DNA of 64,000 bases from Haloarcula rubra (lineage in GTDB: Archaea; Halobacteriota; Halobacteria; Halobacteriales; Haloarculaceae), in assembly GCF_019599465.1 (NCBI RefSeq), contig NZ_RKLR01000007.1, positions 1 to 64,000 on the forward strand, written 5' to 3'. The notes beneath the pieces were generated by a model. The model was given only the letters and a program-made list of their open reading frames with translations, did not search any database and was not told where the DNA came from. This document shows positions 1-64,000 of this stretch, piece by piece. Positions within the stretch are counted from its first letter, which is position 1; every line of letters begins with the position of its first letter. The translations under genes were made by a program, and so were the position numbers.

Positions 1-79
1 GTTGTGTCGGCTTGTTTCCGTCCACGTTGTCGAGAGCGTCTTGAAGTTCCTTGACGGATATCTCGTCAAGATGATCCAT
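1..79 (-). CDS. Helix-turn-helix ORF of an insertion sequence (IS630-like), 5' part only
   Basis: The ATG reads leftwards and the first 26 codons are visible before the window ends. They begin MDHLDEISVKELQDALDNVD and continue into GNKPTQ. From memory this start is typical of the short helix-turn-helix protein that forms the first ORF of haloarchaeal IS630-type elements; the DNA-binding part would lie outside the window. The surrounding 80-130 stretch is more A+T rich than the rest, as is common at insertion-sequence edges. I cannot see terminal repeats or a transposase, so both the family and whether the element is intact are inference. Confidence 0.55.
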   Translation of the reverse strand, partial: MDHLDEISVKELQDALDNVDGNKPTQ

Positions 80-233
80 TATACTACTCAACGTACTACG
101 GGCGGAAAGTTCTAACGATTGCTATAGTCACTGCTGCGACGGTCGGTGACGGCGGTTGGTGCAGGGCCGCCGCCGAGAGGCGATACCCGAGGACGAGTGA
201 CAAAGCGGCGTCGTCGCTGGAACGGCGTTCCGA

Positions 234-1232
234 CTAGGGGCGCGGTGCGGCCTTCTGGAGTGCGCTCTCGGCGATGTTGCCGCCGTAGTCGGCCGTCCGG
301 GAGAGCGAGTCGACGACGCGGCCGAGAATCTGCGCACTCTGCGGGTCGAGTTCGCGGACGTCGCTATCGACTTCGCGTGCCGTCTCGTCGACGCCGGGAA
401 TCTGGCTCCGGGCCTCGTTCGCCAGTTCGACGGCGTCGTCGGAGTCCTCCGCGAGGAGAGCGTCCATCGCCGTCTCCGAGACGGCCGTGGCCTCCTCCTC
501 CAGTTGCCGGAGCAAGTCGGCGGTTTCGCCGGTTATCTCGCCTATCTCCTGTGACAGCCCGGCGATCTTCGTCGCGTGGTCGGCGATGCGCTCCAGTTGA
601 CGGGCGCTGGACTGGTAGTCGAACACCGTCTCGCGGGGGAACCCGATTTCGTTGGCCGCCGTCGGGTTCCGGAGGACCGTCCGGAACACCCGTGAGACCA
701 TGTACCAGAGGCGGTCGACGTCGTCGTCGCGTTGCATCACGTCCTGAGCGAGGTCGTCGTCGTCCTCTATGAGCGCCTCGACGGCGTCCGAGAGCATCGT
801 CAGCGAGACGAGTCGCATGCGCGTGATGGCGTTGTGGACGGACAGTTCCGAGGAGTCGAGCAGGTCCTGCAACACGACGCGGTCCGATGTCTCCTCGATG
901 ACCTCTAACCCCACCAGCCCCTGTGTGGCGTCGCGGATGATGCGGCGTTGCTCGGCGGTGATGCGAGGTGCTTCGAGACGGATGACGTCGAACCCGCTGA
1001 CGTACATCGTCATCACCGCGCGCGTGAGTTCGTGCTTGTTGTCCAACCCACCCACGTCGAGGGTCCCCTCGACTCTGTCGTCGTCGCGCTTCGGTGCGAG
1101 CAACAACAGGTCCTCCTCGGCGTGGAACTCGACGACGCTGCCGGCGCTCACGTCGTTCTCCGTGGCCCAGTCTTTCGGAAGCGAGACGGTGTACGTCGAA
1201 CCACCGGTCACCTGCACCTTACGGGTCTCCAT
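234..1232 (-). CDS. phoU: Phosphate uptake regulator: AbrB-like DNA-binding domain fused to PhoU
   Basis: A 332-residue protein. Residues 1-45 (METRKVQVTGGSTYTVSLPK and following) look like an AbrB/SpoVT swapped-hairpin DNA-binding domain. The rest is helical and resembles two PhoU repeats, from about residue 115 to the end, with acidic helices such as DDDVDRLWYMV. PhoU proteins link the Pst transporter to phosphate signalling; archaeal versions with an AbrB domain are thought to act directly on DNA. The gene diverges from pstS across a 314-base spacer, which fits control of the pst operon. A minus-strand TATA-like box about 25-30 bases before the ATG suggests a leaderless transcript. Function is inferred from domains and position. 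Confidence 0.85.
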   Translation of the reverse strand: METRKVQVTGGSTYTVSLPKDWATENDVSAGSVVEFHAEEDLLLLAPKRDDDRVEGTLDVGGLDNKHELTRAVMTMYVSGFDVIRLEAPRITAEQRRIIRDATQGLVGLEVIEETSDRVVLQDLLDSSELSVHNAITRMRLVSLTMLSDAVEALIEDDDDLAQDVMQRDDDVDRLWYMVSRVFRTVLRNPTAANEIGFPRETVFDYQSSARQLERIADHATKIAGLSQEIGEITGETADLLRQLEEEATAVSETAMDALLAEDSDDAVELANEARSQIPGVDETAREVDSDVRELDPQSAQILGRVVDSLSRTADYGGNIAESALQKAAPRP

Positions 1233-1256
1233 GTACGTCCGTATCAGTCCCCCCGT

Positions 1257-1266
1257 GACATAAATC
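1257..1266 (-). promoter_or_regulatory. TATA-like box of phoU
   Basis: Reads GATTTATGTC on the minus strand, centred about 30 bases upstream of the phoU ATG. This is the normal haloarchaeal spacing for a leaderless mRNA. Confidence 0.5.
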
Positions 1267-1517
1267 CCGCCCTATCTATATATTCGATGATTTATCTGTC
1301 TTTGCAGTGCCGAAACACCTCCAAATAGGCTGACAGCCCAGCTGAGTACGTCGTCGGTCACCGTGGCGCGGGGGTCCGTCGGGTTTTCGAGAAACCCTCC
1401 TCTGTCGCCGTTTCGGCCGATGAGGGGCTAATATCCGTATCATATCGGTTCCCCTGACACACGTTCTCAACTTTTTGCTATATAGACAACGTAGCCAACT
1501 ATACACGTCATAGTAGA

Positions 1518-1530
1518 GTACTTATTTATC
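1518..1530 (+). promoter_or_regulatory. TATA-like box of the pst operon
   Basis: The stretch gtacttatttatc lies about 20-28 bases before the two tandem ATG codons of pstS, so transcription probably starts at or next to the start codon. Confidence 0.5.
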
Positions 1531-1546
1531 ACTGGTCTCCGTCCCG

Positions 1547-2566
1547 ATGATGACAGACTCACCGAACCGCGGCGTCTCGCGTCGTAGTTTTCTGGCAAGT
1601 ACCGGTGCCGTCGGAGCACTCGCCCTCGCAGGGTGTACCGAAGGCCCGTCTAGTGGGGGCTCCGGCGACGGCGGCGGTTCCAGCGGTGATAGCGGTTCGA
1701 GCGGACTCTCCGGGGAGATAAACATCACCGGGAGCAGTACGGTCTACCCCGTCGCGACGGCCGTCGCGAACCGGTTCCAGCAGGAACACTCCGGCATCGA
1801 CATCAGCGTGAGTTCGACCGGGTCCGGCGGTGGGTTCAGCAACCACTTCTGTGTCGGCAACTCGGACTTCAACAACGCGTCTCGTCCCATCACCGAAGAG
1901 GAGAAACAGCTCTGTAGCGACAACGACATCGAGTACCACGAAGTCAACGTCGCCACGGACGCGCTGACGGTCATCGTCAACGACGAGAACGACTGGGTCG
2001 ACTGCATGACCCCCGAACAACTCCGACAGATCTGGCGCGCCGACGGCGCCTCGAACTGGTCCGACGTCAAGAGCGAGTGGCCCGACGAGCCCATCAGCCG
2101 CTTCGGCGCCGCCGACACCTCCGGGACGTTCGACTACTTCAAGGAGGCCATCCTCGGCGAGGAGGCCAACCACACGAGCAACTACGAGGCGACCGAGCAG
2201 GACAACCTCATCCTTCAGGGTGTCCAGAGCGACCAGTACGGCATCGGCTACTTCGGCTTCGCGTACTATCAGGGCAACAAGAGCGCGGTGAAGGCGCTGG
2301 GCATCGACAACGGCAGCGGCTGTGTCAAACCGTCGCTCGAAACCGCCAAAGCTGGCGAGTACAAGCCGCTCTCCCGCCCGCTGTTCACCTACCCCCGGAA
2401 GAGCGCCCTCGCCGAGGAACACATCGCAGAGTTCGCCCGCTACTACGTCGAGCAGAGCGCCAACTCCTCGCTCATCGCCGACGAAATCGGCTACGTTCCG
2501 AAGACGGAGGAGGCCATGCAGGAGGAACTCGACGCGCTGAACGAGGTCATCGACGAGGCCCAGTAA
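1547..2566 (+). CDS. pstS: Phosphate ABC transporter, substrate-binding lipoprotein PstS
   Basis: A 339-residue binding protein that captures phosphate outside the cell and hands it to PstCA. The N-terminus has a Tat signal (R12-R13-SFL) and a lipobox LAGC with Cys30, so it should be exported folded and lipid-anchored. A Gly/Ser linker (about residues 33-55) follows, as in many haloarchaeal binding proteins. ITGSSTVYPV near residues 60-69 and GAADTSGTFDYF match phosphate-contact loops of the PstS family. It is first in pstS-pstC-pstA-pstB. Two in-frame ATGs stand at the start; either could be used. Confidence 0.95.
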   Translation: MMTDSPNRGVSRRSFLASTGAVGALALAGCTEGPSSGGSGDGGGSSGDSGSSGLSGEINITGSSTVYPVATAVANRFQQEHSGIDISVSSTGSGGGFSNHFCVGNSDFNNASRPITEEEKQLCSDNDIEYHEVNVATDALTVIVNDENDWVDCMTPEQLRQIWRADGASNWSDVKSEWPDEPISRFGAADTSGTFDYFKEAILGEEANHTSNYEATEQDNLILQGVQSDQYGIGYFGFAYYQGNKSAVKALGIDNGSGCVKPSLETAKAGEYKPLSRPLFTYPRKSALAEEHIAEFARYYVEQSANSSLIADEIGYVPKTEEAMQEELDALNEVIDEAQ

Positions 2567-2658
2567 CGACTACGTATCCCGATATTGAGACACGATAGCC
2601 CTATAGATACAATCCGGGTACTTTTTCCCGAGATACGGTATATGACTCAACGACCACG

Positions 2659-3669
2659 ATGAGCAACGAGGGACAGACTCCGGACCTCACAGGGGACCGG
2701 GGGTTCAGGACGGTCCGGGAGTCGACGTACAGATACGCCCTTGCCGGGTGTGCCGTGTTGTCCGTCCTGACGACCGTCAGCATCATCGCGGTGCTGGTTC
2801 TCGACGCGGCCGACTTCTTCTCGGTCGTTCCCATCGCGGAGTTCCTCGGCGGGACGCGGTTCAGTCCGAACCTCCAGCCCCGGAGTTTCGGCGTCCTCCC
2901 GCTCATCCTCGGGACGCTCCTCATCACTATCGGGGCGGCCGTCATCGCGCTCCCCGTCGGCCTACTGACGGCCATCTACCTCAGCGAGTACGCGACCCAG
3001 CGGACCCGCTCGATTCTCAAGCCGATGCTGGAAGTGCTCGCCGGCGTCCCGACCGTCGTCTACGGCTACTTCGCTATCGTCTACATCACGCCCGCGCTCA
3101 ACGTCGCCCTCGACTGGCTGAACTCGACGCTGGGGCTCGGACTGCCCAATCTCGGTCTGTTCAACGGGCTCTCTGCCTCCATCGTCGTCGGTATCATGAT
3201 CATCCCGATGGTCTCCTCTATCAGCGAGGACGCGATGAGCTCCGTGCCGGACTCGCTGCGACAGGCCGGCTACGGCCTCGGGGCGACGAAGTTCAACGTC
3301 TCGCTCCGCATCGTCGTCCCGGCCGCCGTCTCGGGCATCGCGTCGTCGTTCATCCTCGCCATCTCTCGGGCCATCGGCGAGACGATGGCCGTGGTGCTGG
3401 CCGCTGGCTCACAGCCACCGGACATCCCTACGGTCCAGTCGGCCTTCGGCATCCCGTACGTCGCGCCGGGTGACCTCCTCGGACTGTACACCGAGAGTTC
3501 GGCGACGATGACCGTCGCGATGATCGACATCGCGAGCGGGGACATCTCGGGGGGGTCGACCGCCTACAAGTCGCTGTTCGCCATCGGCCTCACGCTGTTC
3601 GTCATCACGCTGGCGATGAACGTCGTGAGCGACGTCGTGGCGAGCCGATACCGGGAGGAGTACGAGTAA
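2659..3669 (+). CDS. pstC: Phosphate ABC transporter permease PstC
   Basis: A 336-residue inner permease with about six membrane helices. The cytoplasmic coupling loop ([20 protein letters not shown]) is the family's EAA-like ATPase contact and is followed by a conserved RAIGETMAV helix. It lies 92 bases after pstS and its stop codon directly abuts the pstA ATG, so pstC and pstA are translated together. It forms the membrane channel with PstA. Length is close to the family norm. Confidence 0.94.
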
Positions 3670-5322
3670 ATGGCGACACAGACACCGACACAGGAGACGA
3701 CAGAGTTCGGCGAAGTCAGCCGACTCAAGGGCATCGCGTTCAAGTACACCTCGTTCGCCGCGTCTATCGTCGGTATCCTCGCGCTGGGGGTCCTGCTCGC
3801 GTACGTGTTCTGGGACGCCTTCGGGCTGGAGTCGGCGGGGACGACGTGGTACCTCTCCTACACCGTGACGCTACTGGTGCCGCTCCTCGCGTTCTTCGCG
3901 TACGCACGGACGAGACCCGACGTCGTCGCCGGCGCGTTCGAACTGTTCAGCCTCACGTTGGGCGGCGTGATGCTCACCGTCGCGACGGTCATCGTCCTCT
4001 CCGTCATCGCCAGCCCACCGGTCTGGTTCGCCTACTTCCTGACCGTCGTCGGTCCGGCCATCGGCATGTACGTCTACGGTCAGTACAACCGCGAGGCGAC
4101 GTGGGTCGGACTGGGTATCCTCGCCGCCGTCGTCGTCGGCCCCGTCGTCGGCACGCTGGGTCTCGGCACGTTCAGTTCGCTCGGTGCGATGCTCGGCGCA
4201 CCGGGCATCTACTTCCTGTCGCTGGTCCTGCCGGGCGCGGGGATGGCCGCCTTCCTCGCGCACGACCGACTGGAACTCTCGAAGCGACAGAGCATCGGCA
4301 TCGGCGTCGGCCTCCCGGTGCTGGCTATCGTCGGCGTGCCGGTCGTCGACATGGTCCCACAGATAGCCCGGTCGGTGTGGCTCATCGGTCTCGTGATGTT
4401 CGGGTTGCCAGTCGGCTTCACCGTCGTCAACACCGCGCAGCGACGCGAGCGGTGGGCCGCCTTCGCGTTCCCGGCTATCGCTATCCTCGGCTTCCTGCTG
4501 GGCGAGTTCGTCGTCGGCGTCGTCGGCGCGACGGAGCCCTCTCCGTGGCTCGACTGGCAGTACGTCACGAGCGGGCCGTCGATATCCAACGCCGCCGAAG
4601 CGGGACTGTACCCGGCCATCATCGGGTCGGTGTTCCTCATCGTCCTCGTCAGCGTGTTCACGTTCGTCTTCGGCGTCGGCACCGCTATCTACCTCGAAGA
4701 GTACGCACCGGCCACCGGGCCGCTCGGGACGATTACACGACTCGTCAACGTCAACATCTCCAACCTCGCCGGCGTCCCGTCCGTCGTGTACGGACTGCTC
4801 GGACTGGGTATCTTCGTCAACATCAACGCCCAACTCGGACCGATTACCTACGCCGGGTTCGGCGTCGGGACGGTGTTCACCGCGTCGCTGACGCTCTCCC
4901 TGCTCATCCTCCCTATCGTCGTCATCTCTGCACAGGAAGCCATCCGGTCCGTGCCCGACTCGCTCCGGCAGGCGTCCTACGGCATGGGTGCGACCCGGTG
5001 GCAGACGATTCGGAACGTCGTCCTGCCCCGGTCCCTACCGGGCATCCTGACGGGGACGATTCTGGCGCTGGGCCGGGCTATCGGCGAGACGGCACCGCTC
5101 ATCATGATCGGTGCGGCGACGACGAAGTTCTCGCCGCCGTCCGGACTGTTCAGCAAACTCACCGCGATGCCGATGCAGATATACGCGTGGGCGTTCCAGC
5201 CCTCGCCCGACTTCCGCTACGGCGTCGTCGCGGCCGGGGTCGTCACACTGCTCATCGTCCTGCTGACGATGAACAGCGTGGCGATTCTCGTGCGGAACAA
5301 ATACCAACAGGAGGCACACTAA
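3670..5322 (+). CDS. pstA: Phosphate ABC transporter permease PstA with a long N-terminal membrane extension
   Basis: A 550-residue protein, nearly twice the usual PstA length (about 280-300). The C-terminal half (about residue 300 on) is the permease: an [13 protein letters not shown] entry, the coupling loop [18 protein letters not shown] and [17 protein letters not shown]. The first 260 residues hold roughly seven or eight additional hydrophobic segments with short loops and no motif I can name. The stop overlaps the pstB start (TAATG). Related haloarchaeal PstA proteins may share this extension, but its role is not known to me. Confidence 0.92.
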
Positions 5323-6200
5323 TGACGACAGAGGACATGGCGACAGAGACCGAGGCACAGGACGAGGCAGACGAGGACTCGCTCATCAGCACCGACCCCG
5401 GCAAGGGCGGATTGGACGAGAACGCCGACCGCGGCGGCGTCACGTCGGGGAAGACCATCATCCACTCGCGTGACCTGGACGTGTTCTACGGCGAGACGCA
5501 GGCGCTCCAGCACATCGACCTCGAGATTCCAGAGAACCAGGTGACCGCGATGATAGGTCCGTCCGGGTGCGGGAAGTCGACGTTCCTGCGGTGTATCAAC
5601 CGCATGAACGACCTCATCGACATCGCCCGGGTCGAGGGCGAACTCTCCTTCAAGGGCAAGAACGTCTACGACGACGACGTCGACCCGGTGGCGCTCCGCC
5701 GCCGCATCGGGATGGTGTTCCAGCACCCCAACCCCTTCCCGAAGAGCATCTACGACAACGTCGCCTACGGCCTGCGCACGCAGGACAAGACCGACGACAT
5801 GGACGCGGTCATCGAGGAGTCCCTGAAGAAGGCCGCACTCTGGGACGAGGTCAAGGACCGCCTCGACGAGTCGGCGCTGGACCTCTCCGGTGGCCAGCAA
5901 CAGCGACTCTGTATCGCCCGGGCCATCGCCGTCGACCCCGAAGTCGTCCTGATGGACGAACCGGCGTCGGCGCTGGACCCCATCGCCACCTCCCAAATCG
6001 AGGACCTCATCGAGGAACTCTCCGAGGAGTACACCGTCGTCATCGTCACCCACAACATGCAACAGGCGGCCCGAATCTCCGACAAGACGGCCGTCTTCCT
6101 CACCGGCGGGGAACTCGTCGAGTTCGACGACACGGACAAGATATTCGAGAACCCCGACAGCCAGCGCGTCGAGGACTACATCACCGGCAAGTTCGGGTAA
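5322..6200 (+). CDS. pstB: Phosphate ABC transporter ATPase PstB
   Basis: A 292-residue cytoplasmic ATPase that powers PstCA. Walker A is GPSGCGKST (residues 79-87), the signature is LSGGQQQR, Walker B is [13 protein letters not shown] and the switch His is in VTHNMQQAA. The Q-loop [15 protein letters not shown] is typical of PstB. An acidic N-terminal tail of about 40 residues precedes the ABC fold; Met6 is an alternative start. The ATG shares one base with the pstA stop, so translation is probably coupled. Confidence 0.95.
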
Positions 6201-6231
6201 CGTCGCCGCAGTCGCACTCCTTCGCTCGTCG

Positions 6232-7077
6232 TCACTCTGCCAGCGTCGCCTCGGTGTCGATACCGTACACCGCACGCGGCGTCTCGACGTGTGCGGTCCG
6301 CACCGCGTCCTCGTGGCCCTCTTCTAACAGCCAGCGGACGCGCCGTGGGACCGTCTTCGGCCCGAGTACCGCGCCGGGTCGGTCCGGGTCGTCGATGTAG
6401 TCCGTCTCCATGAGGAACGGGTCGTCTTCTTCGATGGCTATCTCCAGTTCGTCCTTGTCCGCGAGGACGGACTTCGTCGGGCCCTGCAGTCGGCCGCCGG
6501 AGTAGTGCTTGACGACCTGCCGGCGGTCGAGGCCGCGCTCCTCGGCCCACTCGGCCACCTGCTCGAAGTCTTCGCCGCCCTCCGTGTGCAACTGCACCGC
6601 GAAGTCCCCGTCGGCGGCCAGTTCGAAGGCGTGACACATCACGGCGTTCGAAGCGTCCCAGACGTCGTCGTCGACGTCGTAGTGGGGTCGCCCCGACTTG
6701 ATGGCCAGCGCCGGGCCGTCCCTGACGTACTCCGCGGCCACGTCGAGCCCGGCCTGCATGATGTCGCGGGCTTCCTCTGGTGTGTAGCCGTCGTCGACCA
6801 ACTTCGAGACGAGCGCCGGGTGGACGCCCAGCACCGGCCACGCTCGGCCGGGCAGTACCTCGGTCGCCGACTCGACGGCGCCGACGGTCAGGTCGAACGC
6901 CTCGCGGAAGGTGTCCTCGCCGGTGGCCGCCTCGACGAGGTGCCACGACGGCTTGTTGAGGACGAGCAGGTGGGTGCCGCCCTGTTCGGCGAACTCCTCG
7001 ACGGCCTTGACGTTCCGGCCCTGCACCGGGTCCAGATGCATGTGGTTGTCGAGCACCGGCGTTGCCTCGATATCCAT
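6232..7077 (-). CDS. TatD-family metal-dependent hydrolase
   Basis: A 281-residue amidohydrolase-fold protein. The N-terminal metal site DNHMHLDP (His12, His14) and later His residues (LGVHPAL, QLHTEGG, VVKHYSG) plus ETDYIDDP near the C-terminus match the TatD/YcfH pattern, which binds two metals. TatD relatives are nucleases or deacylases; the substrate here cannot be read from sequence. It lies 36 bases downstream of the NYN gene on the same strand, so the two may be co-transcribed. It is convergent with pstB, 31 bases away. Confidence 0.8.
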   Translation of the reverse strand: MDIEATPVLDNHMHLDPVQGRNVKAVEEFAEQGGTHLLVLNKPSWHLVEAATGEDTFREAFDLTVGAVESATEVLPGRAWPVLGVHPALVSKLVDDGYTPEEARDIMQAGLDVAAEYVRDGPALAIKSGRPHYDVDDDVWDASNAVMCHAFELAADGDFAVQLHTEGGEDFEQVAEWAEERGLDRRQVVKHYSGGRLQGPTKSVLADKDELEIAIEEDDPFLMETDYIDDPDRPGAVLGPKTVPRRVRWLLEEGHEDAVRTAHVETPRAVYGIDTEATLAE

Positions 7078-7113
7078 GTCTCGGGGTCCGGTCCCCGCGC
7101 AAAAAGGGGTTGG

Positions 7114-7578
7114 CTATTCGACGTCGGCTTCCAGCGACAGCGAGTCCTGTGCCGCGTTCTGCAGGGCGTCCGACTTCCCGTGTTCGCCGGGCGCCAGCGC
7201 GACGGTTCGGACGTCGTTCCGGGCGGCCACCTCGAGTGCCGGCTTGAAGTCCGTGTCACGCGAGGCGACCACCAGTACGTCGATGCGGTCGGCCGCGACG
7301 GCCTCCGTCGCGTCGACGGCCAGTCGCACGTCGACGTCGCCGCTGGTCGTGACCACCTCGAAACCGCGGGCCTCGCCGGCCTGAATCAGTCCCGGCGAGG
7401 CGTTCTCGTCGAGGTAGAGTCTGGTCGTGGTGAGTGGCCCGTACGATTCCGCGATGGTCCTGACCTCGTCCAGGTCGACGTCGAACTCCGAGCGCAACAC
7501 GTTCGGGCCGTCGACGTACAACCCGACGCGTGTCCGGTCGTCGGCATCCTCGCCGACGAGGCGACGGAACAGGTTCAT
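7114..7578 (-). CDS. NYN-domain (LabA/DUF88-like) putative ribonuclease
   Basis: A 154-residue protein made of one PIN-like NYN domain. Acidic residues expected at the metal site are present: Asp23 in YVDGPNVL and the SRDTDFKP motif, with a central Rossmann-like core (IDVLVVASRDTDF). Family members are thought to be RNA-cleaving or RNA-processing enzymes. It is upstream of the TatD-like gene on the same strand, and the pairing of two putative nucleases suggests, but does not prove, a shared role in nucleic-acid turnover. Confidence 0.78.
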   Translation of the reverse strand: MNLFRRLVGEDADDRTRVGLYVDGPNVLRSEFDVDLDEVRTIAESYGPLTTTRLYLDENASPGLIQAGEARGFEVVTTSGDVDVRLAVDATEAVAADRIDVLVVASRDTDFKPALEVAARNDVRTVALAPGEHGKSDALQNAAQDSLSLEADVE

Positions 7579-7689
7579 GGCGCTTCTCGCCCGCCACTGG
7601 GCTTATGTGTGGCGTTTCGGTCGTCCGGCCCCGAACGAGCGTAAACAGCATATCGCTATACCGAATCCGTCCCGGGCCGCGATAGCTAT

Positions 7690-8450
7690 GGGTTCGACCG
7701 GGTCCGAACGCTCTCGGAGACCGATACGGTGGCACGCTCACGGGTGACCTCGGTGGCGGAGGTGCCGGTCCGCGCTTGGCACACTCGCCCAGTAGGTCCT
7801 GCCCGAAACACCGAGTTGTCTTCGCCGGCGTCGAGGGAATCGAACGGCGGCGCGAGGGGGCCCGGACAGGTGACGAACAGCGTGGCCCCGGGACGCAGGT
7901 CGTCGACGCCTCGGCCGGGTGCCCCGAGTAGGCGGTCGCCGCCGAACGATTCGACCGTCACGCGCGCGCGGGACTTCCCGAACCAGTACGACTGCTCGAC
8001 GGTCCCCTCTCGACGCCGGCCGCGCTGGTCACGACGGCCGACTACAGGTCGCCGGCGAGTGCGGCGAACTGGTTCGGGCCGGCCTCGAAGACAACAGCGG
8101 TCCGCGCCCCTCCGACGGCGGCCGCGTAGAACGCGCCGAGACAGTCGACGGCGTCGGCCACCATTCGCGTTCGGTCACGTCGGTGAGGCGCCGGCGACGA
8201 CGTGCTCCCGTGGCGTCGCCGCGACGAACTCGTCGACGGCACCTCCCCCCTCGACGAGGCCGTCCCCCCGACCTGTCTATCGCGCGGTCGAAGAGAACGA
8301 ACGAGACACACGAACCTATCGGCAGACCGTTCGACGGTCGGCCGGAGCGTGGTTCCGGTTCGTGGCCGGGCTGCGGCCGCGTCTCCGCCACGGGGACGAG
8401 CAAGTCGCTGTCGGCGGTCCAGACGGAGCCGTGGTTTTCGGATAGCGCGG
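7690..8450 (-). pseudogene. Remnant of a frameshifted protein gene, identity unknown
   Basis: This stretch has no intact gene, yet minus-strand protein-like segments appear one after another in different frames. In order they include DSDLLVPVAETRPQPG, GGGAVDEFVAATPREHVVAG, MVADAVDCLGAFYAAAVGG with ARTAVVFEAGPNQFAALAGD, TVEQSYWFGKSRARVTVE, and FGGDRLLGAPGRGVDDLRPG with TLFVTCPGPLAPPFDSL. Composition is that of normal haloarchaeal protein, unlike the Arg/Pro/Ser-rich shadow frames nearby. The simplest reading is one gene of about 230 codons broken by at least three or four frameshifts. I do not recognise the family. Neighbouring genes are intact, so sequencing error is unlikely but not excluded. 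Confidence 0.5.
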
Positions 8451-8551
8451 GTATTTGATATCGCACTATGCGATTTATACGTCGGGTCGAGAGCGTGATT
8501 CGACGGCGTCGGAGGCGAAGTAGTAAGGTGGCTGGGGGCGATTTCCCGGCT

Positions 8552-9640
8552 ATGACACTCCGCTCACCCCCGCTCGCTGGAGTCCACGAGGCGGCGGGCG
8601 CCAAGATGACCGACTTCGGCGGGTGGGAGATGCCGGTCGAGTTCGCGTCGATTCGGGAGGAACACGCCGCCGTCCGGTCGTCGGTCGGGAAGTTCGACGT
8701 CTCGCACATGGGCGAGATAACCGTGGACGGCCCCGACGCCGAACGCCTCACCCAGCGGTTGACGACCAACGACGTGGCGGCGCTGGACCCGGGCGAGGCA
8801 CAGTACGCCGCAATCACGAACGACGACGGCGTCATGCTCGACGACACCGTCGTCTACCGCCTCCCCGAGGGCGAGGCCGACGAGTTCCTGTTCGTCCCCA
8901 ACGCGGGCCACGACGAGGAGATGGCCGAGCGGTGGGCGTCTCACCGCGAGGCGTGGGACCTCGACGCGACGGTGACGAACTGCACGACGGAATACGCGAT
9001 GGTCGCGCTTCAGGGCCCGGACGCACCGGGCCTGCTGGCCGAGGTGACGGACCTCTCGCTGACCCGGATGGACCGGTTCGACGTCGAACGCGGGGCCGTC
9101 GCCGGCGTCGACTCGCTGGTCGCGCGCACGGGCTACACGGGCGAGCGCGGGTTCGAGATTCTCTGTCCGTGGGACGAGGCCGAGGCGGTGTGGTCGGCGT
9201 TAGAGTGCCAGCCCTGTGGTCTCGGCGCGCGCGACACCCTCCGTCTGGAGATGGGATTCCTCCTCTCCGGGCAGGACTTCGACCCCGAGGACGAACCGCG
9301 GACCCCGTACGAGGCCGGCATCGGATGGACGGTCGACCTCGGCACCGAGTTCGTCGGCCGTGACGCGCTCGAACAGCAGGACGCCGAGGGCGTCGCGGAG
9401 AAACTGGTCGGCGTCGAACTCGTCGACCGCGGGGTTCCGCGCCACGGCTACGAGGTCACGTCGCCCGACGGCGAGTCCCTCGGCCACGTGACCAGTGGGA
9501 CGATGAGTCCGACGCTCGGCGACGCCATCGCGCTGGCGTACCTCCCGACCGAGTACCGCGACCCCGGCACGTCGGTGCGGGTCATCGTCCGCGGCGAACC
9601 GAAGAAGGCACGTACCCGGGCCACCCCATTCATCGACTGA
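8552..9640 (+). CDS. gcvT: Glycine cleavage system T protein (aminomethyltransferase)
   Basis: A 362-residue enzyme that moves the methylene group from lipoyl-GcvH to tetrahydrofolate and releases ammonia. The start [19 protein letters not shown] and the following [12 protein letters not shown] are classical Gcv[10 protein letters not shown] and the C-terminal [20 protein letters not shown] are also family hallmarks. The ATG at 8552 was chosen over an in-frame start 28 codons earlier because homology begins there. Its TGA shares a base with the gcvH ATG (TGATG), giving tight coupling. Confidence 0.95.
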
Positions 9641-10023
9641 TGAGCTTCGACGTTCCCGAGGACCTGCGATATCTGGAGTCCCACGAGTGGGTGCGCGTAG
9701 ACGACGGCACCGCGCGTGTCGGTATCACCGACTTCGCGCAGGACGAACTGGGCGACGTAGTCTTCGTCGAACTGCCCGACGAAGGCGAGGAACTGACCGC
9801 CGGCGACGAGTTCGGCGTCGTCGAGTCGATAAAGGCCGTCTCGGACGTGTACGCCCCGGTTTCGGGGACCGTGACCGGCGTCAACGAGGCGCTGTTCGAC
9901 GACCCGGAACTGGTCAACGAGGACCCCTTCGGCGAGGGGTGGATGGTCGAACTCGAACTGGCCGACGAGGACGAACTCGACGCCCTCCTCTCGCCCGACG
10001 CGTACCGCGACCAGATAGCGTAG
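9640..10023 (+). CDS. gcvH: Glycine cleavage system H protein (lipoyl carrier)
   Basis: A 127-residue carrier that shuttles the aminomethyl group between the P, T and L proteins. The lipoylation site is Lys65 in the motif [15 protein letters not shown]. The N-terminus ([20 protein letters not shown]) and overall length match the family exactly. Its start overlaps the gcvT stop. Lipoate attachment and the L protein (dihydrolipoyl dehydrogenase) must be encoded elsewhere. Confidence 0.96.
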
Positions 10024-10141
10024 CTCCGCGTTCGCCCGCGTGCGAGTCTCTCGCGCGGACCGAAGGAAGGAGTAGGCTAATGTACAGCCAGTTGTTAGCA
10101 TCACTCATCATGTCCACCCGTGCGGATGGGCGTTCTGACCT

Positions 10142-11485
10142 ATGAGCGAGAGAGACGTATCCCCCACTGGCAGTCCGTACGCACCGCACACGCCGGCCGA
10201 GACGGCGGCGATGCTCGACGCCATCGGCGTCGACGACGTCGAAGCGCTGTTCGACGTGCCCGACGCGGTCGCCTTCGACGGCGACTTCGGCATCGACGCC
10301 CACGGCGAGCGTGAGACACGCCGGGAGGCGGTCCGCCTCCTCCGGCGCAACGACGACCTGACCGAGTTTCTCGGGCGGGGCCACTACGACCACTACGTGC
10401 CGAGCGTCGTCGACGACCTGTCGAAGCGGTCGGAGTTCCTGACCTCCTACACGCAGTACCAGCCAGAAGTCGCACAGGGGTTCCTGCAGGCCCTCTTCGA
10501 GTACCAGTCGATGCTGGTCGAACTGACGGGACTGGGCGTCGCCAACTGCTCGATGTACGACGCCGCGACAGCTCTGGGCGAAGCGGCGACGCTCTCCCAG
10601 CGAGTCCGTTCGGTGTCGGGCGACCGGATTCTGGTCCCCGAGCACCTGCGGGACGGGAAACGCGCCGTCCTGGAGAACTACGCCGACGGCCCGGACCTCT
10701 CCGTCGAGTCGTACCCGATGGCCGACGGACAGGCCGACGTCGACGCACTCGCGGAGACGGCCGACGAGGACGTGGCGATGGTGTACGCCGAGACGCCCAG
10801 CGTTCGGGGCGTCGTCGCGGAGCGTCTCGCCGACGTGGGCGACGTGACCGACGACCACGACGCCCTGTTCTGTCTCGGGTCGGACCCGGTCGCACTGTCT
10901 CTCCTAGAGCGCCCGGCCGACGTGGGCGCCGACGTGGTGGTCGGCGACGCCGCCTCACTGGGTATCGGTACCGCCTACGGGTTCGGCCTCGGGATGTTCG
11001 TCACTCGCGAGGAGTACCTGCGACAGGTCCCGGGGCGTCTGGTCGGTGCCAGCGACGACGCCGACGGCCGGCGCGCCTACACCCTCACGCTCCAGACCCG
11101 CGAACAGCACATCCGCAAGGAGCGGGCCACCTCGAACATCTGTACGAATCAGGCGTGGGTCGCGCTCCGCACCGCGATGCACGCGGCGTGGCTGGGCCCG
11201 CAGGGACTGGTGGACCTCGCCGAGGAGTGCGTGACGCGCGCCCGTGACCTCGCGGCAGAACTCGACGACGTCGTCGGCTTGCAGGCCCCGGTCCACGACG
11301 GCCACCACTTCCGGGAGTTCGTCGCCCACACCGACCAGCCAGCGCGGGCGGTCGTCGAGGACCTCGCGGCGCGCGGCTACGCCGTCCACGCCGTCGACGA
11401 ACACCTGATTCAGGTGTGCACGACGGAGGTGACCGCCGCCGAGGAAGAGGCGTTCGTCGAGGCGGTCGCGGAGGTGGCGGCGTGA
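10142..11485 (+). CDS. gcvPA: Glycine dehydrogenase (decarboxylating) subunit 1
   Basis: A 447-residue protein forming the N-terminal half of the split P protein. [20 protein letters not shown] and [18 protein letters not shown] are diagnostic of GcvPA. This half keeps the aminotransferase-like fold but lacks the PLP lysine, which is in GcvPB. The gene is 118 bases after gcvH. A TATA-like ggctaatgtac in that gap could give an additional promoter. The TGA overlaps the GTG of gcvPB (GTGA). Confidence 0.95.
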
Positions 11486-12906
11486 AGTACGACCAGGCCC
11501 GCTGGACCGACGACGGAGACGAGCGCTACGAACCGCTGCTCTCCGAGAAGGCCAACCGCGAGGTAGAGGTCGAGGACTCGCCGCTCCCCGACGACCTGAC
11601 GCGGGACTCGCTGGAACTGCCCGACCCCGCCGAACCGGAACTGGCACGGCACTACACGCGCCTCTCGCAGATGAACTACGGCGTCGAGAACGGGCCGTTC
11701 CCGCTCGGTTCGTGTACGATGAAGTACAACCCGTCGTTCACCGAGGACGTCTCGCGGCGGGCCGAGGCCGCGGTCCATCCCGACCGTCCCGACAGCACCG
11801 TGCAGGGGACGCTCGCGCTCTGTCACCGCCTGCAGGACTATCTGGGCCGTATCGGCGGGATGGACGCGGTGACGCTCCAGCCACCCGCCGGCGCGGCCGG
11901 CGAGTTCACGGGCATCCAGATTGCGAAGGCCTACCACCAGCACAACGACGACGAGCGCTCGGAGGTGGTCATCCCCGACTCCGCCCACGGCACGAACTTC
12001 GCCACGGCGGCGATGGCCGGGTACGACGTGGTCGAACTCCCCAGCGGCGACGACGGCCGGGTCGACCCCGAGGCACTGGAGGCGGCCGTCGGCGAGGAGA
12101 CGGCGGCGCTGATGCTCACCAACCCCAACACGCTGGGTCTGTTCGAGCGAGACATCGAACGGATTGCCGACGTCGTCCACGACGCCGGCGGGTTGCTGTA
12201 CTACGACGGCGCGAACCTCAACGCCCTCCTCGGCCGCGCGCGACCGGGCGACATGGGGTTCGACGTGATGCACTACAACGTCCACAAGACGTTCGCGACG
12301 CCCCACGGCGGCGGCGGGCCGGGTGCCGGCCCGGTCGGCGTCACCGACGAGCTAGCGCAGTTCCTGCCGGACCCACACGTGCAGTCCAGCAAGGGCGGTT
12401 ACGAGTACTACACGCCCGACCACTCCATCGGCAAGGTCCACGGCTTCTACGGCAACTGGCCGGTGTTGCTGAAGACGTTCGCCTACGTCACCCGACTCGG
12501 CGACGCGGGACTGGCCGACGCCAGCGCGAAGGCGGTGTTGAACGCAAACTACCTCGCCGAGCAGATTCCCTACGAGGTACCGTTCGGCCCGTTCCACCAC
12601 GAGTTCGTCGCGAGCGCCAGTCCGCAGGACGCCGCCGACGCCGCCAAGCGGATGCTCGACCACGGCGTCCACCCGCCGACGACGAAGTGGCCGGAGATCG
12701 TCGACGAGGCGCTGATGACCGAACCGACGGAGGCCGAGAGCAAGCGCTCGCTGGACCAACTGGCGGCGGCGTTCTCGGCGGTCCACGACGAGGACGACGA
12801 GACGCTGGCGTCGGCGCCCGAGCGGACGGCCGCCGGACGCATCGACCAGGTCGAGGCGGCGCGGAACCCGCGACTCTCGTGGCAGGCGCTCGATTCTGAA
12901 ACCTGA
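11482..12906 (+). CDS. gcvPB: Glycine dehydrogenase (decarboxylating) subunit 2
   Basis: A 474-residue PLP subunit that decarboxylates glycine with GcvPA and loads the aminomethyl group onto GcvH. Lys269 in [16 protein letters not shown] is the expected PLP lysine. [14 protein letters not shown] and [11 protein letters not shown] are family signatures. GTG at 11482 was chosen because it overlaps the gcvPA stop and homology begins with [10 protein letters not shown]; the same frame is open for 22 codons upstream but only as gcvPA shadow. Confidence 0.95.
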
Positions 12907-12918
12907 TAATCTGGGCCG

Positions 12919-12928
12919 AGTTTATTAG
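12919..12928 (+). promoter_or_regulatory. TATA-like box of the large sensor kinase gene
   Basis: gtttattagt, about 35-43 bases before the ATG at 12962. It is the only A+T-rich tract in the 55-base spacer after gcvPB, so the kinase gene probably has its own promoter. Confidence 0.4.
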
Positions 12929-12961
12929 TGCAGGGCCCTCGCTTACGATGTAACCACCAGC

Positions 12962-15900
12962 ATGTCCGAGCAGTTCGTCGTCTTGCACGTCCGTCCCGCC
13001 ACTGTGGCCGACGGTGTCACCTCGCTCTCGCTCTCGGCGGGCCCCGCCGCCGAGGTGACGTCGGTCACGTCTCGCGATGCAGCCCTCGACACCGCGGCCG
13101 CCGTCGACCCCGACGTCGTCGTCTGCGAACACGTCCCCGGCGCTGGCCTCGACGGCCTCGCCGTTCTCGACGCACTCACCGACCGGCATCCCGACGTTCC
13201 GGTGTTGCTGTGTACGCCCGACCCAGACGGCAGCGTGGCCGCCGAGGCGACGCGCCGCGGCGCCACCGAGTACGTCCCCCGGAGCGAGACGGACCCGGTC
13301 GAGCGGATTCGGGCGGTACGGACCGGACGGGACGGCCCCGAGAGAGAGACGGACGACACCGACGCCGCCGCCCCGTCGTTGCCGAACGACCTCTCGGCGT
13401 CGTTCGACGCCATCGCCGGGAGCGTCTCGGACGCCATCGTCACCATCGACGCCGACAGCACCGTCGTCTACGCCAACGAGTACCTCTCGGACCTGACCGG
13501 CTACGACCGCTCGGAGCTGGTCGGCGAACCGTTCGTGAAGCTCATCCCCGAACACCTCCGCTCGGCCCACGAGGCGGGGGTCGCCCGGTATCTGGACACC
13601 GGCGAGAAGTCGCTGGACTGGGACTACCTCGAACTCCCACTCGTCGACGCCGACGGGACGGAACTGACGGTGTCGGTCTCCTTCGGCGACTTCGAACGCG
13701 GCGGCGAGTGGTACTGTACGGGCGTCATCCGGAACATCTCCGAGCGCAAGGCGCGCGAACAGCGACTGGCGGAGACCAACCAACGACTCGACCTCGCACT
13801 GGACGGCACGGACACGGGCGTCTACGAGTGGGACCTCGGGACTGGCGACATCGTCTGGGACGAGGCGACCGCGGCCCTGTTCGACACGACGCCGGAGGCG
13901 TTCGGCGGGACCGTCGAGGACTTCTACCGGTACGTCCACCCGGACGACCGCGAGGCCCTTGAAGACGCCTTCGAGGCCGCCCGAGAACGCGGCGAGCAGT
14001 ACGAGGCGGAGTTCCGGACGCTCGTCGACGGCGAGACGCGCTGGATTCACACCGACGGCGTCGTCGAGGAACGCGACGCACAGGCCCCGCGACTGGTCGC
14101 CATCGCCACCGACATCTCCGAACAGAAGAAACGGGAGCGCGAACTCCAGACGAACAACGAGGCGTTGCGGGAACTGACGCGACTGGCGACGCGCGACGAC
14201 CTCACCAACGCCGAGACAATCGACGCGGTGCTCGAACTCGGCGCCGAGCGACTGGACATGCCGGTGGGGTACATGAACCGCATCGACGACGAGGACTACG
14301 AAGTCGTCCAGGTCGTCGGCGACAGCGACGTGATAGAGGCCGGTCTGACGACGGAACTGGCGAACACGTACTGCAAGCGCATCGTCGAGACGGGCGAGAC
14401 GCTCAGCATCCTCGACGCCCCAGCCGAGGGGTGGGCCGGCGAACCGGCCTACGAGATGAGCGGGTTCGCCTGTTACTTCGGCGGTGGGATTCACGTCGAC
14501 GGCGAACTGTACGGCACGCTGTGTTTCGCCGACGAGGAGCCACGGTCTGAACCGTTCAGCGAGGGTCAGCGGACGTTCGTCGAACTCCTCGTCGAGTGGG
14601 TCAGTCGGGAACTCGAACGGCGTCTGCGGGAGGACGAACTCGAACGCTACGAGGACATCATCGAGGCCGTGGACGACGGCGTCTACGCGCTCGACGACGA
14701 GGGCAACTTCGAGTTCGTCAACGGGGCGATGACCGACCTCACGGGCTACGACGAAGACGCGTTGTTGGGTACGTACACGGGAGCGGTCAAGAACGACGAG
14801 AGCGTCGAGCGCGCGGAGTCGGTCATCCGGGAGATGCTGTTCGGTGACCGCGACGACGAGGCCACCTTCGACCTCGACATCCAGCGGGCCGACGGGACCT
14901 CGTTCCCGGCCGAGGACCACATGACGCTCCTCTACGGCGAGGACGACGCGTTCGTGGGGAGCGCCGGCGTCATCCGGGACGTCACCGACCGCGTCGAACG
15001 CGAACGGGAACTCCGCGAGGCACGCCAGCGCATCCAGCAGATACTGGACCGCATCGGCGAGGCCTTCTTCGCCGTCGACGACACGTGGGAACTCACCTAC
15101 TGGAACCACCGCGCCGAAGAGGTCCTCGGGCGAGACGCCGAGACGGTGATGGGCGAGAACCTCTGGGAGATGTTCCCCGAGACCGTCGGGTCCACGTTCT
15201 ACGAGGCCTACCACGAGGCGATGGAGACGCAAGCGCCGGTCTCCTTCGAGGAGTACTACCCGCCCGTCGAGAGGTGGTTCCGGGTCAACGCCTACCCCTC
15301 GGAGAACGGGCTCTCGGTGTACTTCCACGACATCACCGACCAGAAGGAACGCGACGCGAAGCTCTCGGGCCTCCTCGAAACCACGCGGTCCCTGATGCAG
15401 GCTCACACCGCGGAGGCGGTGGCCGAGACGGTCGTCGAGGCCGCACGGGCACAACTCGGGTTCGACCTCAATCTCGTCAGACTCCACGACCCGGAGACGG
15501 ACACCTTACAGCCAGTCGTGGGGTCCAGTTCACTGCCCGAGCGACCGGTGTACGACGCCGACGAGGCGTTCCCCGGCGAGGCGTTCCAGCGCGGCGAGAC
15601 CGTCCGGGTCGACGATTTCGCCGAGGTCGGCGAGTACGACAACCGCCACGCCGAGGCGGCGATGTACGTCCCCATCGGCGACCACGGCGTGCTCAGCGTC
15701 GCCGCCGCGGAGACGAACAACTTCGACGACGCCGACGTCTCGGTCGCCGAAATCCTCGCGTCGAACGCCGCCGCCGCGCTGGACCGCGTCGAACGTGAGG
15801 AGGACCTCCTGCGCTACGAGACGGCCGTCGAGAACGTCCGTGACATGGTGTACGTCCTAGACGAGGAGGGGACCTTCCAACTCGTCACCGAACCGCTCGC

Positions 15901-17200
15901 CGACTGGTTAGGCTTCGACCGAGAGGAGATGTTCGGGCAGCATCCACGGTCCGTGCTGGACGACCACTCCGTGGCCGCCTTCGAACAGGGCATCCGTGAC
16001 CTCCGACAGCAGACCGACGACGGGTCGATACAACTGGAGACGTCGCTGGTCACGGCCGACGGCGTCGAGCGCCCGGCCGAGATAGAGGTGTCGCTCATCG
16101 ACGACGACGTGTTCCGGGGGACGGTCGGGGTGGTCCGGGACCTGACCGAACTCAAACAGGCCCGGGAAGAACTCCGCGACGAGCGTGACCGCTTCTCCTA
16201 CCTGTTCAACAACCTCCCGGACGCCGTCGTCGAGACGGAGTTCACAGGGGACAGGCAGGCGGTGCGCTCGGTGAACCCCGCGTTCACCGAGGTGTTCGGG
16301 TTCGACCACGCGGCGGTCCTCGACCGGGAACTGACGGACCTCATCGTCCCGCCCGACGAGGCCGCCCGGCTGGAGGCCGACCGTCTCGCGGAGGCCAACG
16401 CGACCGGCGAGTCGGTGCAGGCCGAGATACGCCGCCGGACCGACCACGGGTTCCGTGACTTCCTCTACCGGGGGATCCCCTACCAGCGCGACGACGGCCG
16501 CATGTGGGGCTTCGGCATCTACACGGACATCACCGAACAGAAAGAGCGCGAGCGCAGACTCGAAGTGCTCAACCGCGTACTACGCCACAACCTCCGGAAC
16601 GACCTCACCGTGGTGATGGGGCTGGCAGACGAGTTGGCCGAGCGACTCGACGACGAGACGCGACTCTCACTGGTCGAACGACTCCAGCGGAAGGCCGCCG
16701 ACGTGGCCTCGGTCAGCGACCGGGCCCGCGACATCGAGCGTGCCGTCCGCCGGGACGACGCCGGGACGAAACCGGTGGATGTCCCCGACGCCGTGGCCTC
16801 GCTGGTCGACACCTACGAGGCGGAGTACGGGGGGCACATCGAGACGACCATCCCGTCGGTCGAGGCGTCGGCCGCAGACGGACGCTTTACGCGCGTCGTC
16901 GGCGAGTTACTGGAGAACAGTCTCGAGTACGCCGGGCCGGACCCGGCCATCACCGTCGCCGTCGACGTGACCGCCGACCGCGTCTCGGTGACGGTGGCCG
17001 ACGACGGGCCGGGGATTCCCGAGCACGAACTGGACGTCGTGACTGGCGACGAACCGATCACGCAGTTGAGTCACGGCAGCGGCCTCGGCCTGTGGCTGGT
17101 CATCTGGGTGACGGAGTCCTACGGGGGAACGGTGACGTTCGGCGAGTCGGCGACGGGTGGCACGTCGGTCACGCTCGACCTCCCACGGACGGACGTCTAG
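12962..17200 (+). CDS. Giant sensor histidine kinase with receiver-like, six PAS and two GAF domains
   Basis: A 1412-residue soluble kinase with no membrane helix. Approximate order: receiver-like domain 1-115, PAS 145-260, PAS 275-390, GAF 403-553, PAS 560-675, PAS 690-795, GAF 808-946, PAS 951-1063, PAS 1076-1190, dimerisation/phosphoacceptor helix 1200-1263 and ATPase domain 1303-1412. His1209 in VLRHNLRNDL is the phosphorylated residue; ELLENSLEY, DDGPGIP and GSGLGLWLV are ATP-site boxes. PAS and GAF domains bind small ligands, haem, flavin or sense redox, but the signals cannot be told from sequence. The convergent receiver gene three bases past nothing but its stop is the obvious partner. 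Confidence 0.9.
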   Translation: MSEQFVVLHVRPATVADGVTSLSLSAGPAAEVTSVTSRDAALDTAAAVDPDVVVCEHVPGAGLDGLAVLDALTDRHPDVPVLLCTPDPDGSVAAEATRRGATEYVPRSETDPVERIRAVRTGRDGPERETDDTDAAAPSLPNDLSASFDAIAGSVSDAIVTIDADSTVVYANEYLSDLTGYDRSELVGEPFVKLIPEHLRSAHEAGVARYLDTGEKSLDWDYLELPLVDADGTELTVSVSFGDFERGGEWYCTGVIRNISERKAREQRLAETNQRLDLALDGTDTGVYEWDLGTGDIVWDEATAALFDTTPEAFGGTVEDFYRYVHPDDREALEDAFEAARERGEQYEAEFRTLVDGETRWIHTDGVVEERDAQAPRLVAIATDISEQKKRERELQTNNEALRELTRLATRDDLTNAETIDAVLELGAERLDMPVGYMNRIDDEDYEVVQVVGDSDVIEAGLTTELANTYCKRIVETGETLSILDAPAEGWAGEPAYEMSGFACYFGGGIHVDGELYGTLCFADEEPRSEPFSEGQRTFVELLVEWVSRELERRLREDELERYEDIIEAVDDGVYALDDEGNFEFVNGAMTDLTGYDEDALLGTYTGAVKNDESVERAESVIREMLFGDRDDEATFDLDIQRADGTSFPAEDHMTLLYGEDDAFVGSAGVIRDVTDRVERERELREARQRIQQILDRIGEAFFAVDDTWELTYWNHRAEEVLGRDAETVMGENLWEMFPETVGSTFYEAYHEAMETQAPVSFEEYYPPVERWFRVNAYPSENGLSVYFHDITDQKERDAKLSGLLETTRSLMQAHTAEAVAETVVEAARAQLGFDLNLVRLHDPETDTLQPVVGSSSLPERPVYDADEAFPGEAFQRGETVRVDDFAEVGEYDNRHAEAAMYVPIGDHGVLSVAAAETNNFDDADVSVAEILASNAAAALDRVEREEDLLRYETAVENVRDMVYVLDEEGTFQLVTEPLADWLGFDREEMFGQHPRSVLDDHSVAAFEQGIRDLRQQTDDGSIQLETSLVTADGVERPAEIEVSLIDDDVFRGTVGVVRDLTELKQAREELRDERDRFSYLFNNLPDAVVETEFTGDRQAVRSVNPAFTEVFGFDHAAVLDRELTDLIVPPDEAARLEADRLAEANATGESVQAEIRRRTDHGFRDFLYRGIPYQRDDGRMWGFGIYTDITEQKERERRLEVLNRVLRHNLRNDLTVVMGLADELAERLDDETRLSLVERLQRKAADVASVSDRARDIERAVRRDDAGTKPVDVPDAVASLVDTYEAEYGGHIETTIPSVEASAADGRFTRVVGELLENSLEYAGPDPAITVAVDVTADRVSVTVADDGPGIPEHELDVVTGDEPITQLSHGSGLGLWLVIWVTESYGGTVTFGESATGGTSVTLDLPRTDV

Positions 17201-17568
17201 ACGGCGTCTCGGATGCGGTCGGCGAGGGCGCTGTACTGCTCGGTGCCGGTCCCTTTCTGGACGAACGCGGTCACCCCGGCCTGCGTGGCCGCTGGCTGTA
17301 CGTCCCCCGGTTCCCGCGCGCTGAACAGGAAGAAGGGGAGCGACTCGTCCTGTTCGCGAATCGCCGCACACAGCTCCAACCCGTCGAGTCGCGGCATCTT
17401 GAGGTCGCTGACGACGGCGTCGTACTCGCCGGTCAGCGCCATCTCGAGAGCCGTCTCGGGGTCGGCCTCGCTCGTCACGGAGAGGTCGTCTTCCTGACCG
17501 AGGAACGTCTCCACGATCTCGAGTACGTCACGGTCTTCGTCGACCAGTAGGACCTCCAGACTCATCAT
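17197..17568 (-). CDS. Receiver-only response regulator
   Basis: A CheY-like protein of 123 residues (122 if the second ATG is used). Asp10 and Asp12 form the acidic pocket, Asp55 in VVSDLKMP is the phosphoacceptor, Ser83 in FLFSAR is the switch residue and Lys105 in FVQKG is the conserved lysine. There is no output domain, so it acts through protein contacts or as a phosphorelay step. The stop codons of this gene and of the sensor kinase overlap convergently, and the kinase is the likely partner by proximity. The longer in-frame start at 17703 was rejected because its first 45 residues are not receiver-like and overlap the next gene. Confidence 0.88.
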   Translation of the reverse strand: MMSLEVLLVDEDRDVLEIVETFLGQEDDLSVTSEADPETALEMALTGEYDAVVSDLKMPRLDGLELCAAIREQDESLPFFLFSAREPGDVQPAATQAGVTAFVQKGTGTEQYSALADRIRDAV

Positions 17569-17603
17569 ACAGTAGTTCCGGCCCGAGGTGGTAAAACTCC
17601 CGG

Positions 17604-17810
17604 TCACTGCATCTCGTCCAGCGGGACGAACGCCGACCGGTCGGCCGTGAGCCACGTCGACATCCGTGGCACGCCGGAGAGGCCGGGCGGGTACATCGTA
17701 CATCGGTCGGACCCGTCGGCGTACTGCACGACCGTCAGGGACAGTTCGACGTCTAGGTCGTCGGGACCACCGCGTGCGTCACCGGTCACCCAGTCCGGGT
17801 CGAGGCTCAT
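17604..17810 (-). CDS. Small conserved haloarchaeal protein (DUF7511-like)
   Basis: A 68-residue protein with a coherent acidic sequence: VELSLTVVQYADGSDRCTMY, then a C-terminal TWLTADRSAFVPLDEMQ. The pattern of a beta-rich segment, a Cys in DRCTMYP and the ending FVPLDEM matches what I recall of the DUF7511 family. No function is known to me. It precedes the response regulator on the same strand by 35 bases and could be co-transcribed with it. Confidence 0.7.
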   Translation of the reverse strand: MSLDPDWVTGDARGGPDDLDVELSLTVVQYADGSDRCTMYPPGLSGVPRMSTWLTADRSAFVPLDEMQ

Positions 17811-17883
17811 TGGCTCTATCCGACGGGTCGTCCATCACGGATAAAACGCCTGCTAAGAGCTCTCTATACGGCTATTGAGCCGT

Positions 17884-18054
17884 CTATGCGGTCTGTCCGG
17901 TGTCGACTTCGCCGTCGATGCGGACGAAGCCATAGTCACACTCGGGGCAGTGCCACTTGACCTTCGTCCCGAGGTGCATCGTCGTGCTGGCGACCTTCCA
18001 GAAGTCGCGGTACTCCTCACACGCCGGACAGTAGTGCTCCAGTTCGAGGCTCAT
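17884..18054 (-). CDS. Small zinc-ribbon protein (DUF7838-like)
   Basis: A 56-residue protein with two CxxC pairs, Cys9/Cys12 (HYCPACEEYRDF) and Cys36/Cys39 (WHCPECDYGFVRID), the geometry of a zinc ribbon. Such small proteins are common in haloarchaea and often conserved, usually without known function. The start at 18054 lies back-to-back with a spurious upstream extension of msrA on the other strand. Confidence 0.75.
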   Translation of the reverse strand: MSLELEHYCPACEEYRDFWKVASTTMHLGTKVKWHCPECDYGFVRIDGEVDTGQTA

Positions 18055-18157
18055 GCACTACGGTTCTGTACGGCCCCAATTGAAGGTCCCGGTTTCGGCC
18101 GGTTCGCGGTCCCACCGGCACCCGAAGACGCAAACCGCTCGCGCCCGTCCCGCCCGT

Positions 18158-18826
18158 ATGGGACGACCGGACCGGGAATCGACGCGACCGACCGCACTGG
18201 CACTAGACGCCGCGGCGCCGCGGCCCGAGGCCACAGAGACGGCGACGTTCGGCATGGGCTGTTTCTGGGGACCGGACGCCCGCTTCGGCGCCATGCCCGG
18301 GGTCGTCCGAACGCGCGTCGGGTACGCGGGCGGGAACGACCCAGACCCGAGTTACTACTCGCTCGGCGACCACACGGAGGTCGTACAGGTCGAGTACGAC
18401 CCCGAGGAACTCGCCTACGAGGACCTACTGGACGTGTTCTGGGCGAACCACAGTCCGTTCTCGGCGCCGCACAAGCGCCAGTACCGCGGCGTCGTCCTCG
18501 TCCACGACGACGCCCAGCGAGAGGCCGCAGAAACGTCGAAGGCGGCGCTCGAAGAGCGTACCGGCAAGACGGTCCAGACGTCGATCGAGACGCTGACGGA
18601 GTTCTACGGGGCAGAGGCGTACCACCAGAAGTACGAACTCCGGTCGACGCCGGTCGTCGCCGACGAACTCGAAGACGTCTACGGCCCGGCGTTCGTCGAG
18701 TCGACGGTCGCCGCCCGCCTCAACGGGTTCGTCGCCGGCCACGGCGACGACGACCAGCGGCGCGACCTGCTCGCCGAACTCGACCTCACCCCGGCGGCCC
18801 TCTCGGAGGTCCGCCGACGGCTCTGA
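18158..18826 (+). CDS. msrA: Peptide methionine-S-sulfoxide reductase MsrA
   Basis: A 222-residue repair enzyme reducing methionine-S-sulfoxide in proteins. The active site is Cys35 in GMGCFWG; GYAGGNDPDPSYYSLGDHTE and FYGAEAYHQKYELR are also family signatures. This is the only cysteine in the protein: the usual C-terminal resolving cysteines are absent, so recycling must use an external thiol. The ATG at 18158 was preferred to 18053 because the 35 upstream residues are Arg/Pro-rich and overlap the small zinc-ribbon gene's start. Confidence 0.9.
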   Translation: MGRPDRESTRPTALALDAAAPRPEATETATFGMGCFWGPDARFGAMPGVVRTRVGYAGGNDPDPSYYSLGDHTEVVQVEYDPEELAYEDLLDVFWANHSPFSAPHKRQYRGVVLVHDDAQREAAETSKAALEERTGKTVQTSIETLTEFYGAEAYHQKYELRSTPVVADELEDVYGPAFVESTVAARLNGFVAGHGDDDQRRDLLAELDLTPAALSEVRRRL

Positions 18827-18914
18827 CCCCGACCGGGCGGTCTCGCCGGACGCCTCGCCGCGCGCCCGAACGGTTCGCCCACGGCTATAAGAGCGTGGCA
18901 GACCCACTTCCGGT

Positions 18915-19451
18915 ATGACCATCTACACCGGCCGCGGCGACCAAGGGCAGACGGACCTGCGGACCATGGACCGCGTCTCGAAGGACTCCCGCCGCATCGA
19001 GGCCTACGGCACCGTCGACGAGGTGAACGCCCTCGTCGGGGTCGTCCGACCGACGGGCTACGACGACTTAGACGACCACCTCCGGGAGGTACAGAACCAC
19101 CTCCACATCGTGCAGGCCGACTTCGCGAACCCACAACCCGACGAGGACGACCCGCAGATAACCGAGGCCCACGTCGACGAGATAGAGGCCATCATCGACG
19201 AGGCCGACGAGGAACTGGACCCCCTGGAGTCGTTCATCCTCCCGTCGGGGTCCGAACCCGGCGCGAAACTCCACCACGCGCGGGCGGTCTGTCGCCGGGC
19301 CGAGCGCCGGTCCGTCTCGCTGGCCGCCGAGGAGGCCGGCGTCAACGAGACGGCCATCGTCTACCTCAACCGCCTCTCGGACGCGCTGTTCACTCTCGCG
19401 CGACTGGTGAACAAGCGCGAGGGCGTCCGCGAGGAGAGCCCGGACTACTGA
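18915..19451 (+). CDS. pduO: ATP:cob(I)alamin adenosyltransferase, PduO type
   Basis: A 178-residue enzyme that adds the adenosyl group to cobalamin. The N-terminal YTGRGDQGQTDLRT is the ATP-binding loop, and SRRIEAYGTVDEVNALVG and RRAERRSVSLAAEE are conserved helices. The length fits a single-domain PduO enzyme. A TATA-like ggctataagagc lies about 30 bases before the ATG. No cobalamin-using enzyme is adjacent. Confidence 0.92.
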   Translation: MTIYTGRGDQGQTDLRTMDRVSKDSRRIEAYGTVDEVNALVGVVRPTGYDDLDDHLREVQNHLHIVQADFANPQPDEDDPQITEAHVDEIEAIIDEADEELDPLESFILPSGSEPGAKLHHARAVCRRAERRSVSLAAEEAGVNETAIVYLNRLSDALFTLARLVNKREGVREESPDY

Positions 19452-19469
19452 CGACAATCTCTGCATTTT

Positions 19470-19476
19470 TCCGCGT
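19470..19476 (+). terminator. Possible T-tract terminator after the adenosyltransferase gene
   Basis: catttttcc lies about 20 bases past the stop codon and before the next gene. Short T runs can end archaeal transcripts; there is no hairpin, so this is only suggestive. Confidence 0.25.
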
Positions 19477-19499
19477 CGGGGCGTTTCGTCGAGGCAGGA

Positions 19500-20354
19500 A
19501 TGTCGGACACAGTCTCGCCCGATGTCACGGTACGCGGTCCGGACGGCGACCCCGAAGTGACGGTCGTCGCGGGGATACACGGCGACGAACCCAGCGGGGT
19601 GCGCGCCATCCAGCGAGTCCTTGACGCGGGCCACGAGTTCGAGCGCCCGGTGCAGTTCGTCTACGCGAACCCGCCGGCGCTGGCGGCGGACCGCCGGTAC
19701 GTCGACGTGGACATGAACAGGGCCTTCCCGGGCGACTCGGACAGCGAAGCACAGGAACAGCGGCTCGCCGCCGAACTGCTGGACGTCGTCGGCGACACGC
19801 CCACCCTCTCGTTGCACGCGACGCACTCGCAACCGGAACCGATGACGCTGGTCTCGCGCGAGTACCCGACGGCGCTGGAGACGGCGGCGGCGCTCCCGAC
19901 GCCCTCTGTCGTCGACACGAGTCGGAACGTCGACGGGACGCTCAACCAGTTCGCCCCCGTGGTCACGGTCGAAGCGGGGCGACAGCGGACCGAGGACGCG
20001 ACGGACACGGCGACGATGCTCGTCGAGACGTTCCTCCGGATTCACGACGTGCTCCCGGGCGCTATCCCGGAGGGCGACCCGACGTTCTACGAACTGGACG
20101 ACGTCGTGGAGAAGCCAGACGACGCACCACCGGGCGCGGCGTGCAAGGAACTGTACGACCTCGAAGCCGAGAACTTCGAACTGGTCCCGGAAGGCACCGT
20201 CTGGGCGACCATCGACGGCGAACAGGTCCTCGCCGACGAACCGTTCGTCCCCATCCTGATGTCCGAGTGTGGCTATCAGGACATCTTCGGCTACAAGGGG
20301 TTCGTCGCCGGCGAGACGCTCTCGGACGCGCGGACGTACTGGGAGATGGACTGA
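19500..20354 (+). CDS. Zinc-dependent succinylglutamate desuccinylase/aspartoacylase-family protein
   Basis: A 284-residue M14-like hydrolase. His27 and Glu30 in GIHGDEPSG, Asn/Arg in MNRAFPG and the later His in LSLHATHSQPEP give the zinc and carboxylate-binding pattern of the AstE/AspA family. These enzymes cleave N-acyl amino acids or related amides; the substrate is not predictable. The C-terminal 90 residues look like the barrel-sandwich domain seen in this family (VPEGTVWATIDGEQVLADE). No operon partner. Confidence 0.85.
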   Translation: MSDTVSPDVTVRGPDGDPEVTVVAGIHGDEPSGVRAIQRVLDAGHEFERPVQFVYANPPALAADRRYVDVDMNRAFPGDSDSEAQEQRLAAELLDVVGDTPTLSLHATHSQPEPMTLVSREYPTALETAAALPTPSVVDTSRNVDGTLNQFAPVVTVEAGRQRTEDATDTATMLVETFLRIHDVLPGAIPEGDPTFYELDDVVEKPDDAPPGAACKELYDLEAENFELVPEGTVWATIDGEQVLADEPFVPILMSECGYQDIFGYKGFVAGETLSDARTYWEMD

Positions 20355-20526
20355 CGGTCGCGGCGCACCACTTGTCGTACGACCGCACGGCGACGCCCCG
20401 GACTACCTCGGGGGTGGCCGTGCCGATGCGGACAGCGACGCGCCGGCGTGCTCCGGCTATCGTTATAGAGGGCCGTCTCACACCCGTCGACCGTCGTCGA
20501 GTCGTTCGCATCTGCTGAATAAAGGA

Positions 20527-20539
20527 TGCCAAACTGGCA
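20527..20539. promoter_or_regulatory. Palindromic operator candidate
   Basis: TGCCAaacTGGCA is a perfect inverted repeat with 5-base arms and a 3-base centre, directly abutting the TATA box. Its position is where a repressor would block TFB/TBP or an activator would sit on the BRE side. Confidence 0.45.
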
Positions 20540-20549
20540 TTTTATAAAT
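20540..20549 (+). promoter_or_regulatory. TATA box of the BCCT transporter transcript
   Basis: TTTTATAAAT, the strongest TATA-like element in this part of the window. It predicts a transcript start near 20572, about 200 bases before the transporter ATG. Confidence 0.5.
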
Positions 20550-20774
20550 AGGAGTGGTTGGTGTCTTGATGTGTCTGTGAGGCGAACCGTTAATCGTGCT
20601 GAGTGGTGACGTTCACCATGAAGTACGAAGCCACGACTGTGCGGCCGTCGACGGCGGCTCGTTCGACAGGTACGTCACCAGACCCGGCACGGCCGAGCGG
20701 GGGCCCGAGGCCCCGGCTGTCGGTCGCAGGGCAACGTCGCCCGCCTGACCGGTGCGTCGGTGGAGACGAGGCCC

Positions 20775-22517
<1,743 letters not shown>

Positions 22518-22597
22518 CCGTACGGCTTCGGACGCTCGACCGGTTACCACCGGTCTGCCCACCAGCTACTTGTCGGATGGTACCGTGGTACGGACCG

Positions 22598-22777
22598 ATG
22601 GCAGCGACGTTCGAACTCTACACCGACAGTGCAGACCAGTGGCGGTGGCGGCTTCGCCACTCGAACGGCAACATCATCGCCGACAGCGGCGAGGGCTACG
22701 CCAGCAAGGCGAAGGCCAAACAGGGTATCGAGAGCGTGAAGTCTAACGCCCCGGACGCCGACGTCGAAGAGCAGTGA
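22598..22777 (+). CDS. Small YegP/DUF1508-type protein
   Basis: A 59-residue protein: MAATFELYTDSADQWRWRLR, then HSNGNIIADSGEGYASKAKA and KQGIESVKSNAPDA. This is the single-repeat DUF1508 (YegP-like, HVO_2922-like) fold. Family members are small and of unknown function. It sits between the BCCT transporter and mvaD on the same strand, 80 bases after the former. Confidence 0.88.
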   Translation: MAATFELYTDSADQWRWRLRHSNGNIIADSGEGYASKAKAKQGIESVKSNAPDADVEEQ

Positions 22778-22828
22778 CGACCGGCACGGGTTCGCAATAG
22801 CAAAGTGACCGGCCCGGAAGGGTGAGGT

Positions 22829-23803
22829 ATGAAAGCGACCGCGAAAGCCCACCCGATTCAGGGTCTGGTCAAGTATCACGGGATGCGCGACGAGGAGCTC
22901 CGCCTCCCGTACCACGACAGCATCTCGGTCTGTACGGCGCCGAGTCACTCGAAGACCACCGCCGAGTTCGACCCGGCCCGTGAGGACGACACCTACGTCA
23001 TCGACGGCGAGACAGTCGAGGGCCGCGGGGCCGAGCGCATCGACGCCGTCGTCGACCACGTCCGCGAACTGGCGGGCATCGACCACGGCGTCCGCTTCGA
23101 GTCGACGAACAACTTCCCGACCAACATCGGCTTCGGCTCTTCCTCGTCGGGTTTCGCCGCCGCCGCGATGGCGCTCGTCGAGGCCGCCGGACTGGACATG
23201 ACCCGACCCGAGATTTCGACGGTCGCCCGCCGTGGCTCCTCGTCTGCGGCCCGCGCGGTCACCGGTGCGTTCTCGCACCTCCGGACGGGGATGAACGATA
23301 AAGACTGCCGGAGCGAGCGCATCGAGACCGACCTCGAAGACGACCTGCGCGTCGTCGCGGGGATGGTCCCGTCCTACAAGGAGACGGAGGCCGCCCACGC
23401 CGAGGCCGCCGACAGCCACATGTTCGAGGCCCGGATGGCCCACATGCACGGCCAGATTTCGGATATGCGAGACGCTCTCTACGACGCGGACTTCGACCGG
23501 GCGTTCGAACTCGCCGAACACGACTCGTTGTCGCTGGCGGCGACGACGATGACCGGTCCCGCGGGGTGGGTGTACTGGCAACCGCGCACCATCGAGATTT
23601 TCAACGCCGTGCGGGAACTGCGCTCGGAACACGACGTGCCGGTCTACTTCTCGGTGGACACCGGCGCGAGCGTCTACGTCAACACGACCGAGCAGTACGT
23701 CGACCGCGTCGAGGAGACGGTCGCCGACTGCGGCGTCGACACCCGTGTCTGGGACGTCGGCGGCCCCGCCCGCGTCCTCGACGAGGACGCCGCGCTGTTC
23801 TGA
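22829..23803 (+). CDS. mvaD: Phosphomevalonate/diphosphomevalonate decarboxylase (isoprenoid lipid pathway)
   Basis: A 324-residue GHMP-superfamily enzyme. KAHPIQGLVKYHGMRDEELR and STNNFPTNIGFGSSSSGFAA match the mevalonate diphosphate decarboxylase family, including the ATP-loop serines. In Haloferax the homologue was shown to act on phosphomevalonate, feeding isopentenyl phosphate kinase, so the same activity is likely here. It supplies precursors for archaeal ether lipids and for the squalene/phytoene synthase at 37.8 kb. Confidence 0.88.
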   Translation: MKATAKAHPIQGLVKYHGMRDEELRLPYHDSISVCTAPSHSKTTAEFDPAREDDTYVIDGETVEGRGAERIDAVVDHVRELAGIDHGVRFESTNNFPTNIGFGSSSSGFAAAAMALVEAAGLDMTRPEISTVARRGSSSAARAVTGAFSHLRTGMNDKDCRSERIETDLEDDLRVVAGMVPSYKETEAAHAEAADSHMFEARMAHMHGQISDMRDALYDADFDRAFELAEHDSLSLAATTMTGPAGWVYWQPRTIEIFNAVRELRSEHDVPVYFSVDTGASVYVNTTEQYVDRVEETVADCGVDTRVWDVGGPARVLDEDAALF

Positions 23804-23863
23804 AGCTACTTCTGACCGACGGGCTGGGACAGGACTATCCCGCTCCGGACCCAACCAGTTGCC

Positions 23864-25060
23864 ATGCGCGTCGCCGTTCTGGGTGCCGGATACGCCGGCC
23901 TGACACTCGCTCGCTCGCTCGAACGGACACTCCCCGAGGCCGTGGACCTCGTCGTCGTCGACGAGCAACGCGACCACCTCGTCCAGCACGAACTCCATCG
24001 AGTCGTCCGACGGCCCTCGCTCGCCGACGACATCACCGTCTCGCTGACCGAGGTGCTCGACTGCGAGGTTCGGCGGGCCGAAGTCACGGACGTCGACGCC
24101 GACGCGGGGCGCGCGACGCTCCGGACGGCCGACGGAGGGGAGACGCTGGACTACGACGTCGGTGCGGTCTGTCTGGGGGCCGAGACGGCCTACTACGACC
24201 TCCCGGGCGTCCGCGAGCACGGGACGCCACTCAAGCGTCTCGACCACGCCCGGCAGATTCGCGAGGACTTCCTCGCGCTCGGCGACGGTGACAGGGTCGT
24301 CGTGGGTGGCGCGGGCCTCTCCGGCGTGCAGGTCGCCGGCGAACTCGCGGCGTTGGCCGACGAGGAGGCCGTCGACGTGGAGGTCGTCCTGCTAGAACAG
24401 GAGGCCCACGTCGCGCCGACGTTCCCCGAGTCCTTCCAGCGAGCAGTCCACGAGTCACTGGTCGACGCCGGCGTCACCGTCCGCACCGGCACCGGCGTTT
24501 CGGGGGCCGACGCCGACGCCATCGCGCTCGAATCCGGCGACCCCCTCGCCTACGACCAGTTCGTCTGGACCGGCGGGATTCGGGGGCCCGAGGCGTTACA
24601 CGACGAACGCCCTGTCGTCCGGGCCGACCTCAGACTGGGCGAGTCGACGTTCGCCGTCGGGGACACCGCCCGCGTCGTCGACAGCGACGGCGAAGCGGTG
24701 CCGGCGAGCGCCTCGGCTGCCATCCGCGAGGCCCGCGTCGCCGCCGACAACGTCGCCGCACTCGTCGACCACCGCCTCGACGGCGACGGCGGGTTCGAAC
24801 CGCGCCTGACGCAGTACAACTTCGACGTGCCGGGGTGGCTCGTCTCCGTGGGGAACGACGCCGTCGCGAAGGTCGGTCCCACGGTGGTGACCGGACGGGC
24901 GGCGCTCGCGCTGAAGACGACGGTCGGCGCGGGCTACCTCGGTAGCGTGGGCGCCATCCAGAACGCGACGGACCTCGTCCGGGAGGAACTGAACGTGGCT
25001 GTCGACGAGGCCGACGTCGACGCGGACGTGCCGGACGTGGTCGACGTCTCGGAGAAGTAG
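23864..25060 (+). CDS. Type II NADH dehydrogenase-like flavoprotein
   Basis: A 398-residue FAD/NAD(P)-binding oxidoreductase. The FAD site is GAGYAGLTLARSLE at residues 7-20, and a second Rossmann motif, VVVGGAGLSGVQVAGELA, binds NAD(P)H. VGDTARVVDSDG matches the C-terminal FAD-contact motif. Relatives pass electrons from NADH to quinone at the membrane face. This matters here because complex I in this window lacks its NADH module. No transmembrane helix is seen; attachment would be peripheral. Confidence 0.85.
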   Translation: MRVAVLGAGYAGLTLARSLERTLPEAVDLVVVDEQRDHLVQHELHRVVRRPSLADDITVSLTEVLDCEVRRAEVTDVDADAGRATLRTADGGETLDYDVGAVCLGAETAYYDLPGVREHGTPLKRLDHARQIREDFLALGDGDRVVVGGAGLSGVQVAGELAALADEEAVDVEVVLLEQEAHVAPTFPESFQRAVHESLVDAGVTVRTGTGVSGADADAIALESGDPLAYDQFVWTGGIRGPEALHDERPVVRADLRLGESTFAVGDTARVVDSDGEAVPASASAAIREARVAADNVAALVDHRLDGDGGFEPRLTQYNFDVPGWLVSVGNDAVAKVGPTVVTGRAALALKTTVGAGYLGSVGAIQNATDLVREELNVAVDEADVDADVPDVVDVSEK

Positions 25061-25065
25061 GCCGC

Positions 25066-25998
25066 TCAGTCCTCGCTGGTCGCCGCTTCGAGTGCGTCGT
25101 CGGGTTCGACCCAGATGACGAACTGGTCGTGGTCCTCCCGGTCGACGACGCCGCGGACGTACTCGGCGTCGACCGGCGGGTCGTTGACCTCCGACTCGGC
25201 GACGGGGACGACCTGCCGGACGCTGTCGACGACCCATCCGACGGCGCCCTGTTCCTCGAACACCTCGGGGTCGAAGACGACGATGAGGTCCTGACTGCCG
25301 TCCTCGGGGATGTCCATCATCTGCTTCGGTTCGAGGATGGTGGTAATCTGCCCGCGCAGGTCGACGACCCCCTCGACGTAGTCGGGCGTGTTCGGGACCC
25401 GCGTCACGGCGTCGCGCTTGACGATTTCCTCGACGTACTCGATGTCGAGACAGTAGTACTCCTCGCCGAGGGCGAACTCCAGTACGCGGACGAGTTCCTC
25501 GGTCTGGGTCGCCGCTTCGTCCATCGCGGCGCCGCGTGCGCCCTCCGTCCGACCGGTCTGGCCCGTCGCCATCGCCTCCTCGAGGAGTTGCTGGTCGGGG
25601 AGTTCGACGCCGGTCGGGCCCTGCATCGGGGACGCTGTCGCCGAGACGTCGCCGGGTTGGGTCGCGGTGCCGGCGTCGGCGTCGGTCCCCTCGCCTGTAA
25701 TCTGTGCGGCGGCGGCCGCCGCCCGTTGGGCCACCTCTGTCGGGTCCGCCTCGGTCCCGGAGTCCTCGCCGGCCGCCTCCGTCTCGGCGTCGCCCTCGGT
25801 GGTCGTCTCGACGGGTGGGTCGTCGGTCGTCCGCTCGGAGTCGGACGTGTCGGTGCCGGGCGCCTCGGCGTCCGTCTCGGTGGTCCGCTCGTCCGTCGAC
25901 GCGGTCGATTCGCCGTCGTCGGCTTCGTCGTCGTTCCTGTTCCCCGTGCGCATCTCCCTGATACGCTCTGCTCGGTCCATGCGGTCGTCGTCACTCAT
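25066..25998 (-). CDS. CheW-like taxis coupling protein with a long acidic N-terminus
   Basis: A 310-residue protein. Residues from about 165 to 300 form a CheW domain: RVLEFALGEEYYCLDIEYVE, then VKRDAVTRVPNTPDYVEGVV, DLRGQITTILEPKQMM and a matching second half. The first 160 residues are a low-complexity Asp/Glu/Thr/Ala-rich linker, probably disordered. CheW links receptors to the kinase CheA. No cheA or receptor is adjacent; instead the start overlaps the end of the ParA-type gene by four bases, a strong sign that the pair is translated together. Confidence 0.85.
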   Translation of the reverse strand: MSDDDRMDRAERIREMRTGNRNDDEADDGESTASTDERTTETDAEAPGTDTSDSERTTDDPPVETTTEGDAETEAAGEDSGTEADPTEVAQRAAAAAAQITGEGTDADAGTATQPGDVSATASPMQGPTGVELPDQQLLEEAMATGQTGRTEGARGAAMDEAATQTEELVRVLEFALGEEYYCLDIEYVEEIVKRDAVTRVPNTPDYVEGVVDLRGQITTILEPKQMMDIPEDGSQDLIVVFDPEVFEEQGAVGWVVDSVRQVVPVAESEVNDPPVDAEYVRGVVDREDHDQFVIWVEPDDALEAATSED

Positions 25999-26888
25999 GC
26001 TGTTACCTCAGTGTAGCCGAACTGTTCGTCGAGCGTCGCGGCGATGTCGCTGAAGACGTCGGCCATGTCACAGCGCTCCTCGGTCGCGAAGATGGACTTC
26101 CCCTCGGTGTAGGCCCGCTGGAGGGCCACGCGCTTGCGGACCTCCCACACGGGACTGTCCGGGAACGCGGCGTCGAACCACTCCAGCATCATCTCGTCCT
26201 CGGACGTCGTCTCGATGCGGTTCGCCACTACGCCCAGCGTCCCGATAGTGGTCCCGGTCTGGCGCTCCATGGCGGCCATCTGGTCCATCAGGAGTTCGAT
26301 GGCTCGCTCGGAGGTGGCTTCGGCCAGCGCCGGGATGAGGATGTTCCCGGCGGCGTACACGCCGGTGTCGGTCAGTTTCCCGTAGAACGGCGGCGAGTCG
26401 ACGACGACGTAGTCGTAGCCCGTCACCGTCTCCAGCGCGCGGTCCAGCGTGTCCAGCGCGTGGTCGCCGGTCACCGTCTCCGGCGTGACGTTGATGGCGA
26501 ACTGCGAGAGCGCCGCCGGGTCGACGTCGTACCCCTGCGTGCGGACCCGGGCGACGAGGTCCGCGATGGTCAGTTCGTGTTCCGCCTGGAGCATGTCGAT
26601 GCTGGAGGGAACCACGTCCATCTCGTCGTGTTCGACCACGAGGTCACCCAGTAGCGTGGGGTCGCTCGTCAGGGCGTCGAACAGCGTCGGTGGCTGGGCG
26701 TCGTACACTTCGGTGAGGCCCAACCCTTCCGTCGCGTTGCCCTGCGGGTCGAGGTCCACGAAGAGGACGTCCCGGCCACGGTCGTTCAACGCACCGGCTA
26801 CGTTGATGGCTACCGTCGTCTTGCCGGTCCCGCCCTTCGCGTTCGTCACGCAGATGCGAGCGGGGTCGGTCGTTGCGTGCCGGCTCAT
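25995..26888 (-). CDS. ParA/Soj-type ATPase paired with CheW
   Basis: A 297-residue protein with a deviant Walker A, KGGTGKTT (residues 18-25; Lys18 is the signature lysine), Walker A-prime VFVDLDPQGNATEGLG-like (seen as FVDLDPQGNATEG) and VVVDSPPFYGKLTD. These ATPases dimerise with ATP and position DNA or protein clusters. There is no ParB partner nearby. Its overlap with the CheW-like gene suggests it places a taxis complex, as ParC/ParP systems do in some bacteria; that is inference. ATG at 26888 was chosen because the longer GTG start falls inside the TATA box. Confidence 0.85.
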   Translation of the reverse strand: MSRHATTDPARICVTNAKGGTGKTTVAINVAGALNDRGRDVLFVDLDPQGNATEGLGLTEVYDAQPPTLFDALTSDPTLLGDLVVEHDEMDVVPSSIDMLQAEHELTIADLVARVRTQGYDVDPAALSQFAINVTPETVTGDHALDTLDRALETVTGYDYVVVDSPPFYGKLTDTGVYAAGNILIPALAEATSERAIELLMDQMAAMERQTGTTIGTLGVVANRIETTSEDEMMLEWFDAAFPDSPVWEVRKRVALQRAYTEGKSIFATEERCDMADVFSDIAATLDEQFGYTEVTA

Positions 26889-26921
26889 CGTCGAAGTGGC
26901 TCCACCTCGGTCGTGGGTCAC

Positions 26922-26931
26922 TATAAAAATA
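26922..26931 (-). promoter_or_regulatory. TATA-like box of the ParA-CheW pair
   Basis: Reads ATTTTTATAG on the minus strand, about 34-43 bases before the chosen ATG. A GAGGTGG sequence between box and start could serve as a ribosome-binding site. Confidence 0.45.
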
Positions 26932-27050
26932 CGCCCCCGATTATCAACGGCGTAACTCGGGGCCGGCAGACGAATCGGCGGGCAGGCGGCGTGAGCGAGC
27001 GTCTGACGGCAGTCAGACGGGGTGCAAGATTTAACTTAGCGTAGATAAAA

Positions 27051-27055
27051 TGGAG
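27051..27055 (+). promoter_or_regulatory. Ribosome-binding site before the ArlD/E-like gene
   Basis: GGAGA five bases before the ATG, in a spacer also carrying the A+T-rich tract atttaactta about 25-32 bases upstream. It supports the start at 27061. Confidence 0.4.
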
Positions 27056-27060
27056 AAGAT

Positions 27061-27558
27061 ATGACTATCAATCCGCGCGACTACGACCTCGACGAGTTGC
27101 GCAAGATGGCTCGCAAGCGCGGTGACCGGAGCGGCGGGGTGGGTGACGACGAGGAGATGCCGGACCCGTCGAATCTGGGAGTAGGGCTCGAAGACGCCGA
27201 CGAGGAGGTACTGGCTGGCAGTTCCTTCCGGTCGGGGCTGTACCGCGAACTGCTCCCGTTCCTCGCCGGCGACGGACAGGAGAAACCGTACCTGACCTCG
27301 CTGCCAGAGACGTACGCCGCCGAGTTCGTCGTCTTCGAGTGGCTGGAGTTCCTGTTGATGCACTCCGGGTATCAGGGCGCCGACGAAGCGCTGGACTACT
27401 ACGAGTCCATCGACTGGATAACCGAGGCCGTCCAGTCGGACCTCTCGGACTACCTGCTGGGCATCGACGAGTCCTCGACCAACGACGGCAACGACCTCAG
27501 CGTCGACGACCACATGCTGAGTCTGGTGTACATCGCGAAACTCACCGCGATGACCTGA
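27061..27558 (+). CDS. ArlD/ArlE (FlaD/FlaE)-family archaellum accessory protein
   Basis: A 165-residue acidic protein. Residues 75-140 (PYLTSLPETYAAEFVVFEWL, then SIDWITEAVQSDLSDYLLGI) match the conserved FlaD/E domain that helps assemble the archaellum cytosolic ring and links it to taxis signalling. The N-terminus (NPRDYDLDELRKMARKR) is a charged helix typical of haloarchaeal members. It stands apart from a visible archaellum operon; here it lies between a CheW-ParA pair and an actin gene. Call rests on pattern memory, so moderate. Confidence 0.75.
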   Translation: MTINPRDYDLDELRKMARKRGDRSGGVGDDEEMPDPSNLGVGLEDADEEVLAGSSFRSGLYRELLPFLAGDGQEKPYLTSLPETYAAEFVVFEWLEFLLMHSGYQGADEALDYYESIDWITEAVQSDLSDYLLGIDESSTNDGNDLSVDDHMLSLVYIAKLTAMT

Positions 27559-27590
27559 GGTCGGTATCAGCGCTGATTCTTGACGTGAGG

Positions 27591-27597
27591 TTATATA
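27591..27597 (+). promoter_or_regulatory. TATA box of the actin-like gene
   Basis: TTATATA, 29-35 bases before the ATG at 27626, predicting a near-leaderless transcript and expression separate from the ArlD/E-like gene. Confidence 0.5.
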
Positions 27598-27625
27598 CCG
27601 GGGCGGCGACAACACGCCACCGTAC

Positions 27626-28690
27626 ATGAGTGACGACGACGCGGAGGCCAGTGGTGGAAGTGGCCGTTCGGTCCCTATCGGTGTGAAACTCGGTAGCACC
27701 CGGACGGTCATCGCCCTCCCCGACGAACACGGGACCGAGAACCGCATCATCAAGACGCTGACCTGCATGGCCACCTACGAGGACGCGCTGACCGGCGAGG
27801 AGAAGGTCCTCTACGGCGAGGAGGCCGCCCGCGAGTACCCCGACCGCGTACAGTACATGCTCCGGTCGGGCCTGCCGGAGGACAGCGACCGCGCGGAGAT
27901 GACGAAGACGTTCTTCGAGGCGCTCATCGAGGAGAACGACCTCCCGGCCGACAGCGGTGTCGTCTACGCCATCCCGACCATCGACAATCCCACCGGACTG
28001 GAGAACCTCCGGGCGGTCATCGAGGACTCCTCCATCGGCCTCGACATGGTCGAGAGCTACCCCGAGTCGCTGTGCGGGTCGATTCCCGCCTTCGGCGACG
28101 ACCTCGAGGCCATCGACGAGATATTCATCTCGGTCAACATGGGGTCGACGAACCTCGAAGCATCTGCCTACCGCCGCGGCGAGCAGCTCGCGCCGTTCAC
28201 GACGGGCGCGGTCACCGGCAACGAGGTCGACCGGATGATAGCGAACTACGTCGAGGAGGAGACCCAAGGTCGGGTCAACATCGACACCCAGACCGCCCGC
28301 GAGTACAAGGAGGAACACGCCGACTTCGAGGCGTTCGAACCCTTTACGGACATCATCCAGCAACCCGGCGGCGGCACCCACGAGTTCACCATCGAGCGCT
28401 CGGTGATGGACGCCGTCGACGAGTATCTGGACGACGCCGTCGACGAACTCGCCAACACCTTCCTGCCGGAACTGGCCAACGACTACATGAAGGTGTACAA
28501 GTTGGCGCTTGACCGCCCCGTCGTCCTCACGGGCGGGATGGCCTGCATCCCCGGCATCGTCGAGGAGTTCGAGCGACGACTCAGCGAGGAACTGAACCGG
28601 GAAATCGAGGCGACGGCGGCCGACCAACCGGACGTCGCACCGACCGTCGGCGCACAGCGCATCGCCGCGCGCCTCGTCGAGAACAGCTAA
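27626..28690 (+). CDS. Haloarchaeal actin homologue (salactin/volactin type)
   Basis: A 354-residue actin/Hsp70-fold protein. Phosphate-1 region GVKLGSTRTVIALP, phosphate-2 region FISVNMGSTNLEASAYRRG and adenosine motif VVLTGGMACIPGIVEEF are in the usual order. It resembles the haloarchaeal actins described as salactin in Halobacterium and volactin in Haloferax, dynamic filaments tied to cell shape and chromosome or pole organisation. An acidic 15-residue tail precedes the fold. It has its own TATA box, and its stop overlaps the stop of the convergent small gene. Confidence 0.85.
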   Translation: MSDDDAEASGGSGRSVPIGVKLGSTRTVIALPDEHGTENRIIKTLTCMATYEDALTGEEKVLYGEEAAREYPDRVQYMLRSGLPEDSDRAEMTKTFFEALIEENDLPADSGVVYAIPTIDNPTGLENLRAVIEDSSIGLDMVESYPESLCGSIPAFGDDLEAIDEIFISVNMGSTNLEASAYRRGEQLAPFTTGAVTGNEVDRMIANYVEEETQGRVNIDTQTAREYKEEHADFEAFEPFTDIIQQPGGGTHEFTIERSVMDAVDEYLDDAVDELANTFLPELANDYMKVYKLALDRPVVLTGGMACIPGIVEEFERRLSEELNREIEATAADQPDVAPTVGAQRIAARLVENS

Positions 28691-28863
28691 CCGCTCCAGC
28701 AGTCGAGCCACCGCTCGACGACCGGCCGCATCGCCCGGTCACGCCGTGGCCGCTCACCCGAGAGGATGGCGAACACGTCGGTGTCGATTCGGACGTCCAG
28801 TCGCCCCTCGACACGGTTCTGTCCCCCACTGTGGTCCGTCGTATCCAACCGTACCCGTGGCAT
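28687..28863 (-). CDS. Small uncharacterised protein
   Basis: A 58-residue protein with plausible composition: QNRVEGRLDVRIDTDVFAIL, then SGERPRRDRAMRPVVERWLD and CWSG. I recognise no family. A TATA-like GTTTACAAATC lies about 27-37 bases before the ATG. Its stop codon overlaps the actin gene's stop on the other strand, so the two genes end on the same four bases. Too short for certainty, but the coherent amphipathic sequence and promoter make it a likely gene. Confidence 0.55.
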   Translation of the reverse strand: MPRVRLDTTDHSGGQNRVEGRLDVRIDTDVFAILSGERPRRDRAMRPVVERWLDCWSG

Positions 28864-29075
28864 GGCGCTGGCTATGGAACCATGATTTGTAAACCTCAGT
28901 CAGACGCCCGTCTGCCGTCTCGACAGTCGGAAAGCCGCACACAAAGGTAATTGAAGGACGGAGCCATAATCACGCTATCGACGCGAGAAAGTAAGGTAGA
29001 TACCGGAAAATTCCACCGAGTATTATCGGATTAGATAAGTGAATATCATAGTCACCGACGCTGTACGCCGTATTG

Positions 29076-30956
29076 ATGGGTCAGGTTATCAAAGTAGATA
29101 ATCGAGGGGGTACCACACCCGACGTACTCACTCGGATCGGACAGGGTGGGTTCCTGTCCACGGGCTATCTCTGCGACCGGCCGGCCGCGGCGGTCCTCGA
29201 CGACGCCGAGACACCACAGTTCGTCCTCACGAACCGCAAGAACGGCGTCAGTATCGAGTCTCCGTCGTCGACCGACCACGTCACGCCGGGCAGTGGGTAT
29301 CGGACAGTCGCCGTCCTCACCGACCGCCGCGTCGTCGTCCTGGTGGGTGACGCGGACGGCGACACGCAGTTCGCCGTGCCACTGGTCGAAATCGAACAGG
29401 TCGAACACACGACGAGCATCCGGCGCGGTCGGCTCACCTTCCGCCGCGAGGGCGGGTCGACGTGGCACGTCCACACCGGGGCCGACGGACTGGCCGAGGT
29501 CGCCGACTACCTCGCCGCCGCCTCGCAGGCCTGGATACGCGTCGAGAACGAGTGCAACAGAGTCACACAGACGCTCGTGACCGCCACGGACCACAGGGAC
29601 GACGGCGAGTACGACGAGGCGCTCTCGACCGCTCGGCGCGCCGAGGACCACCTCGAAACCGCGCGGGCGACGGCGTTGCGGTTCTCGACGGACCGACCCG
29701 GCGACGCCCTCCGCAAGCGACTGGACCCGGTCGAATCGCGCTGTGTGAACACCGTCGCCGAGATTCGGGTCGGCCGCGCCAGACAGGCCACGGACGAGGG
29801 CGAGGCCCACTGGCGCGAGGACGACTACGAGGCCGCCTACGAGGCCTACGAGCGCGCCCGGAGCGAGTACGAGGCCGTCCTGTCGCTCGACCAGACCCGC
29901 CTCGACGACGTCGAGGGGATACGCGAGGAACGGGAGCGCCTCGACCGCATCGTCGGCCACCTCGAACAGTCGCCGCTCCGTCGTGCCGTCAGGGCCGACA
30001 ACGCGGCCGTCGACGCGGACGACCCGGCCGTCGCGGCCGACCGCTGGACGGAGGCGATGGCTCACTACCGGCGCGTGCTGGAACTGGACTGGGGGAGCGG
30101 CGACCGGCGTTTCGCGGGCGACCCCGAGAAGGTGCGCGACCGACTCGGGACCGTCGCGGAGCAACTGACCGGGGCCCAGCGAGCGGTCGCCGTCGACGCG
30201 ATGCGGGCGGGGGACTGGTACAGCGACGCCGAACAGTACGAGGCGGCACTCGCGGAGTTCGAGGCCGCCGCCGAGGCCTTCGAGACGGCGCTCGCGACGG
30301 CCCGGGACTGCTACCCGGACGCGGTCGACCACCTCGAAGCAGAACGCGAGGCGGTCACACAGCGTATAGAACGGACCGAAGCGATACTGGCCGGCGACGA
30401 GGTGGGCGACCACATCGAGGGCGACGCGGACCCGGACTACTCGGTGACGGCGACCATCGGCGACCCGGTTCCGGAGGACGACGGCCCGACGGCCATCGAG
30501 GCGGCCATCGAGTCGACGGGGACACGGCCCGGGCCGTCCCTCACCGGACAGGGTGCCCCGGAGTCGACGGCGGCGCGCCTCCGTCGACTCGACCAGCACG
30601 AACTGACGGCGGTGGTGGCAGACGCCCTCGACGAGACGGTGTGGTCGACCGCCGAGGCCGACCAGTCGCCGTTCGACCTGCTCGTCCGGCGGGACGACGA
30701 CGTGATGGGCGTCGTCGTCGCGGACTCGGGGGACGAGGCGGTGGGTGCGGCGGCCGTCGAGCGCTGTGCCGACCTCGCGTCCGACGACGACGTCGACGCG
30801 GCGTTGCTCGCGGCGGCGGTACCGCTCGAAGACGGACTCTCCTCGCTCGCGGCCGAACGGGACGTGCGAGTCCTCGACGGCGGCTCGCTCTCGGCTATCG
30901 TCGACGCACAGGACGTCGCGCTCCCGGAGTCGACGCGGCGCGTTCTCGAGGAGTAA
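29076..30956 (+). CDS. Multidomain protein: PH-like domain, TPR/coiled-coil array, degenerate Mrr-like nuclease domain
   Basis: A 626-residue soluble protein. Residues 1-145 resemble a PH-like beta barrel (QFVLTNRKNGV, YRTVAVLTDRRVVVLVGDAD). Residues 150-450 are acidic helices with TPR-like alternation (YEAAYEAYERARSEYEAVL, AEQYEAALAEFEAAAEAFE). The C-terminus (about 490-626) follows the pattern of Mrr-type PD-(D/E)XK domains (LRRLDQHELTAVVADALDE, PFDLLVRRDDDVMGVVV, RDVRVLDGGSLSAIVD). The first Asp is kept in PFDLL, but the usual Q/E-x-K after it is replaced by VVVADS, so it is probably inactive and may only bind. ATG at 29076 was chosen over a TTG one codon upstream. No obvious partner except the downstream zinc-ribbon gene. 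Confidence 0.7.
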   Translation: MGQVIKVDNRGGTTPDVLTRIGQGGFLSTGYLCDRPAAAVLDDAETPQFVLTNRKNGVSIESPSSTDHVTPGSGYRTVAVLTDRRVVVLVGDADGDTQFAVPLVEIEQVEHTTSIRRGRLTFRREGGSTWHVHTGADGLAEVADYLAAASQAWIRVENECNRVTQTLVTATDHRDDGEYDEALSTARRAEDHLETARATALRFSTDRPGDALRKRLDPVESRCVNTVAEIRVGRARQATDEGEAHWREDDYEAAYEAYERARSEYEAVLSLDQTRLDDVEGIREERERLDRIVGHLEQSPLRRAVRADNAAVDADDPAVAADRWTEAMAHYRRVLELDWGSGDRRFAGDPEKVRDRLGTVAEQLTGAQRAVAVDAMRAGDWYSDAEQYEAALAEFEAAAEAFETALATARDCYPDAVDHLEAEREAVTQRIERTEAILAGDEVGDHIEGDADPDYSVTATIGDPVPEDDGPTAIEAAIESTGTRPGPSLTGQGAPESTAARLRRLDQHELTAVVADALDETVWSTAEADQSPFDLLVRRDDDVMGVVVADSGDEAVGAAAVERCADLASDDDVDAALLAAAVPLEDGLSSLAAERDVRVLDGGSLSAIVDAQDVALPESTRRVLEE

Positions 30957-31126
30957 CCGACGTCTCGGCGGTTCTCGCAAGCGCCGAATACCGGCCGCGC
31001 GACCCGGAGCACTCCCGGTCTGGCTCTATCGGAGGCCGACTCGGCCACGCACTACCGGGAAAATCACCCGAGAGCGGCCCGAAAGAACCAACGCTTAATA
31101 CTGCCGATAGTCTATCATCAACTATA

Positions 31127-31261
31127 ATGTACTGTTCGCGATGCGGCACACGGATGACGTACAACGACGAGACGACGAAACTGACAGAGTTCGTCTGCCC
31201 GAACTGCCACGACACGCTCATCGACTGGAAACCTGAGGCCCGGAACGCGCGCATCGACTGA
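31127..31261 (+). CDS. Tiny zinc-ribbon protein
   Basis: A 44-residue protein with two CxxC pairs, Cys3/Cys6 (MYCSRCGTRM) and Cys24/Cys27 (FVCPNCHDTLIDW). It is a complete minimal zinc ribbon of the kind common in haloarchaea. A TATA-like cgcttaatac lies about 25-35 bases before the ATG. Function unknown; such proteins are often regulatory. Confidence 0.72.
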   Translation: MYCSRCGTRMTYNDETTKLTEFVCPNCHDTLIDWKPEARNARID

Positions 31262-31361
31262 CCCGACAGCACGGTTTTCGCCGCCTCGGCCGGTCGGAAG
31301 AGGTTCCGCCGCCCGTCCGGTCACGTTCGCACAGGAACAGACACGAACGATTGCCGAATCC

Positions 31362-31371
31362 TTTTATATTT
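31362..31371 (+). promoter_or_regulatory. TATA box of the GH32 gene
   Basis: TTTTATATTT, about 20-29 bases before the ATG at 31391; predicts a leaderless transcript. Confidence 0.5.
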
Positions 31372-31390
31372 GAAAGGGTGAGTTCCCCCA

Positions 31391-33556
31391 ATGGTAGAGT
31401 CGCGACGTGTCGGCTGTCTGTTCGTCGACGCCTGTTCCGACGAACAGGCAGCAGCGTACGAGTGGTGCGAGGAGACGTTCGACGACGTCGAGCGGTGTTC
31501 CCTCGCAACTGTCGACCCGACCGACTACGACGTCCTCTGGTGGCACCGGGACGATCCCTTCGACGGGGAGGCGGTCGCGGGCCCCGAAGGAGAGGCACTC
31601 GCCACCTACGTCCGGTCGGGCGGGGCGCTCCTGCTGACGCTCGGTGCGATGGCCGCCGTCGAACCGCTCGGGTTCGACCCGGTCGGCCCCGACGCGGTCG
31701 GGTGGGAGGAGATTCCGGAACCCACGGGACCGCTCTGGAAGGCGCTGTACGCCGACCACCCGGTCGCCGAGGGGTTCGACACGCTCCGCGTCCACACGCG
31801 CGGTCCCGGGGTGACGGTGCCCTACGCCCGATACGAACACGTCGCGCCGATGGAGGGCGACGTCCTCGCCAGCACGGCGCGGGGCGACACCGACGTCGTG
31901 AAAGGGATGGCGACAGTCGTCTGGGAACCCGACGAGGGACGCGTCCTCGGCATCGGTTCGGCCGTCTCCTTCCGCCAACCGACCCACGACATCTGTCACC
32001 GCAACCGCGAGACGCTCGTGTCGAACGCGCTGGAGCACCTCGTGGACGGCGACGCGGTCGGGTTGACCGGCCGCCCGAAAGACGTGGCGACGCTGACGGA
32101 GATGCGCGGCGAACTGGCCGACGACTCGCTCCGCCCGACGTACCACGTCACCCCGCCGGCAAACTGGCTCAACGACCCGAACGGCCTCATCCACTGGAAC
32201 GGGCAGTACCACCTGTTCTACCAGTACAACCCGACCGGTCCCTTCCACAACACCATCCACTGGGGCCACGCGGTCAGCGACGACCTGATACACTGGGAGG
32301 ACAAGCCCGTGGCGCTCTCGCCGTCGCCGGACGGCCCGGACCGGGACGGCTGTTGGTCCGGGTGTGCGGTGGACGACGACGGCACCGCGACAATCCTCTA
32401 CACCGGCGGCCGGGACAAGAAGCAGTTGCCGTGTATCGCGACGGCGGCCGACGAGGACCTCTCGTCGTGGGTCAAAGACCCCGACAATCCGGTCATCGAG
32501 GAGACGCCCGCCGAACCCGAAGTCCTCCGGACCGAACACTGGGAGGGCGAGTTCCGCGACCACTGCGTCTGGCGCGAGGACGGCGTCTGGCACCAACTCA
32601 TCGGCGCCGGCATGGAGGGCGGCGGCGGCGCGGCCCTGCTGTACGTCTCCGAGAACCTCCGGGACTGGGAGTACCGTGGGCCCATCCTCAGCGGCGACCG
32701 CGACACCGCCGGCACCGTCTGGGAGTGTCCAGAACTGCTGGACTTCGGCGACAGGTACCTCCTGCACGTCTCGAACTACGAGGACGTGGTGTACTTCCTC
32801 GGCACCTACGAGGACGGCGAGTTCACGCCCGAACGCCGGGACAAACTCGACCACGGCGACTTCTACGCGCCCCAGTCGATGTGGACCGACGACGGCCGCA
32901 TCCTCACGTGGGGCTGGGTTCCGGAGGCACGGGACGTGAGCGCCCAGTGGGACGCTGGCTGGTCCGGCACCATGTCGCTCCCGCGCGAACTGACGCTGGC
33001 CGACGACGGCGGCCTCTGTCAGCGGCCCGCGCCCGAACTGACCGACCTCCGCGGGGCCAACACCCACCACGACGAACTCCGCCTGTCGAGTGGGGACCGC
33101 CGGCGTCTGGACGTCGAGAGTCGCACGTTCGAACTGCGTGCGACGGTCCGACTCGAGGACGCCGAAGCCGTCGAACTCTCCGTGCTGGAGACGCCCGACC
33201 GGGCCGAGCGGACGCCGGTTCGATACACCCGTAACAGCGAGATATTCGTCGACCGCTCGACGTCGAGCCACGACCAGCAAGCGACCACCGCCACCCAGCA
33301 GATGCGTGTCACGCCGTACGACTCGCCCCTGTCGCTACGGGTGTTCGTCGACGGGAGCGTCGTCGAAGTGTTCGCCAACGAGCGCCACTGCCTGACCAGT
33401 CGGGTCTACCCGACGAACGAGGACGCGACCGGCGTCTCGCTGGCCGCCGAGGGGGGCCGTGCGACGGTGGCGTCGCTCGACGTCTGGGAGATGGAGAGTG
33501 CGTGGGACGCGGAACGCGACCCGAGTCCCCGCGAGAAACCGTCGATACGGCGCTGA
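31391..33556 (+). CDS. GH32 fructosidase with an N-terminal amidotransferase-like domain
   Basis: A 721-residue protein. Residues 1-220 look like a class I amidotransferase or ThuA-like fold ([23 protein letters not shown]), without a convincing catalytic Cys-His pair. Residues about 250-540 are a GH32 five-bladed propeller: nucleophile Asp262 in [15 protein letters not shown] in place of the RDP motif, and general acid Glu445 in WECPEL. The C-terminal beta-sandwich ends with [20 protein letters not shown]. It should hydrolyse sucrose, levan or inulin linkages. No signal peptide is seen, so it is probably cytosolic. Convergent with a GH68 gene, one base apart from stop to stop. Confidence 0.88.
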
Positions 33557-33557
33557 T

Positions 33558-34877
33558 TCAGTCGGAGGCGTAGCCGCCGCGGTCGTCGTCGTCCGTCTGG
33601 GCACGGCGAATCAGTTCCCGCTCGGTCGGCGGCAGTTTCTCACCGGCCATCGGGACGTGCCAGTGACCGAGTTTGCCGACGATACGTGTCTTCGTCCCTT
33701 CGACGGTCAGTCTGAGCGTCGGGCCGAGCGTCCCGCCGAAACGTCGCATCTGCTCCGACTCGGGGAGGTGGGCGATTTCGTCCAGCGTCTCCCCCGCGAA
33801 GTCGTAGTAGTTGAAGAAGCTCTGGACGAGCACCTCGTCGTCGTGGGGGAACGCCATCCACGAGTACGACTGGAACGGCGCGTTCTCGGGATTCGTCGCG
33901 ACGAGGCCCGACTCGTTCAGCGGGACGTAGTCGCCGCGCAGTTCCTCCGCGACGAAGCCGTACAGTGCGTCGTACCCCTCCAGCCCCGGCGCGAACGTGT
34001 GGAGGTGGCTGGAGATGAAGAGGTAGTACAGGTCGTCCGTGTAGACGATGTGGGGCCGTTCGAGTTCCTGGTTGACGCCGACGGCGTCCAGTAGCGGGTC
34101 TTCCAGTTCCCACTCCAGTGGGTCGCCAGTCGGCGAGCGTGCGATGCCGACGCTGCCGTTGAACCCCTGCTGGGCGGCGTCGCCGTCACACACGTCGCTC
34201 CCCTCGGGAACGGGTGAGTTGGCCTCGAAGAGGAGCCACGTCTCGCCCGTCTCGGGGTCCTCGAAGAACCACGGGTCGCGGAACGTGTATATCATCGCGC
34301 GGGACTGGTCCTCGCGCTCGTAGCGCTCGCCGTCTGGGTGGAGGAGTTCGTGGTGGGTCCACGGGCCGCGCAGGGAGAACCCCTCGGCCGTGTCGATGGT
34401 GCCACCGCCGGCCCCGACGATTCGCTGGCCGTAGGTCAGGTCGTCCGCGCCGTCCTCGCCGGCGGCGGTGTAGAACAGGTAGACCGAGCCGTCGTCGTCG
34501 TACAGCGCCGACCCGGCCCACTGGCGCTGACCCAGTGCGTCCTCGAAGACCGGGCCCCCGTCGTGCCAGTCGCGCCCGTCGTCCGAGTAGAAACAGCGGA
34601 TGTTCGCGACGTCGTGGCGCTTGCCCGGCAGGAGGTCCGAGGGCGCGGTCAGCGAGAAACAGACGCGGTAGCCGTCCACCTCGGCGAGCGTGCCGTCCCG
34701 GTTGCGCAGGAACCACGTGTCCCAGATGTGGAGGTGCGGAATCTGGTCGTCCTCGGGCGGGTAGATGACGGGCGCGACGGTGTCGTCGGTCCGTTCGATG
34801 CGTGCCGCGTGTTCGCGTGTCCAGCCGGCGCGGGCTCTGAAACCGGGAGCCCCGTCGCCGAGCGAGTCGTTAGCCAT
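33558..34877 (-). CDS. GH68 levansucrase/inulosucrase-like fructosyltransferase
   Basis: A 439-residue enzyme that splits sucrose and can build fructans. Nucleophile Asp53 in HIWDTWFL, stabiliser Asp201 in FRDPWFF and acid/base Glu273 in NQELERPH complete the GH68 triad; FQSYSWMAFP and PTERELIRRAQ are also family-like. No signal peptide or membrane segment is visible, unlike exported bacterial levansucrases. ATG at 34877 was chosen; a GTG six codons upstream is possible. A TATA-like ACCCTTATCC is 24-33 bases before the ATG. Confidence 0.88.
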   Translation of the reverse strand: MANDSLGDGAPGFRARAGWTREHAARIERTDDTVAPVIYPPEDDQIPHLHIWDTWFLRNRDGTLAEVDGYRVCFSLTAPSDLLPGKRHDVANIRCFYSDDGRDWHDGGPVFEDALGQRQWAGSALYDDDGSVYLFYTAAGEDGADDLTYGQRIVGAGGGTIDTAEGFSLRGPWTHHELLHPDGERYEREDQSRAMIYTFRDPWFFEDPETGETWLLFEANSPVPEGSDVCDGDAAQQGFNGSVGIARSPTGDPLEWELEDPLLDAVGVNQELERPHIVYTDDLYYLFISSHLHTFAPGLEGYDALYGFVAEELRGDYVPLNESGLVATNPENAPFQSYSWMAFPHDDEVLVQSFFNYYDFAGETLDEIAHLPESEQMRRFGGTLGPTLRLTVEGTKTRIVGKLGHWHVPMAGEKLPPTERELIRRAQTDDDDRGGYASD

Positions 34878-34900
34878 GCTTCGGTGTGTGTCCACGACCG

Positions 34901-34910
34901 GGATAAGGGT
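34901..34910 (-). promoter_or_regulatory. TATA-like box of the GH68 gene
   Basis: Reads ACCCTTATCC on the minus strand at the normal distance from the ATG at 34877, supporting that start over the upstream GTG. Confidence 0.45.
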
Positions 34911-34966
34911 TTCTGGATGACTACAACTGCTGTTGTACGTGTTTTTCTGCGCGTTCTCACGCGGAC

Positions 34967-37276
34967 TTACTCGCTGGCGTCGCCGAACTCCTCGGCCTCG
35001 ACGCGCGAGAGGCGCATCGCGTTGCCGGTGACCCCGACGGTCATCCCGGCGTCGCCGAGCAACACCGCCAGCGCGACGCCGACGTAGCCGGTGACCGCAC
35101 CGACCGCCAGCAGGAGTTTCAGGCCCAGACTGGACCAGACGTTCTGCTTGATGACGCCCGTCGCTTTCTTCGAGAGGACGGCGAGGTAGGGTAGCCTGCC
35201 GATGTCGTCGCCCAGCAGCGCGATGTCGGCCGTCTCGATGGCCGCGTCGCTCCCGGCCGCCCCCATCGCGATGCCAACCGTCGCCGTCGCCAGCGCGGGC
35301 GCGTCGTTGACGCCGTCACCGACCATCGCCACGTCGTCGTACTCTTCTAACAGTTCCTCGACGGCGGCCACCTTCTCGTCGGGCATGAGTTCGGCCCGGA
35401 AGTCGGTGATGCCGACCCGTTCGGCGATGGCGCGGGCCGTGCGCTCGTTGTCGCCGGTGAGCATCACCGGTTCGATACCGAGGTCACGGAGGCGCGCGAC
35501 GGTTTCGGCGGCGCCGGGGCGCAGTTCGTCGGCGACGGCGACGATACCCTCCAGCGAGTCCTCCGTCCCCACCAGCACGACGGTCTTGCCCTCGTCCTGC
35601 AGTCGCGGGATGGTGTCCTCGACGAGGTTGAGACAGCCCTGTCGGTCACACATGTCTCGGACCTCGGTCGCGAGATTACCCGACGGCTCGACGACGTGGG
35701 CGTGGTCGAGTTCGAAGCCGAGGTCGTCGAACAGACCGGGTTTGCCGGCGTAGTGGCGCGTGCCGTCGAGCGTCGCCTGCACGCCCTCGCCGGTCAGACT
35801 CTCGAAACTCGACGGCTCGGTGACTTCGACGGCCGCCTCGTCGGCGCGAGCGACGATGGCCTCGCCGATGGGGTGCTCGGACCGGGCTTCGAGGCCCCGC
35901 GCACAGCGCAGGACGTCCGTCTCGGTCCGGTCGCCGACGGGGACGACGTCCGTGACGGAGAGTTCGCCCTTCGTGAGCGTCCCCGTCTTGTCCAGCGCGA
36001 TGGCGTCGACGCCGCCCATCGCTTCGAGGTGGGTCCCGCCCTTCACGAGGACGCCGTGCCGGGCGGCGCTGGTGATGCCGGCGACCACCGTCACCGGCGT
36101 CGAGATGACGAACGCGCAGGGGCAGGCCAACACCAGCAGGGTGATGCCGGTGACGAACCACTCCAGCCACGGCGCGCCGAGCAGGAGGGGTGGGCCGACG
36201 GTGACGGCGATTGCCAGCGTGACCATCAGCGGCGTGTAGTAGTTCGAGAACCGCTCGACGAACTGCTCGCGCTCGGTCTTCTTCGCCTCGGCGTCCTCGA
36301 CGAGACGGATGACCTGCGAGAGGGTGTCCTCGCCGGGCGGTGCGGTCACCTGCAGTTCGAGGTAGCCGCCCTCGTTCATCGTGCCGGCGTAGACGGCGTC
36401 GCCGGGGGCTTTGTCGACGGGGACGGATTCGCCTGTGACGGGGGACTCGTCGACGGCCGACTCGCCCTCCAGTACGTCGCCGTCTGCGGGAATCTTCTCG
36501 CCCGGCCGGACGACCACCCGGTCGCCGACGGTGACGTCGTCGACGGGGACGGTCACTTCCTCGCCGTCCCGCAGGACCGTCGCCTCGTCGGGCGCGAGGT
36601 CCACGAGTTCCCGCAGGGAGTTGCGGGCCCGGTCCATCGCGTACCCCTCCAGCAACTCGGCGATGCTGAACAGCACTGCGAGCGTCGCCGCCTCGACGTA
36701 CAGCGTCTCGTCGCCGACCAGCGAGGCCGTGATGGCGCCGACGATGGCCGCCGACATCAGGAAGTCGATACCGAGGTTGCGTTGCCGTGCGGCGACGACG
36801 CCGCCGCGCAGAATCTCCTGTCCGGCCGCGGCGACGGCCCCCAGAAAGAGGAGGTCCGCGAGGACGAACTCCACCAGACCGACCGGTCCGACCGGACCGA
36901 GGGTGGCGACCGGTATCGGGGCCAGTCCGAACTCGGCGAGGAGGCCGACGGCGAGTAACACACCGCCGACGGCCGTCTTCTTCGCGCGGGCCGACTGCCA
37001 GACGGACGCGCGCTCGTCGCTCCTCGGTACGTCCGCCTCGTCGCCGTCGCTCGCGCTCTGGACCGGGTACCCCGCCCGTTCGACGGCCGAGACGAGCGTC
37101 TCCCGGTCGACCGCGTCGGGGTCGTACGTGACCACTGCGATACCGCTCCCCGGCCGCGTGTCGACGGACTCGACGCCGGGGTGGTCGGCCACCGCCGAGT
37201 CGACCGTCGCCGCACAGGACGAACAGTCCATCTCCGGGACCCGGAGGCGGAGCGTTCGTGCGTCCTCACTGCTCAT
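34967..37276 (-). CDS. zntA: Zn/Cd/Pb-exporting P1B-type ATPase
   Basis: A 769-residue heavy-metal pump. An N-terminal metal-binding domain carries MDCSSC (Cys18, Cys21). The membrane CPC motif is in LACPCAFVISTPV, the phosphorylated Asp is in DKTGTLTKGE, SEHPIGEAI is the HP locus, and MLTGDNERTA and VGDGVNDAPAL are ATP-binding motifs. In the last helices, GLKLLLAVGAV and LLGDAGMTV supply the Lys and DxG that mark the Zn/Cd subgroup rather than copper pumps. A TATA box at 37299-37308 precedes a leaderless start. Confidence 0.93.
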   Translation of the reverse strand: MSSEDARTLRLRVPEMDCSSCAATVDSAVADHPGVESVDTRPGSGIAVVTYDPDAVDRETLVSAVERAGYPVQSASDGDEADVPRSDERASVWQSARAKKTAVGGVLLAVGLLAEFGLAPIPVATLGPVGPVGLVEFVLADLLFLGAVAAAGQEILRGGVVAARQRNLGIDFLMSAAIVGAITASLVGDETLYVEAATLAVLFSIAELLEGYAMDRARNSLRELVDLAPDEATVLRDGEEVTVPVDDVTVGDRVVVRPGEKIPADGDVLEGESAVDESPVTGESVPVDKAPGDAVYAGTMNEGGYLELQVTAPPGEDTLSQVIRLVEDAEAKKTEREQFVERFSNYYTPLMVTLAIAVTVGPPLLLGAPWLEWFVTGITLLVLACPCAFVISTPVTVVAGITSAARHGVLVKGGTHLEAMGGVDAIALDKTGTLTKGELSVTDVVPVGDRTETDVLRCARGLEARSEHPIGEAIVARADEAAVEVTEPSSFESLTGEGVQATLDGTRHYAGKPGLFDDLGFELDHAHVVEPSGNLATEVRDMCDRQGCLNLVEDTIPRLQDEGKTVVLVGTEDSLEGIVAVADELRPGAAETVARLRDLGIEPVMLTGDNERTARAIAERVGITDFRAELMPDEKVAAVEELLEEYDDVAMVGDGVNDAPALATATVGIAMGAAGSDAAIETADIALLGDDIGRLPYLAVLSKKATGVIKQNVWSSLGLKLLLAVGAVTGYVGVALAVLLGDAGMTVGVTGNAMRLSRVEAEEFGDASE

Positions 37277-37298
37277 GTGCGACGGTAGTCGGTGGTGT

Positions 37299-37308
37299 CT
37301 TATTAATC
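37299..37308 (-). promoter_or_regulatory. TATA box of the metal ATPase gene
   Basis: Reads GATTAATAAG on the minus strand, 23-32 bases before the ATG. A second A+T-rich tract (TTATTAAAATA) lies further upstream, near 37340. Confidence 0.45.
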
Positions 37309-37367
37309 CAGCTGCTACGAAACCCGGTTCCGTTGGTGTATTTTAATAATCCCGACGGTGTGAGTTA

Positions 37368-37604
37368 TTACTCTTCCGCGGAGTCCTCGTCCTCCGGGAG
37401 GCCGACGCCGTCGGGCGCGCCGATATCGAGCGGTCGAATCCACTCGTACCAGATGTACACGACGCCGAGGCCGTACCCCAGCGCCCAGACGGCGCTCCCG
37501 ACCCACGGGTATCCCATCTGGCTCAAGAACCCGTTCGCGAGGCCGGGGACGATTACCACGGCGGCGATGGTGACGCCGAGGACTATCGTGTCGTCGCGGT
37601 TCAT
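37368..37604 (-). CDS. Small membrane protein
   Basis: A 78-residue protein with two predicted membrane helices (TIVLGVTIAAVVIVPGLANG and VWALGYGLGVVYIWYEWI) and an acidic C-terminal tail. I do not recognise a family. It lies 91 bases upstream of the metal ATPase gene on the same strand, but the ATPase has its own TATA box, so a functional link is uncertain. Confidence 0.7.
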   Translation of the reverse strand: MNRDDTIVLGVTIAAVVIVPGLANGFLSQMGYPWVGSAVWALGYGLGVVYIWYEWIRPLDIGAPDGVGLPEDEDSAEE

Positions 37605-37730
37605 CGGCCCCTCACCACCGCTCCGGGGACGGTCATGGCCGCGAGTACGCGCTGGCGCTGTTTAGGCGTGGCGTTTGCCCGACAGTCGGCGGCCGAGAGC
37701 GGGGTCCGACCCTCGCTCCACAGCCAACCC

Positions 37731-37740
37731 ATTTTTATTA
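37731..37740 (+). promoter_or_regulatory. TATA box of the squalene/phytoene synthase gene
   Basis: atttttatta, 28-37 bases before the ATG at 37768; it rules against the upstream in-frame start at 37675. Confidence 0.5.
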
Positions 37741-37767
37741 CAGTACGCCCTACGCCGGGTGACGGGA

Positions 37768-38814
37768 ATGTCTCAGAACCACACTGGCCGGTCGTCAGAA
37801 GAAGATATTGAGTGGTGCTACGACGCCGTCCACCGGGTCTCGCGGACGTTTAGTTTGACAATTGCGGAACTCGACGAGCCGATGGCACGCGACATCTGTG
37901 TCGGGTATCTCCTCTGCCGCGTCGCCGACACCATCGAGGACGCGGGCCACATCCCCCCGGCGGTACAGGCGGACCTCCTCCGACTGTACAGTCGGACGCT
38001 GGACCCCTCGGCGGACGCCTCGATACGCGCGTTCGACGACGCGGCGTCGGAGTGGCTCCCCGCCACCATGACCGACGACTGGGAGGTCGTCGACAACGCC
38101 GGTCGCGCGGTCGGCGTCTTCCGCTCGCTCGACAGCCACTCGCTGGACGCGATTCGCGGCCCGGTCCGCGAACTCGTCGACGGGATGGCGATGTTCGTCG
38201 ACCGCTACGCCGACGAGGGCGGCCTGCGCATCAAGACCCTCGAAGAACTCGAGGAGTACTGCTGGTACGCCGCCGGCACCGTCGGCACCCTCGTGACCGG
38301 GCTGGTCTCCCACGAGGCCACCGAGGAGCAGGTCCAGCGGATGGAGGAGAACGCCCGCTCGTTCGCGCTCTTGCTCCAGCTGGTCAACGTCGCGAAGGAC
38401 GCCGCGACGGACATGGAGGAGGAGAACAACGTCTACCTCCCGCTGGAACTGCTCCGCGAGGAGGGGCTCGACCACGGCGACGTGGGCGACCCGAGCAACG
38501 TCGACTCGCTGGTCCCGGTCATCGAGCAGGTGACCGCCCGGGCCGAGAGCTACCTCGACGGGGCCCAGACGTGGCTCGACGCCATGCCCGAGACGCGGGG
38601 CAACTCGCTGTCGGCGTGGGCCATCCCCTTCCTGCTGGCCGTCGGGACCATCCGCGAACTCCGCGCTCGCCCGGCCGACGTCATCGAGCAGGGCAACGTG
38701 AAGATAACTCGCGAGGAGGTCCACGCGGTGTGCCAGCAGTTCGTCGGCGACGGCGACCCGTCCATCGGCGACCTGCGCCGTAAGATACGCCAGCGCCCCC
38801 TCAACGAGTACTGA
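37768..38814 (+). CDS. Squalene/phytoene synthase family enzyme, probably squalene synthase
   Basis: A 348-residue all-helical enzyme joining two isoprenyl diphosphates head to head. The two Asp-rich motifs are present: CRVADTIED in the first half and NVAKDAATDMEEENN in the second. SRTFSLTIAEL and FALLLQLVNVAKD fit the squalene synthase group better than the phytoene synthase group, but I cannot settle this by eye. Either product, squalene or phytoene, is used by haloarchaea (membrane squalenes, carotenoids). Substrates come from the mevalonate pathway that includes mvaD in this window. Confidence 0.85.
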   Translation: MSQNHTGRSSEEDIEWCYDAVHRVSRTFSLTIAELDEPMARDICVGYLLCRVADTIEDAGHIPPAVQADLLRLYSRTLDPSADASIRAFDDAASEWLPATMTDDWEVVDNAGRAVGVFRSLDSHSLDAIRGPVRELVDGMAMFVDRYADEGGLRIKTLEELEEYCWYAAGTVGTLVTGLVSHEATEEQVQRMEENARSFALLLQLVNVAKDAATDMEEENNVYLPLELLREEGLDHGDVGDPSNVDSLVPVIEQVTARAESYLDGAQTWLDAMPETRGNSLSAWAIPFLLAVGTIRELRARPADVIEQGNVKITREEVHAVCQQFVGDGDPSIGDLRRKIRQRPLNEY

Positions 38815-38906
38815 CGCGGCGACCGACCGGCCGCCACGACATTCCTCTCCGCGGACCGAGCGTGGTCCGCACAACCCTGAAACGTCGCCCGCCCGTAGCC
38901 GTGGCC

Positions 38907-39284
38907 ATGAGCGAGACGCTCGAACTCCCGAACGGCGACGAGGTGTCGCCCGAGGACGTCTTCCTGTACAACGACTACCCCTATCGGCTCGTCTGGCTCG
39001 ATAGCGACACGCACGCCTTCGAACTGTCGCCGCTGTACTGGGGCGACAGCGGCATGGACATCCCGTTCCGCGACCGGGAAGCGCTCGTCGACCAGTGGGA
39101 GACGGACTCGCGGGGCCTGCTCTCGGACGAGGAGTGGGCCGAGTGGTTGGAGTCGGCCGTCTCGGACCCACGGTTCGGCGACGAGGAGGTAGCCGAACTG
39201 GCCGACGAACTGCCGGCCGAGTGGGAACCGCCCGGCAGCGACTCCTCGTCGACCGGCGGCCTCCGGGACAAACTCGGGCTCTGA
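38907..39284 (+). CDS. Conserved hypothetical acidic protein
   Basis: A 125-residue protein with pI clearly acidic: LELPNGDEVSPEDVFLYNDY, then PYRLVWLDSDTHAFELSPLY and a Glu/Trp-rich second half ending GLRDKLGL. The start at 38907 was chosen because the preceding residues are Arg/Pro-rich. I recognise no family; the composition and frame are those of a normal haloarchaeal gene. Confidence 0.7.
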   Translation: MSETLELPNGDEVSPEDVFLYNDYPYRLVWLDSDTHAFELSPLYWGDSGMDIPFRDREALVDQWETDSRGLLSDEEWAEWLESAVSDPRFGDEEVAELADELPAEWEPPGSDSSSTGGLRDKLGL

Positions 39285-39339
39285 GTGCGGTCCGCCGCCC
39301 GCCCGGCCGTTTTTAGTTCGCCGGCGCCGATGCGGACGC

Positions 39340-40050
39340 GTGACTTTCAGCATCTGCGTTCGCGAGTCCTACGAGGACGAGAGCGGGGCCGAGCAGACGC
39401 GGTACGGCGTCGCTGTCACAACGCGACTGGCCGGCGTCGGGACGCTGTGTCCGTTCGCCAACGAGCACGGGGCAGTGGCGACGCAGTCGCTCGTCAACGT
39501 CGACCTCGGGCGGAAGGGCGTCGAGTACCTCGCCGACGGCCTCGCCGTCGACGACGCACTCTCGGCGCTGTTGGCCGCCGACGAGGGGAAACCATCGCGG
39601 CAACTCCACGGCGTCGACGGCGACGGGACGTTCGCCTTCTCCGGCGAGGAGTGTGGCGAGTGGTTCGGCCACCTCGAACGCGAGGGACTGACCGTCGCGG
39701 GGAACCTCCTCACCGGCGAGGCAGTCATCGAGGCGACGGCGGACGCGTTCGAGGCGGCCGACCCCGACACGCCGCTCCCGGAGCGTCTCATAGACGCGCT
39801 GGAGGCGGGCCACGAGGAGGGCGGGGACAAGCGCACCGACCTCGAAATCCAGTCGGCCGCGCTGCGAGTGACGACAACCGAGGACCGGGAGATGGAACCG
39901 TACGACGAAGACCTCCGGGTCGACGCCACGCGGACGCCGATAGCCGACCTGCGCGAGACGTACGAACGCGCCGGCGAGAGTTTCGCGGCCGCCGTCGCGA
40001 AGTACGAAGACGAGTACGAGGCCGACAGCCTCGACGACGACGGCGAGTAA
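39340..40050 (+). CDS. DUF1028-family protein
   Basis: A 236-residue protein. The N-terminus (TFSICVRESY, GVAVTTRLAGVGTLCPFANE and HGAVATQSLVNVDLGRKGVE) matches the Ntn-hydrolase-like DUF1028 family. The family occurs in amidohydrolase-linked loci in bacteria, but its reaction is unproven. The start is GTG; a TATA-like cgtttttagt lies about 25-32 bases before it, consistent with a leaderless transcript. Confidence 0.85.
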   Translation: MTFSICVRESYEDESGAEQTRYGVAVTTRLAGVGTLCPFANEHGAVATQSLVNVDLGRKGVEYLADGLAVDDALSALLAADEGKPSRQLHGVDGDGTFAFSGEECGEWFGHLEREGLTVAGNLLTGEAVIEATADAFEAADPDTPLPERLIDALEAGHEEGGDKRTDLEIQSAALRVTTTEDREMEPYDEDLRVDATRTPIADLRETYERAGESFAAAVAKYEDEYEADSLDDDGE

Positions 40051-40102
40051 TCCGGGCGTCGACTCTACAACCTATTAGAACGCGGGGCCTGAGACACCGG
40101 AC

Positions 40103-40453
40103 ATGGAACTCATCTGGTTCGCGGCCGGCGGCGGCATGCTCACTCTCCTGCTGGGTCTGGTAGTGCTCCGACGCGACGGGTCGTCAGACGCGGCACAGTC
40201 CAGACGTGCCCACGAGGACGCACAGGAACGCGACCCACCGGTCGATATCGGCGAGACGTACGAGTTCGGTATCACGGAGTTCACGGACCACCACTCCGGC
40301 GACCGCGTCGCCGTCGGGAAGGTGGAGGGGTTCGTCCTCTTCACCGAGGACGTCCCCGCGTCGCTCTCGGAGGGCGACGTCGTCCGCGCGCAGGTGCTGT
40401 CGTTCAACCGTGGCCACACCTCCGCCGACGCGCAGTTCGTCGAACGAGCCTAA
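40103..40453 (+). CDS. Membrane-anchored TRAM-domain protein
   Basis: A 116-residue protein. Residues 1-25 form one membrane helix (IWFAAGGGMLTLLLGLVVL), followed by a charged linker and a TRAM domain (IGETYEFGITEFTDHHSGDR, KVEGFVLFTEDVPASLSEGD, RAQVLSFNRGHTSADAQFVE). TRAM is an RNA-binding OB fold; haloarchaea have several small TRAM proteins, some linked to RNA-chaperone roles. A membrane anchor on this one suggests action at the membrane face, which is inference. Confidence 0.78.
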   Translation: MELIWFAAGGGMLTLLLGLVVLRRDGSSDAAQSRRAHEDAQERDPPVDIGETYEFGITEFTDHHSGDRVAVGKVEGFVLFTEDVPASLSEGDVVRAQVLSFNRGHTSADAQFVERA

Positions 40454-40812
40454 CACGACCGAGACGGCGTTCGTCTGGTCGGTACCGGACGACGGTCTCG
40501 TCGGGATACACCCGCCGCCAGCGACGTCGAGGACGTCCAGCGTCGCCGGCGGAGCCCGTGTTCGGCCGGCAGGGTCGACGCCCGTCGCCGCTACGGGTCC
40601 GGCGACTCACCGAAACGAACTGCCCTCCCACCTCCTCCGACGTACGCGACTAACCTGTGGTCGCTCCACTCGTCGACTCGCGAAGGTAAAATGGGTCGGG
40701 GCGGCTTCTCACCGACTGAACTTCGCTCGTAACGCTCGCTCGTTCCGGGGTTCGAATCCGCCACACGCTTCATACACGCGACGCTCGGAGTGGAGCGGCG
40801 CGAGAAGTTCAG
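40454..40812. other. Gene-poor spacer with tRNA-like fragments
   Basis: I see no supported protein gene in these 359 bases. At 40692-40704 the sequence matches 12 of 13 bases of the tRNA-Val 3' end as read on the plus strand (TGGGTcGGGGCGG). At 40749-40762 it carries an exact inverted copy of 14 bases of the tRNA T arm (GGTTCGAATCCGCC). Ten-base inverted repeats ACTGAACTTC / GAAGTTCAGT stand at 40715-40724 and 40804-40813. Such debris beside a tRNA can mark old integration events or simply transcript-end structure. Confidence 0.6.
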
Positions 40813-40887
40813 TGGGTTGGGGCGGATTCGAACCGCCGACTTCCTCCGTGTGAAGGAGGTATCATAACCGGACTAGATCACCAACCC
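40813..40887 (-). tRNA. tRNA-Val (anticodon CAC)
   Basis: A 75-base clover leaf on the minus strand: acceptor GGGTTGG paired with CCAACCC plus discriminator A, anticodon stem CCTCC/GGAGG with loop TTCACAC (anticodon CAC, reading GUG), and T arm GGCGG-TTCGAAT-CCGCC. No intron is seen. A TATA-like TTCTTAATG lies upstream near 40915-40925. The 3' CCA is not encoded. Confidence 0.95.
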
Positions 40888-40936
40888 GACTACATCGGTG
40901 GCTATTCGACCGGATACATTAAGAATTGCGTTCCGT

Positions 40937-41206
40937 CTACGCTTCCGTCTCGTCTTTCTGGCGGTAGGATTCGATTTTCGACCGTGCGTCGGCGATGGCC
41001 TGCTCTGCCTCACCCTCGGCGTTCTGCTGGAGGTCTTTCAGGTCGGTCTTGACCTTGTCGAGGCGGCCCGGCTCCGGTTCGCTCTCCTTACCGGTCAACT
41101 CTCGGAACCGCTGCTCGACGGGTTCGAGTTCCTCTTTGACGCCCTTGCTCGCGGTTTCGCCGGCGCGCTTGAGGTAGTACCGAGCATCTTCGAAGTGTTT
41201 GTTCAT
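40937..41206 (-). CDS. Small helical protein (DUF7553-like)
   Basis: An 89-residue highly charged, probably coiled-coil protein: MNKHFEDARYYLKRAGETAS, then KGVKEELEPVEQRFRELTGK and a Glu/Lys/Ala-rich C-terminus. It matches what I recall as the DUF7553 family of haloarchaea; no function is known to me. ATG at 41206 was chosen because homology starts with MNKHF; a TATA-like AGGATTTATTCG is about 20-30 bases upstream. Confidence 0.78.
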   Translation of the reverse strand: MNKHFEDARYYLKRAGETASKGVKEELEPVEQRFRELTGKESEPEPGRLDKVKTDLKDLQQNAEGEAEQAIADARSKIESYRQKDETEA

Positions 41207-41295
41207 ATCTGTCCCTTGGCGAACGACGAATAAATCCTTTGTGCCCGACCGGGCGTGTACGAACTGTTTTCCATCCCGCCACACATCGTCGTGGT

Positions 41296-42246
41296 ATGTT
41301 CACACGTGTATCTATCCCGACGCCGTTTCAGGTCGGGGCGGTCAACGCCTACGTCGCCGGCCGCACCGTCGTTGACCCGGGACCGGACAGCGAGGAGGCG
41401 TGGTCGCGGCTGTTGGAGACGCTGGAGGCGCGGGAACTCACTCCCGGCGACGTCTCACAGGTCGTCGTCACCCACCCGCACCCGGACCACTTCGGACTGG
41501 CGAGTCGGTTGCGCGCCGAGGGGGCACGGGTCCACGCCAGTCCCGACGCCGCGGCCATCATGCAGGACTTCGCCGCCCGCCTGAAGTACGAGCAGTCGTA
41601 CTTCTCGGACCTGTTCGAACGCTGTGGTATCTCCAGAGAGACCGCAGAAGCGGTCACACAGCTCCCCGAAGCGTTTCTGGCCTACGCTCAGAGCGTCGCT
41701 ACGGACAGAGAGTTGACGGCCGGTGACACGCTCACGGTGAACGACGAACGGATAACTGTCGACAGCGTCGCCGGGCACGCCGCCGGCGAACTCATCTTCT
41801 CGTACGACTACGACGGCCGCCGCGAGGCCATCGTCGGCGACAACGTACTGGGCGACATCACACCGAATCCGTTCCTCCAGCCTCCAGAGGACCGTGGCGG
41901 CCAGCGGCCACGGGTGTTGCCCGCGTTCAACGACTCGTTACGGTGGCTCCGCGAACAGGGCCACGACCGGTTCCTGACCGGCCACCGCGAACCGGTCGAG
42001 TCGCCCCGAGAGCGCATCGACGCCATCCTCGCCGAACACGACCAGCGAAGCGAGGAGGTCGTCGATATCGTGAGCGAGGGCGCGACGACGCCCGCGGACG
42101 TGATGACGGTGCTGTTCGGGGACCTGCCGGCGACGGAGTACTTCTCGGGGATGAGCGAGGCTATCGGCCATCTGGACGTGCTAGAAACGCAGGGTCGGGT
42201 CGAAAAACGGGAGAGCGGTGGCGTCTTCGTCTACGAGTTACAGTAG
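41296..42246 (+). CDS. MBL-fold metallohydrolase
   Basis: A 316-residue beta-lactamase-fold hydrolase. The metal-binding motif is THPHPDHFG, followed by AGHAAGELIF, GDNVLG and FLTGHREPV, which supply the remaining ligands. The C-terminal 70 residues resemble the small winged-helix extension of LACTB2-like hydrolases (VLETQGRVEKRESGGVFVYE). Substrate is unknown: such enzymes cleave thioesters, RNA or other esters. It converges with nuoN, overlapping it by nine bases. Confidence 0.85.
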   Translation: MFTRVSIPTPFQVGAVNAYVAGRTVVDPGPDSEEAWSRLLETLEARELTPGDVSQVVVTHPHPDHFGLASRLRAEGARVHASPDAAAIMQDFAARLKYEQSYFSDLFERCGISRETAEAVTQLPEAFLAYAQSVATDRELTAGDTLTVNDERITVDSVAGHAAGELIFSYDYDGRREAIVGDNVLGDITPNPFLQPPEDRGGQRPRVLPAFNDSLRWLREQGHDRFLTGHREPVESPRERIDAILAEHDQRSEEVVDIVSEGATTPADVMTVLFGDLPATEYFSGMSEAIGHLDVLETQGRVEKRESGGVFVYELQ

Positions 42247-43803
42247 TTCGACGGCCCGGAACGCGAGACTGGAGACGTAGTCGAAGCCGGGGATCAGCAG
42301 CACCGTCACGACGGCGGCCGAGACGATTGCGGTGTAGAGGCCGGTCGGGTACGACTCGATGGACCGGTCGCCGGTCGGTTCCTCTATCCACATCGCCTTG
42401 ACGACGCGGGAGTAGTAGAACAGTGACAGGGCGCTGTTGATGACGAGCGCGGCCGCGAGCGACCACGCGCCGACGTCCAGCGTCGCCGAGAACAGGTAGA
42501 ACTTCGAGAAGAACCCGCCGCCGATGGGCAGGCCGGCGAGGCTGAACAGGAAGACGGTCATCGCGGCACAGGCCAGCGGTGCCTGCCGGCCGAGGCCGTT
42601 GTAGTCCTCGAAGCGGCGGCCGACGCCCCAGTACTCGGCGAGCGCGATGAACAGGAACGCGCCGGTGTTCATGAACCCGTAGACGAGCAGGTGGGCCATC
42701 CCGGCGCTCATGCTGAGGGCCATGCCGTCACCGGTGGCCGACAGCGCGGCCAGGCCGATGAGGATGTAACCGGCGTGGCCGACGCTGGAGTAGGCCATCA
42801 TCCGCTTGACCTTCTCCTGGGTGGCGGCCGCGAAGTTCCCGACGAACATCGTCGCGATGGCCAGCACCTGGAAGACGACGAACCAGTTCAGCGCCTCGCC
42901 GCTGGAGACGAGCGACTCGATGGGGAACGCGACGGCGAAGGTGCGGAACGCGAGCACGAACCCGGCGGCCTTCGAGGCCGACGAGAGGAACGCCGAGATA
43001 GGCGCGGGCGCGCCCTCGTAGGCCTCCGGCGCCCAGAACTGGAACGGGACGGCGGCTATCTTGAACGCGACGCCGCCGATGACCATCATGATGCCGACGC
43101 CCAGCACGGACATCGGGACGGCGGGCGACCCGGCCTGGGCCTGCACGGTGCCGTCGACGACGGTCTGGACGGTGCCGCTCTCGATGGCCGTCGCGACGCC
43201 GTCGAACCGGAGGACGCCCGTCGCGGCGTACACCAGCGAGATGCCGTAGGCGAACACCGCGGAGGACACCGCGCCGATGAGGAAGTACTTCAGGCCGGCC
43301 TCGACGCTACCGCGGTTCTTCTTGAGGAACGCGACGAGCGCGTAGGAGGGCAGCGAGACGAGTTCCAGCGCGACGAACGCCGTCGCCAGACTGTTCGCGG
43401 CACTCAGTACGGACATCCCCGTCGCGGCCAGCAGGACGAGGGCGTAGAACTCCGCCTGATAGGCGTGGTTCTCGACGTAGTCCGTGCTGGCCAGCGTCAC
43501 GAGCGCCGTGACGCTCGCGACGATTATCATGAAGAACAGGGCCATCTGGTCGACGACCAGTTGCCCGTTGAACAGCACGGGCGTCCCGACGCCGCCCTCG
43601 CTGGTCGGGATGCCGGTGCCGCCGAAGATGAACCACACGGCGAACGCCAGCGACGCCAGCGACCCGACGACCGAGACGCCGCCGAGGAGACTCGTGTTCG
43701 TCGTATCGGGGTCGACGCTGTCGACCAGTAGCAGGACCAGCGCGGTCGCGGCGAGCGCGAGTGCCGGTGCGAGGCCTGCCCAACTCGGTAGCTGATGGAC
43801 CAT
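42238..43803 (-). CDS. nuoN: Complex I subunit NuoN
   Basis: A 521-residue antiporter-like membrane subunit with about 14 helices. FLKKNRGSVEAGLKYFLIGA and ASKAAGFVLAFRTFAV carry the buried lysines of the proton channel. It is the last gene of the operon and its C-terminus overlaps the convergent MBL gene. Together with NuoL and NuoM it forms the proton-pumping arm. Confidence 0.94.
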   Translation of the reverse strand: MVHQLPSWAGLAPALALAATALVLLLVDSVDPDTTNTSLLGGVSVVGSLASLAFAVWFIFGGTGIPTSEGGVGTPVLFNGQLVVDQMALFFMIIVASVTALVTLASTDYVENHAYQAEFYALVLLAATGMSVLSAANSLATAFVALELVSLPSYALVAFLKKNRGSVEAGLKYFLIGAVSSAVFAYGISLVYAATGVLRFDGVATAIESGTVQTVVDGTVQAQAGSPAVPMSVLGVGIMMVIGGVAFKIAAVPFQFWAPEAYEGAPAPISAFLSSASKAAGFVLAFRTFAVAFPIESLVSSGEALNWFVVFQVLAIATMFVGNFAAATQEKVKRMMAYSSVGHAGYILIGLAALSATGDGMALSMSAGMAHLLVYGFMNTGAFLFIALAEYWGVGRRFEDYNGLGRQAPLACAAMTVFLFSLAGLPIGGGFFSKFYLFSATLDVGAWSLAAALVINSALSLFYYSRVVKAMWIEEPTGDRSIESYPTGLYTAIVSAAVVTVLLIPGFDYVSSLAFRAVELL

Positions 43804-45333
43804 CTATGCACCACCTCCAGTGAGCGGCGTAATCGCGTGTTGAATCATGTCGTACGAGAGGTCGGGGGCGACACCGAGGACGATGACCAGCAGGAGGAGG
43901 ACGGCCAGCGGCGCGACGTCGTGGAACGCGGCCGGACCGACCTCGTAGTCGGTCTCCAGACTGAAGCCACCGAACAGGGTGCGTTGCATCGCCCACAGCA
44001 GGTAGCCAGCGACGACGACGATACCGAACATCGCGGCCGAGGTCAGCACCGGCGCGGCGCTCCCGAGCGTGGCCGCGTCGAACGCGCCCTGGAAGATGAG
44101 GAACTCCCCGGCGAACCCGGCCATCAGCGGCAGGCCCATGTAGCCGAACGCGGCGGCCACGAAGATGCCCACCGTCCACGGCATCCGGTCCGCGAGGCCG
44201 GACATGTCCCCGACCATGCGCGTGTGGGTCGTGTTGTAGATGACGCCGACGGTCATGAACATCAGCCCCGAGATGAGGCCGTGTGCGACCATCTGGAACG
44301 TCGCCCCGCCCATGCCGTGGGGCGTGAACGCGACCAGTCCGAGGATGACGTACCCCATCGACGAGATGGAGGAGTACGCGACGATGCGCTTGAGGTCACG
44401 CTGTGCCAGCGCCAGCATCGCCCCGTAGATGACGCTGACGACGCCGACGATGGCCAGCGGAATCGCGAGTGCCTGTGCCGTCTCCGCGAGCATCGTGAAG
44501 TTGAAGCGCAGTAGCGCGTAGGTCCCCATCTTCAGGAGGACGCCGGCCAGCATCACCGACACCGGCGTCGGCGCCTCGACGTGAGCGTCGGGGAGCCACG
44601 TGTGCAGCGGGAAGACTGGCACCTTCACCGCGAACCCGAAGAACATCAGGACGAACGAGATGGTGGCCAGACTGAACCCGGCGATGGTCGGCAGGCCGCT
44701 GGCGTTACGGAACGCCTCTGCCATCGCGGGCAGGGCCAGCGACGTGAGGTCGGTGTTGAACACCAGCGCGAACAGGCCCGCGAACATGATGAGCGAGGCC
44801 ACGTTCGTGTAGATGAAGAACTTGATAGCGGCGTACTTCCGCCGGGGACCGCCCCAGACGCCGATGAGGAAGTACATCGGGATGAGCACGCCCTCCCAGA
44901 AGACGAACCAGAGGAAGAAGTCGAGCGCCGCGAAGACGCCGACGAGGCTCGTCTCCATGAACAGCATCAGCCCGTAGAACTGGGACTGGCGCTCGTCGAT
45001 GGGCGTCCACGCCGAGACGATGGCCAGCGTGGTCAGGATGGTCGTCAGCGCGAGCAACGGCATGCTGACGCCGTCCAGCCCGACGTAGTAGGAGATCTGG
45101 TAGCCCGCGAGGTCTATCCACGGAATCTGCTGGCCGAAGGCAACCTCACCGGGCGAGAGGAGGGCGTTGCCCGCCCCGCCGTTCTGGGTGAGGAAGACGT
45201 AGTACATGTACACCGAGGCCAGCGCCGGGACGGCGCTGATGGCGGCGGCGAGTTTGCCGGCGTAGCGGTCCGGCGAGAGCATGACGGCGGCGCTCCCGAG
45301 CAGTGTCACTGCGAGCAGTGCAGCGACCCACAT
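43804..45333 (-). CDS. nuoM: Complex I subunit NuoM
   Basis: A 509-residue antiporter-like subunit. Its conserved channel residues are in FLWFVFWEGVLIPMYFLIG, AIKFFIYTNVASL, FGFAVKVPVFPLHTWLPDAH and the TM helix around LAQRDLKRIVAYSSISSMGY. It lies between nuoL and nuoN with stop and start codons touching. HTWLPDAHVEAPTPVSV is the family signature. Confidence 0.95.
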   Translation of the reverse strand: MWVAALLAVTLLGSAAVMLSPDRYAGKLAAAISAVPALASVYMYYVFLTQNGGAGNALLSPGEVAFGQQIPWIDLAGYQISYYVGLDGVSMPLLALTTILTTLAIVSAWTPIDERQSQFYGLMLFMETSLVGVFAALDFFLWFVFWEGVLIPMYFLIGVWGGPRRKYAAIKFFIYTNVASLIMFAGLFALVFNTDLTSLALPAMAEAFRNASGLPTIAGFSLATISFVLMFFGFAVKVPVFPLHTWLPDAHVEAPTPVSVMLAGVLLKMGTYALLRFNFTMLAETAQALAIPLAIVGVVSVIYGAMLALAQRDLKRIVAYSSISSMGYVILGLVAFTPHGMGGATFQMVAHGLISGLMFMTVGVIYNTTHTRMVGDMSGLADRMPWTVGIFVAAAFGYMGLPLMAGFAGEFLIFQGAFDAATLGSAAPVLTSAAMFGIVVVAGYLLWAMQRTLFGGFSLETDYEVGPAAFHDVAPLAVLLLLVIVLGVAPDLSYDMIQHAITPLTGGGA

Positions 45334-47427
45334 TCAGAACCACCCCCCTGCGAGGCCGAAGGCGGCCAGCAAGAGTACGAGCCCCAGCGTCAGCAGCGCC
45401 GCGTAGTTGTTGACGACGCCCGACTGGATGCGGCGGATGCGACTCCCGCCGAACAGGCTCACGCTGGAGATGCCGTTGACGACGCCGTCGACGACGCCCT
45501 GGTCGAACTTGTCCATCGCACGGGCCAGCGGGTGGGTCAGCCCCGTCGCCAGCCACACCTGATACTCGTCTTGGTAGTAGTTGTGCATGAGTAGCGTCTT
45601 CAGACCGCCCAACTTGTCCGTGTGTTCGACCGGGTCCGGGCCGCGGTACAGCATCGTCGCGGCGCCGGCACCGGCCAGCGCCAGCCCCAGCGAGACGGCC
45701 GCCGAGGCCAGTAGCGTCCCGGTAGCACCGAGTGGCTCACCGGCAGCGACACCCGCCACGTTGTGGAGCAGTTCCTCGTAGTGGTGGGAACTGGTCACGA
45801 GTGCGGCCGGCCAGCCACCCTCGTCGGGCCCGGCGAGCCACGCGTGCAGGAAGTCGATGTGTGCACCGGTGAGTTCCGCGACGGGTTTCATGTTGATGAA
45901 CCCGACCGTCGCGGCCAGCACGCCCAGCACCGCCAGCGGCCCCTTGACGTTCCAGCGAACGCCGTGGGGGTCGCGTGCGGTGTCGGAGCGAGCGTCACCG
46001 TGGAAGGTGAGGAACACCATCCGGAAGGTGTAGAAGCCAGTGAAGAAGACGGCCAGCAGCCCCATCGCGTACGCGAGGACGTAGGCCGTCGCGAGGCCGC
46101 CCTCGCTGCCGAGGCCGTGGATGAGCGCCTCGTACAGCACTTCGTCTTTCGACCAGAAACCGGCGAACGGGAGGATGCCGGCCAGTGCCAGCGACCCGGA
46201 GAGGAACGTGTAGTAGGTCACCGGCATCTTGTCTTTCAGACCACCCATGTCCCACATGTTCTCGTTGTGGTGCATGGCGATGATGACCGACCCGGCACCG
46301 AGGAACAGCAGCGCCTTGAACACGGCGTGGGTGGTCAGGTGGAAGACGGCGGCGATGTAGCCACCGGATCCCAGCGCGAGCATCATGTACCCGTACTGGG
46401 AGATAGTCGAGTACGCGAGGACCTGCTTTATCTCCTGTTTGACGAGGCCCATCGTCGCTGCGAACAGGGCCGTGAAGCCGCCGACGAGTGCGATGACCGC
46501 CAGCGCCGTCGGGGAGATGGCGTAGAAACCGTACATCCGGGCGACGAGGTAGACACCCGCGGCGACCATCGTCGCGGCGTGGATGAGCGCGGAGACGGGC
46601 GTCGGACCCTCCATCGCGTCGGGGAGCCACGTGTGTAGCGGGAACTGCGCGGACTTGCCGATGACGCCACCGAGAACGAGCAGGCCCAGCACCGTGAACC
46701 ACGCCTGCGCGCCGAGGCCGACGGTGTCGAGCATCGCGATGGGGCCCGTCTCGCCGTCGACGACGGCGTGCTCTGCGAGCACGGGGAAGCTCTGGGCGAC
46801 CACTTCGCCGTTCTGCGTGACGGGGGCGAACAGGCCGGTGCCGAAGGTGGCGAAGATGCCGACGACGCCGACGAGGAAGAAGTAGTCACCGAAGCGGGTG
46901 ACGAGGAACGCCTTCTTCGCGGCGCTCGGCGGGCCGTCCTCGCGGAACCAGAACCCGATGAGCAGGTACGAACACAGGCCCACCAGTTCGAAGAACATGA
47001 AGGCCATCAGCAGGTTGTTTGCCACGACGAACCCGAGCATGCTCGCCGTGAACAGACCGAGGCCGGCGTAGTAGCGCGGTAGCCCCGTCTCGCCCTCGTC
47101 GTTCATGTAGCCCAGCGAGAAGATGTGGACGAGGAACGAGATGAGCGTCACGATGAGCAGCATCAGCGCGGAGAGCGGGTCGAGTAGCAGGCCGAACCGG
47201 AGCGTGACCGACTCGACGCCGGCGACCCACGTGTAGATGAACTCGTTGTGGTAGCCCCCACCGGCGACGGTGAGCGCGACCCAGATAGAGAGCAGCAGCG
47301 ACCCGCCCGTCGCGGTGATGCCCGCGAGCGCGCCGCCTTTCGGCATGCGGTCGCCCGCGAACAGTGCGACGAGGAACGATACGAACGGCAGCAGGACGAT
47401 CGCCGGAGCGTATGTGAATGCAGCCAT
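45334..47427 (-). CDS. nuoL: Complex I subunit NuoL
   Basis: A 697-residue antiporter-like subunit, the distal proton channel with the long lateral helix. KSAQFPLHTWLPDAMEGPTP and MGLVKQEIKQVLAYSTISQY carry the conserved lysines and glutamates, and the C-terminal 100 residues extend past the channel core as expected. Length is normal for NuoL. It is preceded by nuoK by four bases. Confidence 0.95.
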   Translation of the reverse strand: MAAFTYAPAIVLLPFVSFLVALFAGDRMPKGGALAGITATGGSLLLSIWVALTVAGGGYHNEFIYTWVAGVESVTLRFGLLLDPLSALMLLIVTLISFLVHIFSLGYMNDEGETGLPRYYAGLGLFTASMLGFVVANNLLMAFMFFELVGLCSYLLIGFWFREDGPPSAAKKAFLVTRFGDYFFLVGVVGIFATFGTGLFAPVTQNGEVVAQSFPVLAEHAVVDGETGPIAMLDTVGLGAQAWFTVLGLLVLGGVIGKSAQFPLHTWLPDAMEGPTPVSALIHAATMVAAGVYLVARMYGFYAISPTALAVIALVGGFTALFAATMGLVKQEIKQVLAYSTISQYGYMMLALGSGGYIAAVFHLTTHAVFKALLFLGAGSVIIAMHHNENMWDMGGLKDKMPVTYYTFLSGSLALAGILPFAGFWSKDEVLYEALIHGLGSEGGLATAYVLAYAMGLLAVFFTGFYTFRMVFLTFHGDARSDTARDPHGVRWNVKGPLAVLGVLAATVGFINMKPVAELTGAHIDFLHAWLAGPDEGGWPAALVTSSHHYEELLHNVAGVAAGEPLGATGTLLASAAVSLGLALAGAGAATMLYRGPDPVEHTDKLGGLKTLLMHNYYQDEYQVWLATGLTHPLARAMDKFDQGVVDGVVNGISSVSLFGGSRIRRIQSGVVNNYAALLTLGLVLLLAAFGLAGGWF

Positions 47428-47430
47428 CTG

Positions 47431-47733
47431 TTACCACCTCATCGTCGTCGCCTTCGTGACGTCCACGTCACTGAAGTTGCGGTACAGCACCAGGATGATG
47501 CCGATGCCGATAGCCACCTCGGCCGCGGCGAGTGCCATCCCGAACAGCGCGAACACCTGTCCGGTCAGGTTGCCATGCTGGAGCGAGAAGGCGACGAAGT
47601 TGATGTTCGCCGCGTTCAGCATCAGTTCGACGGACATCAGGAAGACGAGCGCGTTCCGTCGAGTGAGAATGCCGAACAGGCCGATGCAGAACAGTGCGGC
47701 CGAGAGCAGGAGGTACAGTTCCGCCGGAATCAC
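47431..47733 (-). CDS. nuoK: Complex I subunit NuoK
   Basis: A 100-residue membrane subunit with three helices. GLFGILTRRNALVFLMSVEL carries the conserved Glu (MSVELMLN) and LAAAEVAIGIGIIL the second one, both on the proton path. It overlaps the upstream nuoJ2 by four bases. Confidence 0.94.
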   Translation of the reverse strand: MIPAELYLLLSAALFCIGLFGILTRRNALVFLMSVELMLNAANINFVAFSLQHGNLTGQVFALFGMALAAAEVAIGIGIILVLYRNFSDVDVTKATTMRW

Positions 47734-48140
47734 GTCTCGTCACCTCCCACGCCGTCCGCGTCGCCGCCGTCGGCCGCGACAGCGGGTTCGTCGTCGCTCG
47801 TGTCCTCGACGCCGATGTCGACGATCTCGCCGGCCTCCTCGCGGCGGGCCAGCATGATGGCGCCGACCAGCGCCGCGACCAGCACGACGTCGATAATCTC
47901 GAAGGCCACGAGGAACCCTTCGCCGGGCACCGCGGCCTCGTTCTCGCCCATTATCGCGCTCGGCGCGATGTCGAACATCGCCGCGCCCAGACTCTTCGTA
48001 ATCGCCGCGGACTCGCCGAACCCGACCGGGTTCGGGAACGAGGCGCCGAGGAACACGACGCCGAGGACGACGAACAGTGCGATTGCCGCCAGTCCCGCGA
48101 CGAAGTTCCCCTCGGTGTTGAGTCTCGGTTTGCTGGTCAT
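47730..48140 (-). CDS. nuoJ2: Complex I subunit NuoJ, C-terminal half (NuoJ2)
   Basis: A 136-residue membrane protein with the second part of NuoJ. FLVAFEIIDVVLVAALVGAI and the following helix match the later NuoJ helices; the C-terminal tail is acidic. In haloarchaea NuoJ is encoded as two adjacent genes, as seen here. It overlaps nuoJ1 by four bases and nuoK by four bases, so all three are coupled. Confidence 0.88.
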   Translation of the reverse strand: MTSKPRLNTEGNFVAGLAAIALFVVLGVVFLGASFPNPVGFGESAAITKSLGAAMFDIAPSAIMGENEAAVPGEGFLVAFEIIDVVLVAALVGAIMLARREEAGEIVDIGVEDTSDDEPAVAADGGDADGVGGDET

Positions 48141-48406
48141 GGTGCCACCTCGATGACGGAGTCGTCCTCCCGAGTCAGCATCACCGCGAAGGTGATGAGG
48201 ATGAGGACGCCGCCGACGTACACCAGAATCTGCATCGTTGCGACGAACGCCGCCTGGTTCATGACGTAGAACACGGCGACGCTGACCAGTGACACGCCCA
48301 GTAACAGCGCCGAATGCCAGACGTCCCGAACTAACACGACGCCTGCCGCGCTGCCCACCGTCACCAACGCGAACAGCGCGAACGCGATTGACTCGTACAG
48401 TGCCAT
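48137..48406 (-). CDS. nuoJ1: Complex I subunit NuoJ, N-terminal half (NuoJ1)
   Basis: An 89-residue membrane protein with three helices (ESIAFALFALVTVGSAAGVV, LLLGVSLVSVAVFYVMN, ILVYVGGVLILITFAVML). These match the first helices of NuoJ, including the pi-bulge helix segment LVYVGGVLILITF. Its start lies 149 bases after nuoI, the largest gap in the operon, so an additional promoter may lie there. Confidence 0.9.
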   Translation of the reverse strand: MALYESIAFALFALVTVGSAAGVVLVRDVWHSALLLGVSLVSVAVFYVMNQAAFVATMQILVYVGGVLILITFAVMLTREDDSVIEVAP

Positions 48407-48555
48407 CTTACTTTGAGACTCTTTGCGGCGTCCCTTTGAAGATTCCTCTTTCGTCTCGTGTGAACGGGCACTCAGTAGCGTGCCGGGACGGTGTCACGAG
48501 GGACCCACCGGCAGCTAGTGCCCCCGTCTGCTCGCCGAAGAGAAGAGGCCGCAGG

Positions 48556-49017
48556 TTACTGGTAGTCGACTTCGCCGTCGCCCTCGCCGATCCACGCGCC
48601 CCGGTCGGGTTCGCGCGACTCGAGCGGGTCGATGTCTTTGTACCACGGCACGTTCTTGAGTTGCTCCTTGTCGTAGGCGAACTCGTCTTTCGTGTCCGCG
48701 GTGAACTCGAAGTTCTGGGTCAGCAGGATGGCGTCGGTCGGGCAGACCTCCTCACACAGCCGGCAGTAGATACACTGGCCGATGTGGAGGTTGTACTGCT
48801 CGCCGTTGCGCTGGTCGTCCATCACGATCTGGATGGTGTTGTTCGGACAGACGTTCTCACACTGCCGACACCAGATACACCGCTCCTGACTCCACTTGTG
48901 GACGCCGCGGAAGCGGGGGCTCACCTCGGGGGCGACGTCCGGGTACTCCACCGTGAACGTCTCCCCGTCGAGGGCGTGTTTCATCGTCGTCGCCATGGAC
49001 TTCAGGATGCCAATCAT
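48556..49017 (-). CDS. nuoI: Complex I iron-sulfur subunit NuoI
   Basis: A 153-residue protein with two 4Fe-4S clusters: Cys47/50/53/57 (CIWCRQCENVCP) with Cys92 as partner, and Cys82/85/88 (CIYCRLCEEVCP) with Cys57. It relays electrons from the peripheral arm to NuoB. The ATG overlaps the end of a 14-codon mini-ORF whose sequence contains a GGAGGT ribosome-binding site for it. Confidence 0.95.
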   Translation of the reverse strand: MIGILKSMATTMKHALDGETFTVEYPDVAPEVSPRFRGVHKWSQERCIWCRQCENVCPNNTIQIVMDDQRNGEQYNLHIGQCIYCRLCEEVCPTDAILLTQNFEFTADTKDEFAYDKEQLKNVPWYKDIDPLESREPDRGAWIGEGDGEVDYQ

Positions 49018-49058
49018 TGTGGGTTACCTCCAGCGTAGTCGGTCGTGGGTGCGGTCAT
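49014..49058 (-). CDS. 14-codon mini-ORF between nuoH and nuoI
   Basis: ATG ACC GCA and onwards encodes MTAPTTDYAGGNPQ. Its ATG overlaps the nuoH TGA by one base (TGATG), and its own TGA overlaps the nuoI ATG (ATGA). A GGAGGT within it sits about nine bases before nuoI. It could let ribosomes run from nuoH to nuoI without leaving, with or without a stable peptide. It may be only a chance ORF. Confidence 0.4.
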   Translation of the reverse strand: MTAPTTDYAGGNPQ

Positions 49059-50104
49059 CAGGCGATCACCCCGACGATGACCGCGGTCAGCAGCAGGTTC
49101 GCGAGCGAGAGGACGAGCATCCCTTTCCAGCCGATCTCTATGAGCTGGTCGATGCGGACGCGCGGCACCGCCGAGCGGGCCCACTGCGTGAACAGGAAGA
49201 CGCCCCATATCTTGACGAGGAACCAGACGATGCCGAGGCTCGCCGGTCCCGGCCCGGCCGGGCCGCCGAGGAAGATGGTGGCGATGATCGCCCCGCCGAG
49301 GAAGATGTGGATGAACTCGCCCAGGTAGATGAGGACGAAGTACACCGAGGAGTACTCGGTCTGGTACCCGGCCACGATCTCGGTCGGTGCCTCCGGGATG
49401 TCGAAGGGGTTGCGGCCGACCTCCGCGAGGTTCGCGATCATGAACAGCACGAACGCGAACGGGTTGACGAACGCGTACCACGAGGGAATCGGGCCGATAA
49501 GCGCCTGCTGTTGGGCCGCGACGATCTCGCTCATCTGGAGCGAGCCGGCGAAGATGACCACCGACGCTCCGGTGAGGATGAGCGGAATCTCGTAGGCGAC
49601 GTTCTGTGCGACGGCGCGCAGGCCGCCGAGGAACGAGTACTTGTTGTTCGATGCGTAGCCGGCCATCACCAGCCCCACGGACGCGATAGAGGCCGTCGCG
49701 AAGACGTACGCCAGACCGACCTCCGGGTCCGCGAGGTGGATGCCGCTCCCCATCGGGATGACGGCGAAGCCCAGCAGCGCGGAACTCGCGATGACCAGCG
49801 GTGCGAGGTCCCACGCGGGGCGGTCGACGCCGTCGGGGACGATGAGCTCCTTCGAGAGCAGTCGGACCGCGTCGGCCACGATGATGAACAGGCCGTACGG
49901 GCCGATACGGTCGACGGCGATACGGTCGGTGAACGCGGCGGTGATCTTCCGCTTCGCCCACGGCCCGGCCAGCGCCGTGTTGGTCATCATCAGCGTCCCG
50001 ATGAGCGCCGCGCCGACGAGGCTCATCACGATCATGACCGGCGTGCTGTTGGGGTCCAGCCCCACGAGGTTGGCCAGCGTCTCCGGGAGCGGGGCCGACT
50101 GCAT
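49058..50104 (-). CDS. nuoH: Complex I subunit NuoH (quinone-module membrane subunit)
   Basis: A 348-residue membrane subunit with about eight helices, forming the floor of the quinone chamber and the start of the proton path. Conserved stretches include FIIVADAVRLLSKELIVPDG, ANLAEVGRNPFDIPEAPTEI and VAGYQTEYSSVYFVLIYLGE. It abuts nuoCD, sharing one base between stop and start. Confidence 0.95.
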   Translation of the reverse strand: MQSAPLPETLANLVGLDPNSTPVMIVMSLVGAALIGTLMMTNTALAGPWAKRKITAAFTDRIAVDRIGPYGLFIIVADAVRLLSKELIVPDGVDRPAWDLAPLVIASSALLGFAVIPMGSGIHLADPEVGLAYVFATASIASVGLVMAGYASNNKYSFLGGLRAVAQNVAYEIPLILTGASVVIFAGSLQMSEIVAAQQQALIGPIPSWYAFVNPFAFVLFMIANLAEVGRNPFDIPEAPTEIVAGYQTEYSSVYFVLIYLGEFIHIFLGGAIIATIFLGGPAGPGPASLGIVWFLVKIWGVFLFTQWARSAVPRVRIDQLIEIGWKGMLVLSLANLLLTAVIVGVIA

Positions 50105-51786
50105 CAGCGGTCCACCTCCCCGAGGACGATGTCGAGGCTACCCAGCGAGGCGACCATGTCCGGGACGTACTCGCCCTGGGACATCTCGGGCAGGGTCTGG
50201 AGGTTCGAGAAGCACGGACTCCGGATCTTGAACCGGGCGGGCTTGTCGGTGCCGTCCGACCGGATGTAGATGCCGAGTTCGCCCTTCGCGCCTTCGACGG
50301 CGCGGTATATCTCCTCGTCCGGGTCCGGACGGAGCGTCCGGGGGACGTTGGCCTGTATCTCGCGCTCGTCCTCGGGCCACTGTTCGAGGAGGTCGACACA
50401 CTGCTCGATGATGCGAGCCGACTCCTCGACTTCGCGCATGCGGACGAGGACGCGACTGAAGTTGTCGCCGCCCTCCTCGGTGACGACGTTCCAGTCGAGT
50501 TCGTCGTAGTAGCCGTAGGGGTCGTCCCGCCGGAGGTCGTAGTCGACGCCGGAGCCACGGGCGACCGGGCCGGTGGCGCCGTACTGCTTGACCATCTCTT
50601 CGGAGAGGACGCCGGTGTCGACACACCGCATCTGGAAGATCTCGTTGCCCGTGATGAGGTCGTGGTACTCCTCCAGTTTGTGCGGCAGGTCGTCGAGGAA
50701 GTCGCGGGTCTTCTCGAAGAACTCCTCGCGCGGTTCCGGCAGGTCCCACGCGACGCCACCGAGGCGCAGGTAGTTGAACATCAGGCGCTGGCCGGTGAGG
50801 TCTTCGAGGATGTTCTGGACGACCTCGCGGTCGCGGAACGCGTACTGGAAGATGGCGGTGAAGTCGCCGAAGACGTCCAGTGCGAAGGTCCCGAGCGCGA
50901 GCATGTGTGCCGCGATGCGACACAGTTCCGCGCTCATCGTCCGGATGACCTGCGCGTACTCGGGCACCTCGATGTCCGCTAAGTCCTCGGCCGCGCGGGC
51001 GTACGCCCACTCGTTGAGGATGCCGGCCGAGACGTAGTCCCAGCGGTCCGGGTACGGCATGATCTGGTGCCGGTAGGTGCCCTGCTGGCACATCTGCTCC
51101 TCGCAGCGGTGGAGGTAGCCGATGTCCGGTTCGATGTCGGCTATCTGCTCGCCGTCCAGCACCGTCTTCACGTGCAGGACGCCGTGGGTCGCCGGGTGGT
51201 GGGGGCCGATGTTGACGAACATCGTGTCCGGGTCGTCCTCGCTACGGTGGTCCTCCTCCAGCGGGTTGGCGTTCTCACGCAGCGTGACTATCTGTGGCTG
51301 GTCCTGGTTGTAGTCCTGCGAGAGCGGGTGGCCCTGCCACGTCTCTGGCAGGAGGATGCGCCGCAGGTCGGGATGGTCGTCGTAGTCGATGCCGACGAGG
51401 TCGTAGGCTTCCCGCTCGTGCCAGTCGGCGGTGTCGTAGACGCGGGCCGCGGACTCGCTGTGGGGGTCGTCTTTCGTCGTGGGGACGACGACCGACAGTT
51501 CCTGGGTCGGGTCGTCGAACTTCCGGAGATGGTAGATAGACTCGTACCGGTCGTCGTACTCCTGTGCCGTGACGCAGGCACAGTGGTCGAACCCCGCCTC
51601 GTTCTTCAGCGTCGAGAGGACCTCCTGTACCTCGTCGGGACGGATGACGAACCCCTCTGCGTTGACGTGTTCCTCGCGGTCGAGGACGTGGCCGCCGAGC
51701 AGGTCCGCGAGCGCGTCGTAGTCGAGGCCGTCCTCGGTGACGCCGACCTCTGTCGCCGTGTCGGGTGTGGGTTTTTCGAGACTCAT
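50104..51786 (-). CDS. nuoCD: Fused complex I subunits NuoC and NuoD
   Basis: A 560-residue peripheral-arm protein. The first 165 residues are NuoC-like (YESIYHLRKFDDPTQELSVV; ETWQGHPLSQDYNQDQPQ), then the NuoD part starts at MFVNIGPHHPATHGVLH. YLHRCEEQMCQQGTYRHQIM and DIVLGEVDR at the end mark NuoD, which lines the quinone pocket (ancestral hydrogenase fold). Fusion of C and D is common in archaeal and some bacterial Nuo operons. Confidence 0.95.
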   Translation of the reverse strand: MSLEKPTPDTATEVGVTEDGLDYDALADLLGGHVLDREEHVNAEGFVIRPDEVQEVLSTLKNEAGFDHCACVTAQEYDDRYESIYHLRKFDDPTQELSVVVPTTKDDPHSESAARVYDTADWHEREAYDLVGIDYDDHPDLRRILLPETWQGHPLSQDYNQDQPQIVTLRENANPLEEDHRSEDDPDTMFVNIGPHHPATHGVLHVKTVLDGEQIADIEPDIGYLHRCEEQMCQQGTYRHQIMPYPDRWDYVSAGILNEWAYARAAEDLADIEVPEYAQVIRTMSAELCRIAAHMLALGTFALDVFGDFTAIFQYAFRDREVVQNILEDLTGQRLMFNYLRLGGVAWDLPEPREEFFEKTRDFLDDLPHKLEEYHDLITGNEIFQMRCVDTGVLSEEMVKQYGATGPVARGSGVDYDLRRDDPYGYYDELDWNVVTEEGGDNFSRVLVRMREVEESARIIEQCVDLLEQWPEDEREIQANVPRTLRPDPDEEIYRAVEGAKGELGIYIRSDGTDKPARFKIRSPCFSNLQTLPEMSQGEYVPDMVASLGSLDIVLGEVDR

Positions 51787-51788
51787 GG

Positions 51789-52481
51789 TTATGGCGAGTT
51801 GTCCCAGTTGTACCGCATGACGAGGTCGTCCTCGTCTATCTCGTCGGCGAGTTTGTCGACGAGTTCGTCCTGTTCGAGGTCACCGAACTGTTCGAGTTCG
51901 TACGGTTTGACCGTGACCGGCGAGGACTCGCCGTTGGCGATGCGTTCCTGCAGTTTCGCGACGCCGTAGACCAGCGCCTCGGGGCGCGGCGGGCACCCGG
52001 GAACGTGGATGTCGACGGGGATGACCTCCTCGGCGCCCTTGACGACGTTGTACCCTTCCTGGAACGGGCCGCCGGAGATGGTACACGAGCCCATCGAGAC
52101 GACGAACTTCGGTTCCGGCATCTGGTCGTAGACGCGCTTCATCCGCGGGGCGAACTTCGAGACGATGGTCCCCGGAACGATGATGACGTCGGCCTGTCGC
52201 GGCGACGCGCGCGGAATGCCGGCCCCGAAGCGGTCGAGGTCGTGTTTGATGGCGTAGGTGTGGATCATCTCGATGCTGCAACAGGCGATACCGAACTGCA
52301 GCATGAACATCGAGGAGCCCCGGACCCAGTTCATGAACTTGTCGAACTTGGTCAGGATGAACGGCGTCGACCCGAACGCCTCTCGCAGCGTGGAGTTGAA
52401 CCGGTCGTCCACGCCGTCACCCATGCGGGCTTCTTGCGTCGATACATCTTCGACTGCCGGCGGTGTCTGGTCACTACTCAT
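51789..52481 (-). CDS. nuoB: Complex I subunit NuoB (N2 cluster)
   Basis: A 230-residue protein holding the terminal 4Fe-4S cluster N2. Cys67 and Cys68 (GIACCSIEM), Cys133 (SMGSCTISGG) and Cys163 (PGCPPRPEA) are all present. ATG at 52481 was chosen over one eight codons upstream because it overlaps the nuoA end by eight bases and begins MSSDQTPP. It sits two bases before nuoCD. Confidence 0.95.
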   Translation of the reverse strand: MSSDQTPPAVEDVSTQEARMGDGVDDRFNSTLREAFGSTPFILTKFDKFMNWVRGSSMFMLQFGIACCSIEMIHTYAIKHDLDRFGAGIPRASPRQADVIIVPGTIVSKFAPRMKRVYDQMPEPKFVVSMGSCTISGGPFQEGYNVVKGAEEVIPVDIHVPGCPPRPEALVYGVAKLQERIANGESSPVTVKPYELEQFGDLEQDELVDKLADEIDEDDLVMRYNWDNSP

Positions 52482-52887
52482 ATGTGTCTGCCCCCTTCGT
52501 GGCACGCGGACTGCGCACCCATCTGACTGCGCCGTTACGCCACGCCCAGCCGAGTCCGACGACGAGCACGCCGATGAATACGACCATCGGCAACAGGGCC
52601 TTCGTCATCCCGACCGCGCTGACGGCGTCGCGGTAGATGACGGTCCACGGGAAGATGAGGACCGTCTCGATGTCGAAGACGACGAACAGCAGGGCGACCA
52701 TGTAGTACTGGATATTGAACTTGATCTGCCTGCTGCTGCCGGTCGGCACCTCACCGGACTCGTAGGTGGCGGTTTTGCCTTGCTCGGGCACGCGCGGACG
52801 CAGGAGGCTCGACACAGCCATCATCGTGATGGGGATAGCGAGCGCCACGACCGCGAGTGCGCCGATGGCAATCCATGGATTACTCAT
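52474..52887 (-). CDS. nuoA: Complex I subunit NuoA
   Basis: A 137-residue membrane subunit with three helices. KTATYESGEVPTGSSRQIKF and VALLFVVFDIETVLIFPWTV match the family, including the loop that closes the quinone site. It is the first gene of the operon. An AGGAG ribosome-binding site about nine bases before the ATG and a TATA box at 52926-52933 support the start. Confidence 0.95.
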   Translation of the reverse strand: MSNPWIAIGALAVVALAIPITMMAVSSLLRPRVPEQGKTATYESGEVPTGSSRQIKFNIQYYMVALLFVVFDIETVLIFPWTVIYRDAVSAVGMTKALLPMVVFIGVLVVGLGWAWRNGAVRWVRSPRATKGADTYE

Positions 52888-52895
52888 TCCGAAAT

Positions 52896-52900
52896 CTCCT
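52896..52900 (-). promoter_or_regulatory. Ribosome-binding site of nuoA
   Basis: Reads AGGAG on the minus strand, eight to twelve bases before the nuoA ATG. A leader with such a site is less common here than leaderless starts. Confidence 0.5.
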
Positions 52901-52925
52901 ATCGTGCGACGGTTAGAAGTACTGG

Positions 52926-52933
52926 CATATAAG
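52926..52933 (-). promoter_or_regulatory. TATA box of the nuo operon
   Basis: Reads CTTATATG on the minus strand, about 40 bases before the nuoA ATG, predicting a short leader of roughly 15 bases. Confidence 0.5.
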
Positions 52934-53004
52934 GGTTGATAACCACTACGGCGGCGGTTTTCGGGCGGTTCGGCGGTCCTTAAAACGGGCGGCCAGTGCG
53001 GTCG

Positions 53005-53652
53005 TCAGTCCCAGTATTCGTCCTTGAACCCCGGCGTTCCGAGTTCGTGTAGGTCGCGAGACACCTCACCGACCTCCTCCTGTAGACCCTCGTGGTACTC
53101 CACCAGACGGTCGCGGAGTTCGTCGTGTTCGCGGGAGAGCATCTGGACCGCGGTCAACGCGGCGTTGAACGACTTGCCGGCGTCGACGGCGGTGATGGGG
53201 GCTCCCTGTGGCATCCCGATGACGGAGTCGACGGACTTCTCTTGGACCGGGACGCCGATGACCGGCAGGGGGTAGGCGATGCTCGCCGTCATGTTCGGCA
53301 GGTCGGCGGACTTCCCCCCCGCGCCGGCGATGACGACGTCGACGCCGCGGTCCTCGGCCGTCGCCGCGTACGCGTACATCAGGTCGGGCGTGCGGTGGGC
53401 CGAACAGACGAACGTCTCGAAGGTGAAGCGGGCGTCGGGCGCGTCGGTGTAGTCGGTCTGTTCCTCGAAGCCGAGTTCGTCGGCGAGTGCGGCGTAGGCC
53501 CCGGGCCGTTTCCCCTTCCCGCCGGCCATCGTCGGGAGGTCCGAGTCCGACCCCATGACGATGCCCACGTCGGGCGTCAGGTCGTTCGGGCGGTCCATCT
53601 CGGCTTCCTCGTGCAGCTGGTCGACGAGCGACTGGACGCTGTCTGCGGTCAT
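53005..53652 (-). CDS. purE: Purine biosynthesis carboxylase/mutase PurE
   Basis: A 215-residue enzyme acting on aminoimidazole ribonucleotide. VGIVMGSDSDLPTM, SAHRTPDLMYAYA, IAGAGGKSADLPNMTAS and PVIGVPVQ are the class I PurE signatures. A segment of about 35 residues (GGKGKRPGAYAALADELGFE and onwards) is inserted between the first two motifs relative to bacterial PurE. It is last in a minus-strand group with a nucleobase permease, which fits purine metabolism. Confidence 0.92.
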   Translation of the reverse strand: MTADSVQSLVDQLHEEAEMDRPNDLTPDVGIVMGSDSDLPTMAGGKGKRPGAYAALADELGFEEQTDYTDAPDARFTFETFVCSAHRTPDLMYAYAATAEDRGVDVVIAGAGGKSADLPNMTASIAYPLPVIGVPVQEKSVDSVIGMPQGAPITAVDAGKSFNAALTAVQMLSREHDELRDRLVEYHEGLQEEVGEVSRDLHELGTPGFKDEYWD

Positions 53653-53701
53653 ACGCGGGTGTCCGACCGGCGGGAGTGTAAGTGTAGGCGATTCCAGTCC
53701 G

Positions 53702-54094
53702 TCACTCGGCGTCGAGCACGGCCGCGAGCGCGTCGTAGCAGGCCTGCGGGTCGGCGGGGAACAGTCTGAGCGGGCGGGTCTGGCCGGAGACGCTGACCCT
53801 GAGCGCGCCGCGTTTCCGGTAAGTGAGGGCGGTGCTGACGAGGCCGGCGACGACGAACAGGGCCGCGAACAGGAGGTCGCGACCGACCGAGGCGAGACCG
53901 AACCCGACGAGGCCGAGGCTCATCACGACGAGGAACCAGTCGACGTCCTGAAGGGTCACGTCGACGACGCCCGAGAGCGGAACGGCGACGGACTCGTCGT
54001 CCGGCCGGTCCACCAGCAGTCGGTCACCCGTGACGGTGATTCGGCCCCCTCGTCGGAGCGCGCCGTCGTACACCGCCTCGCTCTCGTCGGACAT
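53702..54094 (-). CDS. Small membrane protein with PH-like ends
   Basis: A 130-residue protein. Residues 10-45 and 90-130 look like the two halves of a PH-like beta domain (GGRITVTGDRLLVDR; RKRGALRVSVSGQTRPLRLF). Between them are two membrane helices (WFLVVMSLGLVGFGLASVG and LLFAALFVVAGLVSTALTY). Family unknown to me. It lies six bases after the NCS2 permease and 49 bases before purE, so it is probably co-transcribed. Confidence 0.7.
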   Translation of the reverse strand: MSDESEAVYDGALRRGGRITVTGDRLLVDRPDDESVAVPLSGVVDVTLQDVDWFLVVMSLGLVGFGLASVGRDLLFAALFVVAGLVSTALTYRKRGALRVSVSGQTRPLRLFPADPQACYDALAAVLDAE

Positions 54095-54100
54095 CGCGAG

Positions 54101-55744
54101 TCAGTCGTCGCCCGAGACCGGCGGTCGGTCGCCACCGCGACCGCGGACGCGGTCGAACGCCGAGACGAACTCGTCGTCGTCCTCGGTGAGTTCCGCCCAC
54201 GCCGTCAGGCCGCGTTCCTCGCGGGTTCCGGGGATGGTGTTGTCGAGGACGAAGGCGACGATGCCGCCGACGACCATCCCGGTGCCGCCGACGACGAACA
54301 GCGTCGTCGCCACGACGTCGGTGCCCAGCACTGCGCCGAGCACCGGGACGCCGGCGAGACCCTGCTGGAGCGCCGTCGCGCCACCGGCGTCGAGTCCCTG
54401 CCCGACCTGACTCATGTACTCGGGGACGGCGAGGCCGGCGAACAGCGCGAACCCGACGATGAAGACGTTGCGGTTGGCGTCCAGGTCGACGTACTTCAGT
54501 TGCGAGAGACCGACGGCGGCTATCTGGCCGAACATCACCATGTAGAGGCCGCCGATGATGGGCGCGGGGATGGTCGCGAACAGTTCCCCCATCGGGCCGA
54601 AGTAGCCGACGAGTATCATCACCGCGGCGCCTATCTGGACGACGTAGCGGGAGGCGACGCCGGTGATGGCGATGGCGCCGACGTTCTCGGTGTAGGAGGT
54701 ACAGCCGTTACCGGTGCCCATGATCCCGGCGAAGACGTTGCCGACCCCCTCCATGCCGATGCCGTGGTCGATGCGCTTCGCGCTCGGTGCGCCCTTCCCG
54801 GCGATGCGGGCCACGGAGTGGTAGTCGCCGAAGCTCTCGACGACGGAGGCGAGCATCCCCGCCATCATGCCGACGACGAACCCGGGTGTGAACTGAGGGA
54901 GACCCCACTGGAACGGGTAGATCGGCTGGAGCAGCGGGGCGCTCGTCACGCTCCCGAGGGCGACGTAGCTCACCGACCCCTCGGCGAAGACGCCGGTCAC
55001 CGACAGCACGGCGGCGATGCCCCACGCAAAGGTGATACCGAGCAGAACGGGGAACAGTTTGAACGCGCGGTGGCGCCGGTCGAGATACTGTGAAAAGACG
55101 ACGATGGCGAGCATCGTCAGACCCAGCAACCACCAGTTCTGTCCGGTGCCGGGCGCACCGAAGTTCGGGTTCGAAATCTGGGGGACGTTGAACAGCGCGA
55201 GACCGATGAGCGCGATGACGGGCGCGATGACGACCGGCCCCATGTACCGTTTCAGTTTCCCCATCACGCCGGTGTAGCCGATGCCCATCTCGACGAGGCC
55301 GGCGACGATGACCGCGCCCTGTAACTCGACGAGCATCGTCTGCCAGTCGGCCCCCTGTTGTGCGAGGACGCCGATGATGGCCAGTCCGGGCGCGAGCATC
55401 GAGAACGTCCCGCCCTGCACGATGGGGTACCGGTTCCCGATGGTCGTCTGGGCCAGCGTCGCGATGCCCGAGACGACGAAGAACGTCCCGATGAGCCGAC
55501 CGACCTGACTGGGCGCCGCCTCGAACATCCCCATCGCGCCCGCGAGGCCCAGCGGGATGGCGACGGACGCCCCTATCATCGTCAGGTAGTGCTGGACGCC
55601 CAGCAGTATCGACTCGCCGCTCGGTGGTCTGTCTTCGATGCCGTACTCCACGAACCCGGCGGCCGACGTCTCGCCCGCGACGTCGCCCTCCGGCGTGAAG
55701 TCTTTCTCCACCTCCTCAAAGTCGTCCGCGCTGTCAGAGCCCAT
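54101..55744 (-). CDS. NCS2-family nucleobase (xanthine/uracil-type) permease
   Basis: A 547-residue permease with about 14 helices. The substrate motif TSYTENVGAIAITGVASRYV and the upstream SFGDYHSVARIAGKGAPSAK match the nucleobase-ascorbate family. Substrate (uracil, xanthine or another purine) cannot be decided, although the neighbouring purE favours purines. ATG at 55744 was chosen because the upstream residues are unlike the family and a methionine precedes the acidic tail GSDSADDFEEVE. Confidence 0.88.
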   Translation of the reverse strand: MGSDSADDFEEVEKDFTPEGDVAGETSAAGFVEYGIEDRPPSGESILLGVQHYLTMIGASVAIPLGLAGAMGMFEAAPSQVGRLIGTFFVVSGIATLAQTTIGNRYPIVQGGTFSMLAPGLAIIGVLAQQGADWQTMLVELQGAVIVAGLVEMGIGYTGVMGKLKRYMGPVVIAPVIALIGLALFNVPQISNPNFGAPGTGQNWWLLGLTMLAIVVFSQYLDRRHRAFKLFPVLLGITFAWGIAAVLSVTGVFAEGSVSYVALGSVTSAPLLQPIYPFQWGLPQFTPGFVVGMMAGMLASVVESFGDYHSVARIAGKGAPSAKRIDHGIGMEGVGNVFAGIMGTGNGCTSYTENVGAIAITGVASRYVVQIGAAVMILVGYFGPMGELFATIPAPIIGGLYMVMFGQIAAVGLSQLKYVDLDANRNVFIVGFALFAGLAVPEYMSQVGQGLDAGGATALQQGLAGVPVLGAVLGTDVVATTLFVVGGTGMVVGGIVAFVLDNTIPGTREERGLTAWAELTEDDDEFVSAFDRVRGRGGDRPPVSGDD

Positions 55745-55877
55745 GTGCCAACTATGGTGGAACTGAGTGTGGGGCCACAAATTTCTTGCCAGTTAGGTCG
55801 CCCTCGGCCGCACGAGAGCGCTGGACGGCCACACCGAAAGGAAAACGCTCTTAGCCCGGACCGACACATCTGCGTAC

Positions 55878-57149
55878 ATGAGCAACGGGGACGACGAGAC
55901 CGCCGAGGACGCCCCTGCCGAGGAAGACGGCGAGGGCGTCGGTAGCGAGGAACTCGAATCGCGGCTCGACGAGGCCAGCGAGAGCCTCGAGGCCGCCGAG
56001 ACGGAAGCGGACCTCGATGAGGTCGAAGCGGCGCTCGACGACGTCGAGAGCGACCTCGAGGCCGCCGACCTGCCCGAACCCGACGAGGACGACGAGGACG
56101 CGGAGGACCCCCGCGAGGAACTCGAAGCCCGCCTCTCGGACCTCCGCGACGACCTCGAATCCCAGCGCGGACCCTACGCCGAGGACGTCGTCGACATCGT
56201 CGAGACCGCACAGAGCACCGTCACCGACAGCGAGTGGACCGACGACGGCGAGGCGGCGGCCCACGACGCCGTCGAGACGTTCCTCGCGGCCAGCGAGGAG
56301 TACGTCGACCACGACGCCGACGCCGGGTCCGACCTCGACGCCGCGGCCGACGCCCTCGGAACGGTCGCAGACACCATCGAGAGCGCGGCCCTCGATGCCG
56401 ACGAGGACGAGGAGACCATCGCTGGCCTCCTCGAAGCGGCCGAGACCCTCGAAGACGACCTCGAAGCGGCGGAGGTCTGGGACGACCTCACCGTCCACGA
56501 GCAACTCGACGCCAAGGGGTTCTACGACGTCCTCACCAACGAGAACCGCAAGGACTTCCCGGCAGAGTGGAACGCCGCGAAGATTCACGCCAAGGAGGGC
56601 AACCTCGATATCGTCCTCTTCGCGCTGGAGATTCTCGGGTCGGAGTTCATCGAGGAGTACTTCGTCGACATCCTCTACCACCTCGGGAGCGACGCCGAAC
56701 CCGCCTTCGACGTGATGCACCAGCGCGCCCAGAAGCGCGACAAGGGCCCCATCGAGGTCCTCGGAAAGATAGGCGACGACCGTGCCACCGAGACGCTCCA
56801 CGACTTCATCGACGGGGACGGCGACCCCGCGCTCCAGAAGGTGACGATGCGCTCGCTGGGCGCTATCGGGAGCCCCGAGTCGGTCCAACCGGTCGCGAAC
56901 CGACTCGACGCCGAGAACGACGAGGTCCGGTCCGTCGCGGCCCGGTCGCTGGGCCTGCTCGGCGACACCCGCGCCGTCGACCCCCTCGCTGACGTTCTCG
57001 AGAGCGACGAGAGCGACGAAGTCCGCGCCTCCGCCGCGTGGGCGCTCCGCCAAATCGGCACCGAAGACGCACTCGACGAGGCGGCGAAGTACGCCGACGA
57101 CCGCGCCTACCTCGTGCAGGCCGAGGCCGAGAAGGCCGAGAGCGCGTAG
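55878..57149 (+). CDS. HEAT-repeat protein with an acidic N-terminus
   Basis: A 423-residue soluble protein. The first 180 residues are strongly acidic and probably coiled or disordered (LDEVEAALDDVESDLEAA). From about residue 285 on there are three to four PBS-lyase-type HEAT repeats (PIEVLGKIGDDRATETLHDF, MRSLGAIGSPESVQPVANRL, AARSLGLLGDTRAVDPLADV, AAWALRQIGTEDALDEAAKY). Such repeats bind proteins; no partner can be named. It is divergent from the NCS2 permease. Confidence 0.82.
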   Translation: MSNGDDETAEDAPAEEDGEGVGSEELESRLDEASESLEAAETEADLDEVEAALDDVESDLEAADLPEPDEDDEDAEDPREELEARLSDLRDDLESQRGPYAEDVVDIVETAQSTVTDSEWTDDGEAAAHDAVETFLAASEEYVDHDADAGSDLDAAADALGTVADTIESAALDADEDEETIAGLLEAAETLEDDLEAAEVWDDLTVHEQLDAKGFYDVLTNENRKDFPAEWNAAKIHAKEGNLDIVLFALEILGSEFIEEYFVDILYHLGSDAEPAFDVMHQRAQKRDKGPIEVLGKIGDDRATETLHDFIDGDGDPALQKVTMRSLGAIGSPESVQPVANRLDAENDEVRSVAARSLGLLGDTRAVDPLADVLESDESDEVRASAAWALRQIGTEDALDEAAKYADDRAYLVQAEAEKAESA

Positions 57150-57188
57150 TCCCGAGCTTTTTGTACGAAGGGGCGACCAGCCCCGCCG

Positions 57189-58847
57189 ATGCAGTCGTCC
57201 CCCGCACGGCCGGCCAGTCGTAGACAGATAACGACGACGGCCGGCCGTCTCGCACTCGCCGCCCTGTTGCTCCTCGCGACCGTCACGGCCGCGACCGGAG
57301 TCGCGTCCCCGACGCTGTCGGCAGACGGCGACCGACCGACCATCCACGCCGTCTACCCGGACCCGGTGGCCGGCGGCGACCGGGGCGAGTTCGTCGTCCT
57401 CGACGTGCCCGGGATAACCGACCTCGGCGCGTACGCGCTCACGGACGGCCACACGACCGCCCCACTCCCGAACCGGACCGTCCAGGGGCGCGTCTACCTC
57501 ACGGCTCACCCCGACCGCGTACGGAACCTGACGGGCGAGTTCGTCTACGGTCTCGACTCGCCCGTCGCCCTCGCGAACGGCGGCGACACGCTCCGATTAC
57601 TCCGGAACGGCACCGTCGTCGACAGGATACGGTACCGCGACGCCGACGAGGGTGCGGTCGGCGTCGTTCGCGGGGCCACGATACGCTGGCGACCGCTCGG
57701 TGCCACGGACCGACCGGTCGTCTCCGGCCGAGCGGACGACGTCCGTGCCTTCACGCTCCCCGACGCTCCGAAGGCACCGCTCGCACCCCTCCGCGACGCC
57801 GACGACCGACTCTATCTGGCCGGCTACACGCTCTCGTCGGCCCGGGTCGCGGACGCACTCGTGGCCGCCCACCGTCGCGGGGCCGACGTGCGCGTCCTGC
57901 TGGAGGGGTCGCCAGTCGGGGGCCGAACCCGCGCGGAGGCCCAGACGCTCGACAGACTCGCCGCCGCGGGCGTGAACGTGCGGCTCGTCGCCGGGCCGCA
58001 CGCTCGCTACGCCTACCACCACGCGAAGTACGCCGTCACGGGGGACGCCGCGGTCGTCCTCACGGAGAACTGGAAGCCCGCCGGAACTGGGGGCAACAGC
58101 AGTCGCGGTTGGGGCGTCACGACGACACAGCCACGGGTAGTCGACGGTCTCGCGGCGACGTTCCGTGCCGACGCTGGCTGGCGGGACGCCGTCCCGTGGG
58201 CCGAGTACCGACGCGGGCGGCAGTTCGAACGCGGCGAACCCGCCGACGAGACGTACCCGTCGCGGTTCGACGCAGCGTCCGTCGCCGTCGAGCGGACCGA
58301 CCTGCTCGTCACGCCGGACAACGCACAGCGCGAACTCGTCGCCGAACTCGACGCCGCGGACGAGTCCGTCGCGGTGGTCCAACCGACCGTCGGCGGGTGG
58401 GACGAACCGTTGCTGCGAGCCCTCCGCCGGGCCGCCGACCGCGGTGTCGAGGTCCGTCTCCTGCTGAGTTCGACGTGGTACGTCCGCGAGGAGAACCAGC
58501 GCACAGTCGCCCGGTTCGAGTCGTGGGCCGAGCGGACGGGGGCCCCGCTGTCTGCCAGACTGGCCGACCCCGGTGGTCGGTTCGCGAAGGTTCACGCGAA
58601 GGGGGCCGTCCTCGACGGCAAGCGAGTGGTGCTGGGGAGCCTCAACTGGAACGAGCAGGCCGCGACGACGAACCGCGAAGTCGTCCTCGTGTTGCACGGC
58701 CCCGAAGCGGCCGAGTACTTCGGCCGGGTGTTCGAGGCGGACTGGTCCGGGGGTCGCCCGGCGGTACCGCTGGGGCTGGTCGGTGCCACGCTCGGCGTCC
58801 TCGTGGTCGGCGCACTCGCCGCTCGACGGGTGCAGTTCACGAGATGA
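57189..58847 (+). CDS. Exported phospholipase D-like protein with a lamin-tail-like domain
   Basis: A 552-residue protein. An N-terminal signal-like helix (LALAALLLLATVTAATGVAS) is followed by a segment at 50-150 that resembles a lamin-tail Ig fold (GEFVVLDVPGITDLGAYALT, NGGDTLRLLRNGTVVDRI). Two PLD modules follow. The first active site is YHHAKYAVTGD near residue 277, the second is VHAKGAVLDGKRVVLGSLNW near 468, a good HKD motif. It ends in one membrane helix (GATLGVLVVGALAARRV). It is likely anchored outside the cell; lipid or nucleic-acid backbone cleavage are both possible. Confidence 0.82.
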   Translation: MQSSPARPASRRQITTTAGRLALAALLLLATVTAATGVASPTLSADGDRPTIHAVYPDPVAGGDRGEFVVLDVPGITDLGAYALTDGHTTAPLPNRTVQGRVYLTAHPDRVRNLTGEFVYGLDSPVALANGGDTLRLLRNGTVVDRIRYRDADEGAVGVVRGATIRWRPLGATDRPVVSGRADDVRAFTLPDAPKAPLAPLRDADDRLYLAGYTLSSARVADALVAAHRRGADVRVLLEGSPVGGRTRAEAQTLDRLAAAGVNVRLVAGPHARYAYHHAKYAVTGDAAVVLTENWKPAGTGGNSSRGWGVTTTQPRVVDGLAATFRADAGWRDAVPWAEYRRGRQFERGEPADETYPSRFDAASVAVERTDLLVTPDNAQRELVAELDAADESVAVVQPTVGGWDEPLLRALRRAADRGVEVRLLLSSTWYVREENQRTVARFESWAERTGAPLSARLADPGGRFAKVHAKGAVLDGKRVVLGSLNWNEQAATTNREVVLVLHGPEAAEYFGRVFEADWSGGRPAVPLGLVGATLGVLVVGALAARRVQFTR

Positions 58848-58874
58848 GGCGTCGACAACGGGCCGTCGCGTCGC

Positions 58875-60788
58875 TCAGACTTCTTCGGGGAGTGCGGTCG
58901 AACTACCGAGTTCCTCGTCGAGTTCGGCGTCGGCCATCTTCTCGACCAGTGCCTCGATGACGGCGTCGCGCATCCCGGAGACGAACTTGATAGAGCCGAC
59001 GACGAGGTGGCCGCCGCCGGAGACGCCGCCGCCGTCGACCTCCTCGGTCAGTTCCGAGACGTAGCGCGGGATGTCCAGACGGACGCCGTCACTCCGGAGG
59101 ACGGCGAAGTCCGGACCGTACCCGATGGTGATGACGGGGTCGCCGGTCTCGGCGACTTTCCGGTCGTGTATCTCGCCGGTGGTCTTCCCCGGAGCGGGGT
59201 AGGTAAAGCGGTGGGCGTGGTTCTCCACGTCGATTTGGTAGAGGTGCGCGCCGTTGTCCAGTCGCTCGTGTTCGACGTGGCTCATCGCGGCGTCGAGTTG
59301 CTCCTCAACGTCGCGTTCGGCCTTCTCGGCGAGGAAGTCGACGAGTTCGCCGTGGCGGTCCCGGTCGTCCGAGTCGACGTTGAGCACGTCGCTGATGAGT
59401 TGCTCGCCGGAACTGTACCGGAGCCAGTGGGTGGCGTAGTCGAGCGCCTCGCCGATGTCGCGGAGGTCCGACTCGTCGTACCCCTTCTCGCTGGCGAGGT
59501 CGAGGTAGTCGCCCATCGCCTCGGCCTCGGAGCGGTCCGAGAGGCCGGCGACGGCGGGGACGTGTTGGAGGTCGTCGGTGAGGTCCGGGTCTATCATCCG
59601 GGCCAGTTCCACACAGAGCATCCCCGTCGTGATGCGGTAGTCCTCGCCGTGGAGGTAGGGATTGACGTGCTGTTCGATGAGCGGTTCGACGGCCTCCGGG
59701 TCGGGGTGGTGGTGGTCGACGACGACGACGGGGATGTCGTAGTGCCGGAGGTTCCGGTAGGCGGGCGTGTCCTCCTCGGTCGACCCGTTGTCGAGCATCA
59801 GCACGAGGGGGAGTTTCTGCCCGTGGCGGGTGCGGTCCTCCAGCGCGAAGTTGAGGTCCCGCGTCACGTCCTCCATCTCGTAGTAGGGGGCCTTGCTCGG
59901 CAGGCGCTTGAGGAGGTGCTGGGGGGCGTCCCCGTCCTCGTAGTGGTCGGCGATGAACCGTTCGAGGGCGACCTGCAGTGGGACGCTGGCACAGAGGCCG
60001 TCGCCGTCGGCGTGGTGGCGCATCCGGATGGGGCGCCCCTCCAGTACGGTCTTACGAAGCTCCGTGGCGACGTCGCGCAGGTCGTCCCACAGTTTCTCGA
60101 AGGCGGGCCACTCGACCAGCGGGTCGATGTCGGTCGGTTCGGCGGCGGCGGCGAGCGCCTCGTCGAGTTCCGTCTCGACGGCGGCGGCCTCGTCGCCCTC
60201 GAGGACGGTCAGCGAGTCGACTTCGACCTGCACGCCGCCGTCTCGCTCCTCGGCGCGGCCGGAGACCCGAACCACGTCGTCCATCTCGACGTCGGGGTAG
60301 GCACGCACGCCGGCCTCCTCGAAGGCGGCACACGGGACGATGCCGGTGCCGTCACGGACCTGAAAGACCGTCGGGCCGCCGGTCTGCTTTATCTGGACGA
60401 CCTGTCCCTCGACGACGACGGTGTCGCCCGTCTCCCCGCCGAGGTCGGTGACGTCGGCCGCGGTCCCGTGCGGGACGTGTTCTTCCTCGTAGTCCGTCAG
60501 GCGGACCTCCTCGAAACTGAGGTCGCCGTCGGGGCGGACCTCGCCCAGTTCGACGACGAGGTCGTCGCCGACCTCGTAGGCGCCCAGCAGGTTCGAACTG
60601 TGGACGAGGCCGGACACTTCCTCGGAGAGGTCGACGAAGACGCCGTAGTCGACGACGCCGTTGACTGTCGCTCGGTAGCGGGCACCTTCCTCTACGTCGT
60701 CGGCGGTACACTCGGCGGCGAGATCGTAGACGATGGTCCCCCCGTCGGGAACCGCGGCACCGTCGTCGGTGCCAGTTGGCGGAGACAT
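58875..60788 (-). CDS. DHH-family nuclease (RecJ-like) with S1 and OB domains
   Basis: A 637-residue nucleic-acid enzyme. Order: S1 domain about residues 20-90 (GARYRATVNGVVDYGVFVDL), OB-fold about 110-200 (VVEGQVVQIKQTGGPTVFQV), DHH catalytic domain from about 250 (MRHHADGDGLCAS; LDNGSTEEDT; VVVDHHHPD), and the DHHA1 domain with GGGVSGGGHLVVGSIKF. It is one of several archaeal RecJ-like proteins; some act in replication or RNA 3'-end trimming. Which role this one has is not clear. It diverges from the JAMM gene. Confidence 0.88.
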   Translation of the reverse strand: MSPPTGTDDGAAVPDGGTIVYDLAAECTADDVEEGARYRATVNGVVDYGVFVDLSEEVSGLVHSSNLLGAYEVGDDLVVELGEVRPDGDLSFEEVRLTDYEEEHVPHGTAADVTDLGGETGDTVVVEGQVVQIKQTGGPTVFQVRDGTGIVPCAAFEEAGVRAYPDVEMDDVVRVSGRAEERDGGVQVEVDSLTVLEGDEAAAVETELDEALAAAAEPTDIDPLVEWPAFEKLWDDLRDVATELRKTVLEGRPIRMRHHADGDGLCASVPLQVALERFIADHYEDGDAPQHLLKRLPSKAPYYEMEDVTRDLNFALEDRTRHGQKLPLVLMLDNGSTEEDTPAYRNLRHYDIPVVVVDHHHPDPEAVEPLIEQHVNPYLHGEDYRITTGMLCVELARMIDPDLTDDLQHVPAVAGLSDRSEAEAMGDYLDLASEKGYDESDLRDIGEALDYATHWLRYSSGEQLISDVLNVDSDDRDRHGELVDFLAEKAERDVEEQLDAAMSHVEHERLDNGAHLYQIDVENHAHRFTYPAPGKTTGEIHDRKVAETGDPVITIGYGPDFAVLRSDGVRLDIPRYVSELTEEVDGGGVSGGGHLVVGSIKFVSGMRDAVIEALVEKMADAELDEELGSSTALPEEV

Positions 60789-60940
60789 TTGGCGTCACTT
60801 CGGCACTCCCCCGTTTGTACCCTTCGGAATCGCTGGCTAGCCGGTGCGTGTATCTGGTGGCCGTCCACCGTGCGCGCCGACCGCCAGCCGAACTGCCGAG
60901 AGCGGAACCCTTAGAAAGCGCCCGACCCGAGCGTACAGGT

Positions 60941-61438
60941 ATGGGGCTGTTTCGTTCGGGCGGCATCCTCGGCATCGCCGAGTCGGCGCTCGACTTCGCG
61001 CGGGCCGCGTCCGAGGAATCCCATCCGAACGAGTACATGGGACTGCTTCGCGGCGACGACGCCGCCAAACTGGGACTCGACGAGGACGGCACCGTTCTCA
61101 CGGACGTCCTCGTCATCCCGGGGACCGAGTCGAACCCGGTGAGCGCGACGGTCAAGACGAGCATGGTGCCAAACGACATGCGCGCCGCGGGGTCGATTCA
61201 CTCACATCCGAACGGCGTGCTACAACCGAGCGACGCCGACCTCGCCACGTTCGGCCGAGGGGACGTCCACATCATCGTCGGCTACCCGTACGGACCCGAC
61301 GACTGGCAGGCTTTCGACAACGACGGCGAACCGATCGACCTGCCGGTACTCGACGTCGACCCGCCCGAGGAGTCCTTCTTCGACTTCGACCAGACGGACA
61401 TCGACCGGGAACTGCGCGAGGAGGAGTTCGACTCGTGA
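60941..61438 (+). CDS. JAMM (MPN+) metalloprotease
   Basis: A 165-residue protein with a complete JAMM zinc site: Glu31 in NEYMGLLRG and His87, His89, Ser97 and Asp100 in [16 protein letters not shown]. Relatives in haloarchaea remove the ubiquitin-like SAMP proteins (desampylase), so that role is plausible. ATG at 60941 was chosen because the upstream frame is not family-like and a TATA-like cccttagaaa lies about 24-33 bases before it. Its TGA overlaps the ribL GTG. Confidence 0.85.
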
Positions 61439-61863
61439 CCCGCGTCGTCGCACAGGGCACCTTCGACATCCTCCATCCCGGCCACGTCCACTACCTACGG
61501 GACGCGAAGGCGATGGGCGACGAACTCCACGTCATCGTCGCCCGGTCGGTCAACGTCACGCACAAGGAACCCCCCGTGATTCCGGACGACCAGCGCCGGG
61601 AGATGGTCGCCGCGCTCAAACCCGTCGACGAGGCGCACCTCGGTCATCCGGAGGACATCTTCGTCCCCATCGAGCGCATCGACCCGGACGTCATCGCACT
61701 GGGGTACGACCAGCACCACGACGAAGAGAAACTACAGGCGGCGCTGGCCGACCGCGGCATCGACTGTGAGATTCGGCGTGCGAGTCCGCTGGACCGCGAG
61801 GACCCCGACCGTCTGCTCTCGACGGGCCGCATCATCGACCGGGTGCTCGACGAACGGGCCTGA
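61435..61863 (+). CDS. ribL: Archaeal FAD synthase RibL
   Basis: A 142-residue nucleotidyltransferase joining FMN and ATP to make FAD. The nucleotide motif is [14 protein letters not shown] (His14, His17) and [11 protein letters not shown] is the ISSTRIR-like motif. [20 protein letters not shown] matches archaeal RibL. The GTG start overlaps the JAMM gene's stop (GTGA), which strongly suggests co-translation. A phospho-lipid-head cytidylyltransferase is the main alternative for this fold. Confidence 0.85.
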
Positions 61864-62038
61864 AGAGAAGGGGCGGGTTCACAGAGAAGCACACCCGTTT
61901 CACCAGTTGACGCGGCCTTGCCGTAGTCGCCTACCCGCTCGTCGACGGGTACTCCCTCGCGCGTCGATACGGTGCTATCGAGTTCGAGCGACGCTGGCGG
62001 CCCAAAGTATTTGCCCGTGAGGGTGCTGTCAGTCGCTC
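61864..62038. promoter_or_regulatory. Spacer and promoter of the PGF-CTERM propeller gene
   Basis: A 175-base spacer with no gene. The tract caaagtatttg at about 62003-62013 stands roughly 26-35 bases before the GTG start at 62039 and is the likely TATA box. Confidence 0.4.
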
Positions 62039-63322
62039 GTGCCCCTCCATCGCCGCTCCCTCCTCGCCGCACTCGCACTGTCCCCGGTAGCCGTCCGCCG
62101 CGTCGGTGCGACGGAGAGACGGTCGCTTGCCGTCGACTGGCGGACGACGGTCGGTGACGCCGGACTCCTCGACAGCGCCCGGGTCGACGGTCAGACGCTG
62201 TTGCTCACCGACCACGCCGACCGGACCGCCACGCTCCACGCCGTCGACGACGACGGGTCGAGCGTCTGGTCCCGGCAGTTCGACGACGTCCCCTCGCCCG
62301 AGACCGTCACCGGAACCGACGACGGTGGCGTCCTCGCCGCCGGACGCACGGGGCGTGACGACCAGATGATGGTCGCACGGCTGACGGCCGACGGGACGCT
62401 GTCGTGGCGACACCGCGTATCGGTGGGGTACCACGACCAGAAAACCGGCGTCCAACCGCTCGACGGCGACAGGGTCGCTCTCGTCTCCAACAGTATCGGG
62501 ACACACGCCGTCTCGGCACGCCTCCAGTGTCTCGACGCGTCGGGGACCGTCCGCTGGGACCACACCCGCGACGGGTTCGCCGCGACCATCGCCGACGTGG
62601 TCGACGGCGACTTGGTCGCCGGTGGCTACGCCTTCGAATCGGCGTTCGGCGGCTGGCTCGACCGAATCGATGCGGACGGCCGGCGAGTCTGGAGCCACCG
62701 GTGGCCGGAGGAGTACACGGACGCCGCTCAGTTCGGACCCGGCGGCGGCGTCGCCGCGGCCGGCGTCTACGAGGACGACGGGACGGACGCGTGGCGCATC
62801 AGCTACCTCTCGGCCGACGGTCGGATACAGCGCGAGTGGCGCCACAACTTCGCGGGCGACGACCGAGCGAGCCCCGGGGCGGCCCTGCGATTGGCCGACG
62901 GGAGCGCCGTGTTCGTCGGCGAACGGGACGAGTCGGCTCGGGTTCGACTCCTCCGGACCGGTCCGCAGGGGTCGCCCGACACCGTCACGCTCGAACCGTT
63001 CGACGCCGCCGTCGCGCCCCACGACCTGTTCCCCGTCGACGGTGGTGTCCTGCTGACCGGCGATTTCGAGTCGGCCTCGGACGGCGGTAGTTGGGTGGTT
63101 CGCCTCGGCGACGCCGGGACGCCGACGGGGACCGCCACGCGGACCCGGACGACGCGGACGGGAACCGACACCGAGGTGACGCCCTATCCACCGCCACCGA
63201 CGGACGTGACCGAGACGACGACCGGGGACAGCGGCCCTGGATTCGGGCCACTGGCGGCGCTAGCGGGACTCGGGGCCGCGTCCCTAGCGCGACTTCGAAA
63301 CGGCGAGAAAGACGCTGATTAG
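62039..63322 (+). CDS. Exported beta-propeller protein with a PGF-CTERM sorting tail
   Basis: A 427-residue secreted protein. The N-terminus HRRSLLAALALSPVA is a short twin-arginine-like signal. The body is a series of PQQ/WD-like blades (DGSSVWSRQFDDV, DGTLSWRHRVSV, SGTVRWDHTRDGF, DGRRVWSHRWPEE, DGRIQREWRHNF). The Thr/Pro-rich stalk at 365-395 leads to SGPGFGPLAALAGLGAASLA and basic residues, a PGF-CTERM signal processed by archaeosortase for lipid anchoring. Start is GTG. Ligand and role unknown; it is an outer-surface protein. Confidence 0.8.
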   Translation: MPLHRRSLLAALALSPVAVRRVGATERRSLAVDWRTTVGDAGLLDSARVDGQTLLLTDHADRTATLHAVDDDGSSVWSRQFDDVPSPETVTGTDDGGVLAAGRTGRDDQMMVARLTADGTLSWRHRVSVGYHDQKTGVQPLDGDRVALVSNSIGTHAVSARLQCLDASGTVRWDHTRDGFAATIADVVDGDLVAGGYAFESAFGGWLDRIDADGRRVWSHRWPEEYTDAAQFGPGGGVAAAGVYEDDGTDAWRISYLSADGRIQREWRHNFAGDDRASPGAALRLADGSAVFVGERDESARVRLLRTGPQGSPDTVTLEPFDAAVAPHDLFPVDGGVLLTGDFESASDGGSWVVRLGDAGTPTGTATRTRTTRTGTDTEVTPYPPPPTDVTETTTGDSGPGFGPLAALAGLGAASLARLRNGEKDAD

Positions 63323-64000
63323 ATGAGGTCGTGTTCGGCCAGTCGGTCGACCGCTTCCTGCAGACGCTCCTTGCTGTTCGCGTAGGAGATACGTGCGTAG
63401 CCGGGCGTCCCGAACGCGCTCCCGGGAACGGTGGCGACCTGCGCGTCCGAAATCGCGGCGTCGCACCACTCGGTGTCGTCGCCGTCGGGCGCGACTTCGG
63501 GCATCATGTAGAACGCGCCCTGCGGTTCGGGGACGTGGACGCCGTGGTCCTCGAACAGGCCGATGAGGAACTCGCGGCGTTCGGCGAAGGCCTGTCGCAT
63601 CTCCTCGACGGCCTCGTCGGTGTTCGTCAGCGCCTCGATACCGGCGTGCTGGACGAAGTTCACGGCACAGGAGACGGAGTGTGAGTGGACCTTCCCGGCC
63701 TGCGAGACGAGTTCTTCCGGGCCGGCGAAGTAGCCCAGCCGCCACCCGGTCATCGAGTAGGCCTTCGAGAAGCCGTTGAGCGTGACCGTGCGGTCCTCCA
63801 TCCCGTCGAGGGTGCCGAGGCTCGTCGCCTCGACGCCGTCGTAGGTGATCTCCTTGTAAATCTCGTCGGAGATGACGGTGATGTCGTGTTCGACGGCGAG
63901 GTCACGGACGCCTTCGAGTGCGGCGTCGGAGTAGACGGCCCCGTGGGGGTTGCCCGGGGAGTTGACGACGAGCAGTTCGGTGTCGTCGGAGACGGCGGCG
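63319..64000 (-). CDS. Aspartate aminotransferase-family PLP enzyme, C-terminal part
   Basis: About 226 residues are visible; the gene continues past the right edge. The PLP lysine is in LNGFSKAYSMTGWRLGYFAG, preceded by LLVVNSPGNPHGAVYS and ITVISDEIYKEI, which bind PLP phosphate and ring. YARISYANSKERLQEAVDRL is the substrate-binding C-terminus. It is a class I aminotransferase, most likely aspartate or a related amino acid. Its stop codon overlaps the stop of the convergent propeller gene. Confidence 0.9.
   Translation of the reverse strand, partial: AAVSDDTELLVVNSPGNPHGAVYSDAALEGVRDLAVEHDITVISDEIYKEITYDGVEATSLGTLDGMEDRTVTLNGFSKAYSMTGWRLGYFAGPEELVSQAGKVHSHSVSCAVNFVQHAGIEALTNTDEAVEEMRQAFAERREFLIGLFEDHGVHVPEPQGAFYMMPEVAPDGDDTEWCDAAISDAQVATVPGSAFGTPGYARISYANSKERLQEAVDRLAEHDLI

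Follow-up and report, generated by a model that had tools for sequence, protein, structure and literature searches.

A ParA-type ATPase gene and a CheW-domain adaptor gene beside arlD and salactin in Haloarcula rubra: a candidate module for positioning chemoreceptor arrays

The window analyzed herein, a 64,000-nucleotide stretch of Haloarcula rubra (contig NZ_RKLR01000007.1, positions 1 to 64,000), was revealed by open reading frame and profile searches to carry four genes side by side, in agreement with a sequence-only reading of the same DNA. On the minus strand lie the gene for a ParA-linked CheW-domain protein of 310 aa (25066-25998; PF01584, E = 3e-23 for residues 172-304), hereafter referred to as the CheW adaptor, and parA, encoding a Soj/ParA-type ATPase of 297 aa with the deviant Walker A motif KGGTGKTT (25995-26888; AAA_31/CbiA, E = 5e-31). 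The parA stop and the adaptor start share the four bases ATGA, and the overlap noticed earlier was thus confirmed. On the plus strand, arlD (27061-27558; PF04659, E = 9e-30) encodes a stand-alone ArlD, an archaellum switch/motor-base protein, and is followed by the gene for the haloarchaeal actin salactin (27626-28690), whose product scored 619 bits for the Pfam Salactin family and 601 bits for the NCBIfam salactin equivalog NF053533, above the cut-off of 400 bits. As read from the sequence, TATA-like boxes are located about 33 nt 5' of the parA start (TATTTTTATA, 26922-26931, minus strand) and about 28 nt 5' of the salactin start (TTATATAC, 27591-27598, plus strand), and the latter suggests that salactin may have its own promoter. 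The four genes are two conserved pairs lying side by side, parA with the adaptor gene and arlD with salactin.

The che and arl queries matched in the window only these genes and, weakly, one HEAT protein; the local lack of CheA, receptors and an arl operon reported previously therefore held true. A search for the MCP signal domain likewise found no MCP on the contig. The full che-arl cluster of the genome sits on another contig (C22), far from the parA-adaptor pair, and at least 10 receptors are encoded elsewhere in the genome. No ParB-like gene adjoins parA, its partner being the CheW protein, and the pair thus does not belong to the ParABS systems, which are defined by a ParB with a helix-turn-helix (HTH) and parS.

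The deviant Walker A and the other Walker motifs of the window ParA are invariant, as expected of the ParA/Soj group. Its nearest solved structures in the PDB were also Soj/ParA rather than MinD proteins, and in the phylogenetic tree it was nested among plasmid-type ParAs. Assignment as a MinD4 orthologue or another MinD family member was rejected, since it scored only about 40-56 bits for the archaeal MinD model TIGR01969 (cut-off 201.75 bits) and its nearest structures were those of Soj/ParA. The genome also encodes several MinD homologues, and in Haloferax MinD4 and MinD2 affect the positioning of both arrays and archaella (PMC11588486); given these proteins, ParA could be dispensable for positioning. 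The parA gene was absent from 5 of the 24 sampled genomes of family f1. OE4643R of Halobacterium, considered as a ParA-like partner of CheA, was discarded, as it is described in print as a DUF151 protein.

The CheW adaptor has a tripartite architecture in all homologues, in which a basic N-terminal peptide, an acidic linker of 67-259 residues and a CheW domain follow one another. In the window protein, the peptide comprises residues 1-21 (MSDDDRMDRAERIREMRTGNR; 25936-25998, minus strand) and contains the motif RAxR[IL]RxxR, of which R9, A10, R12 and R17 are invariant in all 33 homologues; residues 3-17 form a helix in the AF2 model, and we regard the segment as a putative ParA-activating peptide. 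The linker (residues 22-165; 25504-25935, minus strand) is acidic and of low complexity, rich in D, E, S, T and A, with pLDDT values mostly of 40-67 and A142 as its sole conserved column (mean majority fraction 0.30). In the CheW domain (residues 166-304; 25087-25503, minus strand), L173, I186, V189 and I192 align with L14, V27, I30 and V33, the groove residues named for Thermotoga maritima CheW (PMC5706961), and this receptor groove is conserved. In known activators of ParA/MinD ATPases, Rhodobacter sphaeroides TlpT included, a short basic peptide at the N-terminus is grafted onto an interaction domain (PMC7993993), and the adaptor shows the same build, its short basic peptide preceding a linker and an interaction domain.

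The pairing recurs across two families. The parA and adaptor genes were adjacent in all 37 fully flanked loci of the Haloarculaceae, where their chromosomal position is stable, and in 13 loci of the Natrialbaceae, with one more cut by a contig end; the ATGA overlap is near-universal. In the Natrialbaceae the pair lies inside the che cluster, adjoined by cheA/cheB in 13 loci and by cheF in the fourteenth. A check for overlooked ParA neighbors of the CheWs in che clusters of further Natrialbaceae-like and related genomes showed that most of these CheWs are ordinary che-cluster proteins devoid of the peptide. The intact CheW domain could mean that the adaptor is mainly a signaling coupling protein. 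Taken further, it would be a second coupling protein of the ordinary kind that serves some of the receptors, and ParA would be a passenger acting on another cargo, for instance the chromosome; of the two CheWs of Halobacterium, which differ in their partners, one binds receptors and not CheA (PMC3579733). We consider this rather improbable, as it does not account for the ATGA overlap present almost throughout, for the presence of the invariant basic peptide in plasmid ParA partners as well, or for the parallel pairing in the Natrialbaceae.

The peptide is indeed shared with such partners. For 18 ParA relatives lacking a CheW neighbor, the downstream partner was found to possess the same peptide and linker with a different C-terminal domain, and in the related plasmid ParAs the partner gene overlaps and carries RAxR[IL]RxxR. 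This non-CheW partner, known for example from Halovenus salina, occurs on 69 plasmid records, several times beside an annotated ParA. Among 936 acidic ORFs from 80 loci, the motif was present in 70, one per locus and in each case the ParA partner, while no other acidic ORF of these loci had it. The C-terminal domain of the plasmid partner gave no match in Pfam or fold searches, and its role in binding cargo is accordingly proposed from its location. Topology tests placed the CheW-linked ParAs in two separate clades (AU p = 0.0007), and the CheW domains of the adaptors were also separated into two, albeit in a tree with few columns and long branches (AU p = 0.004). A single origin of the CheW-linked ParAs was thus rejected by the AU test, with the reservation that change counts do not separate gain from loss. 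The cargo domain was probably exchanged for CheW twice, once in the Haloarculaceae and once in the Natrialbaceae. The nesting among plasmid-type ParAs would also fit a remnant of chromosome or plasmid partition, whose CheW domain no longer has to do with taxis and now serves as an adaptor that binds DNA or the membrane; with the Natrialbaceae pair located in the che cluster, the receptor-groove residues conserved and the chromosomal position stable across the Haloarculaceae, this appears very unlikely.

We consider it likely, judging from sequence comparison, that parA and its partner encode a two-protein module positioning chemoreceptor arrays as cargo, which would have arisen from a haloarchaeal plasmid ParA/adaptor pair through replacement of the cargo domain of the adaptor by CheW. 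In the proposed mechanism, ATP-bound ParA would dimerize and bind the nucleoid, while the CheW domain, which fits the groove at the receptor tip, would take the adaptor into the arrays. The flexible acidic linker would then allow the array-bound adaptor to reach ParA, and the RAxR[IL]RxxR peptide may stimulate ATP hydrolysis, whereupon ParA would be released and moved. The expected outcome is that arrays are spaced or kept polar and passed to both daughter cells. The positioning system postulated from the sequence thus stood as far as the module of ParA and CheW adaptor is concerned, given its occurrence in two families, its place in the Natrialbaceae che cluster and the three-part adaptor; the unity of all four genes did not.

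The second, divergent pair has a distribution of its own. The window ArlD, previously described as ArlD/E-like, does belong to PF04659; it is not an extra family member, being the only stand-alone ArlD of the genome, and the other PF04659 protein is the ArlCE fusion in the arl operon. Its N-terminal NPxxYDxxELR signature is common to the ArlDs accompanying ArlCE in other families, and a structure search found no solved ArlD structure. The arlD gene was immediately upstream of 46 of the 62 salactin genes, salactin was absent from all 24 genomes without ArlD/E, and in most other haloarchaea the two occur without parA and its partner. The window protein falls in the same equivalog family as salactin of Halobacterium salinarum, for which poor synteny was reported (PMC10746226); outside family f2, taken to be the Halobacteriaceae, salactin usually lies directly downstream of arlD, whereas in Halobacterium this link is lost. 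ArlD-GFP is polar and ArlD is needed for archaella (PMC6509185). Both neighbors of the CheW and ParA genes have to do with cell poles or motility, one of them being ArlD itself, and to this extent the earlier interpretation was borne out. In this unit, the gene for an essential protein of the archaellum base is linked to that for an actin which is polar and shows dynamic instability.

Whether the two pairs act together was assessed from their neighborhoods. All four genes could encode one polar organizer: arrays would be positioned by ParA and the adaptor, the archaellum base would be placed or segregated by ArlD together with salactin filaments, and the two activities would be coupled via ArlD; if so, the sensing and swimming machines would be inherited together. 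The complete set of four was present at 29 of the 47 loci examined in the Haloarculaceae, more than expected by chance, and arlD stays with parA and the adaptor gene in 6 loci where salactin is not nearby. The shared link is arlD, which accompanies salactin in other families and parA in the Haloarculaceae, and its polar location and role would suit such an organizer. However, the juxtaposition of arlD with parA is confined to the Haloarculaceae, diverged loci retain arlD (17/26) much as they do a flanking oxidoreductase gene, NDH (18/26), and three sampled genomes (genera g6 and g7) have all the parts, though not together. Moreover, arrays and archaella of Haloferax are positioned independently of each other (PMC6509185), and salactin deletion in Halobacterium causes no motility defect (PMC10746226), published salactin and volactin mutants swimming normally (PMC10746226, PMC10869688). 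Four-gene adjacency was dismissed as proof of a single system, because the flank control found NDH and mvaD similarly conserved. The single system of the sequence-only reading was consequently not upheld, as the parA-arlD neighborhood is family-limited and matched by NDH and arlD-salactin occurs elsewhere without parA and its partner; a joint function is possible in the Haloarculaceae, and we deem one organizer unlikely. The often retained mvaD and NDH could even indicate that all four are mere neighbors by shared descent in the Haloarculaceae with no functional link among any, but this is hardly credible because both pairs recur in other families amid different surroundings. Single members in unrelated neighborhoods, the pattern named beforehand as speaking against a system, were looked for and characterize neither pair.

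The placement and inheritance of archaeal chemoreceptor arrays have so far been known only via MinD proteins in one species. The parA-adaptor pair adds a candidate of the ParA type that would be dedicated to this task and whose defined docking peptide is open to point mutation in Haloarcula, a genetically tractable genus. It also represents a natural domain-swap experiment, in which one ATPase/peptide family is combined either with an adaptor presumed to act on plasmids or with one for chemotaxis, the latter apparently recruited twice. The linkage of salactin to arlD is the first broad genomic clue to the role of salactin.

Among known systems, Vibrio ParC/ParP (PMC5706961) similarly pairs a ParA-family ATPase with an adaptor ending in a CheW-like domain, ParP having an N-terminal ATPase-binding part, a long proline-rich linker and a C-terminal AIF domain that enters receptor arrays. 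The CheW adaptor shares this three-part plan, but it was not filed as a ParP, since its linker is acidic and its domain a canonical CheW. Further differences are that its peptide is the one found in partners of haloarchaeal plasmid ParAs, that the gene pair of the window is not part of the che cluster, and that a polar anchor was not identified. In R. sphaeroides, the ParA-like ATPase PpfA moves a chemoreceptor cluster, and the basic N-terminus of TlpT, comparable to the basic peptide of the CheW adaptor, is the suggested activator (PMC3964821, PMC7993993); TlpT is a receptor, whereas the adaptor is a CheW protein with a CheW domain only. PomX/PomZ and other ParA/MinD activators (PMC7993993) present the same succession of short basic N-terminal peptide, unstructured stretch and interaction domain with different cargo, while the haloarchaeal peptide family serves two cargo domains within one archaeal class. 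The Haloferax volcanii MinD4 and MinD2 (PMC11588486) are likewise haloarchaeal ParA/MinD-superfamily proteins acting on arrays and archaella, but they are MinDs, whereas the window ATPase is of the Soj/ParA type with a dedicated CheW partner. On the best explanation, ParA and the CheW adaptor would work like ParC/ParP or PpfA/TlpT while having been assembled independently.

The positions and domains of the four genes described in the sequence-only reading were both confirmed by reading of the sequence and by domain searches: a cheW-like gene (25066-25998, minus strand), parA (25995-26888, minus strand), an archaellum ArlD/E-family gene (27061-27558, plus strand) and an actin gene (27626-28690, plus strand). 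The four-base overlap was also verified, the cheW-like start lying within the parA stop (ATGA), and a genome search located the che, arl and receptor genes elsewhere in the genome. The closest relative of the window parA was that of Haloarcula pellucida (91% identity). The divergent pair comprised a PF04659 protein gene and, 67 bp on, the actin gene, identified as salactin by NCBIfam (601 bits against a cut-off of 400). Adjoining salactin was a gene whose 627-aa product showed weak TPR similarity (29073-30956, plus strand); this gene was found near salactin in 16/37 Haloarculaceae loci. The convergent neighbours at 31391-34895 were GH32 (levanase/invertase type) and GH68 (levansucrase type) genes, combining levan breaking and making at one site, and were kept in 11/37 related loci.

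A ParA-anchored scan of named genomes provided 80 loci, and in Haloarculaceae (Haloarcula, Halosimplex, Halapricum, Halomicrobium, Halorientalis, Salinibaculum, Halorhabdus and Halovenus) the cheW gene was located immediately 3' of parA in all 37 fully flanked loci. In Natrialbaceae (Natrialba, Natrarchaeobius, Halopiger, Haloterrigena, Halobiforma, Natronorubrum and others), a CheW gene again followed parA (ParA identity about 50-55%), and the pair lay within a che cluster, with opposite-strand cheB and cheA (often cheY) upstream or cheF downstream, and often with a second cheW, cheF, cheR or cheC close by. This che-cluster location tied the pair to taxis independently of the window's own neighbourhood.

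The ParA-linked adaptor, hereafter CheW*, was not a plain CheW, but consisted of a short, basic N-terminal peptide (window, MSDDDRMDRAERIREMRTGNR; Natrialbaceae, MTDDRARRIRxLRNR), a D/E/S/T/A-rich linker of 67-259 residues and a CheW domain. In a 33-sequence alignment, R9, A10, R12 and R17 were identical in all rows, and the mean majority fraction reached 0.75 over residues 1-20 and 0.68 over the CheW domain, against 0.30 over the linker. In the AF2 model, residues 3-17 formed a helix, the CheW fold was confidently predicted and confidence in the linker was low. L173, I186, V189 and I192 aligned to L14, V27, I30 and V33, the receptor-groove residues of T. maritima CheW (PMC5706961); three of these positions were invariant and the fourth was V or I. 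In the Haloarcula rara adaptor (L043:10890-11990), the N-terminal motif and the CheW domain were in separate frames, through a frameshift or a sequencing error.

The same scan recovered 18 ParA relatives without a CheW neighbour, several on plasmids. In nearly all 18, the next gene overlapped parA by ATGA, as in parA–cheW*, and encoded the same motif at its N-terminus (MSDDxRADRLRRRR), an acidic linker and a different C-terminal domain, GTYMYLP...FEKNRHFYPLVV, for which Pfam and fold searches gave no match. Homologues of this plasmid-type partner occurred in 69 haloarchaeal plasmid records, several with an adjoining annotated ParA. The family (loci L084-L113, e.g. L100:10789-11211) has no Pfam entry and is annotated as hypothetical. 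A nineteenth locus, from a metagenome bin (L081), carried the motif together with a CheW domain. When 936 acidic ORFs from the 80 loci were scanned for R[AS]xR[ILV]RxxR near a methionine, 70 matched, a single one per locus and every one a ParA partner. The simplest reading of these sequences is that the peptide would belong to ParA and the cargo would be chosen by the C-terminal domain. A study of PomX laid out the same principle: in known ParA/MinD activators, including ParB, MinE, ParG, PomX and probably TlpT, an interaction domain carries a grafted N-terminal peptide that is short and basic (PMC7993993).

In the ParA tree (72 rows), the CheW-linked ParAs formed two clades, Haloarculaceae (99/86) and Natrialbaceae (100/100), between which the plasmid-type ParAs stood; a single CheW-linked clade was rejected (AU p=0.0007). 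The CheW domains likewise fell into two clades (AU p=0.004, from few columns with long branches). These phylogenies favour two separate CheW recruitments, a single recruitment followed by reversion being a conceivable alternative. At L223 (G020:C1:452000-471000, about 15.7-17.6 kb), a long-linker CheW whose N-terminus differed from the motif peptide was the neighbour of a ParA with about 36% identity, with cheB and arl genes near; this pair is possibly a third recruitment.

The genes are conserved and overlapping, the adaptor is tripartite, its motif is specific and its groove conserved, and the pair lies in che clusters in Natrialbaceae; alongside these observations, we propose a mechanism in which ParA-ATP would bind the nucleoid, the CheW* peptide would set off ATP hydrolysis, and CheW*-bearing arrays would follow, or space out on, the ParA gradient, with the linker supplying reach. 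Several MinD homologues were encoded in the same genome (contigs C11, C22 and C33), two above the archaeal MinD cut-off, and the module thus probably supplements, rather than replaces, MinD-based polarity.

Motile haloarchaeal genomes typically encoded two PF04659 proteins, an ArlCE fusion from the arl operon and a single stand-alone ArlD, the latter being the product of the window PF04659 gene; Haloferax ArlD is polar and required for archaella (PMC6509185). In families f2 and f3 (nameless codes, taken to be Halobacteriaceae and Natrialbaceae), arlD was usually near ArlCE, and in families f4 and f1 it usually adjoined salactin on the 5' side, in the same orientation. It immediately preceded 46 of 62 salactin genes (f4, 30/31; f1, 16/24; f2, 0/6) with gaps of 57-368 bp, and a family search found the sole f5 salactin likewise linked. 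Among 116 Halobacteria genomes sampled class-wide, ArlD/E was present in 60/60 with salactin, and salactin in 0/24 without detected ArlD/E (raw counts, related genomes included). The salactin study reported poor synteny for the gene and no motility defect (PMC10746226), but was done in Halobacterium, a genus in which the arlD–salactin link appears to be absent.

The sequence-only reading had suggested that the four genes make up a single system. The part linking the parA–cheW pair with taxis was supported by the Natrialbaceae che clusters, but the four-gene union was not: all four occurred together in 29/47 Haloarculaceae loci, with six further loci keeping parA–cheW*–arlD and no salactin nearby, yet in diverged loci arlD stayed beside parA in 17/26, against 18/26 for an unrelated flanking oxidoreductase, and the juxtaposition was thus no better than Haloarculaceae background synteny. 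The parts were present but apart in three of the genomes sampled, which belonged to genera g6 and g7. A joint function of all four genes is therefore improbable.

No description of an archaeal ParA–CheW pair or of the arlD–salactin link was found in the literature searched; bacterial che operons with ParA genes are well known (PMC2829493). The parA–cheW* mode of action would resemble that of PpfA/TlpT or ParC/ParP; however, the adaptor is not a receptor, unlike TlpT, and its linker and domain are unlike those of ParP, and we thus classed the module as neither.
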